Source: Thermoanaerobacterium sp. RBIITD (lineage in GTDB: Bacteria > Bacillota > Thermoanaerobacteria > Thermoanaerobacterales > Thermoanaerobacteraceae). Taken from it: a stretch of 64,000 nt of DNA. The notes beneath the pieces were generated by a model. The model did no database searches. It was given only the letters and a program-made list of their open reading frames with translations, and was not told the origin of the DNA. Shown here piece after piece: positions 1 through 64,000 of this stretch. Within the stretch, counting starts at the first letter, position 1. The number at the start of each line of letters is the position of its first letter. The stretch is taken from NCBI RefSeq assembly GCF_900205865.1, contig NZ_LT906662.1, forward strand, positions 2,431,411 to 2,495,410. Direction: 5' to 3'. A program made the translations under genes and the position numbers.

Positions 1-119
1 GTTGAAAAAACCCTATGTTTTTTAAGAAAATTATAACATTAATAAAAAAATCATACTATAGCAATAAAATAACAATTATTAGCAAATTAAAATTTAATTT
101 TGTATAAAATAAAATAAAT

Positions 120-147
120 AAGCGGGATAATATCCCCGCTATTTTTG
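120..147 (+). terminator. Rho-independent terminator of a gene upstream of the window
   Basis: AGCGGG at 121-126 pairs with CCCGCT at 135-140 and is followed directly by five T (142-146). No gene lies between base 1 and this hairpin, so it probably ends a transcript that enters from the left. Confidence 0.65.
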
Positions 148-300
148 TGTGGGCGGAATGCGCGTAGCCTTGACGGTGAAAGTTCGTTACGTGGACCGTT
201 AGCCTAAGACAAATGTGTCCGTCGTGAGGCCGGGTACCAACTATAGTCGGATTGTGAAAGAAGTAGATGACGGTTAATAAAATAATTAATTACATCCTAC
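147..300 (+). mobile_element. Group IIC intron 5' remnant (domain I), no maturase
   Basis: The stretch begins GTGTGGGCGG directly after the T-run of the terminator. It then shows the conserved blocks of bacterial group II introns: GCGTAGCCTTGA, GGTGAAAGTTC, GTTAGCCTAAGACAA and GTGTCCGTCGTGAGG. These match in order what I recall of the 5' domain of class C introns such as the Oceanobacillus one. Class C introns are known to insert just behind Rho-independent terminators, which is the position here. No reverse-transcriptase ORF follows, so the element is truncated; the right end (about 300) is a guess. Bases from 300 to about 527 hold nothing I can identify. Confidence 0.6.
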
Positions 301-527
301 TAGGTTGTTATTAAACTGGAAAAGATCAATACAAAAAAAGTTAAATAAAATTTGATGAGGATAAATTTTATTCTAAATAGGCACCTACACACCTATAATA
401 ATGAAGAGAAATTTTAAAATTTTATTAAGTAGTTTATTAAACTTAAAGAAATAGGAAAAAAGAAGAGGATATAAGAGGTCATCTTTGTCATTTAGATTTG
501 TTATTAGTTAATAATTATATATCAATA

Positions 528-555
528 TTGATTCAAAAATATATGATGATATAAT
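528..555 (+). promoter_or_regulatory. SigA-type promoter of the ABC exporter genes
   Basis: TTGATT (528-533) and TATAAT (550-555) are separated by 16 bp. It lies about 90 bp before the exporter start codon. Between them, at 577-595, an AAGGAGTG sequence is followed by ATG-TAG, a start codon next to a stop. Confidence 0.6.
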
Positions 556-642
556 TCATTAAAGAGTATATAAAGTAAGGAGTGAGAAAATGTAGACCTT
601 TCTAAAATAAATTTTAAAATAAAATGAAAAGGTGTTGAGTTT

Positions 643-2409
643 ATGGGTACTCTAAAAAAACTCTTTGGGTACATGAAACCATATAGTAAGTACTTTTACT
701 TAAGTTTAATCCTACTTATAATCAACATAATATTAGGTATGGTGAACCCATATCTTCAAAGGTTACTTGTAGATAAGGTACTTTTAAAGAAGGAAAATAA
801 TTTTTTAATATATCTTGTTATGGGTATGGTTTCTATAAGCATTGTTACATCGTTATTTAGTTATCTATTTACTTTGCTTGTAGAGTATTCTTCACAAAAA
901 ACGATATCTTCAATAAGGCATGATATGTATAAGCATTTGCAGGAACTCTCTTTTAGCTTTTACGACAAAGCGAGAACAGGCGAACTTATGTCGAGGCTTA
1001 CAGGTGACCTTGAAGGTGTTAGGATATTTGTTCCAGGCGGCTTTTTACAATTAGTAAATAGCATTGTAACATTTGCAATAACACTTATAATATTATTTAC
1101 GATAAATTACAAATTAACACTTCTGTCATTAGTATTATCTCCATTTCTCATATATATTTCAGGAATTTTTAACAAAAAAATAAAAAATGCCTTTGATGAA
1201 CTTAGAAGAGAGTATGCAGTATTAAATACTACAATCCAAGAAAATATAACAGGAATAAAGGTTGTCAAAGCATTTGTACAGGAAGTTGCTGAAATAGCAA
1301 AGTTTAAAAAAGAAAATAAAGAGAATATGATGAAAGGTATAAATATTGGGTATATATCAGGTAAATATGCACCTGTAATGTGGTTTATTGGTGACATGAG
1401 CTTTGTTATCCTCATTTGGTTTGGTGGTTTTCTAGTTCAAAGACATGAGATTACCCTTGGTGAGTTAATACAATTTAATGGATATTTGTGGGCAATGATA
1501 TGGCCACTTAGAGCATTACCAAATATATTAAATATGTATGAACAGGCGAATTCTTCTGGCGAAAGAATATTTGACCTATTAAATTATAAAGTTCAGATAA
1601 AAGGTCCGGATAATCCTATAAATATTGAAAAAATAAAGGGCAATGTTGTATTTAAAAATGTCTCTATGAGATATGATGAAGGGTATGCCCTTAAAAATAT
1701 CAATATCAGCGCTGAAAAGGGCAAAAAGATAGCTATAATGGGTGCAACGGGTGCAGGGAAGACGTCAATTGTGAATCTTATAGGTCGATTTTATGATGCG
1801 ACATGTGGGAAAATATTGATAGACGGAATTGATATAAAAGAGCTAGATTTAAAGACATTAAGGGACAGCATTGGAATTGTAATGCAGGAGACTTTCTTAT
1901 TTTCGGATACGATTAAAGACAATATAGCGTTTGGCAATCCTGATGCGACGATGGAGGAAATTATTGATGCTGCTAAGGCTGCAGATGCTCATGATTTTAT
2001 CATGGAGATGCCTGAAGGATATGATACAATTGTCGGAGAGCGTGGTGTTGGACTATCTGGCGGTCAAAAACAAAGAATCGCTATTGCTCGTGCAATACTT
2101 AAAAATCCTTCTATACTAATATTGGATGATGCAACATCAAGTGTAGACATGGAGACAGAGGCATCCATACAGGAGAACCTTAAGAATTTAGAAAATGGTA
2201 AGACTACTTTTATTATTGCTCATAGAATTTCGTCTGTTAAAGACGCTGATGAAATAATTGTATTGGAAAATGGAAGTATAGTAGAAAGAGGAACGCACAA
2301 GGAATTAATAAAAAAGAGAGGCTTATATTACCACAACTTTAAAGAACAATATAAAACAATGTTTAGCGATGAGATGATAGATAACATATTGAAAGAGGTG
2401 GGTGCCTGA
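643..2409 (+). CDS. ABC exporter half-transporter, subunit 1 (degenerate Walker B)
   Basis: 588-residue fused membrane/ATPase protein of the multidrug/lipid exporter type. The first ~320 residues are a six-helix ABC transmembrane domain. The nucleotide-binding domain has Walker A GATGAGKT (about 367-374), signature LSGGQ, and an H-loop IIAHRIS. Walker B reads ILILDDATSS, with Asp where the catalytic Glu normally follows. The partner gene has the normal Glu but an altered signature (LSVGQ). The two together therefore give one canonical and one degenerate ATP site, as in known heterodimers (BmrC/BmrD, TM287/288). The stop overlaps the next start (TGATG), indicating coupled translation. Substrate unknown. 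Confidence 0.93.
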   Translation: MGTLKKLFGYMKPYSKYFYLSLILLIINIILGMVNPYLQRLLVDKVLLKKENNFLIYLVMGMVSISIVTSLFSYLFTLLVEYSSQKTISSIRHDMYKHLQELSFSFYDKARTGELMSRLTGDLEGVRIFVPGGFLQLVNSIVTFAITLIILFTINYKLTLLSLVLSPFLIYISGIFNKKIKNAFDELRREYAVLNTTIQENITGIKVVKAFVQEVAEIAKFKKENKENMMKGINIGYISGKYAPVMWFIGDMSFVILIWFGGFLVQRHEITLGELIQFNGYLWAMIWPLRALPNILNMYEQANSSGERIFDLLNYKVQIKGPDNPINIEKIKGNVVFKNVSMRYDEGYALKNINISAEKGKKIAIMGATGAGKTSIVNLIGRFYDATCGKILIDGIDIKELDLKTLRDSIGIVMQETFLFSDTIKDNIAFGNPDATMEEIIDAAKAADAHDFIMEMPEGYDTIVGERGVGLSGGQKQRIAIARAILKNPSILILDDATSSVDMETEASIQENLKNLENGKTTFIIAHRISSVKDADEIIVLENGSIVERGTHKELIKKRGLYYHNFKEQYKTMFSDEMIDNILKEVGA

Positions 2410-4187
2410 TGGCTGTTAATAGATATAATGATGATGAAGAGCTTGAAAGACCATTTAATTTACATCAGATTCTACGGCTTATTAAGTTCGCTCTGCCATA
2501 TAAAAAGGAGATTTTTATATCAGCATTTTATGTTATACTTATTACGATTGGTGGCCTCGCTGGACCATATATTTTGAAGATTGCTATAGACAATTATATT
2601 AGCAAAAATGATTTTATCGGTCTTTCGAAAATATCTATTTTATATGTAGCAATAACGCTATTTGTTATGTATTTAAATAGATGGAAAACCTACATCCTGT
2701 CAAAAGCGGGTCAAGAAATAATATTTAATATGAGGCAGAAGCTTTTTGAGCATGTACAATCATTATCATTCAAGTTTTTTGACAGCAGGCCAGCCGGCAA
2801 AATAATGATGAGGCTTGTCAATGATATAAATGCACCTGCAGATTTGATTACAAATGGATTTGTTAATGTATTAAGTGATGTTATTACACTTGTCGGTATA
2901 ATTGTAATTATGATTGGTATGAATATAAAATTGTCGCTTGTTACATTCTCTGTTCTACCTATTTTAATGGTTGTCATAAATGTACTTAAAAGAAAGATAA
3001 GAAAGCGATGGTTCGAGGTAAGACAAAAATCTTCAAATATGAATGCATATCTCAATGAATGTATTCAAGGTATGAAAGTAACACAAGCTTTTGCGCAAGA
3101 AGAGGCAAATGAAAAAAATTTTAATATTTTAAATATCGATATAGTTAAAACATGGATGAAAGCTATAAAATTAAATGGACTCTTTGGCCCATTTGTAAAT
3201 GTAACAGGTGCCGTAAGTACAGTAATATTGTTTTTAGTTGGTGCTAATATGTACTTTAAAGGTGAAGTTACGATAGGTGTTATATTCGCATTTTTAAGTT
3301 ACATCGGTAGGTTTTGGGGACCAATAAATGATATAAGCAACATATATAATCTCTTGCTTGTTACAATGGCATCTATTGAGAGAGTTTTTGAGCTATTTGA
3401 TCAAAAGCCGGATATTGTTGATGAAGAAGATGCATTTGATATTCCTTCAATAAAAGGTAAAGTTGAATTTAAAGATGTTTCATTCTTTTATGACCCCGAA
3501 AAGCCTGTGCTTAAAGACATAAATTTTACTGTAAATCCTGGTGAAACTATAGCACTTGTAGGTCCAACGGGTGCCGGAAAGAGCACAATTGCAAATCTTA
3601 TAAGCAGATTTTATGATCCAGTAAGAGGTGCTGTATATATAGATGACCTTGATATAAAGAAGATGACATTAAAATCTCTGAGGTCAAAAATTGGCATTGT
3701 ACTCCAAGATACCTTTATATTTGCTGGTACCATTTATGACAATATAAAATATGGAAGACCTGATGCCACATATGAAGAAGTCATTGCTGCGGCAAAATCA
3801 GTCCATGCACATGACTTTATTATAGAATTAAAGGATGGATATAATACACAAGTAAATGAAAGGGGTTCAAGGTTATCTGTTGGACAGAGACAACTTATAT
3901 CATTTGCTAGGACATTGCTCGCAAATCCTGCAATACTAATACTTGATGAAGCAACATCGAGTATAGACACACACACTGAAATATTGGTTCAGAAGGCATT
4001 AGAAAAATTGCTGGATGGTAGGACATCATTTGTAATAGCGCATAGGTTATCTACTATAAGAAATGCGAATAGAATTTTTGTCGTGGAAGATGGTCGAATA
4101 ATCGAAGAAGGTACACATGATAAACTAATGTCCCTTCATGGAAAATACTATGAATTACAGGTATCACAGATAAAATTTGCTGTTTAA
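2409..4187 (+). CDS. ABC exporter half-transporter, subunit 2 (catalytic Glu)
   Basis: 592-residue half-transporter, partner of the preceding gene. A longer N-terminal cytosolic segment precedes the six-helix membrane domain. The ATPase domain has Walker A GPTGAGKST (from about residue 385), Walker B ILILDEATSSID with the catalytic Glu, and H-loop VIAHRLS. The signature is LSVGQ rather than LSGGQ. With subunit 1 it should form a heterodimer in which only the site using this Glu and the partner's LSGGQ hydrolyses ATP efficiently. A strong terminator follows, so the two genes form a bicistron. Function as drug, peptide or lipid exporter cannot be decided. Confidence 0.93.
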   Translation: MAVNRYNDDEELERPFNLHQILRLIKFALPYKKEIFISAFYVILITIGGLAGPYILKIAIDNYISKNDFIGLSKISILYVAITLFVMYLNRWKTYILSKAGQEIIFNMRQKLFEHVQSLSFKFFDSRPAGKIMMRLVNDINAPADLITNGFVNVLSDVITLVGIIVIMIGMNIKLSLVTFSVLPILMVVINVLKRKIRKRWFEVRQKSSNMNAYLNECIQGMKVTQAFAQEEANEKNFNILNIDIVKTWMKAIKLNGLFGPFVNVTGAVSTVILFLVGANMYFKGEVTIGVIFAFLSYIGRFWGPINDISNIYNLLLVTMASIERVFELFDQKPDIVDEEDAFDIPSIKGKVEFKDVSFFYDPEKPVLKDINFTVNPGETIALVGPTGAGKSTIANLISRFYDPVRGAVYIDDLDIKKMTLKSLRSKIGIVLQDTFIFAGTIYDNIKYGRPDATYEEVIAAAKSVHAHDFIIELKDGYNTQVNERGSRLSVGQRQLISFARTLLANPAILILDEATSSIDTHTEILVQKALEKLLDGRTSFVIAHRLSTIRNANRIFVVEDGRIIEEGTHDKLMSLHGKYYELQVSQIKFAV

Positions 4188-4200
4188 ATTTTAAAAAACT

Positions 4201-4237
4201 AAAACCGCTCTATGTTCAGCAGGGCGGTTATTTTTTC
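4201..4237 (+). terminator. Rho-independent terminator after the ABC exporter
   Basis: AACCGCTC at 4202-4209 pairs (one G-T wobble) with GGGCGGTT at 4221-4228. The 3' arm is followed by ATTTTTTC. Confidence 0.85.
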
Positions 4238-4331
4238 TCTTAAAGTCGAGACTATATTTAACATTCCTAAATATTATCATTAAAGATAATGCCTGATATC
4301 AATATTTTTTTGATTTTATATTGATTTTATT

Positions 4332-4391
4332 TTGACTTAATGCTATTATGAATATAAAAGAAATGTTCACGTGAACATTTTAACGTGAACA
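4332..4391 (+). promoter_or_regulatory. Promoter with perfect 20-bp palindromic operator of the hexuronate locus
   Basis: A possible promoter (TTGACT 4332-4337, TATAAA 4353-4358, short 15-bp spacer) overlaps or precedes AAATGTTCACGTGAACATTT at 4361-4380. That sequence is a perfect palindrome centred on CG, as is usual for LacI-family operators. A second half-site, ACGTGAACA, follows at 4383-4391. The LacI gene at 6292 is the obvious candidate repressor; this is inference from proximity. Confidence 0.65.
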
Positions 4392-4413
4392 AAAATAAAT
4401 AATTGGAGGCATC

Positions 4414-4571
4414 ATGATGAAAAAATTTAGGTTTGCAATAATAAATGTAGTAATTGATTTGTCCAATGTAGTGTAAAACTGTATTCAGATGCATATGTTC
4501 TATTAAAAGATTATATTAAATACATGCATGTGAAAGATGCAAAATTTGAAAATGGTATTGTAACTTATTAA
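4414..4571 (+). pseudogene. Remnant of a TIM-barrel sugar isomerase/epimerase
   Basis: A good RBS (GGAGG at 4405-4409) precedes ATGATG and a short reading frame starting MMKKFRFAII that stops at 4474-4476. In another frame, 4482-4568 reads YSDAYVLLKDYIKYMHVKDA plus nine more residues, then stops at 4571. The phrase LLKDYIKYMHVKDA is typical of the late strand of xylose-isomerase-like sugar isomerases/epimerases. Both ends of the gene thus seem to survive with the middle deleted. It was the first gene behind the operator at 4361. Confidence 0.6.
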
Positions 4572-4621
4572 TGTTATTCACTGTTTCTTGTACTAAAAGA
4601 TTGAAAGGAATGAAATGTTAT

Positions 4622-6031
4622 ATGAAGAAATTTATGGATGATGACTTTTTGCTATCAAATAAAACTGCGAATGAACTTTATAATGACTATGCAAAATATA
4701 TGCCTATATTTGACTATCACTGTCACTTGGATGCGAAAGAAATATATGAAGATAAAAGATATGAGAACATAACACAGTTATGGCTTTATGGTGACCATTA
4801 TAAATGGAGACTTATGAGAAATAATGGTATTGATGAAAAATTTATAACAGGTGATGCCGATGATTATGATAAATATATGGCTTGGGTAGAAACACTTCAA
4901 TATTCTATAGGAAATCCGTTATATCACTGGACACATTTAGAACTAAAAAGATATTTTAATATAGATGAAACACTGAATGTAAGCAATGCCAAAAAAATCT
5001 GGGATAATACAAAATCCCAGTTGAAAAATGATGACGGCTATAGCGCAAAAGATTTTATAACGAAATCCAATGTAAAAGCTGTAATTACGACAAATGATCC
5101 AACAGACGAATTAATTTATCATAGAAAATTAAAAGAAGATAAATCTTTCAATGTAAAAGTAATTCCTGCATTTAGATTTGATAATGCACTTGATATAAAT
5201 AAAAGAGGTTTTACTGAATGGGTAAAAAAACTAGAAAATGTAAGTAATACAAAAATAAATAATTACGATGACTTTTTATCGGCATTAGAAAATCGGATGG
5301 AGTTTTTCAAGAGTAATGGTTGCCTCGCATCTGATCAGTCAATGAGGTATATGCCATATGTAGATGTTACAAGAGAAGAAGTAGAAGAGATATTTAATAA
5401 AGCTATAAATGGAGAAAAGATATCGACAGTTGAAGAAGACAAATATAGAACATACACTTTAAATTTTGCCGCTCAAAAATATTATGAGCTCGGATGGGTT
5501 ATGCAGTTGCATATTGGAGTAATTAGAAATAATAATACGCTGATGTTTGAAAAAATAGGGCCCGATACGGGTTTTGATTCGATCAATGATGCATCAATCG
5601 CATATTCACTTGGTCAATTTTTAGATTTACTTGAAAGGAAAGGCGTACTTACAAAAACTATTATTTATCCACTTAATCCGGTTGACTTCTATGTCGTAGA
5701 AACCATGATAGGCAATTTTCAAACAGGTGGTATTGCAGGAAAAATGCAGTTAGGACCAGCTTGGTGGTATAACGATTGTATAGATGGAATAAAGATGCAG
5801 CTTAGGACAGTTGCAAATTTAGGATTATTAAGCAGATTCATAGGAATGCTGACAGATTCCAGAAGCTTTCTTTCATATGTCAGGCATGATTATTTTAGGA
5901 GAATCTTATGCGATATGATAGGAAGATGGGTTGAAAATGGAGAAGTACCTCGTGATTATGATTTGCTTGGTAAAATAGTTAAGGACATCTCATTTAACAA
6001 TGCAAAAGAATATTTTAATATCAATATTTAG
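4622..6031 (+). CDS. uxaC: Glucuronate isomerase
   Basis: Cytosolic isomerase that converts D-glucuronate to D-fructuronate and D-galacturonate to D-tagaturonate. The N terminus has the HxH metal motif of the amidohydrolase fold (FDYHCHLD), and the C terminus has SFLSYVRHDYFRR and the tail usual for the family. The start at 4622 (MKKFMDDDFLLSN) gives 469 residues, the family length; an upstream in-frame ATG at 4571 would add 17 unrelated residues. The RBS is GAAAGGA at 4603-4609. It lies in a damaged operon: an isomerase remnant precedes it and a truncated uxuA follows, so the pathway cannot run from this locus alone. Confidence 0.93.
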   Translation: MKKFMDDDFLLSNKTANELYNDYAKYMPIFDYHCHLDAKEIYEDKRYENITQLWLYGDHYKWRLMRNNGIDEKFITGDADDYDKYMAWVETLQYSIGNPLYHWTHLELKRYFNIDETLNVSNAKKIWDNTKSQLKNDDGYSAKDFITKSNVKAVITTNDPTDELIYHRKLKEDKSFNVKVIPAFRFDNALDINKRGFTEWVKKLENVSNTKINNYDDFLSALENRMEFFKSNGCLASDQSMRYMPYVDVTREEVEEIFNKAINGEKISTVEEDKYRTYTLNFAAQKYYELGWVMQLHIGVIRNNNTLMFEKIGPDTGFDSINDASIAYSLGQFLDLLERKGVLTKTIIYPLNPVDFYVVETMIGNFQTGGIAGKMQLGPAWWYNDCIDGIKMQLRTVANLGLLSRFIGMLTDSRSFLSYVRHDYFRRILCDMIGRWVENGEVPRDYDLLGKIVKDISFNNAKEYFNINI

Positions 6032-6046
6032 AAAGAAGGTAATATC

Positions 6047-6208
6047 ATGTATATGACATTTAGATGGTATGGCGATGACGACAAGGTTACACTTGAAAAC
6101 ATAAGGCAAATACCTGGCATAGTAGGTATCGTATCTGCAATATATGATGTTCCGGTAGGAGAAGTGTGGCCGCTTTACAAGATTATGGAGGTGTATAGTA
6201 AAAAATAA
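6047..6208 (+). pseudogene. uxuA: Truncated mannonate dehydratase (first ~46 residues)
   Basis: The frame starts at 6047 behind GAAGG and encodes 53 residues. The first 45 or so ([20 protein letters not shown], then [20 protein letters not shown]) are the canonical N terminus of mannonate dehydratase, normally about 350 residues. The frame then leaves the family and ends (MEVYSKK). No remaining uxuA sequence is visible before the LacI gene at 6292. An internal or 3' deletion is the simplest reading. Confidence 0.8.
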
Positions 6209-6291
6209 AATCCACTTTTGTTATATTAGTGATTACAAAGATCCTCAGATATAAAATAAGACATTATATTTATTAAAAGAAAGGATTATAA

Positions 6292-7284
6292 ATGGGAGTT
6301 ACAATAAAATATATAGCAAAGCTTGCAAATGTTTCACATACAACAGTATCAAGAGCACTTAATGATAGTCCTCTTGTAAATGAAGAGACAAAAAACAAAA
6401 TAAAAGCTATTGCGAAGGAACTACATTATGTACCGAATGTTAGTGCGAGAAGCTTAGTAACACGTAAATCGTTTAATATTGGACTCTTCTTTTCAACAAT
6501 GGGTGAAGAGACAACACCTGAATTCTTTTATCAGACAATAATGGGTGTAAATAGTGTTATTAAAGGCAACTATAATTTAGTAGTAAAAAGTATAGATGAT
6601 TATAATGACTTTTCATTTATTGATAAGAAGAACTTCGATGGAATTATAGTTATGAGTCAGAGTGACAATGATGATAATTTTATAGATTACGCACATAATA
6701 AGAAAATACCTGTTGTCGTTCTTAATAGGTATATAACAGATAATTCCATTGTAAATGTATTATCGGCGGATATGGAAGGAGCATATATAGCGACAAAATA
6801 TCTTATAGAAAATGGCCATAAAAATATAGCTTTTATAGAAGGAAAATTAGGATTTAGAGCATCGAAAGAAAGAAAAAAAGGTTTTATAAAAGCATTAGAG
6901 AAATATAATATCAAAATATGTAAAGAATATTTAGTTCGAGGCAATTATACTATGGAAAGCGGATATAAGGCTATGAAAAAGCTTCTTGATATAAAAGACA
7001 GACCAACAGCAGTTTTTTGTTCGAATGACGATATGGCGGTAGGGGCTATGAAAGCTTCTTTTGAAGCAGGTTTCACCATACCAGATGATATATCAATCAT
7101 AGGCTTTGATAACAGTAGTTTTTGCAGATTTACAATACCAGCATTGACAACAGTAAAAAGAGATATAAGTGGTGTAAGCAAAAAGGGCGCAGAAATACTT
7201 TTGTCAGGTAAGGATTGTAAAAATAAGAAAATATATATTGATACAGAGCTTATTGTAAGGGAATCTGTAAAAAAGATACGATGA
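6292..7284 (+). CDS. LacI-family transcriptional regulator
   Basis: 330-residue repressor-type regulator. The N-terminal helix-turn-helix is IKYIAKLANVSHTTVSRALN followed by the hinge YVPNVSARSLVTRKS, and the rest is a periplasmic-binding-protein-like sensor domain ending IIGFDNSSFCRFTIPALTTV. The RBS is AAAGGA. It sits between the uronate remnant and the galactose genes and is closed by its own terminator. It may bind the palindrome at 4361-4380, or control the downstream alpha-galactosidase; the sequence alone does not decide. Confidence 0.92.
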   Translation: MGVTIKYIAKLANVSHTTVSRALNDSPLVNEETKNKIKAIAKELHYVPNVSARSLVTRKSFNIGLFFSTMGEETTPEFFYQTIMGVNSVIKGNYNLVVKSIDDYNDFSFIDKKNFDGIIVMSQSDNDDNFIDYAHNKKIPVVVLNRYITDNSIVNVLSADMEGAYIATKYLIENGHKNIAFIEGKLGFRASKERKKGFIKALEKYNIKICKEYLVRGNYTMESGYKAMKKLLDIKDRPTAVFCSNDDMAVGAMKASFEAGFTIPDDISIIGFDNSSFCRFTIPALTTVKRDISGVSKKGAEILLSGKDCKNKKIYIDTELIVRESVKKIR

Positions 7285-7329
7285 TAAAGAATGGTAAGAT
7301 GATATTGAACAGTTTATAACTGTGATAAA

Positions 7330-7364
7330 AAAGTCGGTTTTGTCTTAAATCGGCTTTTTTTTTA
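7330..7364 (+). terminator. Rho-independent terminator after lacI-type gene
   Basis: AAAGTCGGTTT (7330-7340) pairs with AAATCGGCTTT (7347-7357) around a 6-nt loop, with two G-T wobbles. The 3' arm runs into a long T-run. Confidence 0.9.
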
Positions 7365-7366
7365 TA

Positions 7367-7395
7367 TTTAAATTATAAATCATTTATGTTATACT
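7367..7395 (+). promoter_or_regulatory. Candidate promoter of the alpha-galactosidase gene
   Basis: TTTAAA (7367-7372) and TATACT (7390-7395) with exactly 17 bp between them. The -35 box is weak, as expected for a controlled promoter. Confidence 0.45.
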
Positions 7396-7463
7396 CAAAA
7401 TTAATAAAGTATTTAAAATAAATTAATAAACATAATATGGAAATAAAAAGGAGGCATATTGTT

Positions 7464-9653
7464 GTGGGTATTTATTTTGATGAAGTAAATAAAGTCTTCT
7501 ACCTTAATACAAAAGAAACATCATATATTATGAAGGTACTCGATACTGGATACATTACAAATCTTCATTATGGTAAGAGGATTAGAAATGTAAATGTCAA
7601 AAATCTTTATCAAATGAAATTAAGAGCATTTTCTCCTAATCCAATTCCTGGAGATATACAATTTTCTCTCGACACATTGAGACAGGAGTATCCACAATAC
7701 GGTAATTCTGACATGAGAATTCCCGCATATCAAGTACAACTTGAAGAGGGCAATACGATATCGGATTTAAAATATTTAAAACATAGAATATATAAAGGCA
7801 AAGAAAAGCTTGAGGGCCTCCCTGCCACATATGTTGAAAATGAGAATGAAGCTACGACACTTGACATTGAATTATATGATGATGTAATCGATCTTAAAGT
7901 CATACTAACATATACGGTTTTTGAAGACTATAACGCGATAACGAGATCTGTTAAATTTGTTAACGAAGGTATAAAAGATATAAAGTTATTAAGAGCATTA
8001 AGTATGAATGTAGATTTTAAAGACGATGACTTCGACATGCTACAGCTTTCAGGTGCATGGGCGAGGGAAAGGCATATAGTAAGAAGGCCATTAACATCGG
8101 GGTTACAGGCAATAGAAAGCAGAAGAGGTGCCAGCAGCCATCAACAAAACCCATTTTTGTGTTTAATGAGGAAGAATGCTGATGAATACAATGGCGAGGT
8201 TTATGGCTTTAGCCTTGTTTACAGCGGAAATTTTGCTGCATATGTCGAAGTGGACCAATTTAGTACAGCAAGGGTTTCAATGGGTATTAATCCTTTTGAT
8301 TTTACATGGCTTTTGAAGAGTAATGAAAGTTTCCAGACACCTGAAGTAGTTATGGTATATTCTGATCAAGGTCTAAATAAAATGTCAGAGATATATCATA
8401 AGCTCTACAGGGAAAGACTTTGCAGGGGAAAATTCAGAGATATGGTAAGGCCAGTCCTCATAAATAATTGGGAAGCTACATATTTTAAATTCAATGAGAA
8501 AAAACTTCTTGATATTGCTAAAGAAGCGGCTAAACTAGGAATAGAGCTTTTTGTCCTTGATGATGGCTGGTTTGGCAAAAGAAACTGTGACGATAGTTCA
8601 CTTGGGGATTGGTATGTTGATAAAGTAAAACTTCCTGATGGATTAGAAGGTTTGGCAAAGAAGGTTAATGAAACTGGATTAAAATTTGGATTATGGTTCG
8701 AACCTGAGATGGTATCACCAGATAGTGATTTATACAGAAAACACCCTGATTGGTGCCTCCATGTACCGAATAGAAGCCGCTCACTTGGAAGAAATCAATT
8801 AATACTGGACCTTTCAAGGGATGAAGTCTGTGAGTTTATCATTAAATCTGTATCAGACATATTAAACTCTGCTAACATATCATATGTCAAATGGGATATG
8901 AATAGACATATGACAGAAATAAGCTCAGAATTATTACCACCTGAAAGGCAGAAAGAGACTGCACATAGGTATGTGCTTGGACTTTATAAAGTATTAGAGA
9001 AGATTACAAGTAGTTTTCCAGACGTACTTTTTGAAGGATGTTCTGGTGGTGGCGGAAGGTTCGATCCTGGTATGTTGTACTACATGCCACAGATATGGGC
9101 AAGCGATGATACAGATGCAATAGAGAGAATAAAAGTGCAATATGGGACAAGCATAGTATATCCTATATCAACTATATGCAGTCATCTTTCAGCGGTTCCG
9201 AACCATCAGATAGGACGTATAACGCCAATAAAAACCCGCGGTAATGTAGCAATGTCGGCAGAATTTGGATATGAATTGGATTTAAGTAAATTAAATGAAG
9301 AAGATAAAGAGGAAATCAAAAATCAAGTTAAAACATACAAAGAAATACGGAATATAATATCATTCGGCGACTTTTATAGATTAGAAAGTCCCTTTGACGG
9401 CAATGAAGCGGCATGGATGTTTGTCACAGAAGATAAAAGAGAATTTATAGTCTTTTACTTTAAAGTGCTAGTAGTACCGAATGCACCTGATAAATATCTT
9501 AAATTAAGAGGAATAAATGATGACTTTAACTATATGTTAATAGACAACGGTGAAATTTACGGCGGCGACGAACTCCAAAATGCCGGTTTATATATACCGG
9601 ATATACCTGGAGATTTTCAGAGTGTAATGTTAAGATTTAAGGCTGTGGAATAA
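7464..9653 (+). CDS. Alpha-galactosidase, glycoside hydrolase family 36
   Basis: Cytosolic (no signal peptide) enzyme releasing galactose from melibiose, raffinose and similar alpha-1,6-galactosides. The start is placed at GTG 7464 because AAGGAGG at 7448-7454 lies inside a longer upstream frame that begins at 7437. With this start the protein has 729 residues. The nucleophile in YVKWDMNR falls at Asp478 and the acid/base in SDDTDAIER at Asp548, the numbers of the Geobacillus stearothermophilus GH36 enzyme. The LDDGWF motif is also present. The released galactose feeds the galT-galK-galE genes that follow. Confidence 0.95.
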   Translation: MGIYFDEVNKVFYLNTKETSYIMKVLDTGYITNLHYGKRIRNVNVKNLYQMKLRAFSPNPIPGDIQFSLDTLRQEYPQYGNSDMRIPAYQVQLEEGNTISDLKYLKHRIYKGKEKLEGLPATYVENENEATTLDIELYDDVIDLKVILTYTVFEDYNAITRSVKFVNEGIKDIKLLRALSMNVDFKDDDFDMLQLSGAWARERHIVRRPLTSGLQAIESRRGASSHQQNPFLCLMRKNADEYNGEVYGFSLVYSGNFAAYVEVDQFSTARVSMGINPFDFTWLLKSNESFQTPEVVMVYSDQGLNKMSEIYHKLYRERLCRGKFRDMVRPVLINNWEATYFKFNEKKLLDIAKEAAKLGIELFVLDDGWFGKRNCDDSSLGDWYVDKVKLPDGLEGLAKKVNETGLKFGLWFEPEMVSPDSDLYRKHPDWCLHVPNRSRSLGRNQLILDLSRDEVCEFIIKSVSDILNSANISYVKWDMNRHMTEISSELLPPERQKETAHRYVLGLYKVLEKITSSFPDVLFEGCSGGGGRFDPGMLYYMPQIWASDDTDAIERIKVQYGTSIVYPISTICSHLSAVPNHQIGRITPIKTRGNVAMSAEFGYELDLSKLNEEDKEEIKNQVKTYKEIRNIISFGDFYRLESPFDGNEAAWMFVTEDKREFIVFYFKVLVVPNAPDKYLKLRGINDDFNYMLIDNGEIYGGDELQNAGLYIPDIPGDFQSVMLRFKAVE

Positions 9654-9660
9654 ATTATTG

Positions 9661-9699
9661 GAATATATCCTGACTGAATTATCAGAATATATTCTTTTT
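9661..9699 (+). terminator. Rho-independent terminator after alpha-galactosidase
   Basis: GAATATATCCTGA (9661-9673) pairs with TCAGAATATATTC (9682-9694) with a single mismatch, followed by five T. It separates the alpha-galactosidase gene from galTKE. Confidence 0.8.
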
Positions 9700-9732
9700 A
9701 TAAAATTTATTCTGTTAGACTTAATTAAAATA

Positions 9733-9761
9733 TTGAAAAAAGTTATTATATGTAGTATTAT
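9733..9761 (+). promoter_or_regulatory. SigA-type promoter of galTKE
   Basis: TTGAAA (9733-9738), 17-bp spacer, TATTAT (9756-9761). It lies 43 bp before the galT start, so galTKE and the ROK gene can be transcribed independently of the alpha-galactosidase gene. Confidence 0.6.
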
Positions 9762-9803
9762 AATATTAAGGAATGCAAATTAATGTGAAAGGAATGGATT
9801 TAG

Positions 9804-11363
9804 ATGGATATCAATAGCGCCGCATTTAAGATAGAAGAATTGCTGCAGTATGCACTAAAGCATGGTATAATAGAGGATATCGATATGATACAGTGCCGCA
9901 ATTCGCTTCTTAACATATTAAAAATAAATGAGCCATATAACGGACCTATACCAGATGTTGATGTGAAGGATCCCCATGAAATACTTGATGCACTTTTAGA
10001 TTTTGCATATGAAAATGGCATCATACAAGATAATACAATTACTAGTAGGGACTTATTTGATACAAAGATTATGGGGCTATTGATGCCACGAGAATCAGAA
10101 GTAGTGAAGAAATTTAACGACATAAAGAAAAATGAAGGGATTAAAAAAGCAACAGATTATTTTTATGCATTATCAAAAGATTCATATTATATAAGGATGG
10201 ATCGCATAGCAAAGAATTTATATTGGAGGACTAACACTGATTATGGTAAACTCGAGATAACCGTAAACCTTTCAAAACCTGAAAAAGACCCCAAAGATAT
10301 TGCTGCCGCAAAGTCAATGAAGCAGACAAATTATCCTAAATGTCTTCTGTGTGTTGAGAATGTAGGTTTTAGTGGAAACTTAAATCATCCGGCAAGACAG
10401 AACCATAGAGTTATACCCATAACCGTTGCAGGGGAGCAGTGGTATTTTCAGTATTCACCATATGTATATTATAACGAACATTGCATCTTATTATATGAAA
10501 ATCATGTACCTATGAAGATATCTGAGAAGACATTTATTAGGTTACTTGACTTTATCGATCAATTTCCTCACTATTTTATGGGGTCAAATGCCGATTTGCC
10601 GATTGTTGGTGGGTCAATTTTAGTACATGAACATTTTCAAGGTGGACGCCATGTATTTCCTATGGAAGAAGCTGCAATAGAGCAGTTTTATAGAAATAAA
10701 TCTTTTCCGGATGTTAAAGCTGGGATTGTAAAATGGCCATTATCTGTAATAAGACTTTCAAGTAAAAATAAAGATAAGCTTATTGAATTATCTTCATTAA
10801 CACTTAAAAAGTGGAGAGACTATAGCGACCCATCTGCAGATATTTTGGCATACAGCGAAAAAGATGGAAAAGTAGTACCACATAATACAATTACACCTAT
10901 TGCAAGAAAAAATAAAAATGATGAATATGAACTTGATTTAGTCTTAAGAAATAATAGAACGACAGATAAATATCCTTATGGAATATTCCACCCCCATGTA
11001 GAGTTACACCATATAAAGAAGGAAAATATAGGCTTAATTGAAGTTATGGGGCTTGCAGTTTTACCCGGAAGGTTAAAAAATGAGCTTGATGAAATAGAAA
11101 AAATATTAACAGGGGATATGAAATTTGATAAAACTAATGTTGATGAAGGTAATATGCTTTTTAAACATATTCCGTGGATAGATGAACTAATTGACAAATA
11201 TGGTACAAGGCTTAATAAAGATGAAGCAGAAAATGTACTTAAAGATGAAGTAGGCAATATTTTCCTAAAGGTATTGATGGATGCAGGAGTTTATAAACGA
11301 GATGAGAAGGGTAAATCGGCATTTGAAAGATTTTTAAGTGTTGCAGGGTTTAATAAAGATTAA
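9804..11363 (+). CDS. galT: Galactose-1-phosphate uridylyltransferase, Firmicutes type
   Basis: 519-residue Leloir enzyme exchanging UMP between UDP-glucose and galactose-1-phosphate. Its length and motifs are those of the longer class found in Firmicutes rather than the ~350-residue enterobacterial one. HEHFQ in SILVHEHFQGGRH corresponds to the HxHxQ active-site motif, and FHPHVELHHIKKENIGLIEV is the class signature near residue 400. RBS is GAAAGGA. It is the first gene of galT-galK-galE, 18 bp before galK. Confidence 0.95.
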   Translation: MDINSAAFKIEELLQYALKHGIIEDIDMIQCRNSLLNILKINEPYNGPIPDVDVKDPHEILDALLDFAYENGIIQDNTITSRDLFDTKIMGLLMPRESEVVKKFNDIKKNEGIKKATDYFYALSKDSYYIRMDRIAKNLYWRTNTDYGKLEITVNLSKPEKDPKDIAAAKSMKQTNYPKCLLCVENVGFSGNLNHPARQNHRVIPITVAGEQWYFQYSPYVYYNEHCILLYENHVPMKISEKTFIRLLDFIDQFPHYFMGSNADLPIVGGSILVHEHFQGGRHVFPMEEAAIEQFYRNKSFPDVKAGIVKWPLSVIRLSSKNKDKLIELSSLTLKKWRDYSDPSADILAYSEKDGKVVPHNTITPIARKNKNDEYELDLVLRNNRTTDKYPYGIFHPHVELHHIKKENIGLIEVMGLAVLPGRLKNELDEIEKILTGDMKFDKTNVDEGNMLFKHIPWIDELIDKYGTRLNKDEAENVLKDEVGNIFLKVLMDAGVYKRDEKGKSAFERFLSVAGFNKD

Positions 11364-11381
11364 ATCAAAGGAGGAATTTTA

Positions 11382-12545
11382 ATGCCAGCAAAAGTAATTG
11401 AACAATTAAAGAGTATTTATGGTGATAAAGGCGAAGAAATTAGGCTATTTTATTCACCAGGTAGGGTTAATTTGATAGGGGAGCACACTGATTATAATGG
11501 AGGATATGTATTCCCTTGTACACTCGATTTTGGAACATATATGGCAATAAGAATGAGAAACGACGACAGAGTTTTATTGACTTCATTAAATTTTGATTTA
11601 AAAGTTGAAACGAGCATTAATAATTTAGTATATGATAAAAAAGATGATTGGGCAAATTATCCCAAAGGTGTTCTCAAAGTACTTCAAGATGAAGGACATC
11701 AATTGAAGGGTTTTGAAGCAGTTTTTGAAGGCAATATACCTAATGGCGCAGGGCTTTCCTCATCTGCTTCAATAGAGCTCGTAACAGCTGTGGCTCTTAA
11801 TGAGGTATTAAATCTCAATATAGATAGAATTAAACTTGTAAAACTGTGTCAAAAAGCTGAAAATACTTTTGTAGGTGTTAATTGCGGTATCATGGATCAG
11901 TTTGCAGTTGGAATGGGAAAAGAAGACTATGCTATATTTTTAAAATGTGATACATTGGAATATTCTTATGTTCCACTAAACCTTTCGGGATATAAGATTG
12001 TAATATCGAATACGAATAAAAGAAGAGGACTTCAGGACTCAAAATACAACGAAAGGAGAAGCCAGTGCGAAAAAGCTCTAAGCTATCTTAAGAAAGAACT
12101 AAATGTTGACAATTTGGGGCAGGTTACAGCAGAAGAATTTGAGAAATACAAGTATTTGATACCGGATGATGTTTTAGTAAAAAGGGCAAGACATGTTGTG
12201 ACAGAAGATGAAAGAGTTCTTTTAGCGGTTAATGCTCTTAAAAATAACGACATTAAAGAATTCGGGAAGCTTATGATAGAATCACACAATTCTCTAAGGG
12301 ATGATTATGAAGTAACAGGAAAAGAGTTGGACACTCTTGTTGATGAAGCATTGAAATTGGATTTTGTCATAGGTTCAAGAATGACGGGTGCAGGATTTGG
12401 CGGCTGTACTGTAAGCCTTGTAAAGGAGGAATATGTAGATGATTTTGTGAATATTGTTTCAAAAGGATATGAAGAAAAGATAGGATATGCTCCATCAATG
12501 TATGTAACAGGTGTTGGTGATGGAGCAAAGGAGATAAAAGAGTAA
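11382..12545 (+). CDS. galK: Galactokinase
   Basis: 387-residue GHMP-family kinase that phosphorylates galactose at C1. The galactokinase signature [15 protein letters not shown] lies near the N terminus, the ATP-binding GHMP loop [13 protein letters not shown] follows near residue 125, and the C-terminal motif is [19 protein letters not shown] lies at the right distance before ATG. Its product is the substrate of the galT enzyme encoded 18 bp upstream; galE is 15 bp downstream. Confidence 0.96.
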
Positions 12546-12560
12546 AAGGAGGAATTTTAG

Positions 12561-13547
12561 ATGTCAATATTAGTTTGTGGTGGTGCCGGTTATATAGGTA
12601 GTCATACAGCATATGAGCTTGCTAAAAAAGGTGAAGATGTAGTTATAGTTGATAATCTGATAACAGGGCATGAAAAAGCAGTTATTGATGGTAAACTGTA
12701 TGTTGGCGATTTAAAGGACAGCGAATTTATGGATAAGGTCTTTAAAGAAAATGAAATAGAAGCCGCTATAGATTTTGCAGCTTTCTCATTAGTCGGTGAA
12801 AGTGTTGAAAAACCCTTAAAATATTATGAAAACAATGTATATGGCACATTATGCTTATTAAAAAAGATGAAGGAATATGGTGTCAAAAAGATAGTCTTTT
12901 CATCGACTGCTGCAACATATGGTGAACCTGAAAATGTACCTATAAAAGAAGATGACAAAACATTTCCGACAAATCCATATGGCGAAACGAAATTAGCTGT
13001 TGAAAAAATGCTTAAATGGTGTGATAATGCATATGGAATAAAGTATGTCGTGTTGAGGTATTTTAATGTGGCTGGTGCAGATGTAAGCGGGAAAATCGGT
13101 GAAGACCATAATCCAGAGACACATTTAATACCACTTATACTACAGGTCCCACTTGGGAAAAGAGATTGTATTAATATATTCGGTGATGACTACGATACGA
13201 AAGATGGCACATGTATAAGGGATTATATCCACGTTACAGACTTAGCTGATGCGCACATTTTAGCACTTAATAAACTAAGGCGCGATAATTTAAGTGCCAC
13301 ATACAACCTTGGAAATGGGGAGGGCTTTACTGTAAAAGAAGTAATCGAGACAGCGAGGAAAGTAACAGGACATCCTATACCTGCTAAAGTTGTTTCAAGA
13401 CGTGCAGGAGACCCTGCTAGACTAGTAGCATCATCAGATAAGATTATAAAAGAGCTTGGTTGGAAACCACAGCATGATACACTTGAAGAAATAATAAATA
13501 CAGCGTGGAAATGGCATATGACACATCCAAATGGTTATAAGGATTAA
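12561..13547 (+). CDS. galE: UDP-glucose 4-epimerase
   Basis: 328-residue extended short-chain dehydrogenase that interconverts UDP-galactose and UDP-glucose with bound NAD. The Rossmann motif GGAGYIGSHT is at residues 7-16, the catalytic Ser/Thr lies in FSSTAATYG, and YxxxK is in NPYGETKLAVEK. It completes the Leloir pathway started by galK and galT. AAAAGGAGGA is its RBS. The next start follows after only 14 bp, so the ROK regulator is probably co-transcribed. Confidence 0.96.
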   Translation: MSILVCGGAGYIGSHTAYELAKKGEDVVIVDNLITGHEKAVIDGKLYVGDLKDSEFMDKVFKENEIEAAIDFAAFSLVGESVEKPLKYYENNVYGTLCLLKKMKEYGVKKIVFSSTAATYGEPENVPIKEDDKTFPTNPYGETKLAVEKMLKWCDNAYGIKYVVLRYFNVAGADVSGKIGEDHNPETHLIPLILQVPLGKRDCINIFGDDYDTKDGTCIRDYIHVTDLADAHILALNKLRRDNLSATYNLGNGEGFTVKEVIETARKVTGHPIPAKVVSRRAGDPARLVASSDKIIKELGWKPQHDTLEEIINTAWKWHMTHPNGYKD

Positions 13548-13561
13548 TTGGAGTGATAATA

Positions 13562-14752
13562 TTGGCGGATTTGATACCTGTAAGTTATAAGCTATTAAAA
13601 GGCATGAATGAAAGTTTAATATTAAATGTTATAAGACGAAATGGGTATGCTTCAAGATCTGAAATAGCGAAGATTACTAATCTAACACCACCCACAGTTA
13701 CAAATATAATAAACAGGTTAATTGACAGTGGGCTCGTGAAAGAAGATAAACTTGGCGAATCCAGCGGCGGAAGGCCGCCTGTTTTTTTAAAAATAAATAA
13801 TGAAGCATTTAATCTCATCATCCTAATAATAGGTACTAATGCGATGGAAGGATATTTAGTAGACGCCGAAATAAATATTAAAGATAAAAAATATGTAAAT
13901 ATAAAGAATGAAAGCCAAGATAGCATTCTTGGATTATTAACGAAAACAATTAAGGAAATAAAAAAATCATCAAAGAATAAAATAGCTGGTATTGGTGTTG
14001 TTGTAAGGGGGCCTGTAAGATCAAGTCAAGGTATATCAGTTTTTTCGCCTAATATAGGCTGGAGAAATGTCCCTATTAAAGAGATGATTGAAAAAGAATT
14101 TGATATTCCAGCATTTGTCGAAAATGATGTTAGATCAATGGCATTGGGAGAATTCTATAATGGTGTTGCTAAGGATGTTGAAAATATGGTTTTTTTAAAA
14201 GTAAGTTATGGCATAGGTGCGACGATAATATTGGACGGGAAAATATACAGAGGGATAAATGACATAGCTGGTGAGATAGGGCATACGACAATAGATGTTG
14301 CTGGCCCAAAATGCAGCTGTGGAAATTATGGATGTTTTGAAGCAGTAGCATCAGAAAAGGCCCTTATAAATAATGTAATAAAAAGGATAAAAGAAGGTTC
14401 TAAATCAATAATTTACCAGTATGTAGCTGGTGATTTTGATAATATTACACCTGATTTAGTTTATAAAGCTGTAGAAGAAAATGATGATATTGCATCAGCT
14501 GAATTAAAGAAGATTGCTATATACCTCGGTATAGGAATCGCAAATATAGTTAATGTATTTAATCCAGAATTAGTTTTGATTACAGGTGGAATTGCTAGAG
14601 CAAAGCAATATATAGAAGATGTTGTCATTGAAACGATAAAAAACCGTTCTTTTGAAGCATCATATGCAACATGTAGAATAGAATTTTCAAATCCTGATTA
14701 CAACGCAGCACTTATGGGAATTTCAAATATAATCTTGGATGGTATTTTATAA
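13562..14752 (+). CDS. ROK-family transcriptional regulator
   Basis: N-terminal winged helix (SRSEIAKITNLTPPTVTNII) followed by a ROK sugar-kinase-like domain. The zinc-binding pattern GPKCSCGNYGCFE is intact, as in NagC/XylR-type regulators. TTG at 13562 is chosen because GGAG at 13550-13553 overlaps the only upstream in-frame start (GTG 13553) and is well spaced to the TTG. That gives 396 residues. Co-directional with galTKE and 14 bp behind galE, it is a likely sugar-responsive regulator of the galactose genes. The ligand is not known. Confidence 0.88.
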   Translation: MADLIPVSYKLLKGMNESLILNVIRRNGYASRSEIAKITNLTPPTVTNIINRLIDSGLVKEDKLGESSGGRPPVFLKINNEAFNLIILIIGTNAMEGYLVDAEINIKDKKYVNIKNESQDSILGLLTKTIKEIKKSSKNKIAGIGVVVRGPVRSSQGISVFSPNIGWRNVPIKEMIEKEFDIPAFVENDVRSMALGEFYNGVAKDVENMVFLKVSYGIGATIILDGKIYRGINDIAGEIGHTTIDVAGPKCSCGNYGCFEAVASEKALINNVIKRIKEGSKSIIYQYVAGDFDNITPDLVYKAVEENDDIASAELKKIAIYLGIGIANIVNVFNPELVLITGGIARAKQYIEDVVIETIKNRSFEASYATCRIEFSNPDYNAALMGISNIILDGIL

Positions 14753-14769
14753 ATGCCATCCTAATTTTT
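14737..14769 (+). terminator. Terminator overlapping the 3' end of the ROK gene
   Basis: GGATGGTATTT (14737-14747) pairs with AAATGCCATCC (14751-14761) with one wobble and a 3-nt loop, followed by TAATTTTT. The stop codon of the ROK gene lies inside the hairpin. Confidence 0.8.
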
Positions 14770-14773
14770 GTAT

Positions 14774-14802
14774 TTGAAAATTGATATAATAATATTTATA
14801 AT
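14774..14802 (+). promoter_or_regulatory. SigA-type promoter of the DUF624 gene
   Basis: TTGAAA (14774-14779), 17-bp spacer, consensus TATAAT (14797-14802), 30 bp before the start codon. Confidence 0.65.
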
Positions 14803-14832
14803 AGAATTAAAGATTTATATAGGAGGAAAACG

Positions 14833-15543
14833 ATGTTTGGAAACTTTTTTAATAGGATGTATTATGGTGATCCACATAGACCTGATTTAAATGCAGATGA
14901 TATTCCTAAAAAAGGTGTAGCACTATTTTTTGATATTCTCAAAAACAATTTCTGGCAGCTTATTAGTTTGAATCTATTATTTATTATATTTTGTATACCT
15001 ATTATTACAATAGGACCAGCATTGGCTGGATTTAATAATGTGCTGCGGAATCATGCCCTTGGTAGAAACGTTTGGCTTTGGAATGACTTTAAAGATGGCT
15101 TTATAAAGAATTTTAAACAGAGCTTTATTATTACCCTGATTAACGTATTAGCGGCGTTTATCCTTATAAATAATTTTAAGATTTATACAACATATAGCTC
15201 AGGATTTATAAAGATCGCTGGGACTTATATAACAATTTTTATAGGATTTATATTTATCTTAGTTAATGTGTATACTTACCCTCTGATGGTTACGTATAAT
15301 CTTAAAATTAGGCATATATACAAGAATGCATTTATATTTTCAATTATAAGATTGCCTCAAACAGTTGGAATTGTTTTATTAAGTATTGCAATAATCTTTA
15401 TTAGCTTTATATTAGCTTTAATACCACTATTAGTTATAGGTTTTAGCTTGGTAGGACTTATAATAAATGTTTATGACAGGGGATTATTTGAAAAATTTAT
15501 TGATTCTAGAATGACAAAAACAAATAAAGAAGAGAGTGATTAG
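14833..15543 (+). CDS. DUF624 (YesL-like) membrane protein
   Basis: 236-residue integral membrane protein. The N-terminal cytosolic stretch contains GPALAGFNNVLRN, typical of the DUF624/YesL family, and four to five hydrophobic helices follow. YesL-type proteins are usually encoded beside carbohydrate ABC transporters and have no proven activity. Here the neighbour 200 bp downstream is a lone sugar-type solute-binding protein, which fits that association. AGGAGG precedes the start. Confidence 0.8.
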   Translation: MFGNFFNRMYYGDPHRPDLNADDIPKKGVALFFDILKNNFWQLISLNLLFIIFCIPIITIGPALAGFNNVLRNHALGRNVWLWNDFKDGFIKNFKQSFIITLINVLAAFILINNFKIYTTYSSGFIKIAGTYITIFIGFIFILVNVYTYPLMVTYNLKIRHIYKNAFIFSIIRLPQTVGIVLLSIAIIFISFILALIPLLVIGFSLVGLIINVYDRGLFEKFIDSRMTKTNKEESD

Positions 15544-15742
15544 AAAGATAAATAAAAAGGCATTGGAAAAATGAATAAGAATTTCCATATTGGATAATAT
15601 TATCTATTATTAAAATATATTACTCAGTGCAGTAGGAGCATTTAAACGGATCAATTGGAAAATGAAATAAATGAATTAAAGAAAAATAAAGAGTGATATA
15701 GAATTCAAGATTTGAATATAGATAGAGTAAGAGGTGGATTTT

Positions 15743-17035
15743 ATGAAAAAGCCTTTTACTCTTTTTATGATTATATTAATTATAGCGTTTTTATTGTATT
15801 GGCCCCATTATATGTATCTATTTGAAACAGGGAAAATAAAGACAGAGCCACTGGAGGAACAAGGATACAGGGGGATCATTACCCTTTGGGATTTCCCGCA
15901 TCCATCAATAAATGACCCAGATGGTTTTAACTTTATAAAGAAAAAGATACAGGACTTTGAGTACAATCATCCGGGTGTAATAATTGAATTTGAACCCCTT
16001 CAATACAAAGATGGATTTGATAAAATTAATAAATTGTTGAGCGATAGTACAAGGCCAGATATAATACCAATTGCGGCTGATAATCCAAATATATATGAAG
16101 GTAAACTAGAACCATTAAATAAATATTTAGATAGAAATTATGAAGACATGCTAAAGGAAAGGGTTATTAATACATTCACATATAAAGGAAATATATATGG
16201 ACTTCCACTTGGTATGTACACTAATGTATTATTTCTAAATCTAGATATGTTCAATAAAAGAGAAGTAGAATTACCAGAAAATGGTGAGTGGACATATGAT
16301 AAATTTGTTGAGGATATGATGAAATTGACATATCATGCAGGTAAAAAGGATAAAATAAATTATTACGGTCTATCAACATATATTGATGATAATAATTATA
16401 ATGTATGGGGGTTTTTGATGTCAGATGGCGCAAATATTGTAGATGATAAAGGCAAAATTTCTTTTGATGGTCCTCAAGCACTATCTGGAATACAAAAATT
16501 AGTTGATTTAAATAAAAAGGGAGTTTTAAATCCTGTATCATTTGAAGGTGACTATAATAAAGTATGGGATAGTTTTGCAACGCTAAAAGAAAGTGCGGTA
16601 TTGGTTGACGAAAGCTATAAAATAGCTAATTTGAAGTACCTTCAAAGTAGAAATAAGCTTTTTGAGTTTGATGTTGCATTATATCCGGAAGGGGATGGTG
16701 ATATCCCATTTACAATATCTTCAAAAGTTTATGGATATGGTATTACTAAGCAAAGTGATAAAAAGAAGTTAGAATTGGCTTACAAATTTATAAAATTTAT
16801 AACAGATTCACAGAAAGATGTTGAGGACATGGGTTATATTCCAGTAAAGAAAGGTATATCAGTTAGTGATGAGTATATGAAAAGAATTGAAAAAGCCATT
16901 AATTATACAAATTACGTTCCAGAAAATTGGCAAGATAAAAATATAAAAATCAATAATACAATTCATGATGGACTGAAAAATAATGATAGTGCTGATGCAA
17001 TATTAAAAAAGATAAATGATATTATACATCAGTAA
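15743..17035 (+). CDS. Extracellular solute-binding protein, family 1, orphan and without lipobox
   Basis: 430-residue protein with the fold signature of sugar-binding ABC components (PDIIPIAADNPNIYEGKLEP, later the YGLSTYIDDNNYNVWGFLMS region). AGAGGTGG lies immediately upstream of ATG 15743, so this start is preferred to GTG 15734. The N terminus is one long hydrophobic helix (residues ~4-24) with no Cys, so it should remain membrane-anchored rather than be lipidated. No permease or ATPase gene is adjacent. It may serve a transporter encoded elsewhere or act as a sensor subunit with the DUF624 protein. Its last 7 bases overlap the convergent YkoP-like gene. Confidence 0.82.
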   Translation: MKKPFTLFMIILIIAFLLYWPHYMYLFETGKIKTEPLEEQGYRGIITLWDFPHPSINDPDGFNFIKKKIQDFEYNHPGVIIEFEPLQYKDGFDKINKLLSDSTRPDIIPIAADNPNIYEGKLEPLNKYLDRNYEDMLKERVINTFTYKGNIYGLPLGMYTNVLFLNLDMFNKREVELPENGEWTYDKFVEDMMKLTYHAGKKDKINYYGLSTYIDDNNYNVWGFLMSDGANIVDDKGKISFDGPQALSGIQKLVDLNKKGVLNPVSFEGDYNKVWDSFATLKESAVLVDESYKIANLKYLQSRNKLFEFDVALYPEGDGDIPFTISSKVYGYGITKQSDKKKLELAYKFIKFITDSQKDVEDMGYIPVKKGISVSDEYMKRIEKAINYTNYVPENWQDKNIKINNTIHDGLKNNDSADAILKKINDIIHQ

Positions 17036-17574
17036 TTGTTATTAATAGTGTTCTTTGAAATCAAAACTAATTTGGCAGTAAATTTATTATTTTTCAATCT
17101 TTTGAATCCGTCAGGATGGAAAATAACGAGGAGTAGCATTTCATAATATGTAAAAATAAATCTTTCGAGAGGCGATTTTATATCTCTGACTTCAAAGCCC
17201 AGTAATTCTATTCCTTGATTAAAAAGAGAATAACCCATAAATACATTAATATTATCAAATTCACGGTTTTCATTTATATACTTTTTAAAGACCTTAAGGG
17301 ACTTTTTAAATTCCCTTAGAGCGGTAATTCCTATAGAAACGGGTGAGCTATTTTTTGATGTTATTTTTGTCAGCATTTTATTGTTTAAATGTAGTTCACC
17401 ATATTTATCACCGCGACTTATTGTAGTACCGTCTTTTAAAATTATTTTTTTGCCATGATATGTTTTGATTGCAATTCTAAGTGCGGAATCATCATCACCA
17501 ACGTTATGAATCCTATCTATTTTTGCAAAAATGTATTCCCATAACGACCAAATGTATCTAAATATTTTTTTCAT
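17029..17574 (-). CDS. YkoP-like domain protein
   Basis: 181-residue protein resembling Bacillus YkoP, a domain of unknown function that occurs beside or fused to polysaccharide deacetylases. The start MKKIFRYIWSLWEYIFAKID is followed by an alpha/beta region (RGDKYGELHLNNKMLTKIT) and the C-terminal YYEMLLLVIFHPDGF. It lies 29 bp downstream of the deacetylase on the same strand, so the two form an operon. I see no catalytic motif. The name rests on remembered family resemblance plus context. Confidence 0.6.
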   Translation of the reverse strand: MKKIFRYIWSLWEYIFAKIDRIHNVGDDDSALRIAIKTYHGKKIILKDGTTISRGDKYGELHLNNKMLTKITSKNSSPVSIGITALREFKKSLKVFKKYINENREFDNINVFMGYSLFNQGIELLGFEVRDIKSPLERFIFTYYEMLLLVIFHPDGFKRLKNNKFTAKLVLISKNTINNNY

Positions 17575-17603
17575 AAAAGCTACCTCACTTAAGAAAAAAT
17601 AAA

Positions 17604-18296
17604 TTAATTTATGTCGACAATTTCTAAATGTTTTTCCTTGATCCCCTTTATGATCTCATCGAGAGCTTTTATCATTGTTTCCGGTGCTTCTTTGTCAGAT
17701 GCAATATTAGTGCTGCTATCATGGAATATTAGGATATGTCCGCCTTTTACTCTTTTTAAGATGTTATTTACTATTAAATCAGGGTCTTTAACCTTCCAAT
17801 CCCAGCTCATGTAGCTCCACAATATAATCTTAACACCGAGCTTTTTTGAATAACGGTATATAAATGTAGTAAATAATCCCCATGGCGGCCTGTAATATGA
17901 AGGGTATTTTCCGGTTATATTATATATAATTTCTATTGATCTTAATAATTCATTATAAGTCGCTTTCGGGCCCAAAAACCAATTCACATAATGCTTATAA
18001 CCATGTATTCCTATCTCATGTCCTTTATTAACTATCTCTCTAGCAAGGTCGGGATATTTTTCAACTTTATCAGCGAGTAAAAAAAAGCACGCCTTAACAT
18101 CATATTTATCAAGTAGTGAAAGCAAAATAGGTGTGTATTCTGGATCTGGACCATCATCAAAGGTTATTGTAATCCATGGGAGTTTTTTTTTGTTGTTGTA
18201 TATTACGTTATAATGAAATATACGCCCAAGAATTGTTGGTAACAATGCTACAAGTACAAGATATAATATGTAAATTTTAATCATGAATTCTATCAT
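17604..18296 (-). CDS. Polysaccharide deacetylase (NodB homology domain)
   Basis: 230-residue enzyme with one N-terminal membrane helix. NodB motifs are visible in order: TFDDGPDP (catalytic base and metal Asp), HGYKH (HxxxH metal ligands), YRPPWG, and ILIFHDS near the end. It probably removes acetyl groups from a cell-wall or exopolysaccharide sugar outside the membrane. GGGGGA lies 10 nt before ATG 18296; an internal Met at 18284 is the alternative start. Divergent from apbE, upstream in the operon with the YkoP-like gene. Confidence 0.9.
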   Translation of the reverse strand: MIEFMIKIYILYLVLVALLPTILGRIFHYNVIYNNKKKLPWITITFDDGPDPEYTPILLSLLDKYDVKACFFLLADKVEKYPDLAREIVNKGHEIGIHGYKHYVNWFLGPKATYNELLRSIEIIYNITGKYPSYYRPPWGLFTTFIYRYSKKLGVKIILWSYMSWDWKVKDPDLIVNNILKRVKGGHILIFHDSSTNIASDKEAPETMIKALDEIIKGIKEKHLEIVDIN

Positions 18297-18376
18297 GGCC
18301 TCAACTTCCCCCTTACAATAAAATTATATACGTAAATATGAAAACTTACAAGTGAATATATTAACAGTAGAGTTAG

Positions 18377-18405
18377 TTGAAGTGTAACTGAAAAACATTT
18401 ATAAT
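18377..18405 (+). promoter_or_regulatory. SigA-type promoter of apbE
   Basis: TTGAAG (18377-18382), 17-bp spacer, TATAAT (18400-18405), 48 bp before ATG. Confidence 0.65.
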
Positions 18406-18452
18406 AAAATATGTGATTTTATTATAGGACATTGAAGGGATTGTATAACTTT

Positions 18453-19502
18453 ATGAACCATATAACTGAAAAGTTTCTAGCAATTATGTTAATTTCAGTG
18501 ATTTCTTTTTCATTGATTGCTTGTGGAAATGATGATAAGCAATATACAAGAACGGATTTTATGATGGACACTGTGATGCAAGTTACAGCATATGGAAAGA
18601 ATGCTAAAAAAGCTGTTGATGAATCTATGAACAGAATAAAAGTGATAGATAATCAAATGAGCAGTCAAAAAGATGGAAGTGATATACAAAAAATAAATAA
18701 TAATTCTGGAAAAGATTTCGTAAAAGTGAATCCTGATACACTTTATGTCATAAAAACAGCATTGAAATATGGCAAAATTAGCGATGGGAATTTTGATATA
18801 ACAATTGCACCACTTGTAAATTTGTGGGGAATTGGCACAAAAAATGCCCATATTCCACCAGATAATCAGATTAAAGATGCCATGAAACTTATAAATTATA
18901 GAGATGTTTTATTGAATGAAAAAGATAACGAGGTAAAATTAAAACGCCCAGGTATGGCAATAGACTTAGGTGGTATTGCTAAAGGCTATACCGCTGATGA
19001 AATTGAAAACATAATGAAAAAATACGGCGTTAAACATGCTCTTTTAAACCTTGGTGGAAGCAGTGTTTATATGCTTGGGTCAAAACCAGATGGTTCAAAT
19101 TGGAATATTGGTATTCAGGATCCATTTGGCGATAAAGGGAAATATTTCGCAATAGTTTCTGGCAAAGATATGCTTATAGATACATCCGGTAATTATGAAA
19201 GATACTTTATTAAGGATGGTAAAAGATATCATCATATATTAAATCCTTATACAGGATATCCGGCAGAAAGCGGTGTTGTAAGTACGACCATAGTTTCTTC
19301 TAATATTAAATCTATCGATGCCGATGCATTATCTACGATAACATTTATTCTTGGCGTTGATAAAGGTATGAAGCTTATTGAGAGTATGCCTGGTGTTGAT
19401 GCTATTTTTGTTACACCAGATTATAAAGTGTATGCAACATCCGGACTCAAAGGGAAATTAAAAATAACAGATACGAGGTTTAAACTGTATGAAAATAGGT
19501 GA
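18453..19502 (+). CDS. apbE: FAD:protein FMN transferase (lipoprotein)
   Basis: 349-residue exported lipoprotein: a hydrophobic signal ending in the lipobox SLIACG, then the ApbE domain. Family motifs seen include MDTVMQVTAYG, the IDLGGIAKGYTADEIE region and HHILNPYTGYPA. ApbE attaches FMN covalently to a threonine of Rnf/Nqr-type subunits or other flavin acceptors outside the membrane. ATG 18453 is preferred because GAAGGGA lies 12 nt before it, too close to TTG 18441. It overlaps the NusG_II gene by 14 bp. No acceptor protein or Rnf gene is in the window. Confidence 0.93.
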   Translation: MNHITEKFLAIMLISVISFSLIACGNDDKQYTRTDFMMDTVMQVTAYGKNAKKAVDESMNRIKVIDNQMSSQKDGSDIQKINNNSGKDFVKVNPDTLYVIKTALKYGKISDGNFDITIAPLVNLWGIGTKNAHIPPDNQIKDAMKLINYRDVLLNEKDNEVKLKRPGMAIDLGGIAKGYTADEIENIMKKYGVKHALLNLGGSSVYMLGSKPDGSNWNIGIQDPFGDKGKYFAIVSGKDMLIDTSGNYERYFIKDGKRYHHILNPYTGYPAESGVVSTTIVSSNIKSIDADALSTITFILGVDKGMKLIESMPGVDAIFVTPDYKVYATSGLKGKLKITDTRFKLYENR

Positions 19503-19854
19503 TAAAATCTTAATAGGCGTATTGATTGTAACTTCAATCATTTCGGGATACTTCACATATTATAAGGCATTTAACAGGAATGGCAGCAAGGTAATAATAG
19601 AAGTAAACGGAACGAAATATCAAGAATTGTCACTTAACATCGATAAGACTATTACAATTCATAATGGCAAACACATAAATATAGTAGAAATAAAAAATGG
19701 AAGAGTTAGAATGGAGGAGGCTGATTGTCACGATCAAATCTGTGTTAAGACAGGATGGATTGATAAAGAAGGGCAGCAAATTGTATGTCTTCCAAACAGA
19801 GTTGTTGTCAGAGTTATAGGTAATAAAGGTGAAGTCGATGATGTAGTATATTAA
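19489..19854 (+). CDS. NusG domain II-containing membrane-anchored protein
   Basis: 121-residue protein with one N-terminal membrane helix and an extracytoplasmic NusG_II beta domain (MEEADCHDQICVKTGWI, then IVCLPNRVVVRV). Such proteins are commonly encoded next to ApbE, heptaprenyl diphosphate synthase component I or Rnf genes in anaerobic Firmicutes; their role is not established. The start overlaps apbE, so translation is likely coupled. A decayed second copy of the same domain is at 60677-60789. Confidence 0.85.
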   Translation: MKIGDKILIGVLIVTSIISGYFTYYKAFNRNGSKVIIEVNGTKYQELSLNIDKTITIHNGKHINIVEIKNGRVRMEEADCHDQICVKTGWIDKEGQQIVCLPNRVVVRVIGNKGEVDDVVY

Positions 19855-19883
19855 TAGCCGTAAGAATTTACGGCTATTTTTTC
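19855..19883. terminator. Bidirectional terminator between convergent genes
   Basis: TAGCCGTAA (19855-19863) and TTACGGCTA (19868-19876) form a perfect 9-bp stem with a GAAT loop, followed by six T on the plus strand. It serves the NusG_II gene, and the stop codon of the convergent PBP gene lies in the 3' arm. Confidence 0.85.
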
Positions 19884-21535
19884 ACTGAAATATATCTTAA
19901 TGTATTTGATAATATATCTTTTACAACAGGTGCTGCTATTTCTCCCCCCATATGTCCATTTTTAGTAGGGTTTCTTATCACGACAATAACTGCGACTTCA
20001 GGGTTATCTACAGGTGCAAATGCAGCAAAAGATGCAGTGTACTTTCCCGGCGAATAGTTTTCGGTTGTACCCGATTTTCCACCTACAGTAACACCTGGTA
20101 TCTGGCAGGCCTTACCAGTACCTTCATCGACAACTTTTTGAAGTAATGTTTTCATTGTATTAGATGTATCTTCTGATATAACTTGTCTTACAACCTGTGG
20201 CTTAAATTCTTTAATGACTTTATCATTATTTTTTACCTCTTTGACTATATTTGGTTTCATCAAATATCCGCCATTAATAGTTGCTGAAAAAGCATTTAGC
20301 ATTTGCAGTGGCGTCACAGCAATACCTTGTCCAAATGATATTGAAGCAAGGTCAACTGGTTGAACTTTACTCTCCTGTATAATCATCCCTGATGCTTCGC
20401 CTGGAAGAGGTATACCTGTTTCTTCACCAAATCCAAAAGAATGTATGTATTTATACAAGGTATTTAATCCAAGTCTTTCTACTATAATTTTCATAAAGAC
20501 AGTGTCGCTGGACATTTCAACTGCTTTTGCAAAATCTATACTACCGAGATTTGTCCAGCTATTTATTCTATGTCCTGCAACAATGTAATATCCAGGGTCA
20601 TAAAACTGCTCATTTGGGGTAACAACTGCTTGTTCAAGTGCAGCTGATGCAGTTACGACTTTAAATACAGATCCTGGTTCATATAATCCTGACACTGCAG
20701 GATTTGACCAAATATTATCAGAGCTGACTTTATATGGTTCATTTGGATTAAAATCTGGTTTGCTTGCCATTGCAAGTATATCTCCTGTTTTAGGATTTAT
20801 TACAATTGCAGTTATACCATTAGCAGGGCTATAATTTTCATAAGCTTTTTCAATGGCAGTCTCGGCATATCCTTGTATAACCGAATCAATAGTAAGAACA
20901 ACATCATTTCCCCTCTCTGGTTTATAAAGTTTTTCCGGAAGGCCAATAATATGTCCTACTTCATCGGTATTTGCGATTTCAAGACCAGGTATTCCCTTAA
21001 GATATTTTTCAAAGGAATATTCTAACCCATAAAGCCCATTGCCGTCTGAGCCAGTAAAACCCAGTGTCTGCGATAATAAGTTGTTATCAGGATAACTTCT
21101 GATGTTTGTATCATCTATGTATATGCCTGTTAAATTTAGTTTTTTAATCTTGTTTATGTTATCTAAAGGTACATTCTTCTTAAGCATCGCCCATTCAGAT
21201 GTTTTATTATTTAATATTTTATAAAGGTTATCCCTTTTCATATTTAATAATTTATATAATTCGTCAGTAACTTTATCAGGATGCTTTATGTTTTTTGGTG
21301 ATGCAAAGACATCACCACCAGGTACATTTGTAGCGAGGATATTTCCATTTGCATCATATATAATACCCCTTTGAGGTTTCAATATGATGTTTGATGTAGT
21401 CTGCCTCTTAACGGCCAACGAATACTTCGATGACATTATTACTTGTAACCATACAAGGCGTATTAAAATGAGGAATATCAGAACCAAAAAAATTAAAAGT
21501 ATAATTAAAATGCGCTTTTTATTCAATGATGACAA
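19874..21535 (-). CDS. Class B penicillin-binding protein, SpoVD/FtsI type
   Basis: 553-residue transpeptidase with one N-terminal membrane helix (about 8-30), a PBP dimerisation domain, and a transpeptidase domain. The acyl-enzyme Ser289 is in SVFK (SxxK), and KSGT is at 487-490. The second motif reads Ser-Ser-Asp (342-344) instead of the usual SxN. It has no PASTA domain. The start is TTG, with AAGGGGGA before it. It is the third gene behind Ku and ligase. Cortex synthesis (SpoVD role) is plausible, but a vegetative FtsI role cannot be excluded. Confidence 0.87.
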   Translation of the reverse strand: MSSLNKKRILIILLIFLVLIFLILIRLVWLQVIMSSKYSLAVKRQTTSNIILKPQRGIIYDANGNILATNVPGGDVFASPKNIKHPDKVTDELYKLLNMKRDNLYKILNNKTSEWAMLKKNVPLDNINKIKKLNLTGIYIDDTNIRSYPDNNLLSQTLGFTGSDGNGLYGLEYSFEKYLKGIPGLEIANTDEVGHIIGLPEKLYKPERGNDVVLTIDSVIQGYAETAIEKAYENYSPANGITAIVINPKTGDILAMASKPDFNPNEPYKVSSDNIWSNPAVSGLYEPGSVFKVVTASAALEQAVVTPNEQFYDPGYYIVAGHRINSWTNLGSIDFAKAVEMSSDTVFMKIIVERLGLNTLYKYIHSFGFGEETGIPLPGEASGMIIQESKVQPVDLASISFGQGIAVTPLQMLNAFSATINGGYLMKPNIVKEVKNNDKVIKEFKPQVVRQVISEDTSNTMKTLLQKVVDEGTGKACQIPGVTVGGKSGTTENYSPGKYTASFAAFAPVDNPEVAVIVVIRNPTKNGHMGGEIAAPVVKDILSNTLRYISVKK

Positions 21536-21602
21536 TTGAAAGTATCCCCCTTTTTAGATTATAACTTTATTTTAAAACAATGTAATACATATTTCAATTG
21601 GT

Positions 21603-22526
21603 TTATACAAAACTGCATTCTTCAGGCTTTACATCATATACAAACTCTATAAAAGAAGGTGCTCTCATTTTAAAGTTTTCTGACCATTCCATGAATTTTA
21701 CTTTACAAACAATGGCAGGCTTAATCCACTGTATATTTTTTTCTTTTAAATGATAAAAATCATTGTTGGTTTTAATATCATTTGCTACATCTATGAAAGC
21801 TTTAAGCTCGATTTGTGATATGCCTGATTCGACACTTCCAATTGGAACAATTTTATCATTTTCATCATAAAGACCAAGTATAAGTGATATTTTATCAGTC
21901 CGATATCCTAAAATGACAGCATTTATTGTTATGAAATGTTTTAATTTAAGCCATAATCGGCTTCTCTTTCCAATATAATATTTAGAATCTGCTTTTTTTG
22001 CCATTACACCTTCAAGACCTTGTCTACCCGTTTCATCAAAAAGAGCTTTTCCATGTTCATAGATAAAGTCAGATATTTTTATGATGTCACTTTCATTCAC
22101 AACTTTATCTAATATTCGTTTTCGTTCAATCAGCGGTAAACCTATTAATTCCTTTCCGTCCATATATAATATATCCCATGTTACAAACATGGCAGGCAAT
22201 GATTTGCTTAAAAGATCAATTTTCAGAGAATTTTGTTGATGCTTACGCGACATTATATTTCTGTAACTTGGTTTTCCATCCTTTAATACAATTAATTCCC
22301 CATCAAGTATCGCTTCATCAGAATTAATACATTTATTGAGTTTCATAAGGTCTGGAAACTGATGGCTTATATCAACAAGTCTTCTATCCTGCAATCGGGT
22401 TTTAGATGAAAGAAATGCGAGAGTCCTCGAACCATCCCACTTTATCTCATATATCCATTCAGAGCTATCAAATACATTTCCCGGTGATGCTAACATCGGT
22501 GATATTTTTTCTTCGATCATTGACAT
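21603..22526 (-). CDS. ATP-dependent DNA ligase of the NHEJ (LigD ligase domain) type
   Basis: 307-residue stand-alone ligase. Motif I EIKWDGSR places the AMP-accepting lysine at about residue 29; LDGELIVL, EGVMAKK and WLKLKH match later nucleotidyltransferase motifs, and an OB-fold C terminus ends the protein. Multi-domain LigD also carries polymerase/primase and nuclease domains; none is present here or nearby. It starts 6 bp after the Ku gene and so is co-transcribed with it, forming a minimal two-component double-strand-break repair system. Confidence 0.93.
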   Translation of the reverse strand: MSMIEEKISPMLASPGNVFDSSEWIYEIKWDGSRTLAFLSSKTRLQDRRLVDISHQFPDLMKLNKCINSDEAILDGELIVLKDGKPSYRNIMSRKHQQNSLKIDLLSKSLPAMFVTWDILYMDGKELIGLPLIERKRILDKVVNESDIIKISDFIYEHGKALFDETGRQGLEGVMAKKADSKYYIGKRSRLWLKLKHFITINAVILGYRTDKISLILGLYDENDKIVPIGSVESGISQIELKAFIDVANDIKTNNDFYHLKEKNIQWIKPAIVCKVKFMEWSENFKMRAPSFIEFVYDVKPEECSFV

Positions 22527-22532
22527 TATTTT

Positions 22533-23345
22533 TTATGCACCTTTCTTTTTACGTACTTTTTTAGAAGTTGTATCATTTTTCACAGAATCTATGCTGGCTT
22601 TTAATGCACTTACAAGGTCTAAAACATTTTCTACAGCCGGAGCTTTCTCTGGAATTTCTATCTTTTTATCCTGAATCCTTGATTCAATGACCTCTATTAT
22701 TGCTTTTCTATAATTGTCATCGTATTTTATTGGATCAAAATTAGCTGTCAGTGCATCAATAAGCTGTTTAGCCATTTTTATCTCATTTTCATGCAAATTG
22801 ACATCTCTTATAGGTGGCAGTTGTTCTGTATTTCTTATCTCATCGGGAAAATGCATTGTTTCAAGTACCATGTATTTATCATTATAAACTCTAATACATG
22901 CTAGATCTTGCTTTGCCCTTATTACGACCCTTGCAATTGCTACACGATTAGTTTCTTTCATCGAATCTCTCAACAAAACATATGGTTTTGCTCCAATGTC
23001 TTCGGGTGCAATATAGTATGTTTTATCATAATAAATAGGGTCTATCTTATCTATATCTGTAAAGTCGAGGATATCAATGCTTTTTACTGTCGACATAGGA
23101 ATCCTTTCTAAATCTTCGTCATCTATGATAACATACTTTCCAGGTTCATATTCATAACCTCTAACAATTTCTTCATCTGATATTTGCCTATTGCAAACAG
23201 GACAAATCTTTTCATATTTTATAGGTGATTTACATTCTTTGTGCAGCTGTTTAAAATGTATAGTATGGTCTTCTGTTGCTGCATAAAGCTTTATAGGTAT
23301 ACTTACAAGGCCAAAACTTATAGCACCTTTCCACATTGAGCGCAT
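22533..23345 (-). CDS. ku: Non-homologous end-joining protein Ku
   Basis: 270-residue bacterial Ku, which binds DNA double-strand ends as a dimer and recruits the ligase encoded just downstream. The N terminus MRSMWKGAISFGLVSIPIKL is diagnostic. Cysteines in HKECKSPIKYEKICPVCNRQ are conserved in the family. The C terminus is short and lysine-rich (TTSKKVRKKKGA), as in other Firmicutes. In Bacillus, Ku/LigD are forespore-expressed; linkage here to a sporulation-type PBP gene agrees with that, but no SigG-type promoter was clear. Confidence 0.96.
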   Translation of the reverse strand: MRSMWKGAISFGLVSIPIKLYAATEDHTIHFKQLHKECKSPIKYEKICPVCNRQISDEEIVRGYEYEPGKYVIIDDEDLERIPMSTVKSIDILDFTDIDKIDPIYYDKTYYIAPEDIGAKPYVLLRDSMKETNRVAIARVVIRAKQDLACIRVYNDKYMVLETMHFPDEIRNTEQLPPIRDVNLHENEIKMAKQLIDALTANFDPIKYDDNYRKAIIEVIESRIQDKKIEIPEKAPAVENVLDLVSALKASIDSVKNDTTSKKVRKKKGA

Positions 23346-23523
23346 AATACTACAACTCCTTATAAATAATTTTTATTATTCATATTATATCCACATATTA
23401 TAGAAAACTTCTGGAAATAAATAGAATTCGGTTGACATTAAGATATAACGATTGTATAATATTAAATAATTATTAAAATAATAAATTTTTTATTAAATTT
23501 ATTAAAAAATTATTAAATGCCTA

Positions 23524-23620
23524 ATCGAAATGAACGGGGGATTTTTTAGGGGTGAATCCGCATTGCGGTAGGGTTACTCTTTACCGAACCCGACAACTAA
23601 CCTCGTAGGCGGAAAGAGAG
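23524..23620 (+). promoter_or_regulatory. c-di-AMP (ydaO/yuaA) riboswitch
   Basis: The stretch contains the conserved core blocks in order: GGGGGATTTTTTAGGGGTGAAT, TCCGC, GGTAGGGTTACTCTTTACCGAACCCG and CAACTAACCTCGTAGGCGGAAAG. It lies directly before a cell-wall hydrolase gene, the commonest target of this class. The 3' edge runs into the ribosome-binding site AGAGAGG (23615-23621), so control may act on translation. Known members switch genes off when c-di-AMP is high. Confidence 0.92.
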
Positions 23621-23630
23621 GATGAATCTA

Positions 23631-24314
23631 TTGAATCACAAAAAGTTAGTCGCATCAGTTGTTATATCAATAACACTTATGCAATCACCAAGTGTTTTTG
23701 CAATGGAAGTACTAAAATATGGTTCAAGAGGACAGGCAGTGTATAATTTACAAGAGCAATTAAATAGACTTGGTTTTAGCACAGGTGGTATTGATGGAAT
23801 CTTCGGCAGTGCTACGAAGAATGCCGTAATGTCTTTACAACGTAAATATGGACTTGCTGTTGATGGCATAGTAGGTGCTGCGACAGAGGCAGCAATTCAA
23901 AGAGCGGCAGGAAGCGGAAGTGCTACATCAAGAGGCTCCTATGAGCGTACATCAAATTATGACATTGTAAGTATAGCAAAACAGTATTTGGGAACTCCAT
24001 ACGTATATGGCGGAACAACGCCATCAGGTTTTGATTGTTCCGGTTTTGTGCAGTATGTGTACAAAAAAGCAGGGAAGAGCATTGGCAGAACAACATATGA
24101 CCAATATGATGGTGGAAGGGCAGTAAGTTTATCAAATTTACAACCGGGCGATATAGTATTTTTCTCAACATCTGGCAATGGTCCGACACATGAAGGAATA
24201 TACATAGGTGATAACCGCATAATACATATGAGCGATTCGAGAAAGCAGGCAGCATATGATGATTTTAGCGGTTGGTTTAGACAATATTATATAGGTGCCA
24301 GAAGATATTATTAA
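23631..24314 (+). CDS. NlpC/P60 cell-wall hydrolase with peptidoglycan-binding domain
   Basis: Secreted endopeptidase that cleaves peptidoglycan stem peptides. In order: signal peptide (VASVVISITLMQSPSVFA), a PG_binding_1 domain (LKYGSRGQAVYNLQEQLNRL), a short Ser/Gly linker, and an NlpC/P60 domain. The catalytic Cys is in FDCSGFVQ, the His in THEGIYIG, and the third polar residue is in RIIHMS. TTG 23631 is preferred because the RBS AGAGAGG (23615-23621) is 9 nt before it but abuts ATG 23622. Its expression should follow c-di-AMP through the riboswitch. Confidence 0.93.
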   Translation: MNHKKLVASVVISITLMQSPSVFAMEVLKYGSRGQAVYNLQEQLNRLGFSTGGIDGIFGSATKNAVMSLQRKYGLAVDGIVGAATEAAIQRAAGSGSATSRGSYERTSNYDIVSIAKQYLGTPYVYGGTTPSGFDCSGFVQYVYKKAGKSIGRTTYDQYDGGRAVSLSNLQPGDIVFFSTSGNGPTHEGIYIGDNRIIHMSDSRKQAAYDDFSGWFRQYYIGARRYY

Positions 24315-24327
24315 GAATAAGAAGATT

Positions 24328-24371
24328 GCATGTATGTGTACCGTTAATAGTACATATACATGCTTTTTTTC
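24328..24371 (+). terminator. Rho-independent terminator after the NlpC/P60 gene
   Basis: GCATGTATGTGTAC (24328-24341) pairs with GTACATATACATGC (24350-24363) with one wobble, followed by a T-run. Confidence 0.88.
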
Positions 24372-24556
24372 TTTGGAAAAATATTTAAGCTTAAATAAAA
24401 TCTTAATGGAAGTTCTATATAAATTTGCAGATACATTTACGATTTTCTTAAAATCTTTGCCGATTTGTTAAAAATCAATTTGTACTTTATATAAAGTCAA
24501 AAATTGTCGAACATATGTTTTTAATATAAAATTAAAGCACAGTGCAGCGCTGAAAG

Positions 24557-24590
24557 GGACCGGTCCTCACTATTTTGTGAGGTGTATTCC
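24557..24590 (+). promoter_or_regulatory. Hairpin sequestering the sigma-factor ribosome-binding site
   Basis: CCTCAC (24565-24570) pairs with GTGAGG (24577-24582) over a TATTTT loop. GAGGTG (24579-24584) is the RBS for ATG 24591, so the hairpin hides it. The 5' arm overlaps a GGACCGGTCC palindrome (24557-24566) that could form a competing fold. Ligand or trigger unknown. Confidence 0.45.
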
Positions 24591-25160
24591 ATGAGAAGTT
24601 ATAATGAACTGTGCTTTAAGGCAAAAAATGGCGATGAAACATCAACTGAGGAGATTTTAGAAAGGTTTAATCCGCTTTTAATTTCACTTGCAAAAAGATT
24701 TCCATACGACGATTTTAATGATATGCTTCAAGACGGAAGAGAGGTTTTGTTAAGGGCAATTAAAGAATTTGATGTGAATAAGGGGAAGGAATTCATAGGT
24801 TTTGCCAATATGCGTCTTAATTATTTCTTCATTGGAAGATATAGAAAGAGAAATTTAAATTTATCATTAAATGTTAAAGCAGGTGACGATGATGAAGATG
24901 AGATAATTGACTTAATCGAAAGCAGAAATTTGTCGCCCGAGGATGAATTTTTCCAAAATAATTTAGATGAAAAATTAAAAAATGCATTCAAGAAATTAAC
25001 GGAAAAACAAAAGAATATAATAGAATTATATTTTTTTGAAAATAGATCAATGGCAGACATAGCAAGAGAAATGGGGATAGGCTATCAAAGCATTGTTAAA
25101 TTAAAAAATCGCGGTATAGATAGATTAAGATTTGAAATAAAAAATGATATAATAATTTAA
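24591..25160 (+). CDS. Sigma-70 family RNA polymerase sigma factor
   Basis: 189-residue small sigma factor. Region 2 is recognisable (FPYDDFNDMLQDGREVLLRA and the FANMRLNYFFIGRYRKR segment) and region 4 has the helix-turn-helix NRSMADIAREMGIGYQSIVK. A short acidic linker joins them. ATG 24591 follows GAGGTG at good spacing; an in-frame GTG at 24582 overlaps that RBS. There is no anti-sigma gene next to it. The target genes are unknown; it resembles sporulation/stress-type sigma factors only in general layout. Confidence 0.82.
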   Translation: MRSYNELCFKAKNGDETSTEEILERFNPLLISLAKRFPYDDFNDMLQDGREVLLRAIKEFDVNKGKEFIGFANMRLNYFFIGRYRKRNLNLSLNVKAGDDDEDEIIDLIESRNLSPEDEFFQNNLDEKLKNAFKKLTEKQKNIIELYFFENRSMADIAREMGIGYQSIVKLKNRGIDRLRFEIKNDIII

Positions 25161-25188
25161 TAAACATTATGAAAGGATGATTGTAATT

Positions 25189-25611
25189 ATGGCCGCAATA
25201 AATAAAGGAATTGATGAAGAAATTTTTAATAGTATATTAGAGGTAAATAAAAGCACCAGCTACCACAGATTAATTGATATGAACATTACAGAATTAGGGA
25301 TGGGACAATCCATAATGGAAGTAAAAATTACTGATAAGCACTTAAATCCACTTGGTATAGCCCATGGTGGTGTATTATTTTCTATTATGGATACAGCTAT
25401 GGGAATGGCTGCAAGGACACTTGGGAAAAACATAGTTACACTTGAGATGAATATAAATTTTATTAAACCTGTTATGAATAACGATACAATAAAGGCGATC
25501 GGAAAAGTAGTCCATACTGGTAAGTCAACGACTATTGCAGTATGTGATGCATATAATCAAGAAGGAAAATTAGCTGCGACGGCGAGGGAGACTTTCTATA
25601 ATATAAAATGA
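25189..25611 (+). CDS. PaaI-type hotdog thioesterase
   Basis: 140-residue hotdog-fold protein. The central motif PLGIAHGGVLFSIMDTAMG carries the His-Gly-Gly and downstream Asp characteristic of PaaI/4HBT thioesterases that hydrolyse acyl- or aryl-CoA thioesters. The C-terminal strands (GKSTTIAVCDAYNQEGKLAA) complete the fold. ATG 25189 is chosen; ATG 25177 directly abuts the RBS AAAGG. It follows the sigma-factor gene by 28 bp and may be co-transcribed. Substrate unknown. Confidence 0.85.
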   Translation: MAAINKGIDEEIFNSILEVNKSTSYHRLIDMNITELGMGQSIMEVKITDKHLNPLGIAHGGVLFSIMDTAMGMAARTLGKNIVTLEMNINFIKPVMNNDTIKAIGKVVHTGKSTTIAVCDAYNQEGKLAATARETFYNIK

Positions 25612-25613
25612 AT

Positions 25614-25640
25614 AAAGAGGCCAAAGCGGCCTCTTTTTCT
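25614..25640. terminator. Bidirectional terminator
   Basis: GAGGCC and GGCCTC form a strong stem around AAAGC with flanking A- and T-runs, lying between the convergent thioesterase and response-regulator genes. Confidence 0.9.
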
Positions 25641-26697
25641 ATTTCAAGTTTTCTCTAAACTTATGTGGAGAAATACCTTCGATTTTTTTAAATACTTTGC
25701 AGAAGTAACTTGAATCCATGTATCCTACCTTTAGTGCGATAGAATTAATGCTTAAATCTGTTTCGGCTAGTAATTTTTTTGAAGAATTTATTCTTAATTT
25801 AGAAATATAATCAATAAAATTCATATTCATAGTCTTTTTAAAATATCTACTTAAATACTGCGGGTTTAAATGTATATATTTTGCTACATCTTCAAGTGTT
25901 ATATTTCTATTATAATTTTTGTCAATGTATTTTAGTGTCTCCTTAATTAGAGAAGGTTTATCTGCCTTAATATTATCATTTATCATTATATTAAAAAGCA
26001 TATCAATATGATCGAAAACAACTTCCTTTATTTGAGCTACATCTTCCAATTTACTTATTTCAATTGAAAATTTGTCACCAAGTTTTATAAGTTTATCTTC
26101 AATAAAATCATTTTCATTCGATATAAAATCTATCATCTTAATGAATAGAATAATCAAAAATTTTTTAATATCGTCGGATTTGTTATGTAAATGCTCTTCA
26201 ATTATCTTATTAAGTTCAATTTTTACTGCCATTTTGTCGCCTATTTTTATTTTTTCGTATAAAGTATTGTTTTTATTGATATCGAGATATGTCTTTAGAT
26301 TTTTGCTATTAATAGGAAATGCATCTTGCGTTTTAAACATAACTGCATCACTTATGCTTTTAATTAGATCTTCTGGACGAGCGGGTTTCAACAGATAATC
26401 AACAGCGCCAATTTTAACTGCTTGCTGAGCATATTGAAATTCGTCATAGGCAGTTAATATGATTGTTTTGACATTAGGATTTGTTTTTAGTATTTCTTTT
26501 GTTGCTTGAATACCGTCCATTTCCGGCATTTTTATATCCATAAGTATAACATCAGGATTAAGATTTTTTGCCTTTTCTACAGCATCAATGCCATTTTTAG
26601 CTTCTCCGATAAGTTTAAAGTTATTATTTCTTTTTAAAATAATATTTATAGCCCTTCTTTCAATGCTTTCATCATCTGCTATAAGGACTTTATACAT
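25639..26697 (-). CDS. Response regulator with AraC-type DNA-binding domain
   Basis: 352-residue YesN-type regulator. The receiver domain (1-120) has the acidic pocket ADDE and the phospho-acceptor Asp54 in ILMDIKMPEMDG. A linker follows, and the C terminus has two AraC helix-turn-helix units (ITLEDVAKYIHLNPQYLSRY and the LSINSIALKVGYMDSSYFCK region). ATG 26697 is the start because the upstream in-frame GTG overlaps AAGGAGTG. The gene overlaps its kinase by 8 bp. It most likely activates the divergent pdu operon. Confidence 0.92.
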   Translation of the reverse strand: MYKVLIADDESIERRAINIILKRNNNFKLIGEAKNGIDAVEKAKNLNPDVILMDIKMPEMDGIQATKEILKTNPNVKTIILTAYDEFQYAQQAVKIGAVDYLLKPARPEDLIKSISDAVMFKTQDAFPINSKNLKTYLDINKNNTLYEKIKIGDKMAVKIELNKIIEEHLHNKSDDIKKFLIILFIKMIDFISNENDFIEDKLIKLGDKFSIEISKLEDVAQIKEVVFDHIDMLFNIMINDNIKADKPSLIKETLKYIDKNYNRNITLEDVAKYIHLNPQYLSRYFKKTMNMNFIDYISKLRINSSKKLLAETDLSINSIALKVGYMDSSYFCKVFKKIEGISPHKFRENLK

Positions 26698-27907
26698 GTT
26701 TGTCACTCCTTATAAAAGGTATTTTAATTAGTACTTTGGTACCTTTGCCAGTAATACTCTCGATTTTTAATCCACAATCATTTGTAAAAAAGTGTTTTAT
26801 TCTACTGTCAACATTTTGTATGCCAAGTCCCGTTGAGCTTGAATCGACCTTTTTATTTTCTTGAAGAAGATTATTTAGGATATTTTTAGGGATTCCTGAA
26901 CCGTTATCAATAATTTCTATAATTGCAAAATTATTATCCCTATAACCATTAATTTTAATAAAACCATTTTCTACTTTGCCTTCGAGCCCATGTATTATAG
27001 AATTTTCGACGAGTGGCTGTAGTGTCATAACTGGAATTTGGGCTTTTAAAATTTCGTCACTGATTTCAATAGAATATGATATTCTGTCGCCATAACGAAT
27101 ATTTTGGATAAATAAATATTTTTTAATATTGCCTATTTCAGTTTCAATATCAACAAGCTGGTCAATATTTTTAAGACTATATCTTAATATATCTGATAAA
27201 TCATAAATAAGTTCTTCAGTTTGACTTGCATTCTCAATTAATGCCATACGAGCAATCGTATTCAATGTATTGAATAAAAAGTGTGGATTTATCTGCGATT
27301 CCAGTGCTTTTAATTCCGTATTTTTAAGTAATCTTTCTAATTCCATCCTTGCCTGCATTTCATGCATCAGATTCTGCTGCGTAAGATTTGCAAGACCGGT
27401 TTTTGCAATAAAATTAGCAAATAGATAAAGAAAATCAACGGCATCCTTTAGTTTTTGATATGCTATTGTATGAGTTCTTTTTAAACAATCATTTAATTGT
27501 TCAATAGGGAGGGACAGTTCTTTTGAAAGCTTATCAGGTTTTAAATGGTCTTTATAGTCAAATTCATCAACCATAACTTGACCACATAAAACACAACCAA
27601 GATATTGCCCATTTACTATAATTGGTGCGGCTATATCTGTTAAACCTGAATGACAATAATAAACAAATGGCTCACCAGCCCTCATTGCTTTGAATCCACC
27701 AGTTGCATCTGAGCGCATACATCTATGGAGCCCATGTGGTGATGTTCTTACCAATTTACAAAAGTCAGAGAAATTACTGGGATTAACTACAGGTTCTCCC
27801 TTAACATCGACGGTTACGACAGCAACATCCATTATTTTAGCGAATTTATCTTGTAGGTCTTGCAAAAATGGTATATCAATAAGGTCTTTTAGTTTATATT
27901 TATTCAT
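26690..27907 (-). CDS. PocR-domain sensor histidine kinase
   Basis: 405-residue cytosolic kinase. Residues ~5-160 form a PocR ligand-binding domain with conserved cysteines (FCKLVRTSPHGLHRCMRSD, VYYCHSGLTDIAAPI, VLCGQV). This domain is known from PocR, the 1,2-propanediol-responsive activator of pdu/cob in Salmonella. A coiled linker leads to a LytS/YesM-type kinase core with ESQINPHFLFNTLN (phospho-His), the N box LQPLVENSIIHG and the G box TGLGIQNV. No membrane helices are present, so it senses an intracellular compound, probably propanediol. ATG 27907 is preferred to upstream in-frame starts. Confidence 0.93.
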   Translation of the reverse strand: MNKYKLKDLIDIPFLQDLQDKFAKIMDVAVVTVDVKGEPVVNPSNFSDFCKLVRTSPHGLHRCMRSDATGGFKAMRAGEPFVYYCHSGLTDIAAPIIVNGQYLGCVLCGQVMVDEFDYKDHLKPDKLSKELSLPIEQLNDCLKRTHTIAYQKLKDAVDFLYLFANFIAKTGLANLTQQNLMHEMQARMELERLLKNTELKALESQINPHFLFNTLNTIARMALIENASQTEELIYDLSDILRYSLKNIDQLVDIETEIGNIKKYLFIQNIRYGDRISYSIEISDEILKAQIPVMTLQPLVENSIIHGLEGKVENGFIKINGYRDNNFAIIEIIDNGSGIPKNILNNLLQENKKVDSSSTGLGIQNVDSRIKHFFTNDCGLKIESITGKGTKVLIKIPFIRSDKHV

Positions 27908-28146
27908 ATGTATCACCATGTCCAATATTATTATACGTTAAATATATATGCAAGGACTTTTTAATAGATATCAATTAAATACAAAAATCAGTTAATATAC
28001 TACTTATATTTTATCACTTAATAAATTTTAAGTAAATATGTTATAAAACAAACTCAATAAAGTCCAAAAAAATATCAATGTTATCAATAGGCAATTAAAA
28101 ATTAATGTTGAATTTATTATATAGAAAAATAAAAGGAGGTTTATGT
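27908..28146. promoter_or_regulatory. Divergent control region of the pdu operon and its sensor
   Basis: This 239-bp region separates the kinase start from pduA. GGACTTT at 27954-27960 and its complement AAAGTCC at 28059-28065 form a spaced inverted repeat. Related ATATCAAT sequences recur at about 27966 and 28073. No consensus SigA -35/-10 pair stands out before pduA, which fits activator dependence. No cobalamin-riboswitch elements were seen. Confidence 0.4.
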
Positions 28147-28422
28147 ATGGGTCAAGAAGCACTTGGAATGGTTGAAACAAAAGGCTTAGTTCCTGCAATA
28201 GAGGCAGCAGATGCGATGGTAAAAGCAGCTAATGTAGTGCTTATAGGTTACGAAAAGATTGGCCATGGCCTAGTAACTGTTATGGTACGTGGTGATGTTG
28301 GTGCTGTAAAATCTGCAACAGACGCTGGCGCAGCCGCGGCAAAAAGAGTTGGCGAAGTTGTGTCGATTCATGTAATCCCGAGACCACATTCTGATACCGA
28401 GAAGATTTTACCCAAAATATAG
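28147..28422 (+). CDS. pduA: Microcompartment shell hexamer protein PduA
   Basis: 91-residue single BMC domain; six copies make a hexagonal shell tile with a central pore. The start at 28147 follows AAAGGAGG. It differs from the PduJ-like copy at 35037 by only about eight residues. The pore loop reads KIGHG with His at position 40, whereas PduJ here and Salmonella PduA have Ser at this place. This may change metabolite selectivity. First gene of the pdu operon, 17 bp before pduB. Confidence 0.95.
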
Positions 28423-28439
28423 GTTAAGGAGGAATGTTT

Positions 28440-29255
28440 ATGGATGATAAAGTTCTCGAAAAAGTTATGGAAGAAGTGAAAAAAAGGCTTAATCAAAATG
28501 TAACTGCTTCCGATAAAGCAGAAAATATAAAAGAAGTAGAAAAGGAGGATAATGTTATGATGCCTACAGTGGGACTAACCGAATTCGTCGGTACAGCAAT
28601 TGGCGACACAGTGGGGCTTGTAATTGCCAACGTCGATTCGATGCTCCACGAAAAAATGGGCCTTGATAAAAGGTTCCGCTCAATTGGCATATTAGGTGCA
28701 AGAACAGGTGCGGGTCCCCAGATAATGGCCGCAGATGAAGGTGTCAAAGCCACAAATACGGAAATTGTATCTGTTGAACTTGCAAGAGATACAAAAGGTG
28801 GAGCGGGACATGGAAGTTTGATAATATTTGGAGCAGAGGAAGTATCTGATGCAAGAAGAGCGATCGAAGTCTCGTTGAAGGAACTCAATAGAACTTTCGG
28901 CGATGTATATACATGTGATGCAGGACATCTTGAGCTACAATATACTGCAAGAGCAAGTTACGCGATAAATAAAGCATTTGGAGCACCAGTCGGAAAAGCT
29001 TTTGGCCTTATTGTTGGAGCACCAGCGGCAATCGGTGTGTTGATGTCTGATACGGCAGTTAAGACTGCTAACGTAGAGATTGTGTCATACGCGAGTCCCG
29101 GTGCTGGAACTGCCCACTCAAATGAGGTAATAATCTCTGTTACAGGTGATTCTGGAGCTGTAAGACAGGCTGTTATAGCGGCAAGAGAAGTTGGCATGAA
29201 GGTATTAAAAGCTATGGGGCAAAATCCTGTATCGACTACACAGCCATATATATAA
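28440..29255 (+). CDS. pduB: Microcompartment shell trimer protein PduB
   Basis: 271-residue tandem BMC-domain protein that forms pseudohexameric trimers. An N-terminal extension (MDDKVLEKVMEEVKKRLNQ and a linker to about residue 39) precedes the first BMC domain; in Salmonella the equivalent extension links shell and enzyme core. ATG 28440 is 7 nt from AAGGAGG, while ATG 28434 abuts it. A second strong RBS and ATG inside the gene should give the shorter PduB' form. The BMC domains have the family landmarks RSIGILGARTGAGPQ and RASYAINKAFGAPVG. Confidence 0.95.
   Translation: MDDKVLEKVMEEVKKRLNQNVTASDKAENIKEVEKEDNVMMPTVGLTEFVGTAIGDTVGLVIANVDSMLHEKMGLDKRFRSIGILGARTGAGPQIMAADEGVKATNTEIVSVELARDTKGGAGHGSLIIFGAEEVSDARRAIEVSLKELNRTFGDVYTCDAGHLELQYTARASYAINKAFGAPVGKAFGLIVGAPAAIGVLMSDTAVKTANVEIVSYASPGAGTAHSNEVIISVTGDSGAVRQAVIAAREVGMKVLKAMGQNPVSTTQPYI
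28541..28559 (+). promoter_or_regulatory. Internal ribosome-binding site and start for PduB'
   Basis: AAAGGAGG at 28541-28548 precedes an in-frame ATG at 28557 (a second ATG at 28560). Translation there removes the N-terminal helix and linker and starts MMPTVGLTEF, matching the PduB/PduB' arrangement known in Salmonella. Confidence 0.75.
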
Positions 29256-29269
29256 ACGAGGTGATATAA

Positions 29270-30937
29270 ATGAAGAGGTCGAAAAGGTTTGAAGTTCTTG
29301 AAAAGAGAGATGTGAACAAAGATGGTTTTGTCAAGGACTGGCCAGAAGTTGGCCTAATCGCAATAGGTAGTCCCAATGATCCTAAACCAAGTATAAAAAT
29401 AGAAAATGGTGTAGTTGTTGAGCTCGACGGTAAGAAAAGAGAGGACTTTGACTTTATAGATCAATTTATAGCTGACCATGCAATAAATAAAGAAAATTGT
29501 GAAAAGGCAATGGCTTTAAATTCGGTTGACATAGCTAAAATGATTTGCGATGTAAATGTTCCACGAAACGAAGTTATAAAAGTAACGACATCTATAACGC
29601 CGGCAAAGTTAGTCGAAGTAGTTGATAAAATGAATGTAATAGAAATGGCAATGGGACTTCAAAAAATGAGAGCGAGAAGAACACCATCAAATCAATGCCA
29701 TGTGACAAATTTAAAAGATAATCCAGTGCAGATAGCGGCTGATGCAGCAGAATCGGCAATAAGAGGCTTTGATGAAATGGAGACGACAGTCGGACTTACA
29801 AGATATGCACCATTTAATGCAATGGCTCTCCTTATTGGATCACAGACAGGCCGCGGCGGTGTATTGACACAATGCGCACTTGAAGAAGCAACCGAATTAA
29901 GACTTGGAATGAGAGGGTTTACAGCATATGCTGAAACTATATCAGTATATGGAACAGAGAGAGTTTTTATAGATGGCGATGATACGCCATGGTCAAAATC
30001 ATTCCTTGCATCATCATATGCTTCAAGAGGGTTAAAAATGAGATTTACATCAGGTACAGGATCAGAAGTGCAGATGGGATATGCCGAAGGAAAATCGATG
30101 CTTTATCTTGAGGCAAGATGCATAATGATAACAAAGGGTGCCGGCGTACAAGGGCTTCAGAATGGTTCCATAAGTTGCATAGGTGTACCAGGTGCCGTAT
30201 CTGGTGGCTTAAGAGCAGTAATAGCAGAAAATTTAATAACAGAGCTACTCGACCTTGAAGTAGCATCTGGTAATGATCAGACATTTACACATTCACCAAT
30301 AAGAAAAACTGCAAGAACTCTTCTATATATATTGGCCGGAACTGATTTTATATTTTCAGGTTATAGTGCTGTTCCCAACTATGATAACATGTTTGCTGGG
30401 TCAAATTTTGATGCAGAAGATTATGATGATTATTTAATATTGCAAAGAGATTTTAAGGCAGATGGCGGGTTAAGGCCTGTTACAGAACAGGATGTTATTG
30501 CTATGAGGCATAAAGCGGCTAAAGCATTACAAGCGGTATTTAAAGAACTTGGACTCCCTCCTATAACGGATACTGAGGTTGATGCTGCAACATACGCACA
30601 TGGCAGTGAAGACATGCCATTAAGAAACCAAGCAGAGGATATGAGAGCTGCTCAGGATTTACTAAAGCGTGGAATAACTGGCCTTGATATTGTAAAAGCC
30701 CTTGCAAAAAACGGCTTTAATGATGTCGCGGATAGAGTTCTCAATATGTTAAAGCAAAGAGTCGCTGGTGATTATCTGCATACATCTTCAATTTTTGATA
30801 GTAATTTTAATGTTATAAGTGCGGTTAACGATGTTAATGATTATACAGGACCTGGTACAGGATATAGGGTTGAAGGTAAGAGATGGGAAGAAATAAAAAA
30901 TATTAATCAAGCAAAAGGCCCAGAAGACCTTGTATAA
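29270..30937 (+). CDS. pduC: B12-dependent propanediol dehydratase, large subunit
   Basis: 555-residue catalytic alpha subunit with a TIM barrel that binds adenosylcobalamin and converts 1,2-propanediol to propionaldehyde (glycerol to 3-hydroxypropionaldehyde as a side activity). The start [40 protein letters not shown] and the [20 protein letters not shown] region are diagnostic of the diol/glycerol dehydratase family. Diol rather than glycerol specificity is inferred from the surrounding pdu genes. RBS is GAGGTG. Followed after 14 bp by pduD. Confidence 0.96.
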
Positions 30938-30951
30938 AAGGGGGTTTTAAA

Positions 30952-31608
30952 ATGGATGTTAATGATGCTTTAATAAGACAGATAACAGAAGAAGTCCTGA
31001 AAAGGATTAATAACCGCGATATCAAAACTGTTGTTGCTCCAAGCAAACCTGATCATTCAGGAAAGCTTAAGCTTATAGAATTAGGTGAAGCCCAAAAAGG
31101 TATAAATAGCGACGAAGTAGTTATAGCAATAGGGCCGGCATTTGGAGAATACCAAACAAAAACAATAGTTGGAATACCACATGAAGATGTATTGAGAGAA
31201 GTATTAGCAGGGATTGAGGAAGAAGGCATAAAGTCAAGGGTAATAAGAGTTCTACGTACATCTGATGTTGGATTTATGGCACATGATGCGGCTTCTTTGA
31301 GTGGTTCGGGCATAGGCATAGGCATACAGTCTAAAGGAACAACCGTCATTCATCAAAAAGATTTAGCACCACTTGATAACCTTGAATTATTTCCACAAGC
31401 TCCATTAATCGATAGGCAGACATATAGAGCAATAGGCAAAAATGCCGCGAAATATGCAAAAGGTGAATCACCATCACCTGTCCCGGTTAAAAATGATCAA
31501 ATGGCGAGACCAAGATATCAGGCTATTGCTGCTGTGCTTCATATAAAAGAGACAGAACATGTTGTCCCTAATGCTAAGCCTATTGAACTACAAGTTGAAT
31601 TTAAGTAA
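30952..31608 (+). CDS. pduD: Propanediol dehydratase, medium subunit
   Basis: 218-residue beta subunit of diol dehydratase. The first ~20 residues ([20 protein letters not shown]) form an amphipathic helix followed by a linker, the pattern of microcompartment encapsulation peptides; the Salmonella PduD N terminus is an experimentally known targeting signal. The body has family landmarks [20 protein letters not shown] and [20 protein letters not shown]. It lies between pduC and pduE with close spacing. Confidence 0.95.
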
Positions 31609-31617
31609 GGGGGATTT

Positions 31618-32127
31618 ATGATGCAGGATGAGATGTTGGAAAAGATAATTCGCGATGTGCTAAAGACCATGGGTGAAAAAACTGATAACAAAAAGGAAGA
31701 AAATTGCAATAACATCTGTAAAGTGACATATAAGGATTATCCACTCGCACAAAAACGTAAAGATTTAGTAAAAACGTCCACTGGTAAAGGACTTGACGAT
31801 ATAACGTTAGATTCAGTTTTAAATGATAAGGTAACACCTGATGATATTAGAATAACAAGTGATACATTACTATATCAGGCTCAAGTCGCTGAGTCTGTTG
31901 GAAGACACCAATTTGCAAGGAATTTAAGAAGAGCTGCGGAGCTTACAAAAGTTCCTGATGACAGGGTGCTTGAAATATATAATGCTTTAAGACCGAGAAG
32001 GTCAACTAAAGATGAACTTTTGTCAATTGCTAACGAGCTTGATGAAAAATATGGTGCGAAGATGAATGCTGACCTTATAAGAGAAGCTGCAGATGTTTAT
32101 GAAAGAAGGGGCATTTTAAAAGCTTGA
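31618..32127 (+). CDS. pduE: Propanediol dehydratase, small subunit
   Basis: 169-residue gamma subunit that completes the (alpha-beta-gamma)2 enzyme. An N-terminal helix of encapsulation-peptide type (QDEMLEKIIRDVLKTMGEK) is followed by a charged linker, then the conserved body (YPLAQKRKDLVKTSTGKGLD, then SVGRHQFARNLRRAAEL). RBS is AAGGGGGA; either of two consecutive ATG codons (31618 or 31621) may start it. Confidence 0.95.
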   Translation: MMQDEMLEKIIRDVLKTMGEKTDNKKEENCNNICKVTYKDYPLAQKRKDLVKTSTGKGLDDITLDSVLNDKVTPDDIRITSDTLLYQAQVAESVGRHQFARNLRRAAELTKVPDDRVLEIYNALRPRRSTKDELLSIANELDEKYGAKMNADLIREAADVYERRGILKA

Positions 32128-32142
32128 CAGAGGTGATAATAA

Positions 32143-33963
32143 TTGAATCTGATTGCTGGAATCGATATAGGAAATTCGACAACAGAAGTCGCCATAGCAG
32201 ATATTGAAAGTAAAAAATTTATATCAAGCGGTATAACAAAGACAACAGGCATAAAAGGAACTGTTGACAATGTCCCTGGCATATTAATAGCACTTGACAA
32301 TGCAGCTTCGAATGCCGGCATTAACCTAAAAGACATTAAGATGATAAGGATTAATGAGGCAACACCTGTAATCGGTGATGTAGCTATGGAAACAATAACA
32401 GAAACCATAATAACAGAATCTACTATGATTGGCCATAATCCTACTACACCAGGTGGAGTTGGGCTTGGAATTGGTACAACGGTTTATATAGATGAACTCC
32501 AGAATTTGCACGCTGGTGATAATGTAATATGTATAGTTCCGCCAAACATGGATTTTGAAGAAGCTGCAAATAGAATAAATAGTGCGTTAGATAATAATGT
32601 CAATGTTAATGGGGCAATTGTTAAAAAGGATGACGCAGTTCTCATTTGTAATAGACTTAAAAAGAAAATACCTATAGTTGATGAAGTTGAATTGATAGAT
32701 AAAGTCCCATTAAATATGAAAGCAGCTGTCGAAGTTGCAAATCCGGGTGAAACACTAAAAGTTCTTTCAAATCCATATGGAATTGCAACGGTATTTGAAT
32801 TAACCCCCGAAGAAACAAAACACATTATACCTGTTGCAAGGGCACTTATAGGTAATCGCTCAGCCGTTGTTATAAGAACTCCTCAAGGTGAAGTCAAAGA
32901 GAGAGTAATTCCAGCAGGTAAATTAATATTATTCGGGAAAAGCAAAATAGAAGTGGAAATTGGCAGTGGTTCAAAAAAGATAATGGAGAGAGTTGATGAA
33001 GTTAAACCATTAATAGATGTATCAGGAGAACCGGGGACTAATGTCGGTGGTATGCTTGAAAGAGTAAAGCAAGTTATGTCGAAATTGACGAAGCAGCCGA
33101 TAAGTGATATGCATATACAGGATATCCTTGCAGTTGATACATTTATACCACAAAAGGTCAAAGGAGGCATTGCTGGGGAGTTTTCCTTAGAGAATGCAGT
33201 TGGCCTCGCTGCAATGGTTAGAACAAATAAATTACCAATGCAACAAATAGCTAAAAAATTAGAAGACGAAACAGGAATAAAAGTTAGTATTGCCGGTGTC
33301 GAAGCGAATATGGCAGTACTCGGGGCACTTACTACCCCTGGAACAAGTAGACCCCTTGCCATACTTGATATGGGAGGTGGTTCAACTGATGCAGCATATA
33401 TTGATAAAAGTGGTAAAATAAGGTCAATTCACCACGCGGGTGCTGGTGATATGGTAACAATGCTTATTAAATCTGAGTTAGGACTTGATAGTTTTGATAT
33501 TGCAGAAAACATCAAAAAATATCCACTTGCAAAAGTAGAAAGTCTATTTAACATCAGATTGGAAGATGGAACAGTTCAATTTTTTGAAAATCCTTTAGAC
33601 TCTTCACTTTTTGCAAGAGTAGCTGTTATAACCGAGAATGGCCTTGAGCCAATACCGACAAAGTATAGCATGGAAAAAATAAAAGTTGTCAGAAGAGATG
33701 CTAAAAAGAAAGTTTTTGTATCAAATGCTATAAGGGCACTTAAAGATATTTCGACGACAGGCGATATAAGGGGCACGGAATTCGTAGTTTTGGTAGGTGG
33801 TTCTGCATTAGATTTTGAAATTCCTGATATGATATCTGATGCGCTTTCTAAATATGGAATAGTATGCGGAAGAGGCAATATTAGAGCAAAAGAAGGACCA
33901 AGGAATGCTGTAGCTACAGGGCTTGTACTATCATACTTATATGGAAGTGAAAACAATGGGTAA
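32143..33963 (+). CDS. pduG: Diol dehydratase reactivase, large subunit
   Basis: 606-residue chaperone-like ATPase that releases damaged cobalamin from inactivated diol dehydratase. The actin/Hsp70-type nucleotide-binding start AGIDIGNSTTEVAIADI and the later AILDMGGGSTDAAYI phosphate loop are visible. TTG 32143 is the start, behind AGAGGTGAT. It ends overlapping pduH by 8 bp, consistent with coupled synthesis of the heterodimeric reactivase. Confidence 0.95.
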   Translation: MNLIAGIDIGNSTTEVAIADIESKKFISSGITKTTGIKGTVDNVPGILIALDNAASNAGINLKDIKMIRINEATPVIGDVAMETITETIITESTMIGHNPTTPGGVGLGIGTTVYIDELQNLHAGDNVICIVPPNMDFEEAANRINSALDNNVNVNGAIVKKDDAVLICNRLKKKIPIVDEVELIDKVPLNMKAAVEVANPGETLKVLSNPYGIATVFELTPEETKHIIPVARALIGNRSAVVIRTPQGEVKERVIPAGKLILFGKSKIEVEIGSGSKKIMERVDEVKPLIDVSGEPGTNVGGMLERVKQVMSKLTKQPISDMHIQDILAVDTFIPQKVKGGIAGEFSLENAVGLAAMVRTNKLPMQQIAKKLEDETGIKVSIAGVEANMAVLGALTTPGTSRPLAILDMGGGSTDAAYIDKSGKIRSIHHAGAGDMVTMLIKSELGLDSFDIAENIKKYPLAKVESLFNIRLEDGTVQFFENPLDSSLFARVAVITENGLEPIPTKYSMEKIKVVRRDAKKKVFVSNAIRALKDISTTGDIRGTEFVVLVGGSALDFEIPDMISDALSKYGIVCGRGNIRAKEGPRNAVATGLVLSYLYGSENNG

Positions 33964-34393
33964 TGAAATACCATCAATAGTTATTTCAACAAATGGTTGT
34001 AATGATAGAATCTTAAGGGAAATAAAAGCTGGGATAGAAGAAGAAGGTATACCTTATAAAGTATATGTCGATAGTAAGGAATTTTATAAAACTCCGTATA
34101 ATACAGCACTAATCTCAAAATTTGGGATAGGAGCAAATGCTAATAAAAATAATTTAACATTGTATTATTCAAAAATGCCTGATAAAAAGCCTGTTTTTGA
34201 TATCAGTATTGGTGATAGCGATTATCAGGTTGCGAGAAATTTTGGAACAAATGCTGCAAGATTATATAAAGGATTACCCTTTAAATTACTTCAAAAAACT
34301 AAAAATGATACAGCAGATAAAAAGAAAGATAACACTGATATTTTAGAGAATATTGTTAAAGAAATTGTTGAAAAATATATATCCAGCAGATAA
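33956..34393 (+). CDS. pduH: Diol dehydratase reactivase, small subunit, with C-terminal targeting-like helix
   Basis: 145-residue protein whose N-terminal ~120 residues match the reactivase small subunit (VISTNGCNDRILREIKAGIE, then ISIGDSDYQVARNFGTNAA). The ATG at 33956 lies inside the end of pduG. The last ~30 residues are extra compared with the ~125-residue Salmonella protein: a Lys/Asp linker then TDILENIVKEIVEKYISSR. This amphipathic helix resembles the N-terminal encapsulation peptides of PduD, PduE and PduP in this operon, but is placed at the C terminus. Confidence 0.92.
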   Translation: MGNEIPSIVISTNGCNDRILREIKAGIEEEGIPYKVYVDSKEFYKTPYNTALISKFGIGANANKNNLTLYYSKMPDKKPVFDISIGDSDYQVARNFGTNAARLYKGLPFKLLQKTKNDTADKKKDNTDILENIVKEIVEKYISSR

Positions 34394-34409
34394 GGCTGGA
34401 GGTGATTCT

Positions 34410-35021
34410 GTGATAACAAAAGCATTAGGATTAATTGAGACTATAGGACTTGCCGCCGCTATAGAGGCATGTGATACAGCATTAAAATCAGCAGACATCA
34501 CACTTATTGGATATGAGCTTTCAAAAGGTGGTGGCATGGTAACTGTTAAGATACAAGGTGATGTTGGTGCTGTTAAAGCTGCAGTTGAAGCTGCAAAGAT
34601 AGCTGCTTCAAAGGTTAACAAGGTATACACAAGTGTTGTAATACCGAGGCCAATTGAAGGTATAAAAGATATGGTTGTATCAGCCGAAACTGTTGGAGTA
34701 GCAAAACAACAATATGATGTTGATAATTCTGATAATAATCTGAATTCAACAGACAATGTAATCAAAATTAGTAAATTAAAGGAAATAAAGGCCAATAAAG
34801 ATGGAAATAAAACTAATAAAGCCGAAGAAGCTGAGGAAGAGAAAGACGAAGAAGATGAAGTTGAAGAAATAGGAGAAGTTATGATTGAAATAGAAAATAA
34901 AGATGAGACAAAATTAGACGAAATTGCAAATACAAAGGATGTATGCAATTTATGCAAAGATCCGCTTTGCCCGAGAAGAAAAGGGCAGCCGAGAAATTTA
35001 TGCATACATTACAAAAAATAA
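34410..35021 (+). CDS. pduK: Shell protein with BMC domain and Cys-rich tail (PduK-like)
   Basis: 203-residue shell protein. Residues 1-90 are a BMC domain (ALGLIETIGLAAAIEACDTA; pore loop SKGGGMVTV). A long, highly acidic linker (many Glu/Lys, ~110-175) leads to a tail with CxxCxxxxCx10C (from VCNLCKDPLCPRR to LCIHYKK), a possible Fe-S or zinc site as noted for PduK. GTG 34410 is the start because GGAGGTGAT precedes it; an upstream in-frame ATG lies inside pduH. Only some hexamers probably contain it. Confidence 0.9.
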   Translation: MITKALGLIETIGLAAAIEACDTALKSADITLIGYELSKGGGMVTVKIQGDVGAVKAAVEAAKIAASKVNKVYTSVVIPRPIEGIKDMVVSAETVGVAKQQYDVDNSDNNLNSTDNVIKISKLKEIKANKDGNKTNKAEEAEEEKDEEDEVEEIGEVMIEIENKDETKLDEIANTKDVCNLCKDPLCPRRKGQPRNLCIHYKK

Positions 35022-35036
35022 TAGGAGGTAATTTAT

Positions 35037-35330
35037 ATGACTGGTGAAGCACTTGGTATGGTTGAGACAAGGGGACTTGTTCCCGCTATAGAGGCTGCAG
35101 ATGCTATGGTAAAAGCAGCTAATGTTGTACTAATTGGATATGAAAAAATAGGCTCTGGATTAGTTACTGTTATGGTAAGAGGCGATGTAGGTGCTGTAAA
35201 AGCAGCTACAGATGCAGGTGCAAATGCAGCAAAGAGAGTAGGAGAAGTTGTATCTATACATGTTATTCCTAGGCCACATACAGACACAGAAAAGATACTG
35301 CCAAAGCTTAATGTTGAAAAAACTGAATAA
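35037..35330 (+). CDS. pduJ: Microcompartment shell hexamer protein PduJ
   Basis: 97-residue single BMC domain, nearly identical to the PduA product at 28147 but with the standard KIGSG pore loop (Ser) and a six-residue C-terminal tail (NVEKTE). It is probably the most abundant facet tile together with PduA. AGGAGG precedes the start. Position behind pduK and before pduL matches pdu operon order in enterobacteria. Confidence 0.94.
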
Positions 35331-35338
35331 TAACTTTT

Positions 35339-35366
35339 GGCTCCACATATTGTGGGGCCATATAAA
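35339..35366 (+). terminator. Intra-operon hairpin behind pduJ
   Basis: GGCTCCACA (35339-35347) pairs with TGTGGGGCC (35351-35359) with one wobble and a TAT loop. Only ATATAAAAAT follows, so it is a poor terminator; it may stabilise the upstream shell-protein message or cause partial attenuation before pduL. Confidence 0.45.
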
Positions 35367-35388
35367 AATACTTCATGGAGTGATGTAA

Positions 35389-36045
35389 ATGGAGGAAAAT
35401 TTATCGGAAGTAATTGCTAAAGAAATATTAAAAACAATATCGATAAAAGATCGAAGCTATTCTATACCAATAGGCATATCAAACCGGCATATTCATCTGA
35501 CACAGGATGACCTTGAAGTATTATATGGTAAAGGGTATGCTCTAACAGTGAAAAACAAAGTCAATCAACCAGGACAATTTGCGGCTAATGAAACTGTTAC
35601 AATAGCGGGGCCAAAAGGTTCTTTGTCAAATGTCAGAGTTTTAGGCCCTGTGAGAAAATATAGTCAGATAGAGATATCAAGAACAGATTCTTATATACTT
35701 GGCATAAAACCACCTGTAAGGGATTCTGGAGACCTTAAAGATTCTGAGACACTTGCAGTAATTGGACCAAAAGGTTCTTTAATTTTTAAAAATAAAGTGA
35801 TATGTGCGAAGCGACATATTCACATGCTAAAAGAAGATGCGGAAAGATATGGTGTAAAAAATGGAGATTTTGTTGATGTGGAAACACAAGGTGAAAAAGG
35901 GATCATATTCAAAAATGTATTAATACGGGTAAATGATAAAAACAAACTTGAAATGCATATCGATACAGACGAAGCGAATTGCTGCGAAATAAAAAATGGC
36001 GATATGGTCAGAATTGTAAAGATATATAAATATAATGAGGAATGA
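35389..36045 (+). CDS. pduL: Phosphate propanoyltransferase PduL
   Basis: 218-residue zinc-dependent phosphotransacylase that converts propionyl-CoA and phosphate to propionyl-phosphate, recycling CoA inside the shell. Two zinc-site repeats are visible: [14 protein letters not shown] and [16 protein letters not shown], plus [13 protein letters not shown] near the end. An N-terminal helix ([20 protein letters not shown]) is a likely encapsulation peptide. An acetate/propionate kinase (PduW) to use the product is absent here and must be elsewhere. Confidence 0.95.
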
Positions 36046-36049
36046 TAAA

Positions 36050-36796
36050 ATGGATATCGAAAAGTTAATTGATGAAGTATATGCTGAAGTAGTAAGACGT
36101 ATTGGACGGAAAGTTTTATTATTTTTTAGTGGTACACCTCTCAATATTGACTCTATTTTATCTGACCTTAAAAAAGCTAAGAAATATAATATATGCTACA
36201 AATCTGTTTTATCAGATGCAGCAAAGAAAGTCATAGGAATTGATAAAATATTAAGCATTAGCGATGTTTTAGAAGAAAAGGATGATATTACGACATCTAT
36301 AAAAGAGGCGGACTTTATTTTAGTAGCATCTCTGACAAGAAATACACTTGCAAAGGTAGCCCTTGGCATACAGGACACTAAAGTTACACTTGGCTTAGCC
36401 GAAGCCTTTATGTTTAATAAAAAAATCATAATTGTTAAAGATGGAGCAGATTTTAAAAACCAATTTAGGATATCAAAGGGAATGACAAAAAATGAGGCAT
36501 ATAATAGAATGCTTTTAAATTATTTTAAGATACTTGAAAGCTTTGGAGCTACTCTCGTTAATTCCAGTGATCTATTTGATGTTATAAAAGGTATATTTGA
36601 TTTGAATTTTCAAAAGAGAAGTTATAAAAATGACATTTGCGATGATACAAAATTGAATTCTAATGTAGTAACACTCCAAGATTTACTTAATATTGGCAAA
36701 TCGAAGACAATTTATATAAAAAAGAATGCATTAGTAACACCTCTCGCGAATGATTACATAATGGACAACAAAATAAGGCTTATAAGGGAGGAATAA
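36050..36796 (+). CDS. Putative flavoprotein of the microcompartment locus
   Basis: 248-residue protein. An N-terminal helix MDIEKLIDEVYAEVVRRIG resembles the encapsulation peptides of its neighbours. The remainder looks like the flavoprotein (HFCD/Dfp-like) alpha/beta fold: VLLFFSGTPLNIDSILSDLK, then ADFILVASLTRNTLAKVALG. The C terminus VTPLANDYIMDNKIRLIRE is a phrase found in other microcompartment-associated proteins. No assigned function; a flavin redox or cobalamin-reduction role would be a guess. It is fitted tightly between pduL (4 bp) and pduN (2 bp). ATG 36050 follows GAGGA. Confidence 0.6.
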   Translation: MDIEKLIDEVYAEVVRRIGRKVLLFFSGTPLNIDSILSDLKKAKKYNICYKSVLSDAAKKVIGIDKILSISDVLEEKDDITTSIKEADFILVASLTRNTLAKVALGIQDTKVTLGLAEAFMFNKKIIIVKDGADFKNQFRISKGMTKNEAYNRMLLNYFKILESFGATLVNSSDLFDVIKGIFDLNFQKRSYKNDICDDTKLNSNVVTLQDLLNIGKSKTIYIKKNALVTPLANDYIMDNKIRLIREE

Positions 36797-36798
36797 AA

Positions 36799-37125
36799 AT
36801 GTTACTTGGAAGGATCGTAGGGAATGTTGTATCAACAAGAAAAGATGATAAGTTGGTTGGATATAAATTACTTATTGTACAACAGATTGATTTTAAATGT
36901 AATCCAATAAGATATCCGATGGTCGCGGTAGATACAGTTGGTGCAGGTGTTGGAGAATATGTCCTTTTATCGACAGGCAGTAGTGCACGATATTCATCAG
37001 GAGAGAAAAAAGAATCCCCAGTTGACTTATCTATAGTAGGAATTATAGACAATATTGAATATGATAGAAATTTGGACAAAGAAATGGGGGATTCAAATGA
37101 AAATTTATACAAAGACAGGGGATAG
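36799..37125 (+). CDS. pduN: Microcompartment vertex protein PduN (EutN/CcmL type)
   Basis: 108-residue BMC-P protein that forms pentamers capping shell vertices. Family landmarks MLLGRIVGNVVSTRKDDKL, VAVDTVGAGVGEYVLL and SSARYSSGEKKESPVDLSIV are visible. The C terminus runs about 15 residues past the usual end (family about 90) because the frame continues into the start of pduO. AAGGGAGGA in the preceding gene is its RBS. Confidence 0.94.
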   Translation: MLLGRIVGNVVSTRKDDKLVGYKLLIVQQIDFKCNPIRYPMVAVDTVGAGVGEYVLLSTGSSARYSSGEKKESPVDLSIVGIIDNIEYDRNLDKEMGDSNENLYKDRG

Positions 37126-38062
37126 TGGAGAAACATCTTTACTCGGAAATATTAGGGTACCTAAATGTGATATGCGAGTCGAAGCATATGGCACGATTGA
37201 TGAGGCAAATTCTTATTTGGGACTTGTAAGATACAGCATTATAGATAAAGACCTAAAAAATATTATAATAAACATACAGAAGAAACTGTTTGATGTTGCA
37301 GCTGAACTTGCTTCTATAGATAGAGAGAGGTTTCCAGAGAAGATAAGAGAAGAAGACGTCCTCGAGCTTGAAAAAATTATCGATGAATACTCAAATAAAA
37401 TTCCTAAGCAACAAGGTTTTGTAATACCAGGAAACAGTAAAAGTGCTTATTTTGACGTTGCAAGGACAATTATACGTAGAGCTGAAAGATGTATAATTTC
37501 ACTCAACTTCAAAGAAAGAGTAAATCCACACCTCATTAAATATATAAATAGATTATCAGATTTAATATATATTTTAGCCAGGTTTGTTGATTATAGCGAA
37601 ATATATGAAAAGGTGAAAAAAGTGGTAGGTTTATCACCAATTAAAAAGATGAATCTTGAGTTAGCAAGGAAAATAGCTGAAAGTGCCGAATATATGGCAG
37701 AAAAAATAGGTATACCGGTAGTAATCACTATTGTTGATGATGGAGGAAATCTTGTACTACAGGAAAGAATGGACGGAGCACTTCTATTAAGTATTAATAT
37801 ATCGAAAGGAAAGGCATATACAGCGGTTGCGCTAAAAATGAATACGGAAGATTTAAAAGATATGACGGGGCCGAATGGTGAGCTTTTAGGCATAAACACA
37901 GTTGACAAAAAAGTTGTTACATTTGGAGGTGGAATAGCTTTAAAAATTGGAAATGATGTTATAGGTGGTTTAGGTGTAAGTGGAGGAACTGTTGAACAAG
38001 ATATGAAAATAGCCAAAGCGGGTTTCGAAAAATTTAAGGAGGTAATGTACAATGGAGATTAA
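37097..38062 (+). CDS. pduO: PduO: ATP:cob(I)alamin adenosyltransferase fused to a GlcG/HbpS-like domain
   Basis: 321-residue protein. Residues 1-180 are a PduO-type adenosyltransferase (KIYTKTGDSGETSLLGN, RVEAYGTIDEANSYLGL, TIIRRAERCIISL) that makes adenosylcobalamin for the dehydratase. Residues ~190-321 are a DUF336/GlcG-HbpS domain (VVITIVDDGGNLVLQERMDG), heme-binding in some relatives. ATG 37097 follows GGGGGA and overlaps pduN by 29 bp. No cobalamin reductase (PduS) is encoded nearby. Confidence 0.95.
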   Translation: MKIYTKTGDSGETSLLGNIRVPKCDMRVEAYGTIDEANSYLGLVRYSIIDKDLKNIIINIQKKLFDVAAELASIDRERFPEKIREEDVLELEKIIDEYSNKIPKQQGFVIPGNSKSAYFDVARTIIRRAERCIISLNFKERVNPHLIKYINRLSDLIYILARFVDYSEIYEKVKKVVGLSPIKKMNLELARKIAESAEYMAEKIGIPVVITIVDDGGNLVLQERMDGALLLSINISKGKAYTAVALKMNTEDLKDMTGPNGELLGINTVDKKVVTFGGGIALKIGNDVIGGLGVSGGTVEQDMKIAKAGFEKFKEVMYNGD

Positions 38063-39491
38063 GGATGATATGATATCTGAAGTTATAGAACGTGTTCTTA
38101 AGGAGATACAAGAAAAAAGTATAAACGATAAGTATCAAAATGGCATATATGACCGAATGGAAGATGCAATTGAAGCGGCATATGAAGCACAAAAAGAACT
38201 TATGAAAATGTCAATAGAGCAAAGGGAAAGGCTTATATCGGAAATGAGGAAAGCAATACTTGATAATGCAAAAAACTGTGCTAAGTTAGCAGTTGAGGAA
38301 ACAGGAATGGGCAGAGTAGATCACAAATATCTAAAATTAAAGTTAGTTGCAGAAAAGACTCCCGGTACTGAAGTGCTTACAACAAAAGCTTATTCCGGTG
38401 ATAAAGGCTTGACACTCGTAGAGATGGCTCCTTTCGGAGTAATTGGCAGCATAACACCATCGACTAATCCGGCAGAGACAGTTTGCTGCAATAGCATTGG
38501 AATGATAGCTGCGGGGAATTCAGTTGTATTTAGCCCACATCCAGGTGCAGTTAAATCATCTTTAATGGCTGTTGAATTTTTAAATAAGGCAATAATAGAA
38601 GCTGGGGGACCCGAAAATTTAATAACATCTGTAAGAAAACCATCACTTGACGCTACAAATGTTATGATAAAACATCCTAAAATAAGTCTCTTAGTTGCAA
38701 CTGGCGGACCTGGTGTCGTAAAAACAGTATTATCTTCAGGGAAAAAAGCTATAGGTGCTGGCGCGGGTAATCCACCTTGCGTTGTTGATGAGACAGCTGA
38801 TATAAAAAAGGCTGCAAGGGATATAATTCTTGGTTGTACTTTTGACAACAACTTACCGTGCATTGCAGAAAAAGAGGTAATAGCTGTTGAACCAATATAT
38901 GAAGACTTAATTAATAATATGAAAAAAAATGGTGCATATGAATTAACAGATAATGAGGCAGAAAAGCTTGTTAATATAGTGTTAACTAAAAAAGAAGAGT
39001 TAAAAGCAGAAGGTTGTTCAATAAAAAGATCTAAATTTGAATATGCTGTAAATAAAAAATGGGTTGGAAAAGATGCTAAAGTTTTACTTGAACAAATAGG
39101 TGTTAATGTGGGTGATGATATAGTTTGTATAATTTATCGCTGTAATAAAGAACATCCTTTTGTACAGGAAGAACTAATGATGCCGATACTGCCAATTGTC
39201 AAAGTAAAAAATATAGATGAGGCAATAAATGTAGCTGTAGAAGTAGAACATGGAAATCACCATACGGCAGAAATGCATTCAAAGAATATTGATAATTTGA
39301 CACGTTTTGCAAGAGCAATAAATACTACGATATTTGTAAAAAATGCACCTTCATATGCTGGAATAGGATTCGGTGGTGAAGGATTTACAACATTTACAAT
39401 AGCTGGTCCGACAGGTGAAGGTTTAACATGTGCAGCAACATTTACCAGACAGAGAAGATGTGTAATGGTTGATTCATTTAGAATTGTATAA
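38052..39491 (+). CDS. pduP: CoA-acylating propionaldehyde dehydrogenase PduP
   Basis: 479-residue enzyme converting propionaldehyde, CoA and NAD+ to propionyl-CoA and NADH. An N-terminal helix (MEIKDDMISEVIERVLKEIQ) is the encapsulation signal, like the one shown to target PduP in Salmonella. The catalytic Cys is at about residue 270 in TFDNNLPCIAEKEV; AGAGNPPCVVDE and FGGEGFTTFTIAGPTGEGL are conserved in the family. It overlaps pduO by 11 bp. Confidence 0.95.
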   Translation: MEIKDDMISEVIERVLKEIQEKSINDKYQNGIYDRMEDAIEAAYEAQKELMKMSIEQRERLISEMRKAILDNAKNCAKLAVEETGMGRVDHKYLKLKLVAEKTPGTEVLTTKAYSGDKGLTLVEMAPFGVIGSITPSTNPAETVCCNSIGMIAAGNSVVFSPHPGAVKSSLMAVEFLNKAIIEAGGPENLITSVRKPSLDATNVMIKHPKISLLVATGGPGVVKTVLSSGKKAIGAGAGNPPCVVDETADIKKAARDIILGCTFDNNLPCIAEKEVIAVEPIYEDLINNMKKNGAYELTDNEAEKLVNIVLTKKEELKAEGCSIKRSKFEYAVNKKWVGKDAKVLLEQIGVNVGDDIVCIIYRCNKEHPFVQEELMMPILPIVKVKNIDEAINVAVEVEHGNHHTAEMHSKNIDNLTRFARAINTTIFVKNAPSYAGIGFGGEGFTTFTIAGPTGEGLTCAATFTRQRRCVMVDSFRIV

Positions 39492-39523
39492 TATGGTCTT
39501 ATGATAAATAAGAGGGTGAAAAA

Positions 39524-40672
39524 ATGTCACAAGGCAATTTGTTTACTATGCCTTTTATAACTTTAATCGGAAAAGATTGTCTTCTTAATTTAGGAAATAA
39601 GATATCGAAAATATCTGGTAAAAAGGCTTTGATTGTTACAGATAAGTTTATGATAAAAGCAGGATTTACAGAAAAAATACAAAAGATCTTAGGTGAGTAT
39701 AGTATAAAAAGCACTATATTTGATGGAGTTATTCCAAATCCTAATGTAAGTGCAATAAAAAATGCAGTAAAATGTTTCATTAACAATGAATGCGATACAT
39801 TAATATCACTGGGGGGAGGGAGTGCACACGACACTGCTAAAGGTGTTAAATTAGTTCTTTTAAAAAACAATGAATTATGTGAAGATAAAAATATTAAACT
39901 TGTATGTGTTAATACAACAGCAGGAACGGGTAGTGAAGTCACAAGATTTTGTGTTATTACTGATGAATTAGAACACCGAAAGATTACAATAGTAGATGAA
40001 AAAGTGATCCCAGATATTGCAGTTGATGATCCTCTTTTGATGATAGGATTACCACCAAAATTGACGGCAGAAACAGGTATGGATGCTTTGACACATGCTA
40101 TAGAGGCATATACATCTGTAGACCATTATGTTTTAAGTGATATATCTGCATTAAAGGCAATATCCTTGGTCTTTGACAATCTTTATGAATGCTACTCGAA
40201 TGGGAAAAATATAGATGCGAGGGAGCAAATGGTATATGCGGAATATTTAGCAGGTGTAGCTTTTAGCAATGTAGGAGTTGGCCTTGTACATGCCATGTCA
40301 CATCAACTAAGTGGTCTTTATAATTTACCGCACGGCCTTTGCAATGCTGTTTTACTGCCCTTTGTTATGGAATATAATCTTGATGTCAATTGTAGAAGAT
40401 ATGCGGATATCATGAGAAGCCTAAAAAAGAATATATATGATATTTCAGATAGCACGGCCGCAGATAACTTGATATGTGATGTCATAGAGTTAAATAGAAA
40501 ATTAGAAATCCCATCAAATATTAAAGACTTAAAAGTAAATGAAAGTGATTTTGAATTATTATCTGATATGGCACTTATTGACAATACTTTAAAGACGAAT
40601 GCAAAAAAGCCAAGTAAAAAGGATATAATTGAAATATATCGAAAAGCCTATTATGGTATTCACAAATATTAA
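39524..40672 (+). CDS. pduQ: Iron-containing alcohol dehydrogenase PduQ
   Basis: 382-residue group III alcohol dehydrogenase that reduces propionaldehyde to 1-propanol and regenerates NAD+. The NAD site SLGGGSAHDTAKGVK, TTAGTGSEVTRF, the metal-site Asp in DDPLLMIGLPP and His residues of HAIEAYTS and HAMSHQLSGLYNLPHG are all visible. It has no targeting helix. Last gene of the pdu operon, followed by a terminator. Confidence 0.94.
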   Translation: MSQGNLFTMPFITLIGKDCLLNLGNKISKISGKKALIVTDKFMIKAGFTEKIQKILGEYSIKSTIFDGVIPNPNVSAIKNAVKCFINNECDTLISLGGGSAHDTAKGVKLVLLKNNELCEDKNIKLVCVNTTAGTGSEVTRFCVITDELEHRKITIVDEKVIPDIAVDDPLLMIGLPPKLTAETGMDALTHAIEAYTSVDHYVLSDISALKAISLVFDNLYECYSNGKNIDAREQMVYAEYLAGVAFSNVGVGLVHAMSHQLSGLYNLPHGLCNAVLLPFVMEYNLDVNCRRYADIMRSLKKNIYDISDSTAADNLICDVIELNRKLEIPSNIKDLKVNESDFELLSDMALIDNTLKTNAKKPSKKDIIEIYRKAYYGIHKY

Positions 40673-40686
40673 ATTATTCTTAAAAA

Positions 40687-40714
40687 AGAACTCGACTAAT
40701 GAGTTCTATTTTTA
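40687..40714 (+). terminator. Rho-independent terminator of the pdu operon
   Basis: AGAACTC (40687-40693) pairs with GAGTTCT (40701-40707), followed by ATTTTTAT. Confidence 0.8.
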
Positions 40715-40915
40715 TATTATAATATGGTATAATCTTATTTAAGAGGTAGCTATGATATGTTTTGTGATAAAATCTACAATACACATATAAAGATTATTTA
40801 GAATGGTATATTGATGATAGATATGAATTTATAGTCAGATATTTATGCTGAAAAAATAACTAGCTATTTTTTAAGCGATCTATTATCTAAATATATTAGA
40901 AGGAGGCGTAATTAA

Positions 40916-41662
40916 ATGAATTTTGATAGTTTTTTGTACAATACAAGGCCATTTTTGAATTACTTATTTGATTTTTATGGCAATCTCGATGAAATGAAAC
41001 TAAGTTCGCTTATAAAGGATGCCGGTGGTGTCGATAATGTATCACTACTTGTTGTTGACATGGTAAATGGATTTTGCAAAAGTGGTGCACTATCAAGTCC
41101 AAGAGTTGGGGGTATAATTGAACCAATTAAGAATTTAATTAATGCATCATACAGAATGGGCATAAAAAATGTATTTTTTATAAATGACACTCATACGGCA
41201 AATGCTATGGAATTTGCTGATTATCCTAAACATTGCGTTGAAGGTACAGAAGAAAGCAGTATTGTTGAAGAATTAAGAGAGATAATAAAAGGGGAACCGA
41301 TAATATATGAAAAAAATTCATTAAATGTATTTTTTGGTGGCGAATTAGAAGGTGGAAATTCCTTTTTGAAAAAAATAATTGGCATGCTCAAAGAAGGAAA
41401 GTCGACATTTATTGTCGTTGGTGATTGCACAGATTTGTGCGTATATGAAACAGCTATTTCATTAAAGATGTTAGCAAATGCAAATGATTTAAAAATTAGT
41501 ATTTTCGTACCCGAAAATTGTGTAGAGACATATGATATTAGTGTCAAGACAGCTGAAAGGCTTAAAATTATTCCACATGACGGTGATTTGACACATACTA
41601 TGTTTCTATATCATATGAAGCTTAATGGGATAAATATAGTAAAAGAATTATTAGAAGAGTAA
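40916..41662 (+). CDS. Isochorismatase/nicotinamidase-family cysteine hydrolase
   Basis: 248-residue protein with the cysteine-hydrolase triad: Asp in LLVVDMVNGFCKSG, Lys in IYEKNSLNVFFG, and Cys in VVGDCTDLCVYETAISLK. HTANAMEFADYPKHCVEG places the metal-binding region typical of nicotinamidases. A role in nicotinamide deamidation and NAD recycling is plausible; the N-terminal ~40 residues are an extension. AGGAGG precedes the start. It lies after the pdu terminator and 51 bp before a nitroreductase gene. Confidence 0.82.
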   Translation: MNFDSFLYNTRPFLNYLFDFYGNLDEMKLSSLIKDAGGVDNVSLLVVDMVNGFCKSGALSSPRVGGIIEPIKNLINASYRMGIKNVFFINDTHTANAMEFADYPKHCVEGTEESSIVEELREIIKGEPIIYEKNSLNVFFGGELEGGNSFLKKIIGMLKEGKSTFIVVGDCTDLCVYETAISLKMLANANDLKISIFVPENCVETYDISVKTAERLKIIPHDGDLTHTMFLYHMKLNGINIVKELLEE

Positions 41663-41713
41663 TATAATAAACTGGAAATTAATTATGTAATTTAAAGGAA
41701 GGAATGCAATCAG

Positions 41714-42367
41714 ATGGATTTTGATGAACTTGCGGAAATTATTAGAACAAGACGCTCAATAAGAAAGTGGCAAGATAAAGAAGTGCCAGATGAAATATTA
41801 AGAAAATGTATTGATATTGCTACATATGCACCAAGTGGTGGAAACCATCAGATGTGGAAGTTTTATGTTATTAAAAATAGAGAATTGATTACAAAAATTG
41901 CTGATAGTGTTCAGGAAAAGACGGATATGATGGCTGAATGGCCGGAAGCTGATGAATATGTAGAATCTATTGAAAGATGGAAAAAAAACTCATCATTTTT
42001 TAGATATGCTCCCGTTTTGATTGCCTCTGCTGTTGGCAAATATTCTTCAGCGGCAGATAAAATATTAAGGGCGAGAAAGGACAAGGATATTGAAGCAAAT
42101 AAAATGTTTGAAGCGAGAGAATTATGTGCTTCAAGGATACAATCTATATCAGCTGCTATTTCATATCTTTTATTAGGTTTGCATACAAACGGCATAGGCA
42201 GCGTATGGATGACAGGACCTGTTCAAGCGAAATCAGATATAGAAATGTTAATCAATTTACCAGATGACCTTGACTTTATAGCACTTATCGCTGCGGGATA
42301 CCCAGATTATGAGCCAAGGCCTAAAAAAATGAGACCGCTTGAAGAAGTTCTTGAATTCATTAAATAG
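41714..42367 (+). CDS. Nitroreductase-family FMN protein
   Basis: 217-residue NAD(P)H/FMN-dependent oxidoreductase. The N-terminal IIRTRRSIRKWQDKEVPDEI and YAPSGGNHQMWKFYVI provide FMN phosphate contacts, and LIAAGYPDYEPRPKK ends the fold. Substrate cannot be assigned. It is probably co-transcribed with the preceding cysteine hydrolase and ends at a strong terminator. Confidence 0.88.
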   Translation: MDFDELAEIIRTRRSIRKWQDKEVPDEILRKCIDIATYAPSGGNHQMWKFYVIKNRELITKIADSVQEKTDMMAEWPEADEYVESIERWKKNSSFFRYAPVLIASAVGKYSSAADKILRARKDKDIEANKMFEARELCASRIQSISAAISYLLLGLHTNGIGSVWMTGPVQAKSDIEMLINLPDDLDFIALIAAGYPDYEPRPKKMRPLEEVLEFIK

Positions 42368-42401
42368 TATTTGCTAAATGTAATTACTTGCACCAAGATA
42401 T

Positions 42402-42436
42402 AAAGTCTTTCTATAAATTATAGAAAGACTTTTTTA
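42402..42436 (+). terminator. Rho-independent terminator after the nitroreductase gene
   Basis: AAAGTCTTTCTAT (42402-42414) and ATAGAAAGACTTT (42420-42432) form a 13-bp stem running into a T-run. The first copy of the 145-bp repeat begins inside that T-run. Confidence 0.9.
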
Positions 42437-42574
42437 GTAACCAAATTATTGTCTAAAAAAGTAATTAATTGATAATATTGATAGTAAATTTAAGATATCA
42501 AAATATTATGACATATTTTTATTCATAACCGGCATGATTACTATATGCTATATGAAGCCGGTTTATGAATTTAC
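42430..42574 (+). repeat. 145-bp direct repeat, copy 1 (left edge of accessory island)
   Basis: Non-coding sequence matching 52846-52990 at 144 of 145 positions (T versus A near 42520). Near its right end CATAACCGGC and GCCGGTTTATG form an imperfect stem around ~24 nt. It starts in the T-run of the nitroreductase terminator. No clear terminal inverted repeats or target duplication. The rest of the 42368-42751 gap holds only the terminator and the LacI operator. Confidence 0.9.
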
Positions 42575-42728
42575 TTATTATCACCATAACGTGGCGATGG
42601 AATAATATTTGGATTTACAGTTTGTATCATATTTTACAAAGTATTAACACAATTTTAATATTATTTAACATTATCTTAAAACTAATTTAACAAATAACTA
42701 TTAAAATAAACTTAGCGACATAAAAATG

Positions 42729-42738
42729 GGAACGTTCC
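42729..42738 (+). promoter_or_regulatory. Palindromic operator before the second LacI gene
   Basis: GGAACGTTCC is a perfect palindrome centred on CG, 13 bp before the LacI start, extended by flanking bases to TGGGAACGTTCCTA. This is the usual form of a LacI-family autoregulatory operator. Confidence 0.6.
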
Positions 42739-42751
42739 TAAATAGAAGTAG

Positions 42752-43750
42752 GTGACTAAAATATCAACAATAATTGATATTGCAAGATTATCAGGTGTTT
42801 CTAAATCTACTGTATCTAGAGTACTATTGGGTGGGAGTTGCAAAGCTGCTACAAAACAAAAAATTTTAGAAGCAGCCAAAAAGTTAAATTACCAGCCAAA
42901 TAGGTTAGCAAGAGCTATGATAACAAAAAAGACAGGTATAATAGGCGTTGTTATTTACAGAAAAAATAAACCTTTTTTATCGCATCCTTTTTATGGTGAA
43001 ATAATTGAGTCAATTGCTAAAGAAGCTAAAATGGAAGGCTATAGTATGATAATGATGGCTGATGATGAAATAAACAATATGTCCTTAAATCATTTGATTC
43101 AATATAGGGTTGACGGATTCATTCTGATAGGTTATATAACTCTGGAACTGATAAATATTATAAAAAAAACAGAAGTACCGTATGTGCTAATAAATAACTC
43201 AACCAACGTAGAGGATGCAACAAACGTAATAAATGATGATTATAATGGTGCATATGATGCTGCAATACATTTGATACAAAAAGGATATATAAATATAGCT
43301 TATTTATCAGGCCCTATTGAACACATGAGTTACAAGAGGCGATTGGATGGTTTTCAGGCAGCATTACATGAAAATGGATTAAGAATTAACCAGCATAATT
43401 TATACATTAGTGATTCTACAGCTGAATGTGGGATTGATGGAGCTATGAAAATACTCCAATCGAAAAATATGCCAGATGCTATTTTTGCCAGCAATGATAT
43501 GATGGCAATCGGTGCTTTACAAGTATTTAATTCCGCAGGATTAAAAATTCCAAATGATATCGCTGTTATGGGTTTTGACGACATTTATATGTCCCAATAT
43601 ACAGTACCATCATTATCAACGGTTCATGTAGATAAAATAAAAATTGGTTCTATAGCAATGAAAAAGCTTTATACAATGATGAATGATTGTAATTATATTG
43701 ATGAATGCACTGTTATACCTGCTAAAATAGTTATTAGAAATTCCACATAA
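42752..43750 (+). CDS. LacI-family transcriptional regulator of the island
   Basis: 332-residue regulator. Helix-turn-helix TIIDIARLSGVSKSTVSRVL, hinge YQPNRLARAMITKK, and a periplasmic-binding-protein-like effector domain ending VMGFDDIYMSQYTVPSL. GTG 42752 is the most likely start, although AGGTG overlaps it; a stronger start was not found. The genes downstream (glycerophosphodiesterase, ABC importer, PHP phosphoesterase) are its likely regulon. Confidence 0.9.
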   Translation: MTKISTIIDIARLSGVSKSTVSRVLLGGSCKAATKQKILEAAKKLNYQPNRLARAMITKKTGIIGVVIYRKNKPFLSHPFYGEIIESIAKEAKMEGYSMIMMADDEINNMSLNHLIQYRVDGFILIGYITLELINIIKKTEVPYVLINNSTNVEDATNVINDDYNGAYDAAIHLIQKGYINIAYLSGPIEHMSYKRRLDGFQAALHENGLRINQHNLYISDSTAECGIDGAMKILQSKNMPDAIFASNDMMAIGALQVFNSAGLKIPNDIAVMGFDDIYMSQYTVPSLSTVHVDKIKIGSIAMKKLYTMMNDCNYIDECTVIPAKIVIRNST

Positions 43751-43821
43751 ATTTCTTATTGCGGTGTTTAAGTTAAATTGAAAGATTTATAAATTAAAAT
43801 AAATAATGGAGCTTACAAAAG

Positions 43822-43989
43822 ATGGAGAAAAAGAAAATATACATTACGGCTCATGCTGGATGCATGAATACAAAAAGAGACAGTTTGGAATCAATAGTTG
43901 CTGGAATAAATGCTGGTGCAAATATAGTCGAAGTAGACATAAGATTTATAAATAATTGTATACCCATATTGAGTCATAATAAGTTAAAA
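43822..43989 (+). pseudogene. Glycerophosphodiester phosphodiesterase, 5' part, split by IS
   Basis: Reads MEKKKIYITAHAGCMN, then DSLESIVAGINAGANIVEVD, IRF and PILSHNKLK. The His-Ala-Gly, Glu-x-Asp and Ser-His-Asn landmarks are those of the GDPD TIM barrel. The frame runs on into the insertion element and stops at 44007. Together with 45774-46303 it would make a protein of about 235 residues, normal for GDPD, so little or nothing is missing. Confidence 0.85.
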
Positions 43990-45773
43990 TTGATTCAAGT
44001 GTCATAAGAAGCATTTTTTTAAGCTGCTAATGATAACTTTGCTTGATTTTTACCTGATTTTGTAAGAATAAATTTGATTTTGATATTTTTATACAAAGTT
44101 GCAGCCATCTCCGCTGCCATTTTCAGTATTTTTTTTGCATTTATGGCTCCTATTTTGAATGAAAACCAGATTTTTGAGCGCACTAATCCCCTTACAGGTA
44201 TCACATCTACATAATATTTGCGCCTTAGTATTGATGGAATACCCTCCACTCCATTTCTTATCTTTTGAAGTACACTGTATTCTTCTGTTGACATCTTTTT
44301 CAAATAGCTTGCTCTTTGTATTGTTTTTGCTGTTATCAGTACATATGCCGATTTCTTTTGTAGCTTCGCTCCACATTTTTCTCTTAGTGGACAATGTTCA
44401 CATGTTTTTTTATTGAAGGATGCTCTATATAATCCTGTTTTTTCATAGTATCTTGTTTTGTATGGTTTTTCTCCTCTTGGGCATTTGATTATTTCATGGG
44501 TCGTTTCATCTAATTCAAATTCGCTTTGTATTTCATCTGGCAATTTCCCTATAAGAGCTGTTGTTATTAGTTCGATATTGTTTTTATCTGCAAGTTCTAT
44601 GTTTTCAATGCTGCTGTAAGCTCCATCTGCTATTATTGTTATTTCTTTTTCTTGTTTCCCTAGCTTTTCTATTGTTTCTTTGCAAAAGCTGCTATCGCTG
44701 TGTGTGTTTACATCATAGTCATAGCTGGTTATTATGGAGCCTTTTTCGTCTATTGTTTCTACTATGTTAGCTACATAGCCTTTATGGTCTTTTCCTGCTT
44801 TTTTGCGATATGTTGCATCTGGGTCGCTTGGGTTTTGAAGACTATCAGGGCTTATTTTTTCTTTTTCTACTGGTACTATCTTGCCTTCTTCTGTTATTTC
44901 TGTTTGTTCTTTTAGTACACGCTGTAATAGCTGATATTCTGGTAATTCAGCGTATGCTTCTCCTAATTCTTTTATTAGTGTATAGGCATCTTCAATTATT
45001 TCTTGAAGTCTTTTTGTTATTTCTTCGTTTTTTCTATGATAGATTGTTTTGTTTCTGTCGTCTTCATCTAGGTAGTGTTCCATGTTTTTGAGGTGTTGAT
45101 ATTCTCCTGTTTTGTATACTGCCTTGACCATATTTGCTACGCATGTGTATAGTATTTCTAATCTGGACATTTTTTTGCAACTGGATGATACCATAATGCT
45201 GTCCATTCTTTTTACTGATGGATTTATATTAAAGTATTTTACAAATACGTTTGCCATGGCTTCCATTTCTTCATGAAGAAGGTCTCTTCCTGTTTCTAGA
45301 TTGTAAAGATATAGCCTTTCACGAAAACGGCTAAAAGTCCTATCACTGAAAGGTTGACTTTTGAAGCTTGTAGTGTGAAGGGCGTATTGGAAACGGACAT
45401 CACATAGGATGCTTGCTAATAGTTCGTCATCTGTGAGATTAAACATTTCTTTTAGTATTAGGGCTCCAATTATTGCGTTTACAGGACTGTTTGGACGAGA
45501 AGCGGGATTGTCACTGTACAATACGGAAAAGCGTTTCTCATTGATTGCTGGAAATATGATTTCAGCAAAGCCTTTTGCCCATGAATTTAAAACAAACGTT
45601 TTTGTTCTTTCATCCAAGTTTAAGAATCTATCATCAATTGTGATTTGTTGATATTCGTTTGGTTTGAATGCCATGGCTATGTATCGCTCCTTCTATTTCC
45701 TTTTGTTTGTATTTCTATTTTACCATATTTTTAGTTTATCATGAAGGAAAAATACTTTTGACACCTTAATCAA
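43990..45773. mobile_element. IS1182-family insertion sequence inside the GDPD gene
   Basis: The left end TTGATTCAAGTGTCATAAG (43990-44008) and the complement of the right end, TTGATTAAGGTGTCAAAAG (45755-45773), agree at 16 of 19 positions. These are taken as terminal inverted repeats, giving 1784 bp. The bases just outside are AA on both sides. Removing the element and one AA restores the GDPD frame (SHNKLK joined to FKIRKHIIRLEEVL). A minimal alternative puts the ends at the GTGTCA/TGACAC boxes (43999 and 45764). The transposase is intact, suggesting recent arrival. Confidence 0.82.
44019..45674 (-). CDS. IS1182-family transposase
   Basis: 551-residue DDE transposase. The N-terminal region SRPNSPVNAIIGALILKEMF and FSDRTFSRFRERL is typical of IS1182/IS1380-like enzymes. 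The catalytic domain has KDHKGYVANIVETIDEKGSI and ITIIADGAYSSIENIELADK. Then comes a Cys cluster (KKTCEHCPLREKCGAK), and the C terminus has the KIGAINAKKILKMAAEMAA helix. Full length with no internal stop, so likely active. Encoded opposite to the interrupted gene. Confidence 0.93.
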   Translation of the reverse strand: MAFKPNEYQQITIDDRFLNLDERTKTFVLNSWAKGFAEIIFPAINEKRFSVLYSDNPASRPNSPVNAIIGALILKEMFNLTDDELLASILCDVRFQYALHTTSFKSQPFSDRTFSRFRERLYLYNLETGRDLLHEEMEAMANVFVKYFNINPSVKRMDSIMVSSSCKKMSRLEILYTCVANMVKAVYKTGEYQHLKNMEHYLDEDDRNKTIYHRKNEEITKRLQEIIEDAYTLIKELGEAYAELPEYQLLQRVLKEQTEITEEGKIVPVEKEKISPDSLQNPSDPDATYRKKAGKDHKGYVANIVETIDEKGSIITSYDYDVNTHSDSSFCKETIEKLGKQEKEITIIADGAYSSIENIELADKNNIELITTALIGKLPDEIQSEFELDETTHEIIKCPRGEKPYKTRYYEKTGLYRASFNKKTCEHCPLREKCGAKLQKKSAYVLITAKTIQRASYLKKMSTEEYSVLQKIRNGVEGIPSILRRKYYVDVIPVRGLVRSKIWFSFKIGAINAKKILKMAAEMAATLYKNIKIKFILTKSGKNQAKLSLAA

Positions 45774-46303
45774 AATTTAAAATAAGAAAACATATCATAA
45801 GGCTTGAAGAAGTGCTTAAAATTGTAAAAGAGTTTAATAATATAAAAATTAACCTTGATATAAAAGAAATTGAAGGCATTATATATTTGAAAGAGCTTTT
45901 ATATAAGACTGGAATGAATAATAGAGTGTTTTTAACCGGGATTTCATATGATTTAGTTGGACAAGTCCTTGAAAAACACATTGATATTCCATACTTTTTA
46001 AATATTGATCTTAACTTATTTAATAGAACTAACAAGGATTACATTATTGAACAAATAAAAATGATAAACAATTTGGATGTACTTGGTATTAATATTGACT
46101 ATCATCTTGTTACTCCTAAGCTGGTTGAATACATACATAATGTAAATAAAAAACTGTCTGTGTGGACCGTTGATAACATTAATGATATCTTTAGAATGAT
46201 AGAATATGGTGTTGATAATATTACTACAAATAAGGTTGATTTGGTTGCTAAGATTTTAAAAGAAGAGAATCTATATTTGGATTCTAATAGCACTCAGGAG
46301 TGA
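45774..46303 (+). pseudogene. Glycerophosphodiester phosphodiesterase, 3' part
   Basis: In frame from 45776 this reads FKIRKHIIRLEEVLKIVKEF, then INLDIKEIEG and near the end KLSVWTVDNINDIFRMIEYG and VDNITTNKVDLVAKIL. The WTVDN and GVDNITTNK phrases are the usual C-terminal GDPD motifs. A GTG at 45812 could initiate a fragment, but without the N-terminal catalytic residues it cannot be active. It ends 6 bp before the permease gene. Confidence 0.85.
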
Positions 46304-46309
46304 TATTGA

Positions 46310-47149
46310 TTGAGATTATTTAGTATAAAAGGATTTTATTACGCACTAGGAAAGAAGAGATTTTTAGAATTTATTGCATTTACAATTTTTCTTTTGTTTT
46401 TCTTTGGACCATTGATGAATGTAATTATGTTAGCTTTTTCAGATGAATATCAATATCCAAATTTCTTTCCATCTGCATTATCGTTGAAGTGGTGGCAGTT
46501 TGTTTTATCACAAGATAATCTTGTAAGTTCAATGATTTTGTCATTTGTAGTAGCTATTACGACAACATTAATATCAATAATAATATGTGTTCCCGCAGCC
46601 TATTCATTTGCAAGATTCAAATTCCCTTTTAGAAGACTGTTTCTTTTCTCGTTTCTAGTAACAAATGCTTTTCCTAAAATAGGTCTATATGTTACAATAG
46701 GCATACTATTTTATAAACTCAACCTTATGGGTACCTTTTTAGGGGTTATAATAATTCATTTAATAAATACAATGATGTATATGACATGGATACCTGCGGG
46801 TTCATTCAAAAATGTTCATAGACAACAAGAGGAAGCAGCAAGAGATATTGGTGCTTCACCATTTCAAACGTTTATGCATGTTACTCTTCCAATAGCAATG
46901 CCTGGTATATTAGTTGCTTCGATTTTTACATTTCTAGAATCATTGGAAGAAGCACAAGGAACTTTATTAGTCGGCGTACCTAATTATAAGACAATTCCAG
47001 TAGTCATGTATTCGGTAATATTTGATTATCCAGCGACAGCTGGAGCGGTATTTTCACTTATCCTTGTTATACCGACAATAATTCTTCTATTTATTCTTAT
47101 CAAGTATTTTGGTACAAACATACTGGCAGAAGGGTTTAAAATAAAATAA
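46310..47149 (+). CDS. ABC importer permease (MalG-like)
   Basis: 279-residue inner-membrane permease with six predicted helices. The ATPase-contacting EAA loop reads EEAARDIGASPFQTFMHVTL. TTG 46310 is the start, behind GGAGTGAT. It is the first of four transporter genes (permease, ATPase, binding protein, second permease), directly behind the split GDPD gene. It resembles permeases for sugars, glycerol-3-phosphate and phosphonates; the substrate is not fixed by the sequence. Confidence 0.9.
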   Translation: MRLFSIKGFYYALGKKRFLEFIAFTIFLLFFFGPLMNVIMLAFSDEYQYPNFFPSALSLKWWQFVLSQDNLVSSMILSFVVAITTTLISIIICVPAAYSFARFKFPFRRLFLFSFLVTNAFPKIGLYVTIGILFYKLNLMGTFLGVIIIHLINTMMYMTWIPAGSFKNVHRQQEEAARDIGASPFQTFMHVTLPIAMPGILVASIFTFLESLEEAQGTLLVGVPNYKTIPVVMYSVIFDYPATAGAVFSLILVIPTIILLFILIKYFGTNILAEGFKIK

Positions 47150-47181
47150 GTTTTTTTGTTAAGATAATGGAGGAAAAAATA

Positions 47182-48171
47182 ATGACAGAAATAAAAGGAA
47201 ACGGTCCTAAACTTATACTAAAGGATATAACTAAAAAATACGAAAATGGTGATGGGGTAGAACATATAAATTTGGAAATTTACGAAGGTGAACTAGTTAC
47301 TATCCTTGGTCCTTCTGGATGTGGTAAGACAACAATTTTAAGGATTATTGGTGGTTTTCTTGAGAATGACTCAGGAACTGTTATACTTGACAATATTGAT
47401 ATTGGGAAATATCCACCAGAAAAAAGACCTACTGCTATGGTGTTTCAGAATTATAATCTTTGGCCTCACATGACGGTTTTTGAAAATCTTGCATTTGGAC
47501 TTCGTTTAAGAAAGCATACAAAACAGAGGATTAAAGAAGAGGTATCTAATGCATTGAGGCTTGTTAAAATGGAAGGCATGGAAAAGAAATATCCATCGCA
47601 ATTATCTGGAGGTCAACAACAAAGGGTAGCAATTGCTAGAGCATTGCTAATTAAACCATCACTTCTTCTTTTAGATGAACCATTTTCAGCCCTTGATGCA
47701 AAAATAAGAGCACAGATGAGAGAAGAACTTAAAAGAATTCAGAATGAATTAAATATAACAGTTGTCTTTGTGACACATGATCAGGAAGAAGCTATGGCTA
47801 TATCAGATAGGATTGTTGTTATGAATAAAGGCGTAATAGAGCAAATTGGCACGCCTGCGGAAGTTTATGACAAACCCGTAAATAAATTTGTAGCTGAGTT
47901 TATTGGTAGCATGAACTTTATTTCGGGCAATGATTCCAATGACATTATTGCAGTACGACCAGAAAACGTCAGCGTTAACAAGTATGGTGAAGGAGAAATT
48001 GATGGTAAAATTAGTACAATAATGGTGCTAGGACATTTTGTTGAAATGAATGTAGAAACTCAAAAGGGTATTATTAAGACCTTTTTACCAAGGGAAAATA
48101 CAGAAACATATAAAATTGGCGATTATGTGAGTCTATCTATAGGAAGGCATTGTATTTATAAAAATAAATAA
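47182..48171 (+). CDS. ABC importer ATPase (UgpC/MalK/PhnT-like)
   Basis: 329-residue ATP-binding subunit. Walker A GPSGCGKTT, Q-loop MVFQNYNLWPHM, signature LSGGQQQR, Walker B LLLLDEPFSALD and switch His VTHDQEEAMA are all intact. A TOBE-type C-terminal domain (IAVRPENVSVNKYGEGEIDG) follows. ATG 47182 is chosen since GGAGG lies about 8 nt before it; an upstream in-frame ATG precedes that RBS. Confidence 0.94.
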   Translation: MTEIKGNGPKLILKDITKKYENGDGVEHINLEIYEGELVTILGPSGCGKTTILRIIGGFLENDSGTVILDNIDIGKYPPEKRPTAMVFQNYNLWPHMTVFENLAFGLRLRKHTKQRIKEEVSNALRLVKMEGMEKKYPSQLSGGQQQRVAIARALLIKPSLLLLDEPFSALDAKIRAQMREELKRIQNELNITVVFVTHDQEEAMAISDRIVVMNKGVIEQIGTPAEVYDKPVNKFVAEFIGSMNFISGNDSNDIIAVRPENVSVNKYGEGEIDGKISTIMVLGHFVEMNVETQKGIIKTFLPRENTETYKIGDYVSLSIGRHCIYKNK

Positions 48172-48195
48172 TAATATAAAAAAGGAGGATAAATC

Positions 48196-49365
48196 ATGAT
48201 TAACAGAAAGATATTGTTAATTCTAATATCAATTTTTACAGCATTATCTATTTTAGTAAGCGGTTGTGGTTCAAAAAATACTGCGACGAATAATAATTCA
48301 AGTAGAAATACTAAGTCGACCATAAATCTTTATACAGGTGGTTCTGATAATGTACGTGCTACTTGGGAAGCAGTTTTAAAAGCATTTAAAGATAAAAATC
48401 CTGATATAGATGTAAAGTTGCAATATTTAGCATCAGGCACAGGCGGCGTAGGAGGTGTTGACAAGCTGATATCTGCAATAAAAGCAGGACAAAAAGAAAC
48501 AGATATTGATATATTAGAAACAAGTGATAATGATTTAATAAGGATATTCAATGAAACTAGAAAAGACGCATTAACTACTCTTTCAACTGATAAGATTCCA
48601 AATATGAAGAATATTGTACAAAAGTCGACTATTAGCGGAGACAAGGCTATGGCTTTTCGTGGTACTACGGTATTACTAGCATATAATTCAGATAAAGTAC
48701 AAAACCCCCCAAAAACTGCCGATGAATTGTATGATTGGATAAAAAAACATCCGGGAAGATTTGCATACAATGATCCTACAACAGGCGGTGCAGGTGATTC
48801 ATTTTTAATAACTGCCATATATAATAAACTTCCTGAAGAAGCATTGACTTCAGATGATAAAAAGTGGGAAGACCAATGGAAACCGGGATTTGATCTTCTA
48901 AAAGAATTACATCCATTTATGTATAAAGCATCCGGAAAAGTACAGTATCCGAAGAAGAATCAGGGGACACTTGATTTGCTTGCCAATGGGGAAGTAGATA
49001 TGATTCCAGCATGGGCAGATATGACTCTTGATCAAAAATCACGCGGATTGCTACCTAAATCAATAAAATTAGCACAAATTGACCCTCCTTTTACAGGTGG
49101 AATTCAAACACTTGTTATTCCAAGCATGTCTAAAAATAAAGAAGCTGCATACAAATTACTCAATTTTGTAGCATCACCTGAAGGGCAAAAGATTTTCGTA
49201 GAAAAGATGAAAGCCATTCCAGTAATAAAAACGTCATTACTCTCTAAAGATACACTTGATATGCTTTCTGGTCTTGATATTAAAAAATTGAGGACATATA
49301 CCATAGGTGCGCTCGATGGTGAAGCACAGAAGAAATGGCAAAGCGAGATTGCTACACTTAATTAA
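48196..49365 (+). CDS. ABC importer solute-binding lipoprotein
   Basis: 389-residue lipoprotein: signal peptide with lipobox LVSGCG, a short Asn/Ser linker, then a class-1 solute-binding fold (NLYTGGSDNVRATWEAVLKA; AYNDPTTGGAGDSFLITAIY; LLANGEVDMIPAWADM). The NDPTTGG pocket phrase is like that of binding proteins for phosphonates, ferric ions and related anionic ligands. With the GDPD and PHP enzymes next to it, a phosphorylated ligand is the best guess. AAAGGAGGAT is its RBS. Confidence 0.9.
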   Translation: MINRKILLILISIFTALSILVSGCGSKNTATNNNSSRNTKSTINLYTGGSDNVRATWEAVLKAFKDKNPDIDVKLQYLASGTGGVGGVDKLISAIKAGQKETDIDILETSDNDLIRIFNETRKDALTTLSTDKIPNMKNIVQKSTISGDKAMAFRGTTVLLAYNSDKVQNPPKTADELYDWIKKHPGRFAYNDPTTGGAGDSFLITAIYNKLPEEALTSDDKKWEDQWKPGFDLLKELHPFMYKASGKVQYPKKNQGTLDLLANGEVDMIPAWADMTLDQKSRGLLPKSIKLAQIDPPFTGGIQTLVIPSMSKNKEAAYKLLNFVASPEGQKIFVEKMKAIPVIKTSLLSKDTLDMLSGLDIKKLRTYTIGALDGEAQKKWQSEIATLN

Positions 49366-49380
49366 GAATCCATTTATTAA

Positions 49381-49417
49381 AAACATCGTGTCGGCATTTA
49401 ATGTCGACTCGATGTTT
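49381..49417 (+). other. Long intra-operon hairpin behind the binding-protein gene
   Basis: AAACATCGTGTCGGCAT (49381-49397) pairs with ATGTCGACTCGATGTTT (49401-49417), 17 positions with one T-T mismatch and one wobble, loop TTA. No T-run follows (TGTAAAAAG). This fits an mRNA-stabilising or attenuating element that raises binding-protein expression over the last permease. Confidence 0.65.
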
Positions 49418-49439
49418 TGTAAAAAGAAGGTGGTTTAAT

Positions 49440-50288
49440 TTGAAAAAGAATATTGTTAATAAATTTATTGGAATAGGACTCGTTTTACCATCAATTTTTA
49501 TCATAATCGTTGTAATTACAATACCCATTATTCAATCAGTATTGCTAAGTTTTCAGTCAAAAGATGGAAAATATTCTTTAGAAAATTATGTTCATTTATT
49601 CTCTGATAGAAGTTCAGTAAATAATATAATATATACTTTGAATATTGTCATAATTACAGTTATTTTTACAATAATCTTCGCATATCTGATGGCTATGTAT
49701 TTAAGATTTTGTAAAAGTTGGTTTTCAAATGCAATAGGTAAACTTTACTTAATTCCAAAGTTTATTCCCGGAATTGTCGCAGTATATGCTATGATGGGAG
49801 TTATTAATGATGCGGGTGCTATTAACAGGCTTTTACTTATATTCGGTATTCATTTTAAACCAAGTTTAATGTATACTCCACAAGGAATTATACTAATGAA
49901 TTTATGGTTTAATATTCCATTTGCTACAATAATAATCAGTGCAGCACTATCTAGCATTCCAAATTCTATAATTGAAAGTGCCAGAGATGTTGGCGCAAGT
50001 AAAGTAGAAATATTTAGAAGAATAATATTACCTTTAACCGCGAAATCTGCTTTAGTCGCAATCACATTTGTATTTATGAGCAATGTAGGATCATTTACAA
50101 CACCATTTTTGATGGGATCAAATTCACCTATTATGCTAGGTGTATCACTATATCAGGAATTTGGTGCATTTTATAATTTACAAAAAGCAGCAGCGATATC
50201 TGTCTTCATGTTTATTATTTGCTCGATAGTTGGTGCTTTTTATATATATTCAATAATGAAAGAAGATAAATGGAATATCCAAGAGTAA
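49440..50288 (+). CDS. ABC importer permease (MalF-like)
   Basis: 282-residue permease with six helices, partner of the one at 46310. The EAA loop reads IESARDVGASKVEIFRRIIL. TTG 49440 follows AGAAGGTGG; an upstream frame from 49401 lies within the hairpin and is rejected. Separation of the two permease genes by the ATPase and binding-protein genes is uncommon for sugar importers. Confidence 0.9.
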   Translation: MKKNIVNKFIGIGLVLPSIFIIIVVITIPIIQSVLLSFQSKDGKYSLENYVHLFSDRSSVNNIIYTLNIVIITVIFTIIFAYLMAMYLRFCKSWFSNAIGKLYLIPKFIPGIVAVYAMMGVINDAGAINRLLLIFGIHFKPSLMYTPQGIILMNLWFNIPFATIIISAALSSIPNSIIESARDVGASKVEIFRRIILPLTAKSALVAITFVFMSNVGSFTTPFLMGSNSPIMLGVSLYQEFGAFYNLQKAAAISVFMFIICSIVGAFYIYSIMKEDKWNIQE

Positions 50289-50328
50289 TTTACAGTTTAA
50301 AATCTTATTAAATATAAGGATGATGATT

Positions 50329-51225
50329 ATGTTAAAAGAGATGATGAAACACGAATATCCAGATCTAATAAAAAAACTTGTAAAAAGTGAAACGTGGGAT
50401 AAATTGGAAGATATGGATATTTGCGATTTGAGTATATTGATAAATAATTTATTAGCGTTATCATATCCTAATGATCCCGCTCCGTTGGTGAGAATAGGAG
50501 AAGCATTTCATATAAAAAAGGATTTACTCAAGGCTGGTTTGTATTATAAAAAAGTATTAGAGATGGAACCGGCAAAAGTGCCAAATGAGTATGATATTAA
50601 CATGATGCTTAAATATGCTCCTATTCTTTATACAACAAAAAATGAATATTTTAATCTTAAAGATATAATTGCTATACACCATCCAGAAAAACCTTTAATA
50701 GCATATCATTTATTCTGGGATGATGACTATAATTACCCGGATGATTATGAACCATGTGACCATGAAGAAATTTGGGTATCATATGATGTTAAGACAAAGC
50801 TTGTTGATGGAGTTTGGACTTTTTATCATAGTCATATACTATCATCACAAGAAGCTATTGATAAAGCAAATAGAGATGAAGGACATCCAAGTATTTATAT
50901 TGAATGGGGGATACATGGTTCAATAATTGATGGATGGGAAAACATCATTATAAATGATATGGGCATCAAATTATCCGATTTTCTTAAAAATACATATCGC
51001 GATTTATCAAATGGTGGAAGAATGAAAAAACATCCGATAAAACAAAGATGGCCGGAATGTTTTAAAGGCAGTTTTGAAGATTATACAACTTTTAATAAGC
51101 CAATATATACTTACGATTATTTAAAGAATAAAAAAATGTATATTAAATATAGGTGGTCTAATCCAATAATTCAACAATATTTTCTTCCATACAATTTTGC
51201 GCCAAAATATGATTGGCCATTTTAA
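50329..51225 (+). CDS. Unrecognised protein with TPR-like helices and His/Asp-rich domain
   Basis: 298-residue soluble protein that I do not recognise. Residues ~50-82 look like one TPR-type helix pair (VRIGEAFHIKKDLLKAGLYY). The centre (about 117-205) is rich in potential metal ligands in conserved-looking phrases: IAYHLFWDDDYNYPDDYEPC, DHEEIWVSYD, VWTFYHSHIL and YIEWGIHGS. This layout recalls Vps62/NPP1-like proteins, but the resemblance is loose. No signal peptide. It lies between the ABC importer and the PHP phosphoesterase genes, so a hydrolytic or binding role for the imported compound is possible. ATG 50329 is chosen by spacing to AAGGA. Confidence 0.7.
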   Translation: MLKEMMKHEYPDLIKKLVKSETWDKLEDMDICDLSILINNLLALSYPNDPAPLVRIGEAFHIKKDLLKAGLYYKKVLEMEPAKVPNEYDINMMLKYAPILYTTKNEYFNLKDIIAIHHPEKPLIAYHLFWDDDYNYPDDYEPCDHEEIWVSYDVKTKLVDGVWTFYHSHILSSQEAIDKANRDEGHPSIYIEWGIHGSIIDGWENIIINDMGIKLSDFLKNTYRDLSNGGRMKKHPIKQRWPECFKGSFEDYTTFNKPIYTYDYLKNKKMYIKYRWSNPIIQQYFLPYNFAPKYDWPF

Positions 51226-51276
51226 ATTTATAAATTAAATATGTTTAAAAACAAAACTATGTTAGGTGATATAACG

Positions 51277-51747
51277 ATGAATTTAATTTATAAAACTGAA
51301 TCAATTGTGACACCTTTATGTATTAAAACTCATATAACCTATAAATTGTATTTACCTATGGTGTGTAAGAAATTGATTATTGAATTTTCTTATAATCCAA
51401 AAGAGTTGGATAACGCGGAAGAAAGTATGAAAATTATTAAAAAAGCATTAAAGAATTATGTGAATGAAGAAGATATGGTTTATTATAAAGAGAATCTAGG
51501 AAATTATCTACCATTAAAAAATTTGATTACCCTGTCATTTGATGATAAAAATGGATTTAGAGGATGTGCACATCGGCAAGATAATGTACAGAAATTATTT
51601 ATATCTAATAAAAGTGCGTCACCGGGATTAATTCAAGGCTCAATACCGGCTGGATATTTTTTTATAACGCTGAGTTTACATGCTATAGTTACGGATTTTT
51701 GCAAATATAAATTGTTTATTTGGGAAGGTAATGATGAATTTGAATGA
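51277..51747 (+). CDS. Separate beta-sandwich domain of a CehA/McbA-type phosphoesterase
   Basis: 156-residue protein. YLPMVCKKLIIEFSYNP, DDKNGFRGCAHRQDN and SASPGLIQGSIPAGYFFITL correspond in order to the N-terminal domain found fused to the PHP domain in CehA/McbA-family metallohydrolases. Here it is its own reading frame. It overlaps the PHP gene by 14 bp, so the two are probably made together as a split enzyme. ATG 51277 follows AGGTGAT. Confidence 0.65.
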   Translation: MNLIYKTESIVTPLCIKTHITYKLYLPMVCKKLIIEFSYNPKELDNAEESMKIIKKALKNYVNEEDMVYYKENLGNYLPLKNLITLSFDDKNGFRGCAHRQDNVQKLFISNKSASPGLIQGSIPAGYFFITLSLHAIVTDFCKYKLFIWEGNDEFE

Positions 51748-52750
51748 ATGGGTTCCTTTTGAATTACATACACATACAATTCATAGCGATGGTAAACTAA
51801 GTCTTATAGAGCTTGCTGAGTATATAAAAAGATTAGGGTTAAATGGATTTGCACTAACTGATCATAACACTAATTCTGGGTTTAAAGAAATTAAAGAAAC
51901 TGAATCTAAAAGTGGTATTTCAATAATTCGTGGTATAGAATTAACGACATTTTTTGGTCATATGCTTGTACTTGGAATTAATCATTATGTTGACTGGAGA
52001 GATTTAACCGCATCAAATCTTATAAGTAGAATAAAGGAAATACATAGTGAAGATGGTATCGTAGGAATTGCACATCCATTCCGTCCTGGTTTTCCAATGT
52101 GTACGGGGTGCTATTGGAAATATGTAATTGATAATTGGTCCGAGATTGATTATTTAGAGGTCTGGTCGAGGACTTTCCCTTCTAATAAAAGAGATAATTT
52201 GAGGGCTTTTAGATTATGGACAGATTTACTTAACCAAGGATATAAAATTACTGCTGTATCTGGTTTAGATTTACATTATTATGAATCAAAAAATGATCCG
52301 ATTGCGTCAACATATATTAAGAATTCGGGAAACGAACTAAGAAATGGAGAAAAAATAATAGAATCTTTACGGAATGGTTCTGTAATTGTGTCAATGGGAC
52401 CTTTACTGACATTTAATATTTTTTCGATTAATCAAAATATGGAATGGTGTATTGGTGATATAGTATATTTATTAAATGATAGCGAGAGACTTGGGATTAA
52501 AATCAATATTGATCTGTCTGTTAAGACAAATCACTGGGAAATTGAATATGATTCATTAAAAGTTAAATTAAATAGTAATTTAGGTTATTTAAATGAAAAT
52601 AAAATTAAAAATAGAAGTGGAGAACTTATTTATGAATTAGATATACCTAGAAAGTTATTATGGATGCGAGCAGAATTATTTGGTATTATGTATGGAACGC
52701 ATGTTATGATTGCATTTACTAATCCAATATATTTTAAATTTAAAATTTAA
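51734..52750 (+). CDS. PHP-domain metal-dependent phosphoesterase (CehA/McbA type)
   Basis: 338-residue hydrolase. PHP metal-ligand motifs are intact: FELHTHTIHSDGKLS, FALTDHNTNSG, IRGIELTTFFGHML, GIAHPFRPG and VSGLDLHYYESK. The C-terminal ~90 residues form a beta-rich domain. The family cleaves phosphate mono- or diesters. With GDPD, an importer and a LacI regulator in the same cluster, it probably processes an imported phosphorylated compound. ATG 51734 gives 5-nt spacing to GGAAGG; ATG 51731 is the alternative. Confidence 0.85.
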   Translation: MNLNEWVPFELHTHTIHSDGKLSLIELAEYIKRLGLNGFALTDHNTNSGFKEIKETESKSGISIIRGIELTTFFGHMLVLGINHYVDWRDLTASNLISRIKEIHSEDGIVGIAHPFRPGFPMCTGCYWKYVIDNWSEIDYLEVWSRTFPSNKRDNLRAFRLWTDLLNQGYKITAVSGLDLHYYESKNDPIASTYIKNSGNELRNGEKIIESLRNGSVIVSMGPLLTFNIFSINQNMEWCIGDIVYLLNDSERLGIKINIDLSVKTNHWEIEYDSLKVKLNSNLGYLNENKIKNRSGELIYELDIPRKLLWMRAELFGIMYGTHVMIAFTNPIYFKFKI

Positions 52751-52822
52751 AGATGAATTTAGCCAAAAATATCAGATATAATAAAAATAAGCTATATGGG
52801 CGTTTAGATGAAACAATAGTAA

Positions 52823-53102
52823 TAGTATAAGAGTTTTGTGTAACTTTTTTTAGTAACCAAATTATTGTCTAAAAAAGTAATTAATTGATAATATTGATAG
52901 TAAATTTAAGATATCAAAATATTATGACATATTTATATTCATAACCGGCATGATTACTATATGCTATATGAAGCCGGTTTATGAATTTACACGATTATAT
53001 TAATCTTGTAATTGCACTTTCTTTACCTCTAACATAAAAACCTATAATCTCACGATAGCCTTTTTCATCAATCCCAATGGCAACGTATATTACTACACTA
53101 TG
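52823..53102 (-). mobile_element. IS256-family transposase remnant with one terminal end
   Basis: On the minus strand 53102-52995 reads HSVVIYVAIGIDEKGYREII, then GFYVRGKESAITRLI and a stop. The YVAIGID-G-E-GF-ESA pattern is the central part of IS256/Mutator transposases, whose remaining ~200 residues are missing. On the same strand, GTTACACAAAACTC near 52832-52845 resembles an IS256-type terminal repeat. The 145-bp repeat lies between the two. From 53103 to 53302 I see nothing but the RBS of the next gene. Confidence 0.65.
52846..52990 (+). repeat. 145-bp direct repeat, copy 2 (right edge of accessory island)
   Basis: Matches 42430-42574 at 144 of 145 positions and in the same orientation. 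It lies inside an IS256-family remnant, so this unit is not simply an IS256 end: copy 1 has no transposase sequence beside it. Both copies are preceded by AC and a T-run. Flanks to the right differ (TTATTATC versus ACGATTAT). Confidence 0.9.
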
Positions 53103-53302
53103 TTATTGTAATTATTCTGTAATATTGATAGAATATAATTGAACATGCCTAAGAAATATAAGAGCTAGCGTGGGATATTGTATTAATCAGTAAATAATGT
53201 ATAGTGTTTTTATGTGGTTAGTCGATGAAGGAAAGCTATACTTATGTAGAAAGTAAATAATGGAATTATATATATTTTATATTCGAGAAAGAGGGGATCT
53301 CG

Positions 53303-55246
53303 ATGCCAAAGCCACTAAATAGCAACAGTAGATATATGGCAGGGCTTGATGGGCTTCGTGCAATAGCGGTACTTGCTGTTATTGGATATCATTTGAATCT
53401 AAGCTTTATGCAAGGTGGATTTCTTGGAGTCAGTATATTTTTCGTGTTATCAGGTTATTTAATTACAAATTTATTGACAGTTGAATGGGAAAAAAGTAAT
53501 AAGATAGATTTGAAGAATTTCTGGATAAGAAGAGCTCGTCGTTTATTTCCAGCTCTTTTTATAATGATAGTATTAGTTGTTAGCTGGGTGACACTGTTTG
53601 ACAGTGAAAGACTTTCCTCAATAAAAGGCGATGCATTAACAAGCATTTTATATATCAACAATTGGTGGCTTATTTTCCACAAGGTATCGTACTTCGCAAA
53701 GTTTGGCCCGCCTTCTACATTCGGCAATTTGTGGTCGCTGGCTGTTGAAGGGCAATTTTACGTAGTTTGGCCATTTTTATTTATAATCGGATTTAGATAT
53801 ATTAAGAAAAAAACAACTATTTTGTGGACAACAATATTTCTCGCTATAGCATCTGCTATTGAAATGGCTTTGATATACCAACCTGGATTAGACCCAAGCC
53901 GCGTTTATTACGGTACAGATACCCGTGCATTTGGATTATTAATAGGTTCTACACTTGCATTAATTTGGCCAAGCGGGAAGCTTTCAAACAATATATCAAA
54001 GCATGCTATACTTGCTATTGATGTGATTGGATCTATTTCACTATTATCCATTTTTATAATGTTTGTTGTTATAAACCAATATGATACATTCTTATATAGG
54101 GGTGGTATGTTTATATTATCAATAGCTGCAGCAATAACTATTGCAGCAGTTGCACATCCGGCAAGCCGACTTGGTAAAGTATTAGGTTGTTTGCCACTGA
54201 GATGGCTTGGTGCAAGGTCATATGGTGTTTATCTTTGGTACTTCCCCATACTGATTTTGACAAGCCCATTGGTAAATACCAATGGAATAAATGTTGTCCA
54301 TGCTATAATTCAGGTAGTATTTATTATACTAATAGCTGCCATATCATGGAAATATATAGAAGATCCTATAAGACACGGTGCACTTAAAAATATATGGCAC
54401 CAGCTTATGTCACTTAAACAAAATAAGAAAAGGTGGACTTTATTACCAATAAAAACATGGGTAATAATGTTAACAGCGGTATTTACTATTGGAGTATTTA
54501 TAATAGGAATGACCGGAATAGCACCTACCGCTGCAACTACATCAGCTTTAGGTAAAGGAAAAACCATACATATTAATCAGAGCAATACTTCCAGTGTTGC
54601 AAGCAAAAATATTGATGAAAATACAGCACATACTGTGCCAAGTCTACCTGATAATAAAAGAGATGTTAAAGTTAATCCATATAATGGTGGGAAAACAGAT
54701 TCACAGAACAATAATGGAGGAAATAATGAGTCTATAAATGTAATTGAAGGTAAGCAAGAAGTTAAAGCACAAGATGGCAAAGGCATAACAGTTATTGGCG
54801 ATTCTATTTTGATTGATACCGAACCATATTTAAAAGAATTACTGCCAGGTATTGTTATTGATGGCAAAGTTGGACGGCAACTGTACCAAGCAGTGGATGT
54901 CGTAAAGAACTTGAAAGCAAAGGGAGAATTAGGCAATACATTGATAATCGAACTTGGTACAAATGGCCCATTTACAGAAGATCAGCTGCTATCTTTGCTT
55001 AAATCGGCGGAACCAGTTAAACAGATAATATTAGTGAATGTACGTGTTCCTCGACCATGGGAAAGCATAGTAAATGCTACATTATCAAAAGTAGCTTCAA
55101 AATATCCACATACAGCAATAGTTGATTGGTATAGTGCTAGTGCAGGACATGATTCATTTTTCTCAAAGGATGCTGTCCATCTACAGCCATCTGGAGCAAG
55201 ATATTTTGCTTCACTTATAGTAAAGACCATAAATGAAAATAAATAG
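53303..55246 (+). CDS. OatA-like acyltransferase (AT3 membrane domain plus SGNH domain)
   Basis: 647-residue protein. Residues 1-390 are an acyltransferase-3 domain with about ten membrane helices (GLDGLRAIAVLAVIGYHL; LWSLAVEGQFYVVWPFLF). A low-complexity Asn/Ser linker (~415-480) leads to an extracytoplasmic SGNH domain: VIGDSIL (nucleophile Ser), DGKVGRQ, IELGTNGP, and FFSKDAVHLQPSG (Asp-His). This is the layout of peptidoglycan O-acetyltransferase OatA, which gives lysozyme resistance. Another secondary-polymer acetylase is possible. Confidence 0.93.
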   Translation: MPKPLNSNSRYMAGLDGLRAIAVLAVIGYHLNLSFMQGGFLGVSIFFVLSGYLITNLLTVEWEKSNKIDLKNFWIRRARRLFPALFIMIVLVVSWVTLFDSERLSSIKGDALTSILYINNWWLIFHKVSYFAKFGPPSTFGNLWSLAVEGQFYVVWPFLFIIGFRYIKKKTTILWTTIFLAIASAIEMALIYQPGLDPSRVYYGTDTRAFGLLIGSTLALIWPSGKLSNNISKHAILAIDVIGSISLLSIFIMFVVINQYDTFLYRGGMFILSIAAAITIAAVAHPASRLGKVLGCLPLRWLGARSYGVYLWYFPILILTSPLVNTNGINVVHAIIQVVFIILIAAISWKYIEDPIRHGALKNIWHQLMSLKQNKKRWTLLPIKTWVIMLTAVFTIGVFIIGMTGIAPTAATTSALGKGKTIHINQSNTSSVASKNIDENTAHTVPSLPDNKRDVKVNPYNGGKTDSQNNNGGNNESINVIEGKQEVKAQDGKGITVIGDSILIDTEPYLKELLPGIVIDGKVGRQLYQAVDVVKNLKAKGELGNTLIIELGTNGPFTEDQLLSLLKSAEPVKQIILVNVRVPRPWESIVNATLSKVASKYPHTAIVDWYSASAGHDSFFSKDAVHLQPSGARYFASLIVKTINENK

Positions 55247-55348
55247 GCAATTGGGACAAAATATAGGATATATGTAATAATAAGACGAAGAGAAATATAG
55301 CTTATTTTTACAGCTGTAAAAAATATAGAAAAAATATAACCATTTGAA

Positions 55349-55376
55349 AAAGCCGCTATTAAAAGCGGCTTTAACT
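55349..55376. terminator. Bidirectional terminator between convergent genes
   Basis: AAAGCCGC (55349-55356) and GCGGCTTT (55365-55372) form a perfect stem flanked by A- and T-rich sequence, serving OatA on the plus strand and the permease on the minus strand. Confidence 0.85.
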
Positions 55377-56732
55377 TTAGTTTTCTAAAACTTTTCTAAT
55401 CTCATTTAATTTAACTGAATCTTTATGTTTCATATAGATATAAAATGGTATGCCACACATAAGCATTATAAATCCATACATTACCGTCTCTGCACCAGAT
55501 CCATATATTGTCCAGATTGCATAAACAAACCCAAGAAGCGGTACGAAAGAATTTTTTATGAAGTTAAATACATTTATTTTCTCTTCTCTTTTTATAAGAA
55601 GCATAATCTCGGCCGCAGCCGTAAATGCATATACTGGTAAGAAAGAAAGTGTAGCAAGCAATATTATGAATGTAAATGCAGATACTAACGACTTTGTATA
55701 ATTCATGAACAGCAATATGTTAACTAAAATAGACCCGACAATTAATGATATATGTGGGGTTTTATATTTAGGATGTATTCCTGCAAAGATTTCCGGAAAT
55801 AATCCGTCTTTGCCTGCAGCATATGCAACACGAGCCGTCGAAAGAAGCCAACCTACTGTTGTCCCAAGTACGCTTATGACAGAACCTATAATGACAATAT
55901 TTGTTATACTTCGGCCTAAAAATTGCTTCAATATGTCCGCAATCGGTGATGCACTTTTGGCAAGTTCTGATTGTGGCATTGCACCCATTGCAAAGAAGTT
56001 AATTGCAAGGTACATTATTACTGCTATCAATATGCCAAATATAGTGCTTAATTTGACATTTCTTTCAGGATTTTTAATTTCCTCTGCTGTTATTGAAGCT
56101 GATTCAAGTCCTACAAATGCCCATAATGTCGATGTAGCAGCAGCCGAAAGTGTACCAATACCTTTTCCTGCCGGGAATAAAGGCATTATATTTCCTGGCT
56201 TAAAATGAACAGCAGAAACAACAATAAAAAATAAGAACAAGCAAATCTCAAATATTGTAATTGTTGTTTGTGTCGAACCTGCTCTTTTTACACCTATTAT
56301 GTTTATAATTGTAAAAATCCATAAAATTGCACTTGTGTATAAAAATGCTGCCAGATGACTTTGCGATAAAATCGGGAATAATGCACTCGAATAGCTAGCA
56401 ACAGCTATGACGACAGCGGCATTACCTATCCATGAACCATTCCAGTAAAGCCATGCATTGATAAAACCGATAAAATCCCCAAAGGCTAACTTTGAATACT
56501 CATAGGGCCCTCCTGCCTTTGGAATCCTTGAACCGAGATTTGCGAAAGAAAGTGCAAGAAAAATTGAACCGATACCTGTAATTAACCATGCGAGTATTGT
56601 TGATCCTGGTCCGGACTTTGATGCCAATGTTGCCGGAAGCATAAATATACCGGAACCCATCATATTGCCCGTAACTAATGCTGTTGCGATAAATAAACCA
56701 ATATCTTTTTTCAGCTTTTGCGATTTATCCAT
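55377..56732 (-). CDS. APC-family amino-acid permease/antiporter
   Basis: 451-residue, twelve-helix transporter. The first helix carries GNMMGSGIFMLPATLASKSG, the substrate-site glycine motif of basic amino acid/polyamine antiporters (AdiC/ArcD-like), and PKAGGPYEYSKLAFGDFIGF follows. The start at 56732 has AAAGGAA upstream; the longer frame from 56765 lacks an RBS. Substrate is not assignable. It lies downstream of metA on the same strand but behind a hairpin. Confidence 0.88.
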   Translation of the reverse strand: MDKSQKLKKDIGLFIATALVTGNMMGSGIFMLPATLASKSGPGSTILAWLITGIGSIFLALSFANLGSRIPKAGGPYEYSKLAFGDFIGFINAWLYWNGSWIGNAAVVIAVASYSSALFPILSQSHLAAFLYTSAILWIFTIINIIGVKRAGSTQTTITIFEICLFLFFIVVSAVHFKPGNIMPLFPAGKGIGTLSAAATSTLWAFVGLESASITAEEIKNPERNVKLSTIFGILIAVIMYLAINFFAMGAMPQSELAKSASPIADILKQFLGRSITNIVIIGSVISVLGTTVGWLLSTARVAYAAGKDGLFPEIFAGIHPKYKTPHISLIVGSILVNILLFMNYTKSLVSAFTFIILLATLSFLPVYAFTAAAEIMLLIKREEKINVFNFIKNSFVPLLGFVYAIWTIYGSGAETVMYGFIMLMCGIPFYIYMKHKDSVKLNEIRKVLEN

Positions 56733-56835
56733 TATGTATGATTCCTTTCTTTGACATATTAACATTATAAAATTAACATACTAGATTAAAAAAGTCAATG
56801 AATAAATTAACGTTTACTAGTACTTACAAACAAAG

Positions 56836-56858
56836 AATGAAGTTGTAAATCCTTCATT
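56836..56858 (-). terminator. Possible terminator of metA
   Basis: On the minus strand AATGAAG and CTTCATT form a 7-bp stem with a 9-nt loop followed by a T-rich stretch (TTCTTTGTTTG), about 65 bp after the metA stop. Confidence 0.45.
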
Positions 56859-56922
56859 ACAAAGTAAGTTTAAATAAAAAAGCATATTTATATAATGTAT
56901 AAAAATACAAAACAGTAAGTTT

Positions 56923-57840
56923 TTATTTAATTCTATTGATGTCATATGGAGTTTCCTGATATACATAATAATTAAGCCAATTAGAAAAAAGCAGATTTGC
57001 ATGGCTTCTCCATTTAACTAAAGGTTCTCTCTCGGGGTTATCTCCCGGGAAATAATGCTTGGGTATATTGATAGCTATTCCCTTTTTTATATCTCTTTCA
57101 TATTCTGCTTTAAGTGTCAATGGATCATATTCTGAATGGCCTGTAACAAATATTTGTCTACCACCTTTTGACCCTATTATATATAGTCCTGCTTCATCTG
57201 ATTCCGCAAGTATATCGAGGTCATTGACCAATTCGACATCTTCTTTTCGTACTTCGGTGTACCTTGAATGTGGTGCATAGAATTCGTCATCAAAACCCCT
57301 AAGCAAATCGACATTTTTTTTGACAATCCGATGTAAGAAAACACCAAACATTTTCTCTTTTAAGGGGTATTTGGGAATTCCGTAATGGTAATACAAACCT
57401 GCTTGTGCACCCCAACATATATGAAATGTCGAATAAACATTATGTTTACTCCACTCCATTATTTCTTTTAATTCTTGCCAATAATCGACATCTTCAAATT
57501 CCAATGTTTCGACAGGTGCACCTGTTATTATGAGGCCGTCAAATTTTTCACAGTTGACATCGTCAAATGTCTTATAAAATGTTTTAAGGTATTCTGGTGA
57601 GGTATTTTTTGATTTATGTGACGCCGTATATAGCAATACTATATCAATTTGCAGTGGATTATTGCTCAATAATCTTAATAATTGCGTTTCTGTAACACTT
57701 TTTGTTGGCATTAAATTAAGTATTGCAATTTTAAGCGGGCGTATGTCCTGATGAATTGCTCTTTCTTCACCCATAACAAATATGTTTTCGTCTGCGAGAA
57801 TTTTTATTGCAGGTAGTTTATCAGGTATTTTTATTGGCAA
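56923..57840 (-). CDS. metA: Homoserine O-acetyltransferase (MetA family, Glu111 type)
   Basis: 305-residue enzyme activating homoserine for methionine synthesis. TTG 57840 follows GGAGGTGAT and gives [10 protein letters not shown]; an upstream in-frame GTG lies within that RBS. With this start the catalytic Cys is residue 142 in FHICWGAQA, and residue 111 in [10 protein letters not shown] is Glu. In the MetA family Glu111 has been linked to acetyl-CoA use and Gly111 to succinyl-CoA, so this should be an acetyltransferase despite homology to succinyltransferases. Expression is controlled by the SAM-I riboswitch upstream. Confidence 0.93.
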
Positions 57841-57870
57841 TTTTATCACCTCCGGTTTTATACATTAAAA

Positions 57871-58018
57871 ATGCCTCTTTGAGAAGAGGCGCGAAAATTC
57901 ACATCTTCTCATCTTCCAAAGCAAATTGCTTTGCTGGAATTAGCACCATTTTCAGAAAAAGCTGACGGTTGCCGGGTTTCATCGGGCCAGTCCCTCCACC
58001 ACTCTGGATGAGATATTT
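57871..58018 (-). promoter_or_regulatory. SAM-I (S-box) riboswitch of metA
   Basis: On the minus strand the conserved order is present: CTCATCCAGAGTGGTGGAGG, GACTGGCCCGATGAAACCCG, GCAACC, GGTGCTAATTCCAGCAAAGC, then TTTGGAAGATGAG. It is followed by a terminator hairpin (GCCTCTTCTCAAAGAGGC with a T-run). S-adenosylmethionine binding is known to favour the terminator, shutting off metA. Confidence 0.97.
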
Positions 58019-58044
58019 CATTATCAATTTAAAATATTAAATTA

Positions 58045-58073
58045 ATTATATATTTGTTATGCTTTTATGTCAA
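58045..58073 (-). promoter_or_regulatory. SigA-type promoter of metA and its riboswitch
   Basis: On the minus strand TTGACA (58073-58068), 17-bp spacer, TATAAT (58050-58045), about 27 bp before the riboswitch P1 stem. Both boxes are perfect consensus. Confidence 0.85.
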
Positions 58074-58086
58074 TAAAAATATAAGC

Positions 58087-58293
58087 CTACGTCTCATCTT
58101 TTGTAGATATACCAACGAGATCGTAGAAAAAGCAATGGCCTAAAAAACCTTCCATTGCCCAACAAAGGCCCATTATGCCCATGAGTTTACCTGTCTGTGT
58201 TTTTCTCTTAAAAAGCCCTAATGCAGCAATAGCGCTGCCAGCTGCTATTCTTATTGCCCTATCATATGGTCCAACATTTTGTTTAAGTAACAT
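58087..58293 (-). CDS. DUF2892 (YgaP-type) small membrane protein
   Basis: 68-residue protein starting MLLKQNVGPYDRAIRIAAGS, the hallmark of DUF2892, with two short hydrophobic helices. In other proteins this domain is fused to rhodanese modules; here it stands alone. No function can be given. It lies just upstream of the metA promoter and downstream of the YtrI-like gene on the same strand. Confidence 0.8.
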   Translation of the reverse strand: MLLKQNVGPYDRAIRIAAGSAIAALGLFKRKTQTGKLMGIMGLCWAMEGFLGHCFFYDLVGISTKDET

Positions 58294-58307
58294 TTGTAAC
58301 CCTCCAA

Positions 58308-58751
58308 TTACTCTTTAATTTGTGTATTTACATATATCTCAATATTTGTGTTAATTATAATGTACTTTACTTTTAGAATAATTTTTTTATTCTCTATCGA
58401 CAAAATACGACCTTCAAATATATTAAAAATTAAATCAGGATCGACTTTATCGATTTGCTTTCCATATACATCTTTAAGCTTGCTTTTTATGTATTTTTCC
58501 ACTTCTATTTTAATTTTATTATTACTGCTATTAACACGCGGTGTAATATCTGTTACTACTTTATATGATTGACTTTTTAAAGATTCATTTAATTTATCGA
58601 TTTTTTCATGTAACATTAAATTATTCATTTTATATGATTCTTTTTCAAAAGTGATTTTTTCTATTAATATACCATTTATAAAATTAACGATTGCACCACC
58701 AATGATTATACCAATAAGTAAAACACTAAAAGATTTAGCATATTTTTTCAT
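58308..58751 (-). CDS. YtrI-like membrane protein (by position and layout)
   Basis: 147-residue protein: one N-terminal membrane helix (SVLLIGIIIGGAIVNFINGI), a short coiled-coil region (~40-62), and a beta-rich C terminus. I do not recognise it by sequence. Bacillus YtrI has the same layout and is encoded next to YtrH; here the start overlaps the end of the YtrH gene by 4 bp, so a YtrI counterpart is likely. Confidence 0.55.
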   Translation of the reverse strand: MKKYAKSFSVLLIGIIIGGAIVNFINGILIEKITFEKESYKMNNLMLHEKIDKLNESLKSQSYKVVTDITPRVNSSNNKIKIEVEKYIKSKLKDVYGKQIDKVDPDLIFNIFEGRILSIENKKIILKVKYIIINTNIEIYVNTQIKE

Positions 58752-59074
58752 TTGATTTCACCTATTAAAAAAGATATGATTTTAAACCCAGTAAATGACC
58801 CTAAAAAGGCACCTAAGAGTATTAACCCTTGTTTTGCAAGTTGTGTAAATTCACCGCTTAATCCTATTTCAAGACCTCTTATTGTTGTAAAAGAACCGCC
58901 AAGACCGACAAGTATACCCCAAAGCCTTATATCTTTTAATATAGAATTTATTATTTTAACAGGTGATTCAAATATAAATATAGATGAGAGAGATCCTATT
59001 ATTGTACCACCGATTACAACGCCAAGTGATGTGAAATACGGGATGCAAAAGACCCTTATTATTTTTATTAACAT
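58748..59074 (-). CDS. ytrH: YtrH-family sporulation protein
   Basis: 108-residue membrane protein with three hydrophobic helices. TSLGVVIGGTIIGSLSSIFI, LWGILVGLGGSFTTIRGLEI and LLGAFLGSFTGFKI match the YtrH layout. In Bacillus subtilis YtrH and YtrI are SigE-dependent proteins needed for efficient sporulation. Its presence supports a spore-forming host. Confidence 0.82.
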   Translation of the reverse strand: MLIKIIRVFCIPYFTSLGVVIGGTIIGSLSSIFIFESPVKIINSILKDIRLWGILVGLGGSFTTIRGLEIGLSGEFTQLAKQGLILLGAFLGSFTGFKIISFLIGEIK

Positions 59075-59181
59075 AAAACCACCTCATATATTTATATGCA
59101 TTAAAAATATTTAAATATCTATTATGATTCATATTTGAATTACTCAACTTTGCAATTATAATAATTATAGAGGTGAATTAA

Positions 59182-60369
59182 ATGTATGATACGATAATAA
59201 TTGGCAGTGGCCCTTCCGGTTCAACACTGGCTAGAAAATTATCAAAAGATGGCTATAAAGTATTATTAATAGAAAAGCACAGTTTGCCGAGGTATAAGGC
59301 TTGTGGTGGTGGCATAACATCAAGATGTTATAAATTGTTAGATTTAGATATAAGAAATTATATTGAAGATATTACTTATAAGATTTTATTTATATTTGAT
59401 AACAATAAATCTATTTGTTTAAAGACAGATAAACCAATTATATATCAGATCGATAGAATTAAATTTGACAAATACCTTGTCGATAAAGCCGTTGAATGTG
59501 GATGCAAAGTACATGATGATGAAAGATTTTTGGATTTTTATAAAACTGATAAAGGCATTGTTGTAAAAACCGACAAAAGTGAATATGAAGCAAAAGTTTT
59601 GGTAGGCGCGGATGGGATTAATAGCAATGTTGCATATAAAGCTAATTTAAAAAATGGGAATAAGGGCATAGCACTTGAAGCCGAGGTATACACAGAAAAG
59701 GAAAATATTGAAGAAAAAAAGGGAGAAGTAATAGTTGATTTCAGTGTAATTAAATGTGGCTACGGTTGGATATTTCCTAAAAGCGACAGACTATCTATTG
59801 GCGTAGGAACTTTTTTGAATAAATCAGCTGATATAAAGGAAAAGCTTAATAATTTACTTACAAAGAATATGATAGGTAATAACGCTGAAATTAAAGTATA
59901 TGGACATCAATTATCTTTTCCAGATGGTAATGAAGGAATCTATAATAGCGACAAAATAATCTTAATAGGTGATGCTACAGGACTTGCAGATCCATTTACG
60001 GGTGAAGGTATATATAATGCAATACTTACGGCTAATATATCATATGATGTTATTAATAAATATTTAAATAAAAAATGCGAACTTGACGAATATACTGAAA
60101 GAATAAAAAAGGAAGTTATACCAGATATTAAATGGGCATACAGATTATCATTATTTGCCTATAACAATATGCCATTCATACAAAAAGCAATTAGATTCTT
60201 TCCAAATGTATTATCATACTTTATAGATATAATAATGGGGGATGATAATTATATTAATTTTAAAACAAAAGTGCCTTTATACGCTGTCCATCTTAAGCAA
60301 TCTAAGACAAAAACTAAGGTGATAGCGAAAAGTATGATTAAATCATCTATGCAATATGAAGACATATGA
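59182..60369 (+). CDS. Geranylgeranyl-reductase-family FAD oxidoreductase
   Basis: 395-residue flavoprotein. The dinucleotide-binding motif IIIGSGPSGSTLARKL is at the N terminus, RYKACGGGITSRCYKLLDL matches the GGR-family Cys-Gly-Gly signature, and IILIGDATGLADPFTGEGI is the second FAD motif. Such enzymes reduce isoprenoid chains or related double bonds; the substrate in Firmicutes is unclear. Its stop overlaps the start of the next small ORF (ATGA). Confidence 0.88.
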   Translation: MYDTIIIGSGPSGSTLARKLSKDGYKVLLIEKHSLPRYKACGGGITSRCYKLLDLDIRNYIEDITYKILFIFDNNKSICLKTDKPIIYQIDRIKFDKYLVDKAVECGCKVHDDERFLDFYKTDKGIVVKTDKSEYEAKVLVGADGINSNVAYKANLKNGNKGIALEAEVYTEKENIEEKKGEVIVDFSVIKCGYGWIFPKSDRLSIGVGTFLNKSADIKEKLNNLLTKNMIGNNAEIKVYGHQLSFPDGNEGIYNSDKIILIGDATGLADPFTGEGIYNAILTANISYDVINKYLNKKCELDEYTERIKKEVIPDIKWAYRLSLFAYNNMPFIQKAIRFFPNVLSYFIDIIMGDDNYINFKTKVPLYAVHLKQSKTKTKVIAKSMIKSSMQYEDI

Positions 60370-60647
60370 AAGATGAAAATTATATCCCTATTGGTCAAGA
60401 TGAGCCAAAGCCAGTAAAAGCTGGTGAATATGCCTATGTCGACGATGCAAATGATATAATATGCAGGCTTGAAATAAGGCAGGTGGAAAAAACTAAAGTT
60501 ACATTAGATACAAAGAATTGCTTTTATATACTTCAAGGTAATAGGGCTACAAGCAAAGAATATTTGGAAGAAGCGGCAAATAGATTAATAAATCTTACAA
60601 AGAGGTTTCTTGGTGGTAAGGAACATATTTTGTATATTCCGAGATAA
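60366..60647 (+). CDS. C-terminal part of a B3/4-domain protein (N-terminally truncated)
   Basis: 93 residues: YIPIGQDEPKPVKAGEYAYV, DDANDIICRLEIRQVEKTKV, TLDTKNCFYIL and a C-terminal helix ending KRFLGGKEHI. This order matches the last third of B3/4-domain (PheT B3/B4-like tRNA-editing) proteins of about 220-230 residues; the first two thirds are absent. The start overlaps the upstream stop by 4 bp, so it could still be translated by coupling. It may be a decaying gene or a small free-standing domain. Confidence 0.6.
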   Translation: MKDENYIPIGQDEPKPVKAGEYAYVDDANDIICRLEIRQVEKTKVTLDTKNCFYILQGNRATSKEYLEEAANRLINLTKRFLGGKEHILYIPR

Positions 60648-60676
60648 AATCTGGTGAGGTTTGGGTTATAAAAATT

Positions 60677-60789
60677 ATGACGAAATATTTATGTTCCAAA
60701 ACAGGTTGGATATAGTCTGTCTTCCTAACAAAATAGTTGTGTCTTTTGTAGGAGATAATAATTCAAATGTCGATGATATAATATATTGA
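60677..60789 (+). pseudogene. Decayed NusG domain II fragment
   Basis: One frame gives MTKYLCSKTGWI and a stop; another gives DIVCLPNKIVVSFVGDNNSN followed by VDDIIY and a stop at 60789. These correspond to KTGWI, IVCLPNRVVVRVIGNKGE and VDDVVY of the intact NusG_II protein at 19489. The junction has lost about five residues and the frame. No N-terminal membrane helix remains. Confidence 0.8.
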
Positions 60790-60834
60790 CATTTGGAGAT
60801 AATTAAACTAAACTTAGTATAGGGGATACCCCTA
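60786..60834 (+). promoter_or_regulatory. Promoter with CsoR-like operator before copZ
   Basis: TTGACA (60786-60791), 17-bp spacer, TAAACT (60809-60814). Downstream lies the near-palindrome TAGGGGATACCCCTA (60820-60834), whose G- and C-tracts with an AT centre are the form of CsoR copper-repressor operators. Position overlapping the expected transcription start fits repression. Confidence 0.6.
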
Positions 60835-60860
60835 ATAAGTATATGAAAGGAGATTATGCT

Positions 60861-61085
60861 ATGAGTTTATTTGGACCAAAAGGTGAAACAACTACAATAG
60901 ACGTAAAAGGCATGTCATGCAACCATTGTAAAATGTCTGTTGAAAAAGCATTAAAAGAGCTTGACGGCGTATCAAAAGCGACGGTCGACCTTGAAAAGGC
61001 TAATGTCACTGTGACATATGATCCAAAAAAAGTTACTATAGATGATATGAAAAAAGCAATTGTTGATGTAGGCTATGAAGTATAG
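60861..61085 (+). CDS. copZ: CopZ-like copper chaperone (HMA domain)
   Basis: 74-residue heavy-metal-associated domain. The metal site is KGMSCNHCKMSVEKAL (CxxC) near residue 17. ATG 60861 is the start because AAGGAG precedes it; an upstream ATG at 60843 lies before that RBS. It normally passes Cu(I) to a CopA ATPase; no such ATPase gene is adjacent. The CsoR-like operator upstream supports copper regulation. Confidence 0.9.
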   Translation: MSLFGPKGETTTIDVKGMSCNHCKMSVEKALKELDGVSKATVDLEKANVTVTYDPKKVTIDDMKKAIVDVGYEV

Positions 61086-61113
61086 CAATAAATTTTAAAG
61101 GGGCGTATCCTAT

Positions 61114-61230
61114 ATGTTTAATTGGGTAGAAAAGTTCTTAAAGAAGCTCGAAAAGGCAAATAAAGAAACATTTAAAGGTGAAGTACCCGACTGCTGCAAA
61201 TTAAATAATGATAAGAAAATTAAAAAATAG
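61114..61230 (+). CDS. LDCC-motif small putative metal-binding protein
   Basis: 38 residues, MFNWVEKFLKKLEKANKETF then a Cys-Cys motif in VPDCCKLNN. A helical N terminus followed by a [LP]-D-C-C motif matches a small family annotated as LDCC-motif putative metal-binding proteins in thermophilic clostridia. AAAGGGGCG lies before ATG. It is 28 bp behind copZ and ends at a weak terminator, so the two are probably co-transcribed; a metal-handling role is inference. Confidence 0.7.
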   Translation: MFNWVEKFLKKLEKANKETFKGEVPDCCKLNNDKKIKK

Positions 61231-61256
61231 TGGCCGCTGATGCGGTTATTTTTTTA
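61231..61256 (+). terminator. Terminator after copZ and the LDCC gene
   Basis: GCCGC and GCGGT form a short stem around TGAT followed by TATTTTTTT. Confidence 0.6.
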
Positions 61257-61289
61257 CATAAAATATATAATAAAAATGATAAAATATTA

Positions 61290-61337
61290 TTTACAAATAT
61301 GTTAAATTGCTATATAATATAAATACATAAATTCATA
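61290..61337 (+). promoter_or_regulatory. Promoter of cysK with AAATTCATA element
   Basis: TTTACA (61290-61295), 17-bp spacer, TATAAT (61313-61318). AAATTCATA at 61329-61337 lies at the start of the transcript; the same nine bases recur as an inverted repeat before the sulfite-reductase-like gene. Confidence 0.65.
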
Positions 61338-61371
61338 GCGGAATACTAGAATATAAAAAGGAGAGGATATA

Positions 61372-62304
61372 ATGTCAAAGATAGCAAAAAGCCTTACAGA
61401 TCTAATTGGAAATACACCATTACTTGAATTAACAAACTACAATAAAGAGAATAATCTGGAGGCTAAGCTAATTGCTAAATTAGAGTACTTCAATCCATTA
61501 AGCAGTGTAAAGGATAGAATAGGATATGCAATGATTAAAGATGCAGAAGAAAAAGGATTGATAAATAAAGATACTGTCATTATTGAACCTACCAGTGGTA
61601 ACACAGGTATTGCTTTGGCATTTGTTGCAGCAGCAAAGAGATATAGGTTAATCTTGACAATGCCTGAAACAATGAGTGTAGAAAGAAGAAATTTACTTAA
61701 AGCACTTGGGGCAGAAATTGTATTAACACCAGGTCCTGAAGGAATGTCAGGTGCTGTAAAGAAAGCTGAAGAATTGGCAAAAGAGTATGGAAACTCATTT
61801 ATACCACAGCAATTTAAAAACCCGGTAAACCCGGAGATACATAGGAAGACTACTGCTGAGGAAATATGGAGAGATACAGATGGAGAAGTTGATATATTTG
61901 TCGCAGGTGTTGGTACCGGTGGTACGATCACAGGTATAGGTGAAGTTTTAAAACAGAGGAAACCTGATGTAAAGATTATTGCAGTAGAGCCATTTGGTTC
62001 ACCTGTATTATCAGGTGGGAAGCCAGGACCCCATAAGATACAGGGTATCGGCGCAGGCTTTGTACCGGATGTATTAAATAGAGATATAATTGATGAAGTT
62101 TTTCAAGTAAAAAATGATGAAGCTTTTGAGACATCAAGGACACTTGCAAAGACTGAAGGGCTTTTAGTAGGTATTTCGTCAGGTGCGGCTGTATTTGCAG
62201 CAACACAAATCGCTAAAAGACCAGAGAACAAAGGCAAAACAATAATAGCTCTGTTACCAGATACAGGTGAAAGGTATCTATCAACGACATTATTCCAAGA
62301 TTAG
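61372..62304 (+). CDS. cysK: Cysteine synthase (O-acetylserine sulfhydrylase)
   Basis: 310-residue PLP enzyme making cysteine from O-acetylserine and sulfide. The PLP lysine is in [15 protein letters not shown], the substrate loop in [13 protein letters not shown], and the phosphate-binding loop in [15 protein letters not shown]. The C-terminal SSGAAVFAA and [12 protein letters not shown] are conserved. RBS is AAGGAGAGG. Given the sulfur-carrier genes just downstream, it could alternatively accept sulfur from a thiocarboxylate, as CysM does in some bacteria. Confidence 0.95.
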
Positions 62305-62340
62305 TGTAAAAAACTTTAACGTAATTTGTTTTGTAATTTA

Positions 62341-62372
62341 TAGGGGCTTTGTATTTCAAGCCCCTAATTTTT
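62341..62372 (+). terminator. Rho-independent terminator of cysK
   Basis: TAGGGGCTT (62341-62349) pairs with AAGCCCCTA (62358-62366), followed by ATTTTTT. Confidence 0.88.
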
Positions 62373-62446
62373 TATATATTAATTATTATATCTTGTACTC
62401 AATCAAAGAGTTAAAATATTTTTATAAGCATTACAAAATATTAAGA

Positions 62447-62519
62447 TTGACACTACTTAAACAATGTGTTAAATTATACAAAAGAAATTCACAAATTCAT
62501 ATCAGTTTACTATGAATTT
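62447..62519 (+). promoter_or_regulatory. Promoter and AAATTCATA inverted repeat before the sulfur-assimilation cluster
   Basis: TTGACA (62447-62452), 17-bp spacer, TAAATT (62470-62475). Downstream AAATTCATA (62493-62501) and TATGAATTT (62511-62519) form a perfect 9-bp inverted repeat with a 9-nt loop, just before the RBS AAGGAAGG. Confidence 0.5.
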
Positions 62520-62533
62520 AAGGAAGGGATAAT

Positions 62534-63406
62534 ATGATTTCAAGTGATGATTTAGTAAAGACATTAAAAGATGGTGGATTCATTAAACAAAAGCAAAAAG
62601 ATTACTACTCAATAAGAATAAGAGTGGTCGCCGGCAATATTACCGCTGAACAGATGAGAAAAGTATCTGAACTTGCTGAAAAATACGGTAGGGGATATGT
62701 TACCTTTACAGTAAGGCTCGGAATAGAGATTCCATGGGTTCACTATTCCAAATTACAAGAGGTAAAAGAAGAAGTTGAGAGAATTGGACTTGCAATGGCT
62801 GGTTGTGGACCGAGAGTAAGACCGATTGTAGCCTGCAAAGGTACTATTTGCCCATATGGATTAATTGATACGCAAGGTTTAGCAAAAAAACTCGATGACG
62901 AGTTCTTTCCAACACCTGGTTTCCCTCATAAATTTAAGATGGGAATTTCAGGTTGCCCTAATAATTGTACGAAGCCTCAATTTAATGATATCGGATTTCA
63001 AGGGCAGGTAGAGCCTGAACTTAATGAGGATTTATGCACAGGTTGCGGACTATGCGCAGATGTCTGTGACGTGAAAGCAATTATGATTAAAGACAATTTA
63101 GCCAGAAGAGATGATGATAAATGTATTTATTGCGGTTCATGCATTAGAGTGTGCCCAATGGATGCATGGAAGAGAAAAAGAAACGGCGTAGCAGTTTTTG
63201 TGGGCGGCAAGTTTGGCAAAAAGTACAACTTTGGGTACCATATTGCAGACCTTGTTGATGTAGAAAAAATACCAAACATTATTGAGAAAACAATGAATTT
63301 TTACAAAAGCAATGGGATCAGCAAAGAAAGGCTTTATGACACAATAAATAGAATTGGACTTGAAAATTTCAAAAAAGAAATTTTAGAAGATGAAAATATA
63401 AAGTGA
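62534..63406 (+). CDS. Siroheme-type sulfite reductase-like protein with inserted ferredoxin domain
   Basis: 290-residue single-subunit enzyme. Residues ~25-90 form the sulfite/nitrite reductase half-domain. The siroheme/4Fe-4S cysteines are Cys101 and Cys106 (CKGTIC) and Cys141 and Cys145 (GCPNNCTKP). A two-cluster ferredoxin follows (LCTGCGLCADVCDVK, KCIYCGSCIRVCPMD; 168-207). It most likely reduces sulfite to sulfide with ferredoxin-type electrons, for assimilation. It opens a cluster with a sulfur-carrier protein and an E1-like enzyme; the next start follows within 12 bp. Confidence 0.85.
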   Translation: MISSDDLVKTLKDGGFIKQKQKDYYSIRIRVVAGNITAEQMRKVSELAEKYGRGYVTFTVRLGIEIPWVHYSKLQEVKEEVERIGLAMAGCGPRVRPIVACKGTICPYGLIDTQGLAKKLDDEFFPTPGFPHKFKMGISGCPNNCTKPQFNDIGFQGQVEPELNEDLCTGCGLCADVCDVKAIMIKDNLARRDDDKCIYCGSCIRVCPMDAWKRKRNGVAVFVGGKFGKKYNFGYHIADLVDVEKIPNIIEKTMNFYKSNGISKERLYDTINRIGLENFKKEILEDENIK

Positions 63407-63417
63407 GGAGTGTAACT

Positions 63418-63627
63418 ATGAATATCAAAGTAAATGGCAATGATCAAAAAATTGACAGAGAGTATACTGTAAAGGAATTGTTAGATGTATTAAATGTTAA
63501 AATGAAAGAATATGTAACGGTTCAGCTTAACGATGAAATATTGTCAAGAGATGATTTTGATAAAATAATTGTAAAAGACGGAGATACAGTTGAATTCCTT
63601 TATTACATGGGAGGAGGAAGTAGATGA
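63418..63627 (+). CDS. ThiS/MoaD-like sulfur-carrier protein with GGGSR tail
   Basis: 69-residue beta-grasp protein. VNGNDQKIDREYTVKELLDV and KDGDTVEFLYYMGGG fit the ThiS family. The C terminus is Gly-Gly-Gly-Ser-Arg, so two residues follow the glycines that would have to be exposed for thiocarboxylate formation. A JAB/Mec+-type peptidase would be needed, as in the Wolinella HcyS or CysO systems. ATG 63418 follows GAGGAG. It overlaps the E1-like gene by 4 bp and is therefore that enzyme's partner. Confidence 0.85.
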   Translation: MNIKVNGNDQKIDREYTVKELLDVLNVKMKEYVTVQLNDEILSRDDFDKIIVKDGDTVEFLYYMGGGSR

Positions 63628-64000
63628 ATTTTTCTAATGAACAGTTAGAAAGGTATTCACGTCATATTATATTAAAAGAAGTTGGTGCAAATGGGCAGCA
63701 AAAAATATTAAATTCAAAGGTTTTGATAGTAGGGACAGGTGGCCTTGGAGCGCCAGCAGCTATGTACCTTGCGGCAGCAGGTGTTGGAACTATAGGATTA
63801 GTAGATTATGATAAGGTGGATTTATCAAACCTTCAAAGACAAATAATTCATAGAACAAAGGACATTGGCAAAGATAAAGTTATATCTGGTAAAGAGACAA
63901 TCAACGAGATGAATCCTGATGTAAATGTAATAACATATCATGAATGGATAAGCTCTAAAAACATAATTGATATCATAAATGATAAAGATTACGACTTTAT
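63624..64000 (+). CDS. ThiF/MoeB/HesA-family E1-like adenylyltransferase (partial, runs off the window)
   Basis: The first 125 residues are present. LERYSRHIILKEVG and VLIVGTGGLGAPAAMYLAAA form the E1 nucleotide-binding start, and DYDKVDLSNLQRQIIH carries the conserved Asp and Arg that bind ATP-Mg. The enzyme should adenylate the C terminus of the sulfur carrier encoded just before it. ATG 63624 overlaps that gene (ATGA) behind GGAGGAGG. Sulfur-carrier activation for cysteine/homocysteine or thiazole synthesis are both possible; the sulfite reductase and cysK neighbours favour the first. Confidence 0.92.
   Translation, partial: MNFSNEQLERYSRHIILKEVGANGQQKILNSKVLIVGTGGLGAPAAMYLAAAGVGTIGLVDYDKVDLSNLQRQIIHRTKDIGKDKVISGKETINEMNPDVNVITYHEWISSKNIIDIINDKDYDF

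Follow-up and report, generated by a model that had tools for sequence, protein, structure and literature searches.

The window, a stretch of 64,000 nucleotides from Thermoanaerobacterium sp. RBIITD (contig NZ_LT906662.1), holds a pdu operon in which the small subunit of the diol dehydratase reactivase, PduH, continues beyond its domain into an additional C-terminal helix. This raises the question of whether the helix is an encapsulation peptide (EP) and, with it, of how the reactivase PduGH reaches the interior of the Pdu compartment. EPs have been described as amphipathic helices of 15 to 20 residues, attached to the N or C terminus of a protein via a flexible linker (PMC8217296; PMC11157265). 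For Salmonella, an earlier study describes terminal extensions on PduC, PduD, PduE, PduP and PduL and on none of the other proteins (PMC4315436). Salmonella PduG and PduO are reported to enter the core without a signal sequence, which may depend on the body of PduD (PMC12108088), while PduGH labeled with sfGFP on PduH is reported to be dispersed when no compartment forms, and PduG to be cytosolic once PduCDE and the N terminus of PduB have both been removed (PMC9132943). Salmonella compartments are said to contain PduG and PduH at 2:1, with about 38 PduH each (PMC7181861), and a paper on Listeria describes the encapsulation route of PduGHOS as still to be elucidated (PMC6873790). Word searches of an open-access library turned up no description of PduH as an EP-bearing protein, though an earlier listing in a supplement or in the EP review PMC4594438 is possible.

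The pdu operon and the C terminus of PduH

The operon comprises shell genes, pduCDE, pduG, pduH, shell genes, pduL, a flavoprotein gene, pduN, pduO, pduP and an iron alcohol dehydrogenase gene (Table 1). The genome carries a single pduH, its other PF02288 match being pduD. The start of pduH overlaps the end of pduG, and its stop codon is followed by GGAGG and the GTG start of a BMC shell gene. PduH is identified as the DDR small subunit by its Dehydratase_MU domain (PF02288, 67.8 bits, residues 6-110), its DDR-beta fold and the position of its gene directly after pduG (TIGR04491); none of the NCBIfam models matched it at E 0.001. The Pfam domain stops at residue 110, and the protein ends in GLPFK-LLQKTKNDTADKKKDN-TDILENIVKEIVEKYISSR, with a K/D/N-rich linker ahead of TDILENIVKEIVEKYISSR at residues 127-145 (34334-34390). 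The Lys/Asp linker and terminal helix that the first-pass annotation had described at the end of PduH are both present.

We modeled PduH with AlphaFold2, using 37 PduH sequences. The model has a mean pLDDT of 90.1, with the core mostly above 90, a linker that drops below 50 at residues 117-123 and a terminal helix (residues 126-144) at about 95. Foldseek placed the core on the Klebsiella oxytoca DDR beta subunit (2d0p_B, E 1.2e-10, TM 0.85 by target length). A model of PduH from Heliobacterium mobile (L068; loci and genomes are cited by our own L and G numbers) has the same arrangement of a confident core, a low-confidence linker and a confident helix at residues 132-151. The tail is thus predicted to be a separate helix on a disordered linker.

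The shell protein encoded directly downstream carries a long acidic extension with a cysteine-rich end (CNLCKDPLCPRRKGQPRNLC), which is possibly a metal site.

Table 1. Features of pduH and its neighborhood, with the helices used for comparison, in window coordinates; scores in bits without a model name are from the EP matrix.
Feature	Position	Strand	Evidence
pduH, 145 aa, ATG at 33956	33956..34393	+	
PduH core (residues 1-110), diol dehydratase reactivase small subunit (DDR beta)	33956..34285	+	PF02288; model against 2d0p_B, TM 0.85
Charged PduH linker (residues 111-125)	34286..34330	+	low pLDDT; length and sequence variable among relatives
PduH C-terminal EP-like helix (residues 126-145)	34331..34390	+	predicted helix 126-144; EP matrix
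pduH stop codon (TAA)	34391..34393	+	sequence
pduG, encoding the large reactivase subunit; no EP at its N or C terminus	32143..33963	+	TIGR04491, 991 bits; best EP site 1.5 bits
BMC shell protein directly 3' of pduH (GTG start)	34410..35021	+	PF00936, 90.4 bits
PduD N-terminal EP (comparison helix)	30952..31011	+	25.2 bits
PduE N-terminal EP (comparison helix)	31618..31680	+	21.6 bits, DEMLEKIIRDVLKT
PduL N-terminal EP (comparison helix)	35389..35451	+	10.5 bits
PduP N-terminal EP (comparison helix)	38052..38118	+	20.1 bits, DDMISEVIERVLKE
Shell protein PduB, N-terminal EP-like helix	28434..28500	+	11.6 bits; PduB model NF011944, 445.9 bits
Flavoprotein between pduL and pduN, N-terminal EP-like helix	36050..36110	+	11.4 bits

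Similarity of the PduH tail to N-terminal encapsulation peptides

To score candidate EPs we used an ungapped matrix of 14 positions (consensus EKLIEEIVREVLAE), derived from 357 distinct N termini of PduD, PduE, PduP and PduL in loci with shell genes; no PduH was contained in its training. The best EP site lay at the N terminus of PduD, PduE, PduP, PduB, the flavoprotein and PduL, and at the C terminus of PduH. The PduH tail scored 14.6 bits at residues 131-144, with a second register of 13.6 bits at residues 127-140, which ranks it after the N termini of PduD, PduE and PduP and ahead of those of PduB, the flavoprotein and PduL (Table 1). PduC, PduG, PduN, PduO, PduQ and the three other shell proteins of the window remained at or below 4.3 bits, and an internal site of PduP reached 9.6 bits.

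Composition shuffles reached 14.6 bits in 16 of 20,000 cases for the 35-residue tail and in 9 of 20,000 for the last 19 residues. On the former count we reject chance or composition as the source of the score, with the caveat that 17% of 5,000 shuffles that kept the pattern (hydrophobic residues exchanged among hydrophobic, polar among polar; median, 10.1 bits) also reach 14.6 bits. The EP signal of the tail is mostly hydrophobic spacing. We also considered the hydrophobic moment and discarded it as an EP test: the value for the tail (0.33) was equaled by 26% of 5,000 shuffles, and the EP of the operon's own PduD (0.33, equaled by 35% of shuffles) was not singled out either. Since pattern-keeping shuffles match the score this often and the moment does not rise above shuffles, any helix with such spacing would score well.

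Distribution of the tail among relatives

PduH sequences were collected from several sources. The survey of relatives' genomes covered 101, 14 of them with a match, and an even draw of 398 genomes from the phylum gave 30 with a match, 29 of which provided a PduH (L026-L054) and the thirtieth only PduD. A second draw from the phylum, which gave largely the same places as the first, was excluded from all counts. Scanning named genomes with alignment A1 confirmed 237 relatives, of which the best 80 were kept; the same scan with a single PduH protein as the query confirmed none. The window, these 80 named loci and 34 longer stretches made up 115 stretches, from which 3 proteins were dropped as duplicates by identity of their last 100 residues, leaving 112 distinct PduH. 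Two weak hits from the further draws described below (L234, 20 bits; L240, 27 bits) were set aside because their identity as PduH is doubtful, and L168, which ends at a contig edge, was counted among the tailed proteins and excluded from the pair and conservation counts.

The number of residues following the NAARxxK core motif is bimodal, being 5 to 19 in 73 of the 112 proteins and 33 to 132 in the other 39, which we call tailed. Fourteen of the 29 PduH from the even phylum draw are tailed, the window and some close kin included, as are 25 of the best 80 of the 237 named relatives. The latter fraction is biased upwards, since these relatives were ranked by how closely they resemble the PduH of the window with its tail. 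Tailed PduH occur in Sporomusa, Pelosinus, Heliobacterium, Geosporobacter, Candidatus Petromonas, Neobacillus, Robertmurraya, Bacillus methanolicus and Salipaludibacillus; short-ended PduH are found in the collected loci of Klebsiella, Citrobacter, Escherichia, Yersinia, Aeromonas and Lactobacillaceae. Sporomusa acidovorans has two pdu loci in one genome (L056 and L062), with a tailed PduH in both. Five loci from the genus and order of the window (L140-L144) have shell genes and an untailed PduH. Drawing 348 genomes from the class to which B. methanolicus belongs added 12 PduH, 1 with an EP tail (15.3 bits) and 10 with short ends; L182 (G490) of this draw, which is outside the 112, has a 46-residue end scoring -12.8 bits. 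In the phylum of L135, labeled Actinomycetota, none of five PduH (that of L135 included) has an EP tail; one of them, L230, likewise outside the 112, has a 27-residue end at -7.4 bits.

Judged from these sequences, C-terminal tails that resemble EPs recur on the PduH of Bacillota pdu loci. The statement of the first-pass annotation that standard PduH lacks the tail holds for the solved subunits and for the enterobacterial and lactobacillar loci collected, but not for Bacillota at large. Its description of the placement as unusual for this subunit is only partly borne out, given 39 tailed proteins among the 112 collected, 14 of 29 in the even draw, and the C-terminal EPs reported on other cargo (PMC8217296). 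The earlier interpretation thus appears right in kind and too narrow in scope, and we regard it as partly supported.

Conservation of the tail

Over the 39 tails, the median EP score was 9.3 bits. The first-pass annotation had let its reading depend on whether tails of relatives are amphipathic, which is borne out for most of them but not for all: 26 of the 39 reach at least 8 bits, whereas 13 stay below 8, including 6 below 3 (L091, L136, L150, L154, L159 and L168, with L136 coming from the window's own order). Among controls, 10 of 770 C termini of eight other Pdu families scored 8 bits or more, all ten of them PduO, as did 0.49% of 3,263 internal stretches of PduC, PduG and PduP. Hydrophobic residues occupy motif positions 3, 6, 7, 10 and 11 (counted from 0) in 89 to 100% of the 38 complete tails, matching the N-terminal EPs. 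In contrast, positions 0, 2, 4 and 8 are hydrophobic in 34, 47, 42 and 50% of PduH tails versus 5, 80, 10 and 19% of N-terminal EPs; the polar face of the PduH tails differs from that of the N-terminal EPs and is somewhat more hydrophobic.

We then compared 58 pairs of tailed PduH with core identities of 55 to 97%, which overlap in membership and so do not count as independent. Identity was 63% in the core, 52% in the EP and 31% in the linker, and the EP was more conserved than the linker in 49 of the 58 pairs. Core and helix are separated by 8 to 110 residues in tailed PduH. Residues following the helix in some relatives (e.g., VNTWSKTP) resemble a second conserved motif, a candidate that we rejected: in at least 12 relatives (L056, L057, L061, L063, L065, L068, L069, L071, L137-L139 and L165) pduH runs at its end into the ribosome-binding site or start of the following gene, from which these residues are read, and this makes them look conserved.

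Likewise rejected was the idea that the tail was copied from a neighboring EP. In each of six families, tested with 5,000 permutations, EPs of the same locus were no closer to the tail than those of other loci (fraction of permutations as high, 0.096 to 0.996), so there is no sign of recent copying; an older copying of a neighboring EP into PduH may still be compatible with this result.

The ten PduO C termini with at least 8 bits are among 105 (L070, L072, L082, L083, L093, L095, L102, L110, L126 and L150) and reach up to 18.2 bits. This EP-like C-terminal helix of PduO is seen in some lactobacilli and in G116. It may be an ordinary helix, or else a further C-terminal EP carried by an enzyme of cofactor recycling.

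Association with shell genes and phylogeny

At least two shell genes accompany each of the 39 tailed PduH within the stretch that was fetched. Shell genes lie beside 103 of the 112 PduH loci, and the tail is found in none of the 9 loci without nearby shell genes, though PduC, PduD, PduE and PduG are present there. This contrast is weak, because 64 of the 103 loci with shell genes are untailed and only four of the nine genomes (G125, G316 and those of L126 and L135) are ones in which we found no BMC domain, the other five having BMC domains elsewhere. The N terminus of PduD is EP-like (13 to 20 bits) in five of these nine loci, and an EP-like sequence is therefore no proof of a compartment at the locus. 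One of them, the diol dehydratase locus L126 of Ligilactobacillus pobuzihii, combines a genome in which no BMC domain was found with EP-like N termini on PduD (20.0 bits) and PduE (11.3 bits), which may be either a relic or the result of a gap in the assembly; its PduO C terminus, too, is EP-like, being one of the ten at 8 bits or more listed above.

A tree of the PduH core (117 columns) is poorly resolved, 40 of its 108 inner branches being open; on it the tail requires 10 changes versus a mean of 32.5 when shuffled. On this tree the tail is clustered and was gained or lost more than once, although the starred branches by themselves force a single change. A long branch leads to the PduH of the window. 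In the congeners G001, G003 and G006, PduH is untailed, 34 to 36% identical to that of the window over the match, and encoded in a different pdu locus (L140-L142), whose 18 kb stretch gave no match to the PduB model. The operon of the window may have been acquired from another lineage.

A flavoprotein gene associated with tailed PduH

The gene between pduL and pduN (36050-36796) encodes a flavoprotein-like protein (PF02441, 3.4e-9) with an EP-like helix at its N terminus. It is present with 37 of the 39 tailed PduH but only with 14 of the 64 untailed ones in shell-gene loci, a co-occurrence that kinship alone may explain. In Gammaproteobacteria the slot between pduL and pduN presumably holds pduM, a name that we assign from gene order. 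Comparing 51 flavoproteins with 10 such PduM (L074, L075, L077, L081, L089, L104, L105, L117, L123 and L127) by hhalign gave probabilities of 94.8 to 96.6, with a shared region around a C-terminal T.LA motif, versus at most 43.7 for ten other families of the loci; all of these are single comparisons and not library searches. PduM may be a reduced relative. It is described as having no known homology outside Pdu compartments (PMC12108088), and a search of an open-access library for PduM together with flavoprotein gave no paper.

A proposed C-terminal route of the reactivase into the compartment

With a probability that we put at roughly 0.8, on the strength of the sequence comparisons and the models, the PduH tail is a C-terminal EP that brings PduGH into the Pdu compartment directly. 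Sequence and models show a DDR-beta core followed by a disordered charged linker and a terminal helix with paired hydrophobic residues every three to four positions, like the N-terminal EPs of PduD, PduE, PduP and PduL. Weighing against the EP reading are the 13 tails below 8 bits, the pattern-keeping shuffles and ordinary hydrophobic moment, the different polar face, the high-scoring PduO C termini, the untailed PduH of L140-L144 and the non-scoring ends of L182 and L230. The helix would either join other EPs in the enzyme core or bind the inner face of the shell, and would thereby carry PduGH into the compartment independently of PduD. We looked for a compensating EP on PduG or at the PduH N terminus and rejected both: none of 111 PduG reached 8 bits at either end, compared with 26 of 39 for PduH in tailed loci, and the sole N-terminal PduH site above 8 bits (L101, 9.7 bits) lies inside the domain core. 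For the Klebsiella reactivase, PduH has been reported to leave PduG as the reactivase docks on the dehydratase, PduD taking its place (PMC4315436). Because of this departure, a tag on PduH rather than on PduG would hold the released subunit inside the compartment for the next round.

A narrower version of this reading, to which we give a real but minority chance, is that the helix acts as a condensation tag within the enzyme core only, joining the EP bundles of PduD, PduE and PduP without binding the shell. Self-association of metabolosome EPs is reported to involve hydrophobic packing together with an E-R salt bridge in which R to K is tolerated (PMC12339742), and inspection of the window tail reveals E131 and K135, four residues apart and hence at salt-bridge spacing, with an ambiguous register (two, at 14.6 and 13.6 bits). 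However, binding of EPs between shell hexamers has been reported (PMC11157265) and EPs have been modeled in the cleft of PduA (PMC4315436); shell binding and condensation can both be true.

Alternatively, the helix could be a contact to another subunit (PduG, PduC, PduD, PduE or a second PduH) that aids reactivation or assembly of the reactivase and has no role in encapsulation. The matrix is blind to the difference between an EP and another amphipathic helix of equal spacing, as the pattern-keeping shuffles illustrate, and the six tails below 3 bits would also suit such a contact. Nevertheless, we consider it improbable: the stretch between core and helix varies so widely in length and is so poorly conserved that a tether is favored over a fixed contact, the tail does not occur at the nine loci that lack nearby shell genes although the putative partners are encoded there, and the solved reactivase small subunits do without it. 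That the tail is a functionless by-product of gene overlap or of a reading-frame shift is hardly credible, for although overlap accounts for the residues after the helix in the relatives named above, pduH of the window stops before the GGAGG site, in the overlapping relatives the overlap starts only beyond the helix, and the helix is better conserved than the linker.

Taking the tail as a C-terminal EP, it is tempting to speculate, at somewhat less than even odds, that two import routes exist. In enterobacteria, PduGH would carry no tag and would enter with the dehydratase, while many Bacillota would tag the exchangeable PduH with a C-terminal EP and so keep the freed subunit captive in each reactivation cycle; the tag would have come or gone several times, on PduH and, among those seen, never on PduG. 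PduH with and without the EP-like tail are natural constructs that make the question of PduGHOS entry directly testable, and the tail adds a C-terminal tag for packing proteins whose N terminus must stay free.

Comparison with known systems

The core of PduH shares its fold and family with the DDR small subunit of K. oxytoca (2d0o/2d0p) and with the glycerol dehydratase reactivase (1nbw), but the solved chains (2d0o_B, 125 aa; 1nbw_B, 117 aa), both matched to residue 115, stop no more than about ten residues from the point where the Pfam domain of PduH ends and are without a linker and helix of this type. The C-terminal peptide of beta-carboxysome CcmN resembles the PduH tail in its placement, being C-terminal on a shell-bound component; CcmN differs as a carboxysome adaptor that is reported to be without the self-condensation of metabolosome EPs, and is likened to PduH here by description (PMC12339742). 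C-terminal EPs as in PduH are also known on type I aldehyde dehydrogenases and on a class II aldolase of Acidobacteria (PMC8217296). These sit on catalytic enzymes, whereas PduH is a chaperone-like reactivase subunit, and the likeness is again one of placement. Closest to hand are the N-terminal EPs of the Pdu proteins themselves, with which the PduH tail has in common its helix length, hydrophobic spacing, charged polar face and flexible linker, and from which it differs in being C-terminal, in its somewhat more hydrophobic polar face and in being carried by the small subunit of the reactivase.
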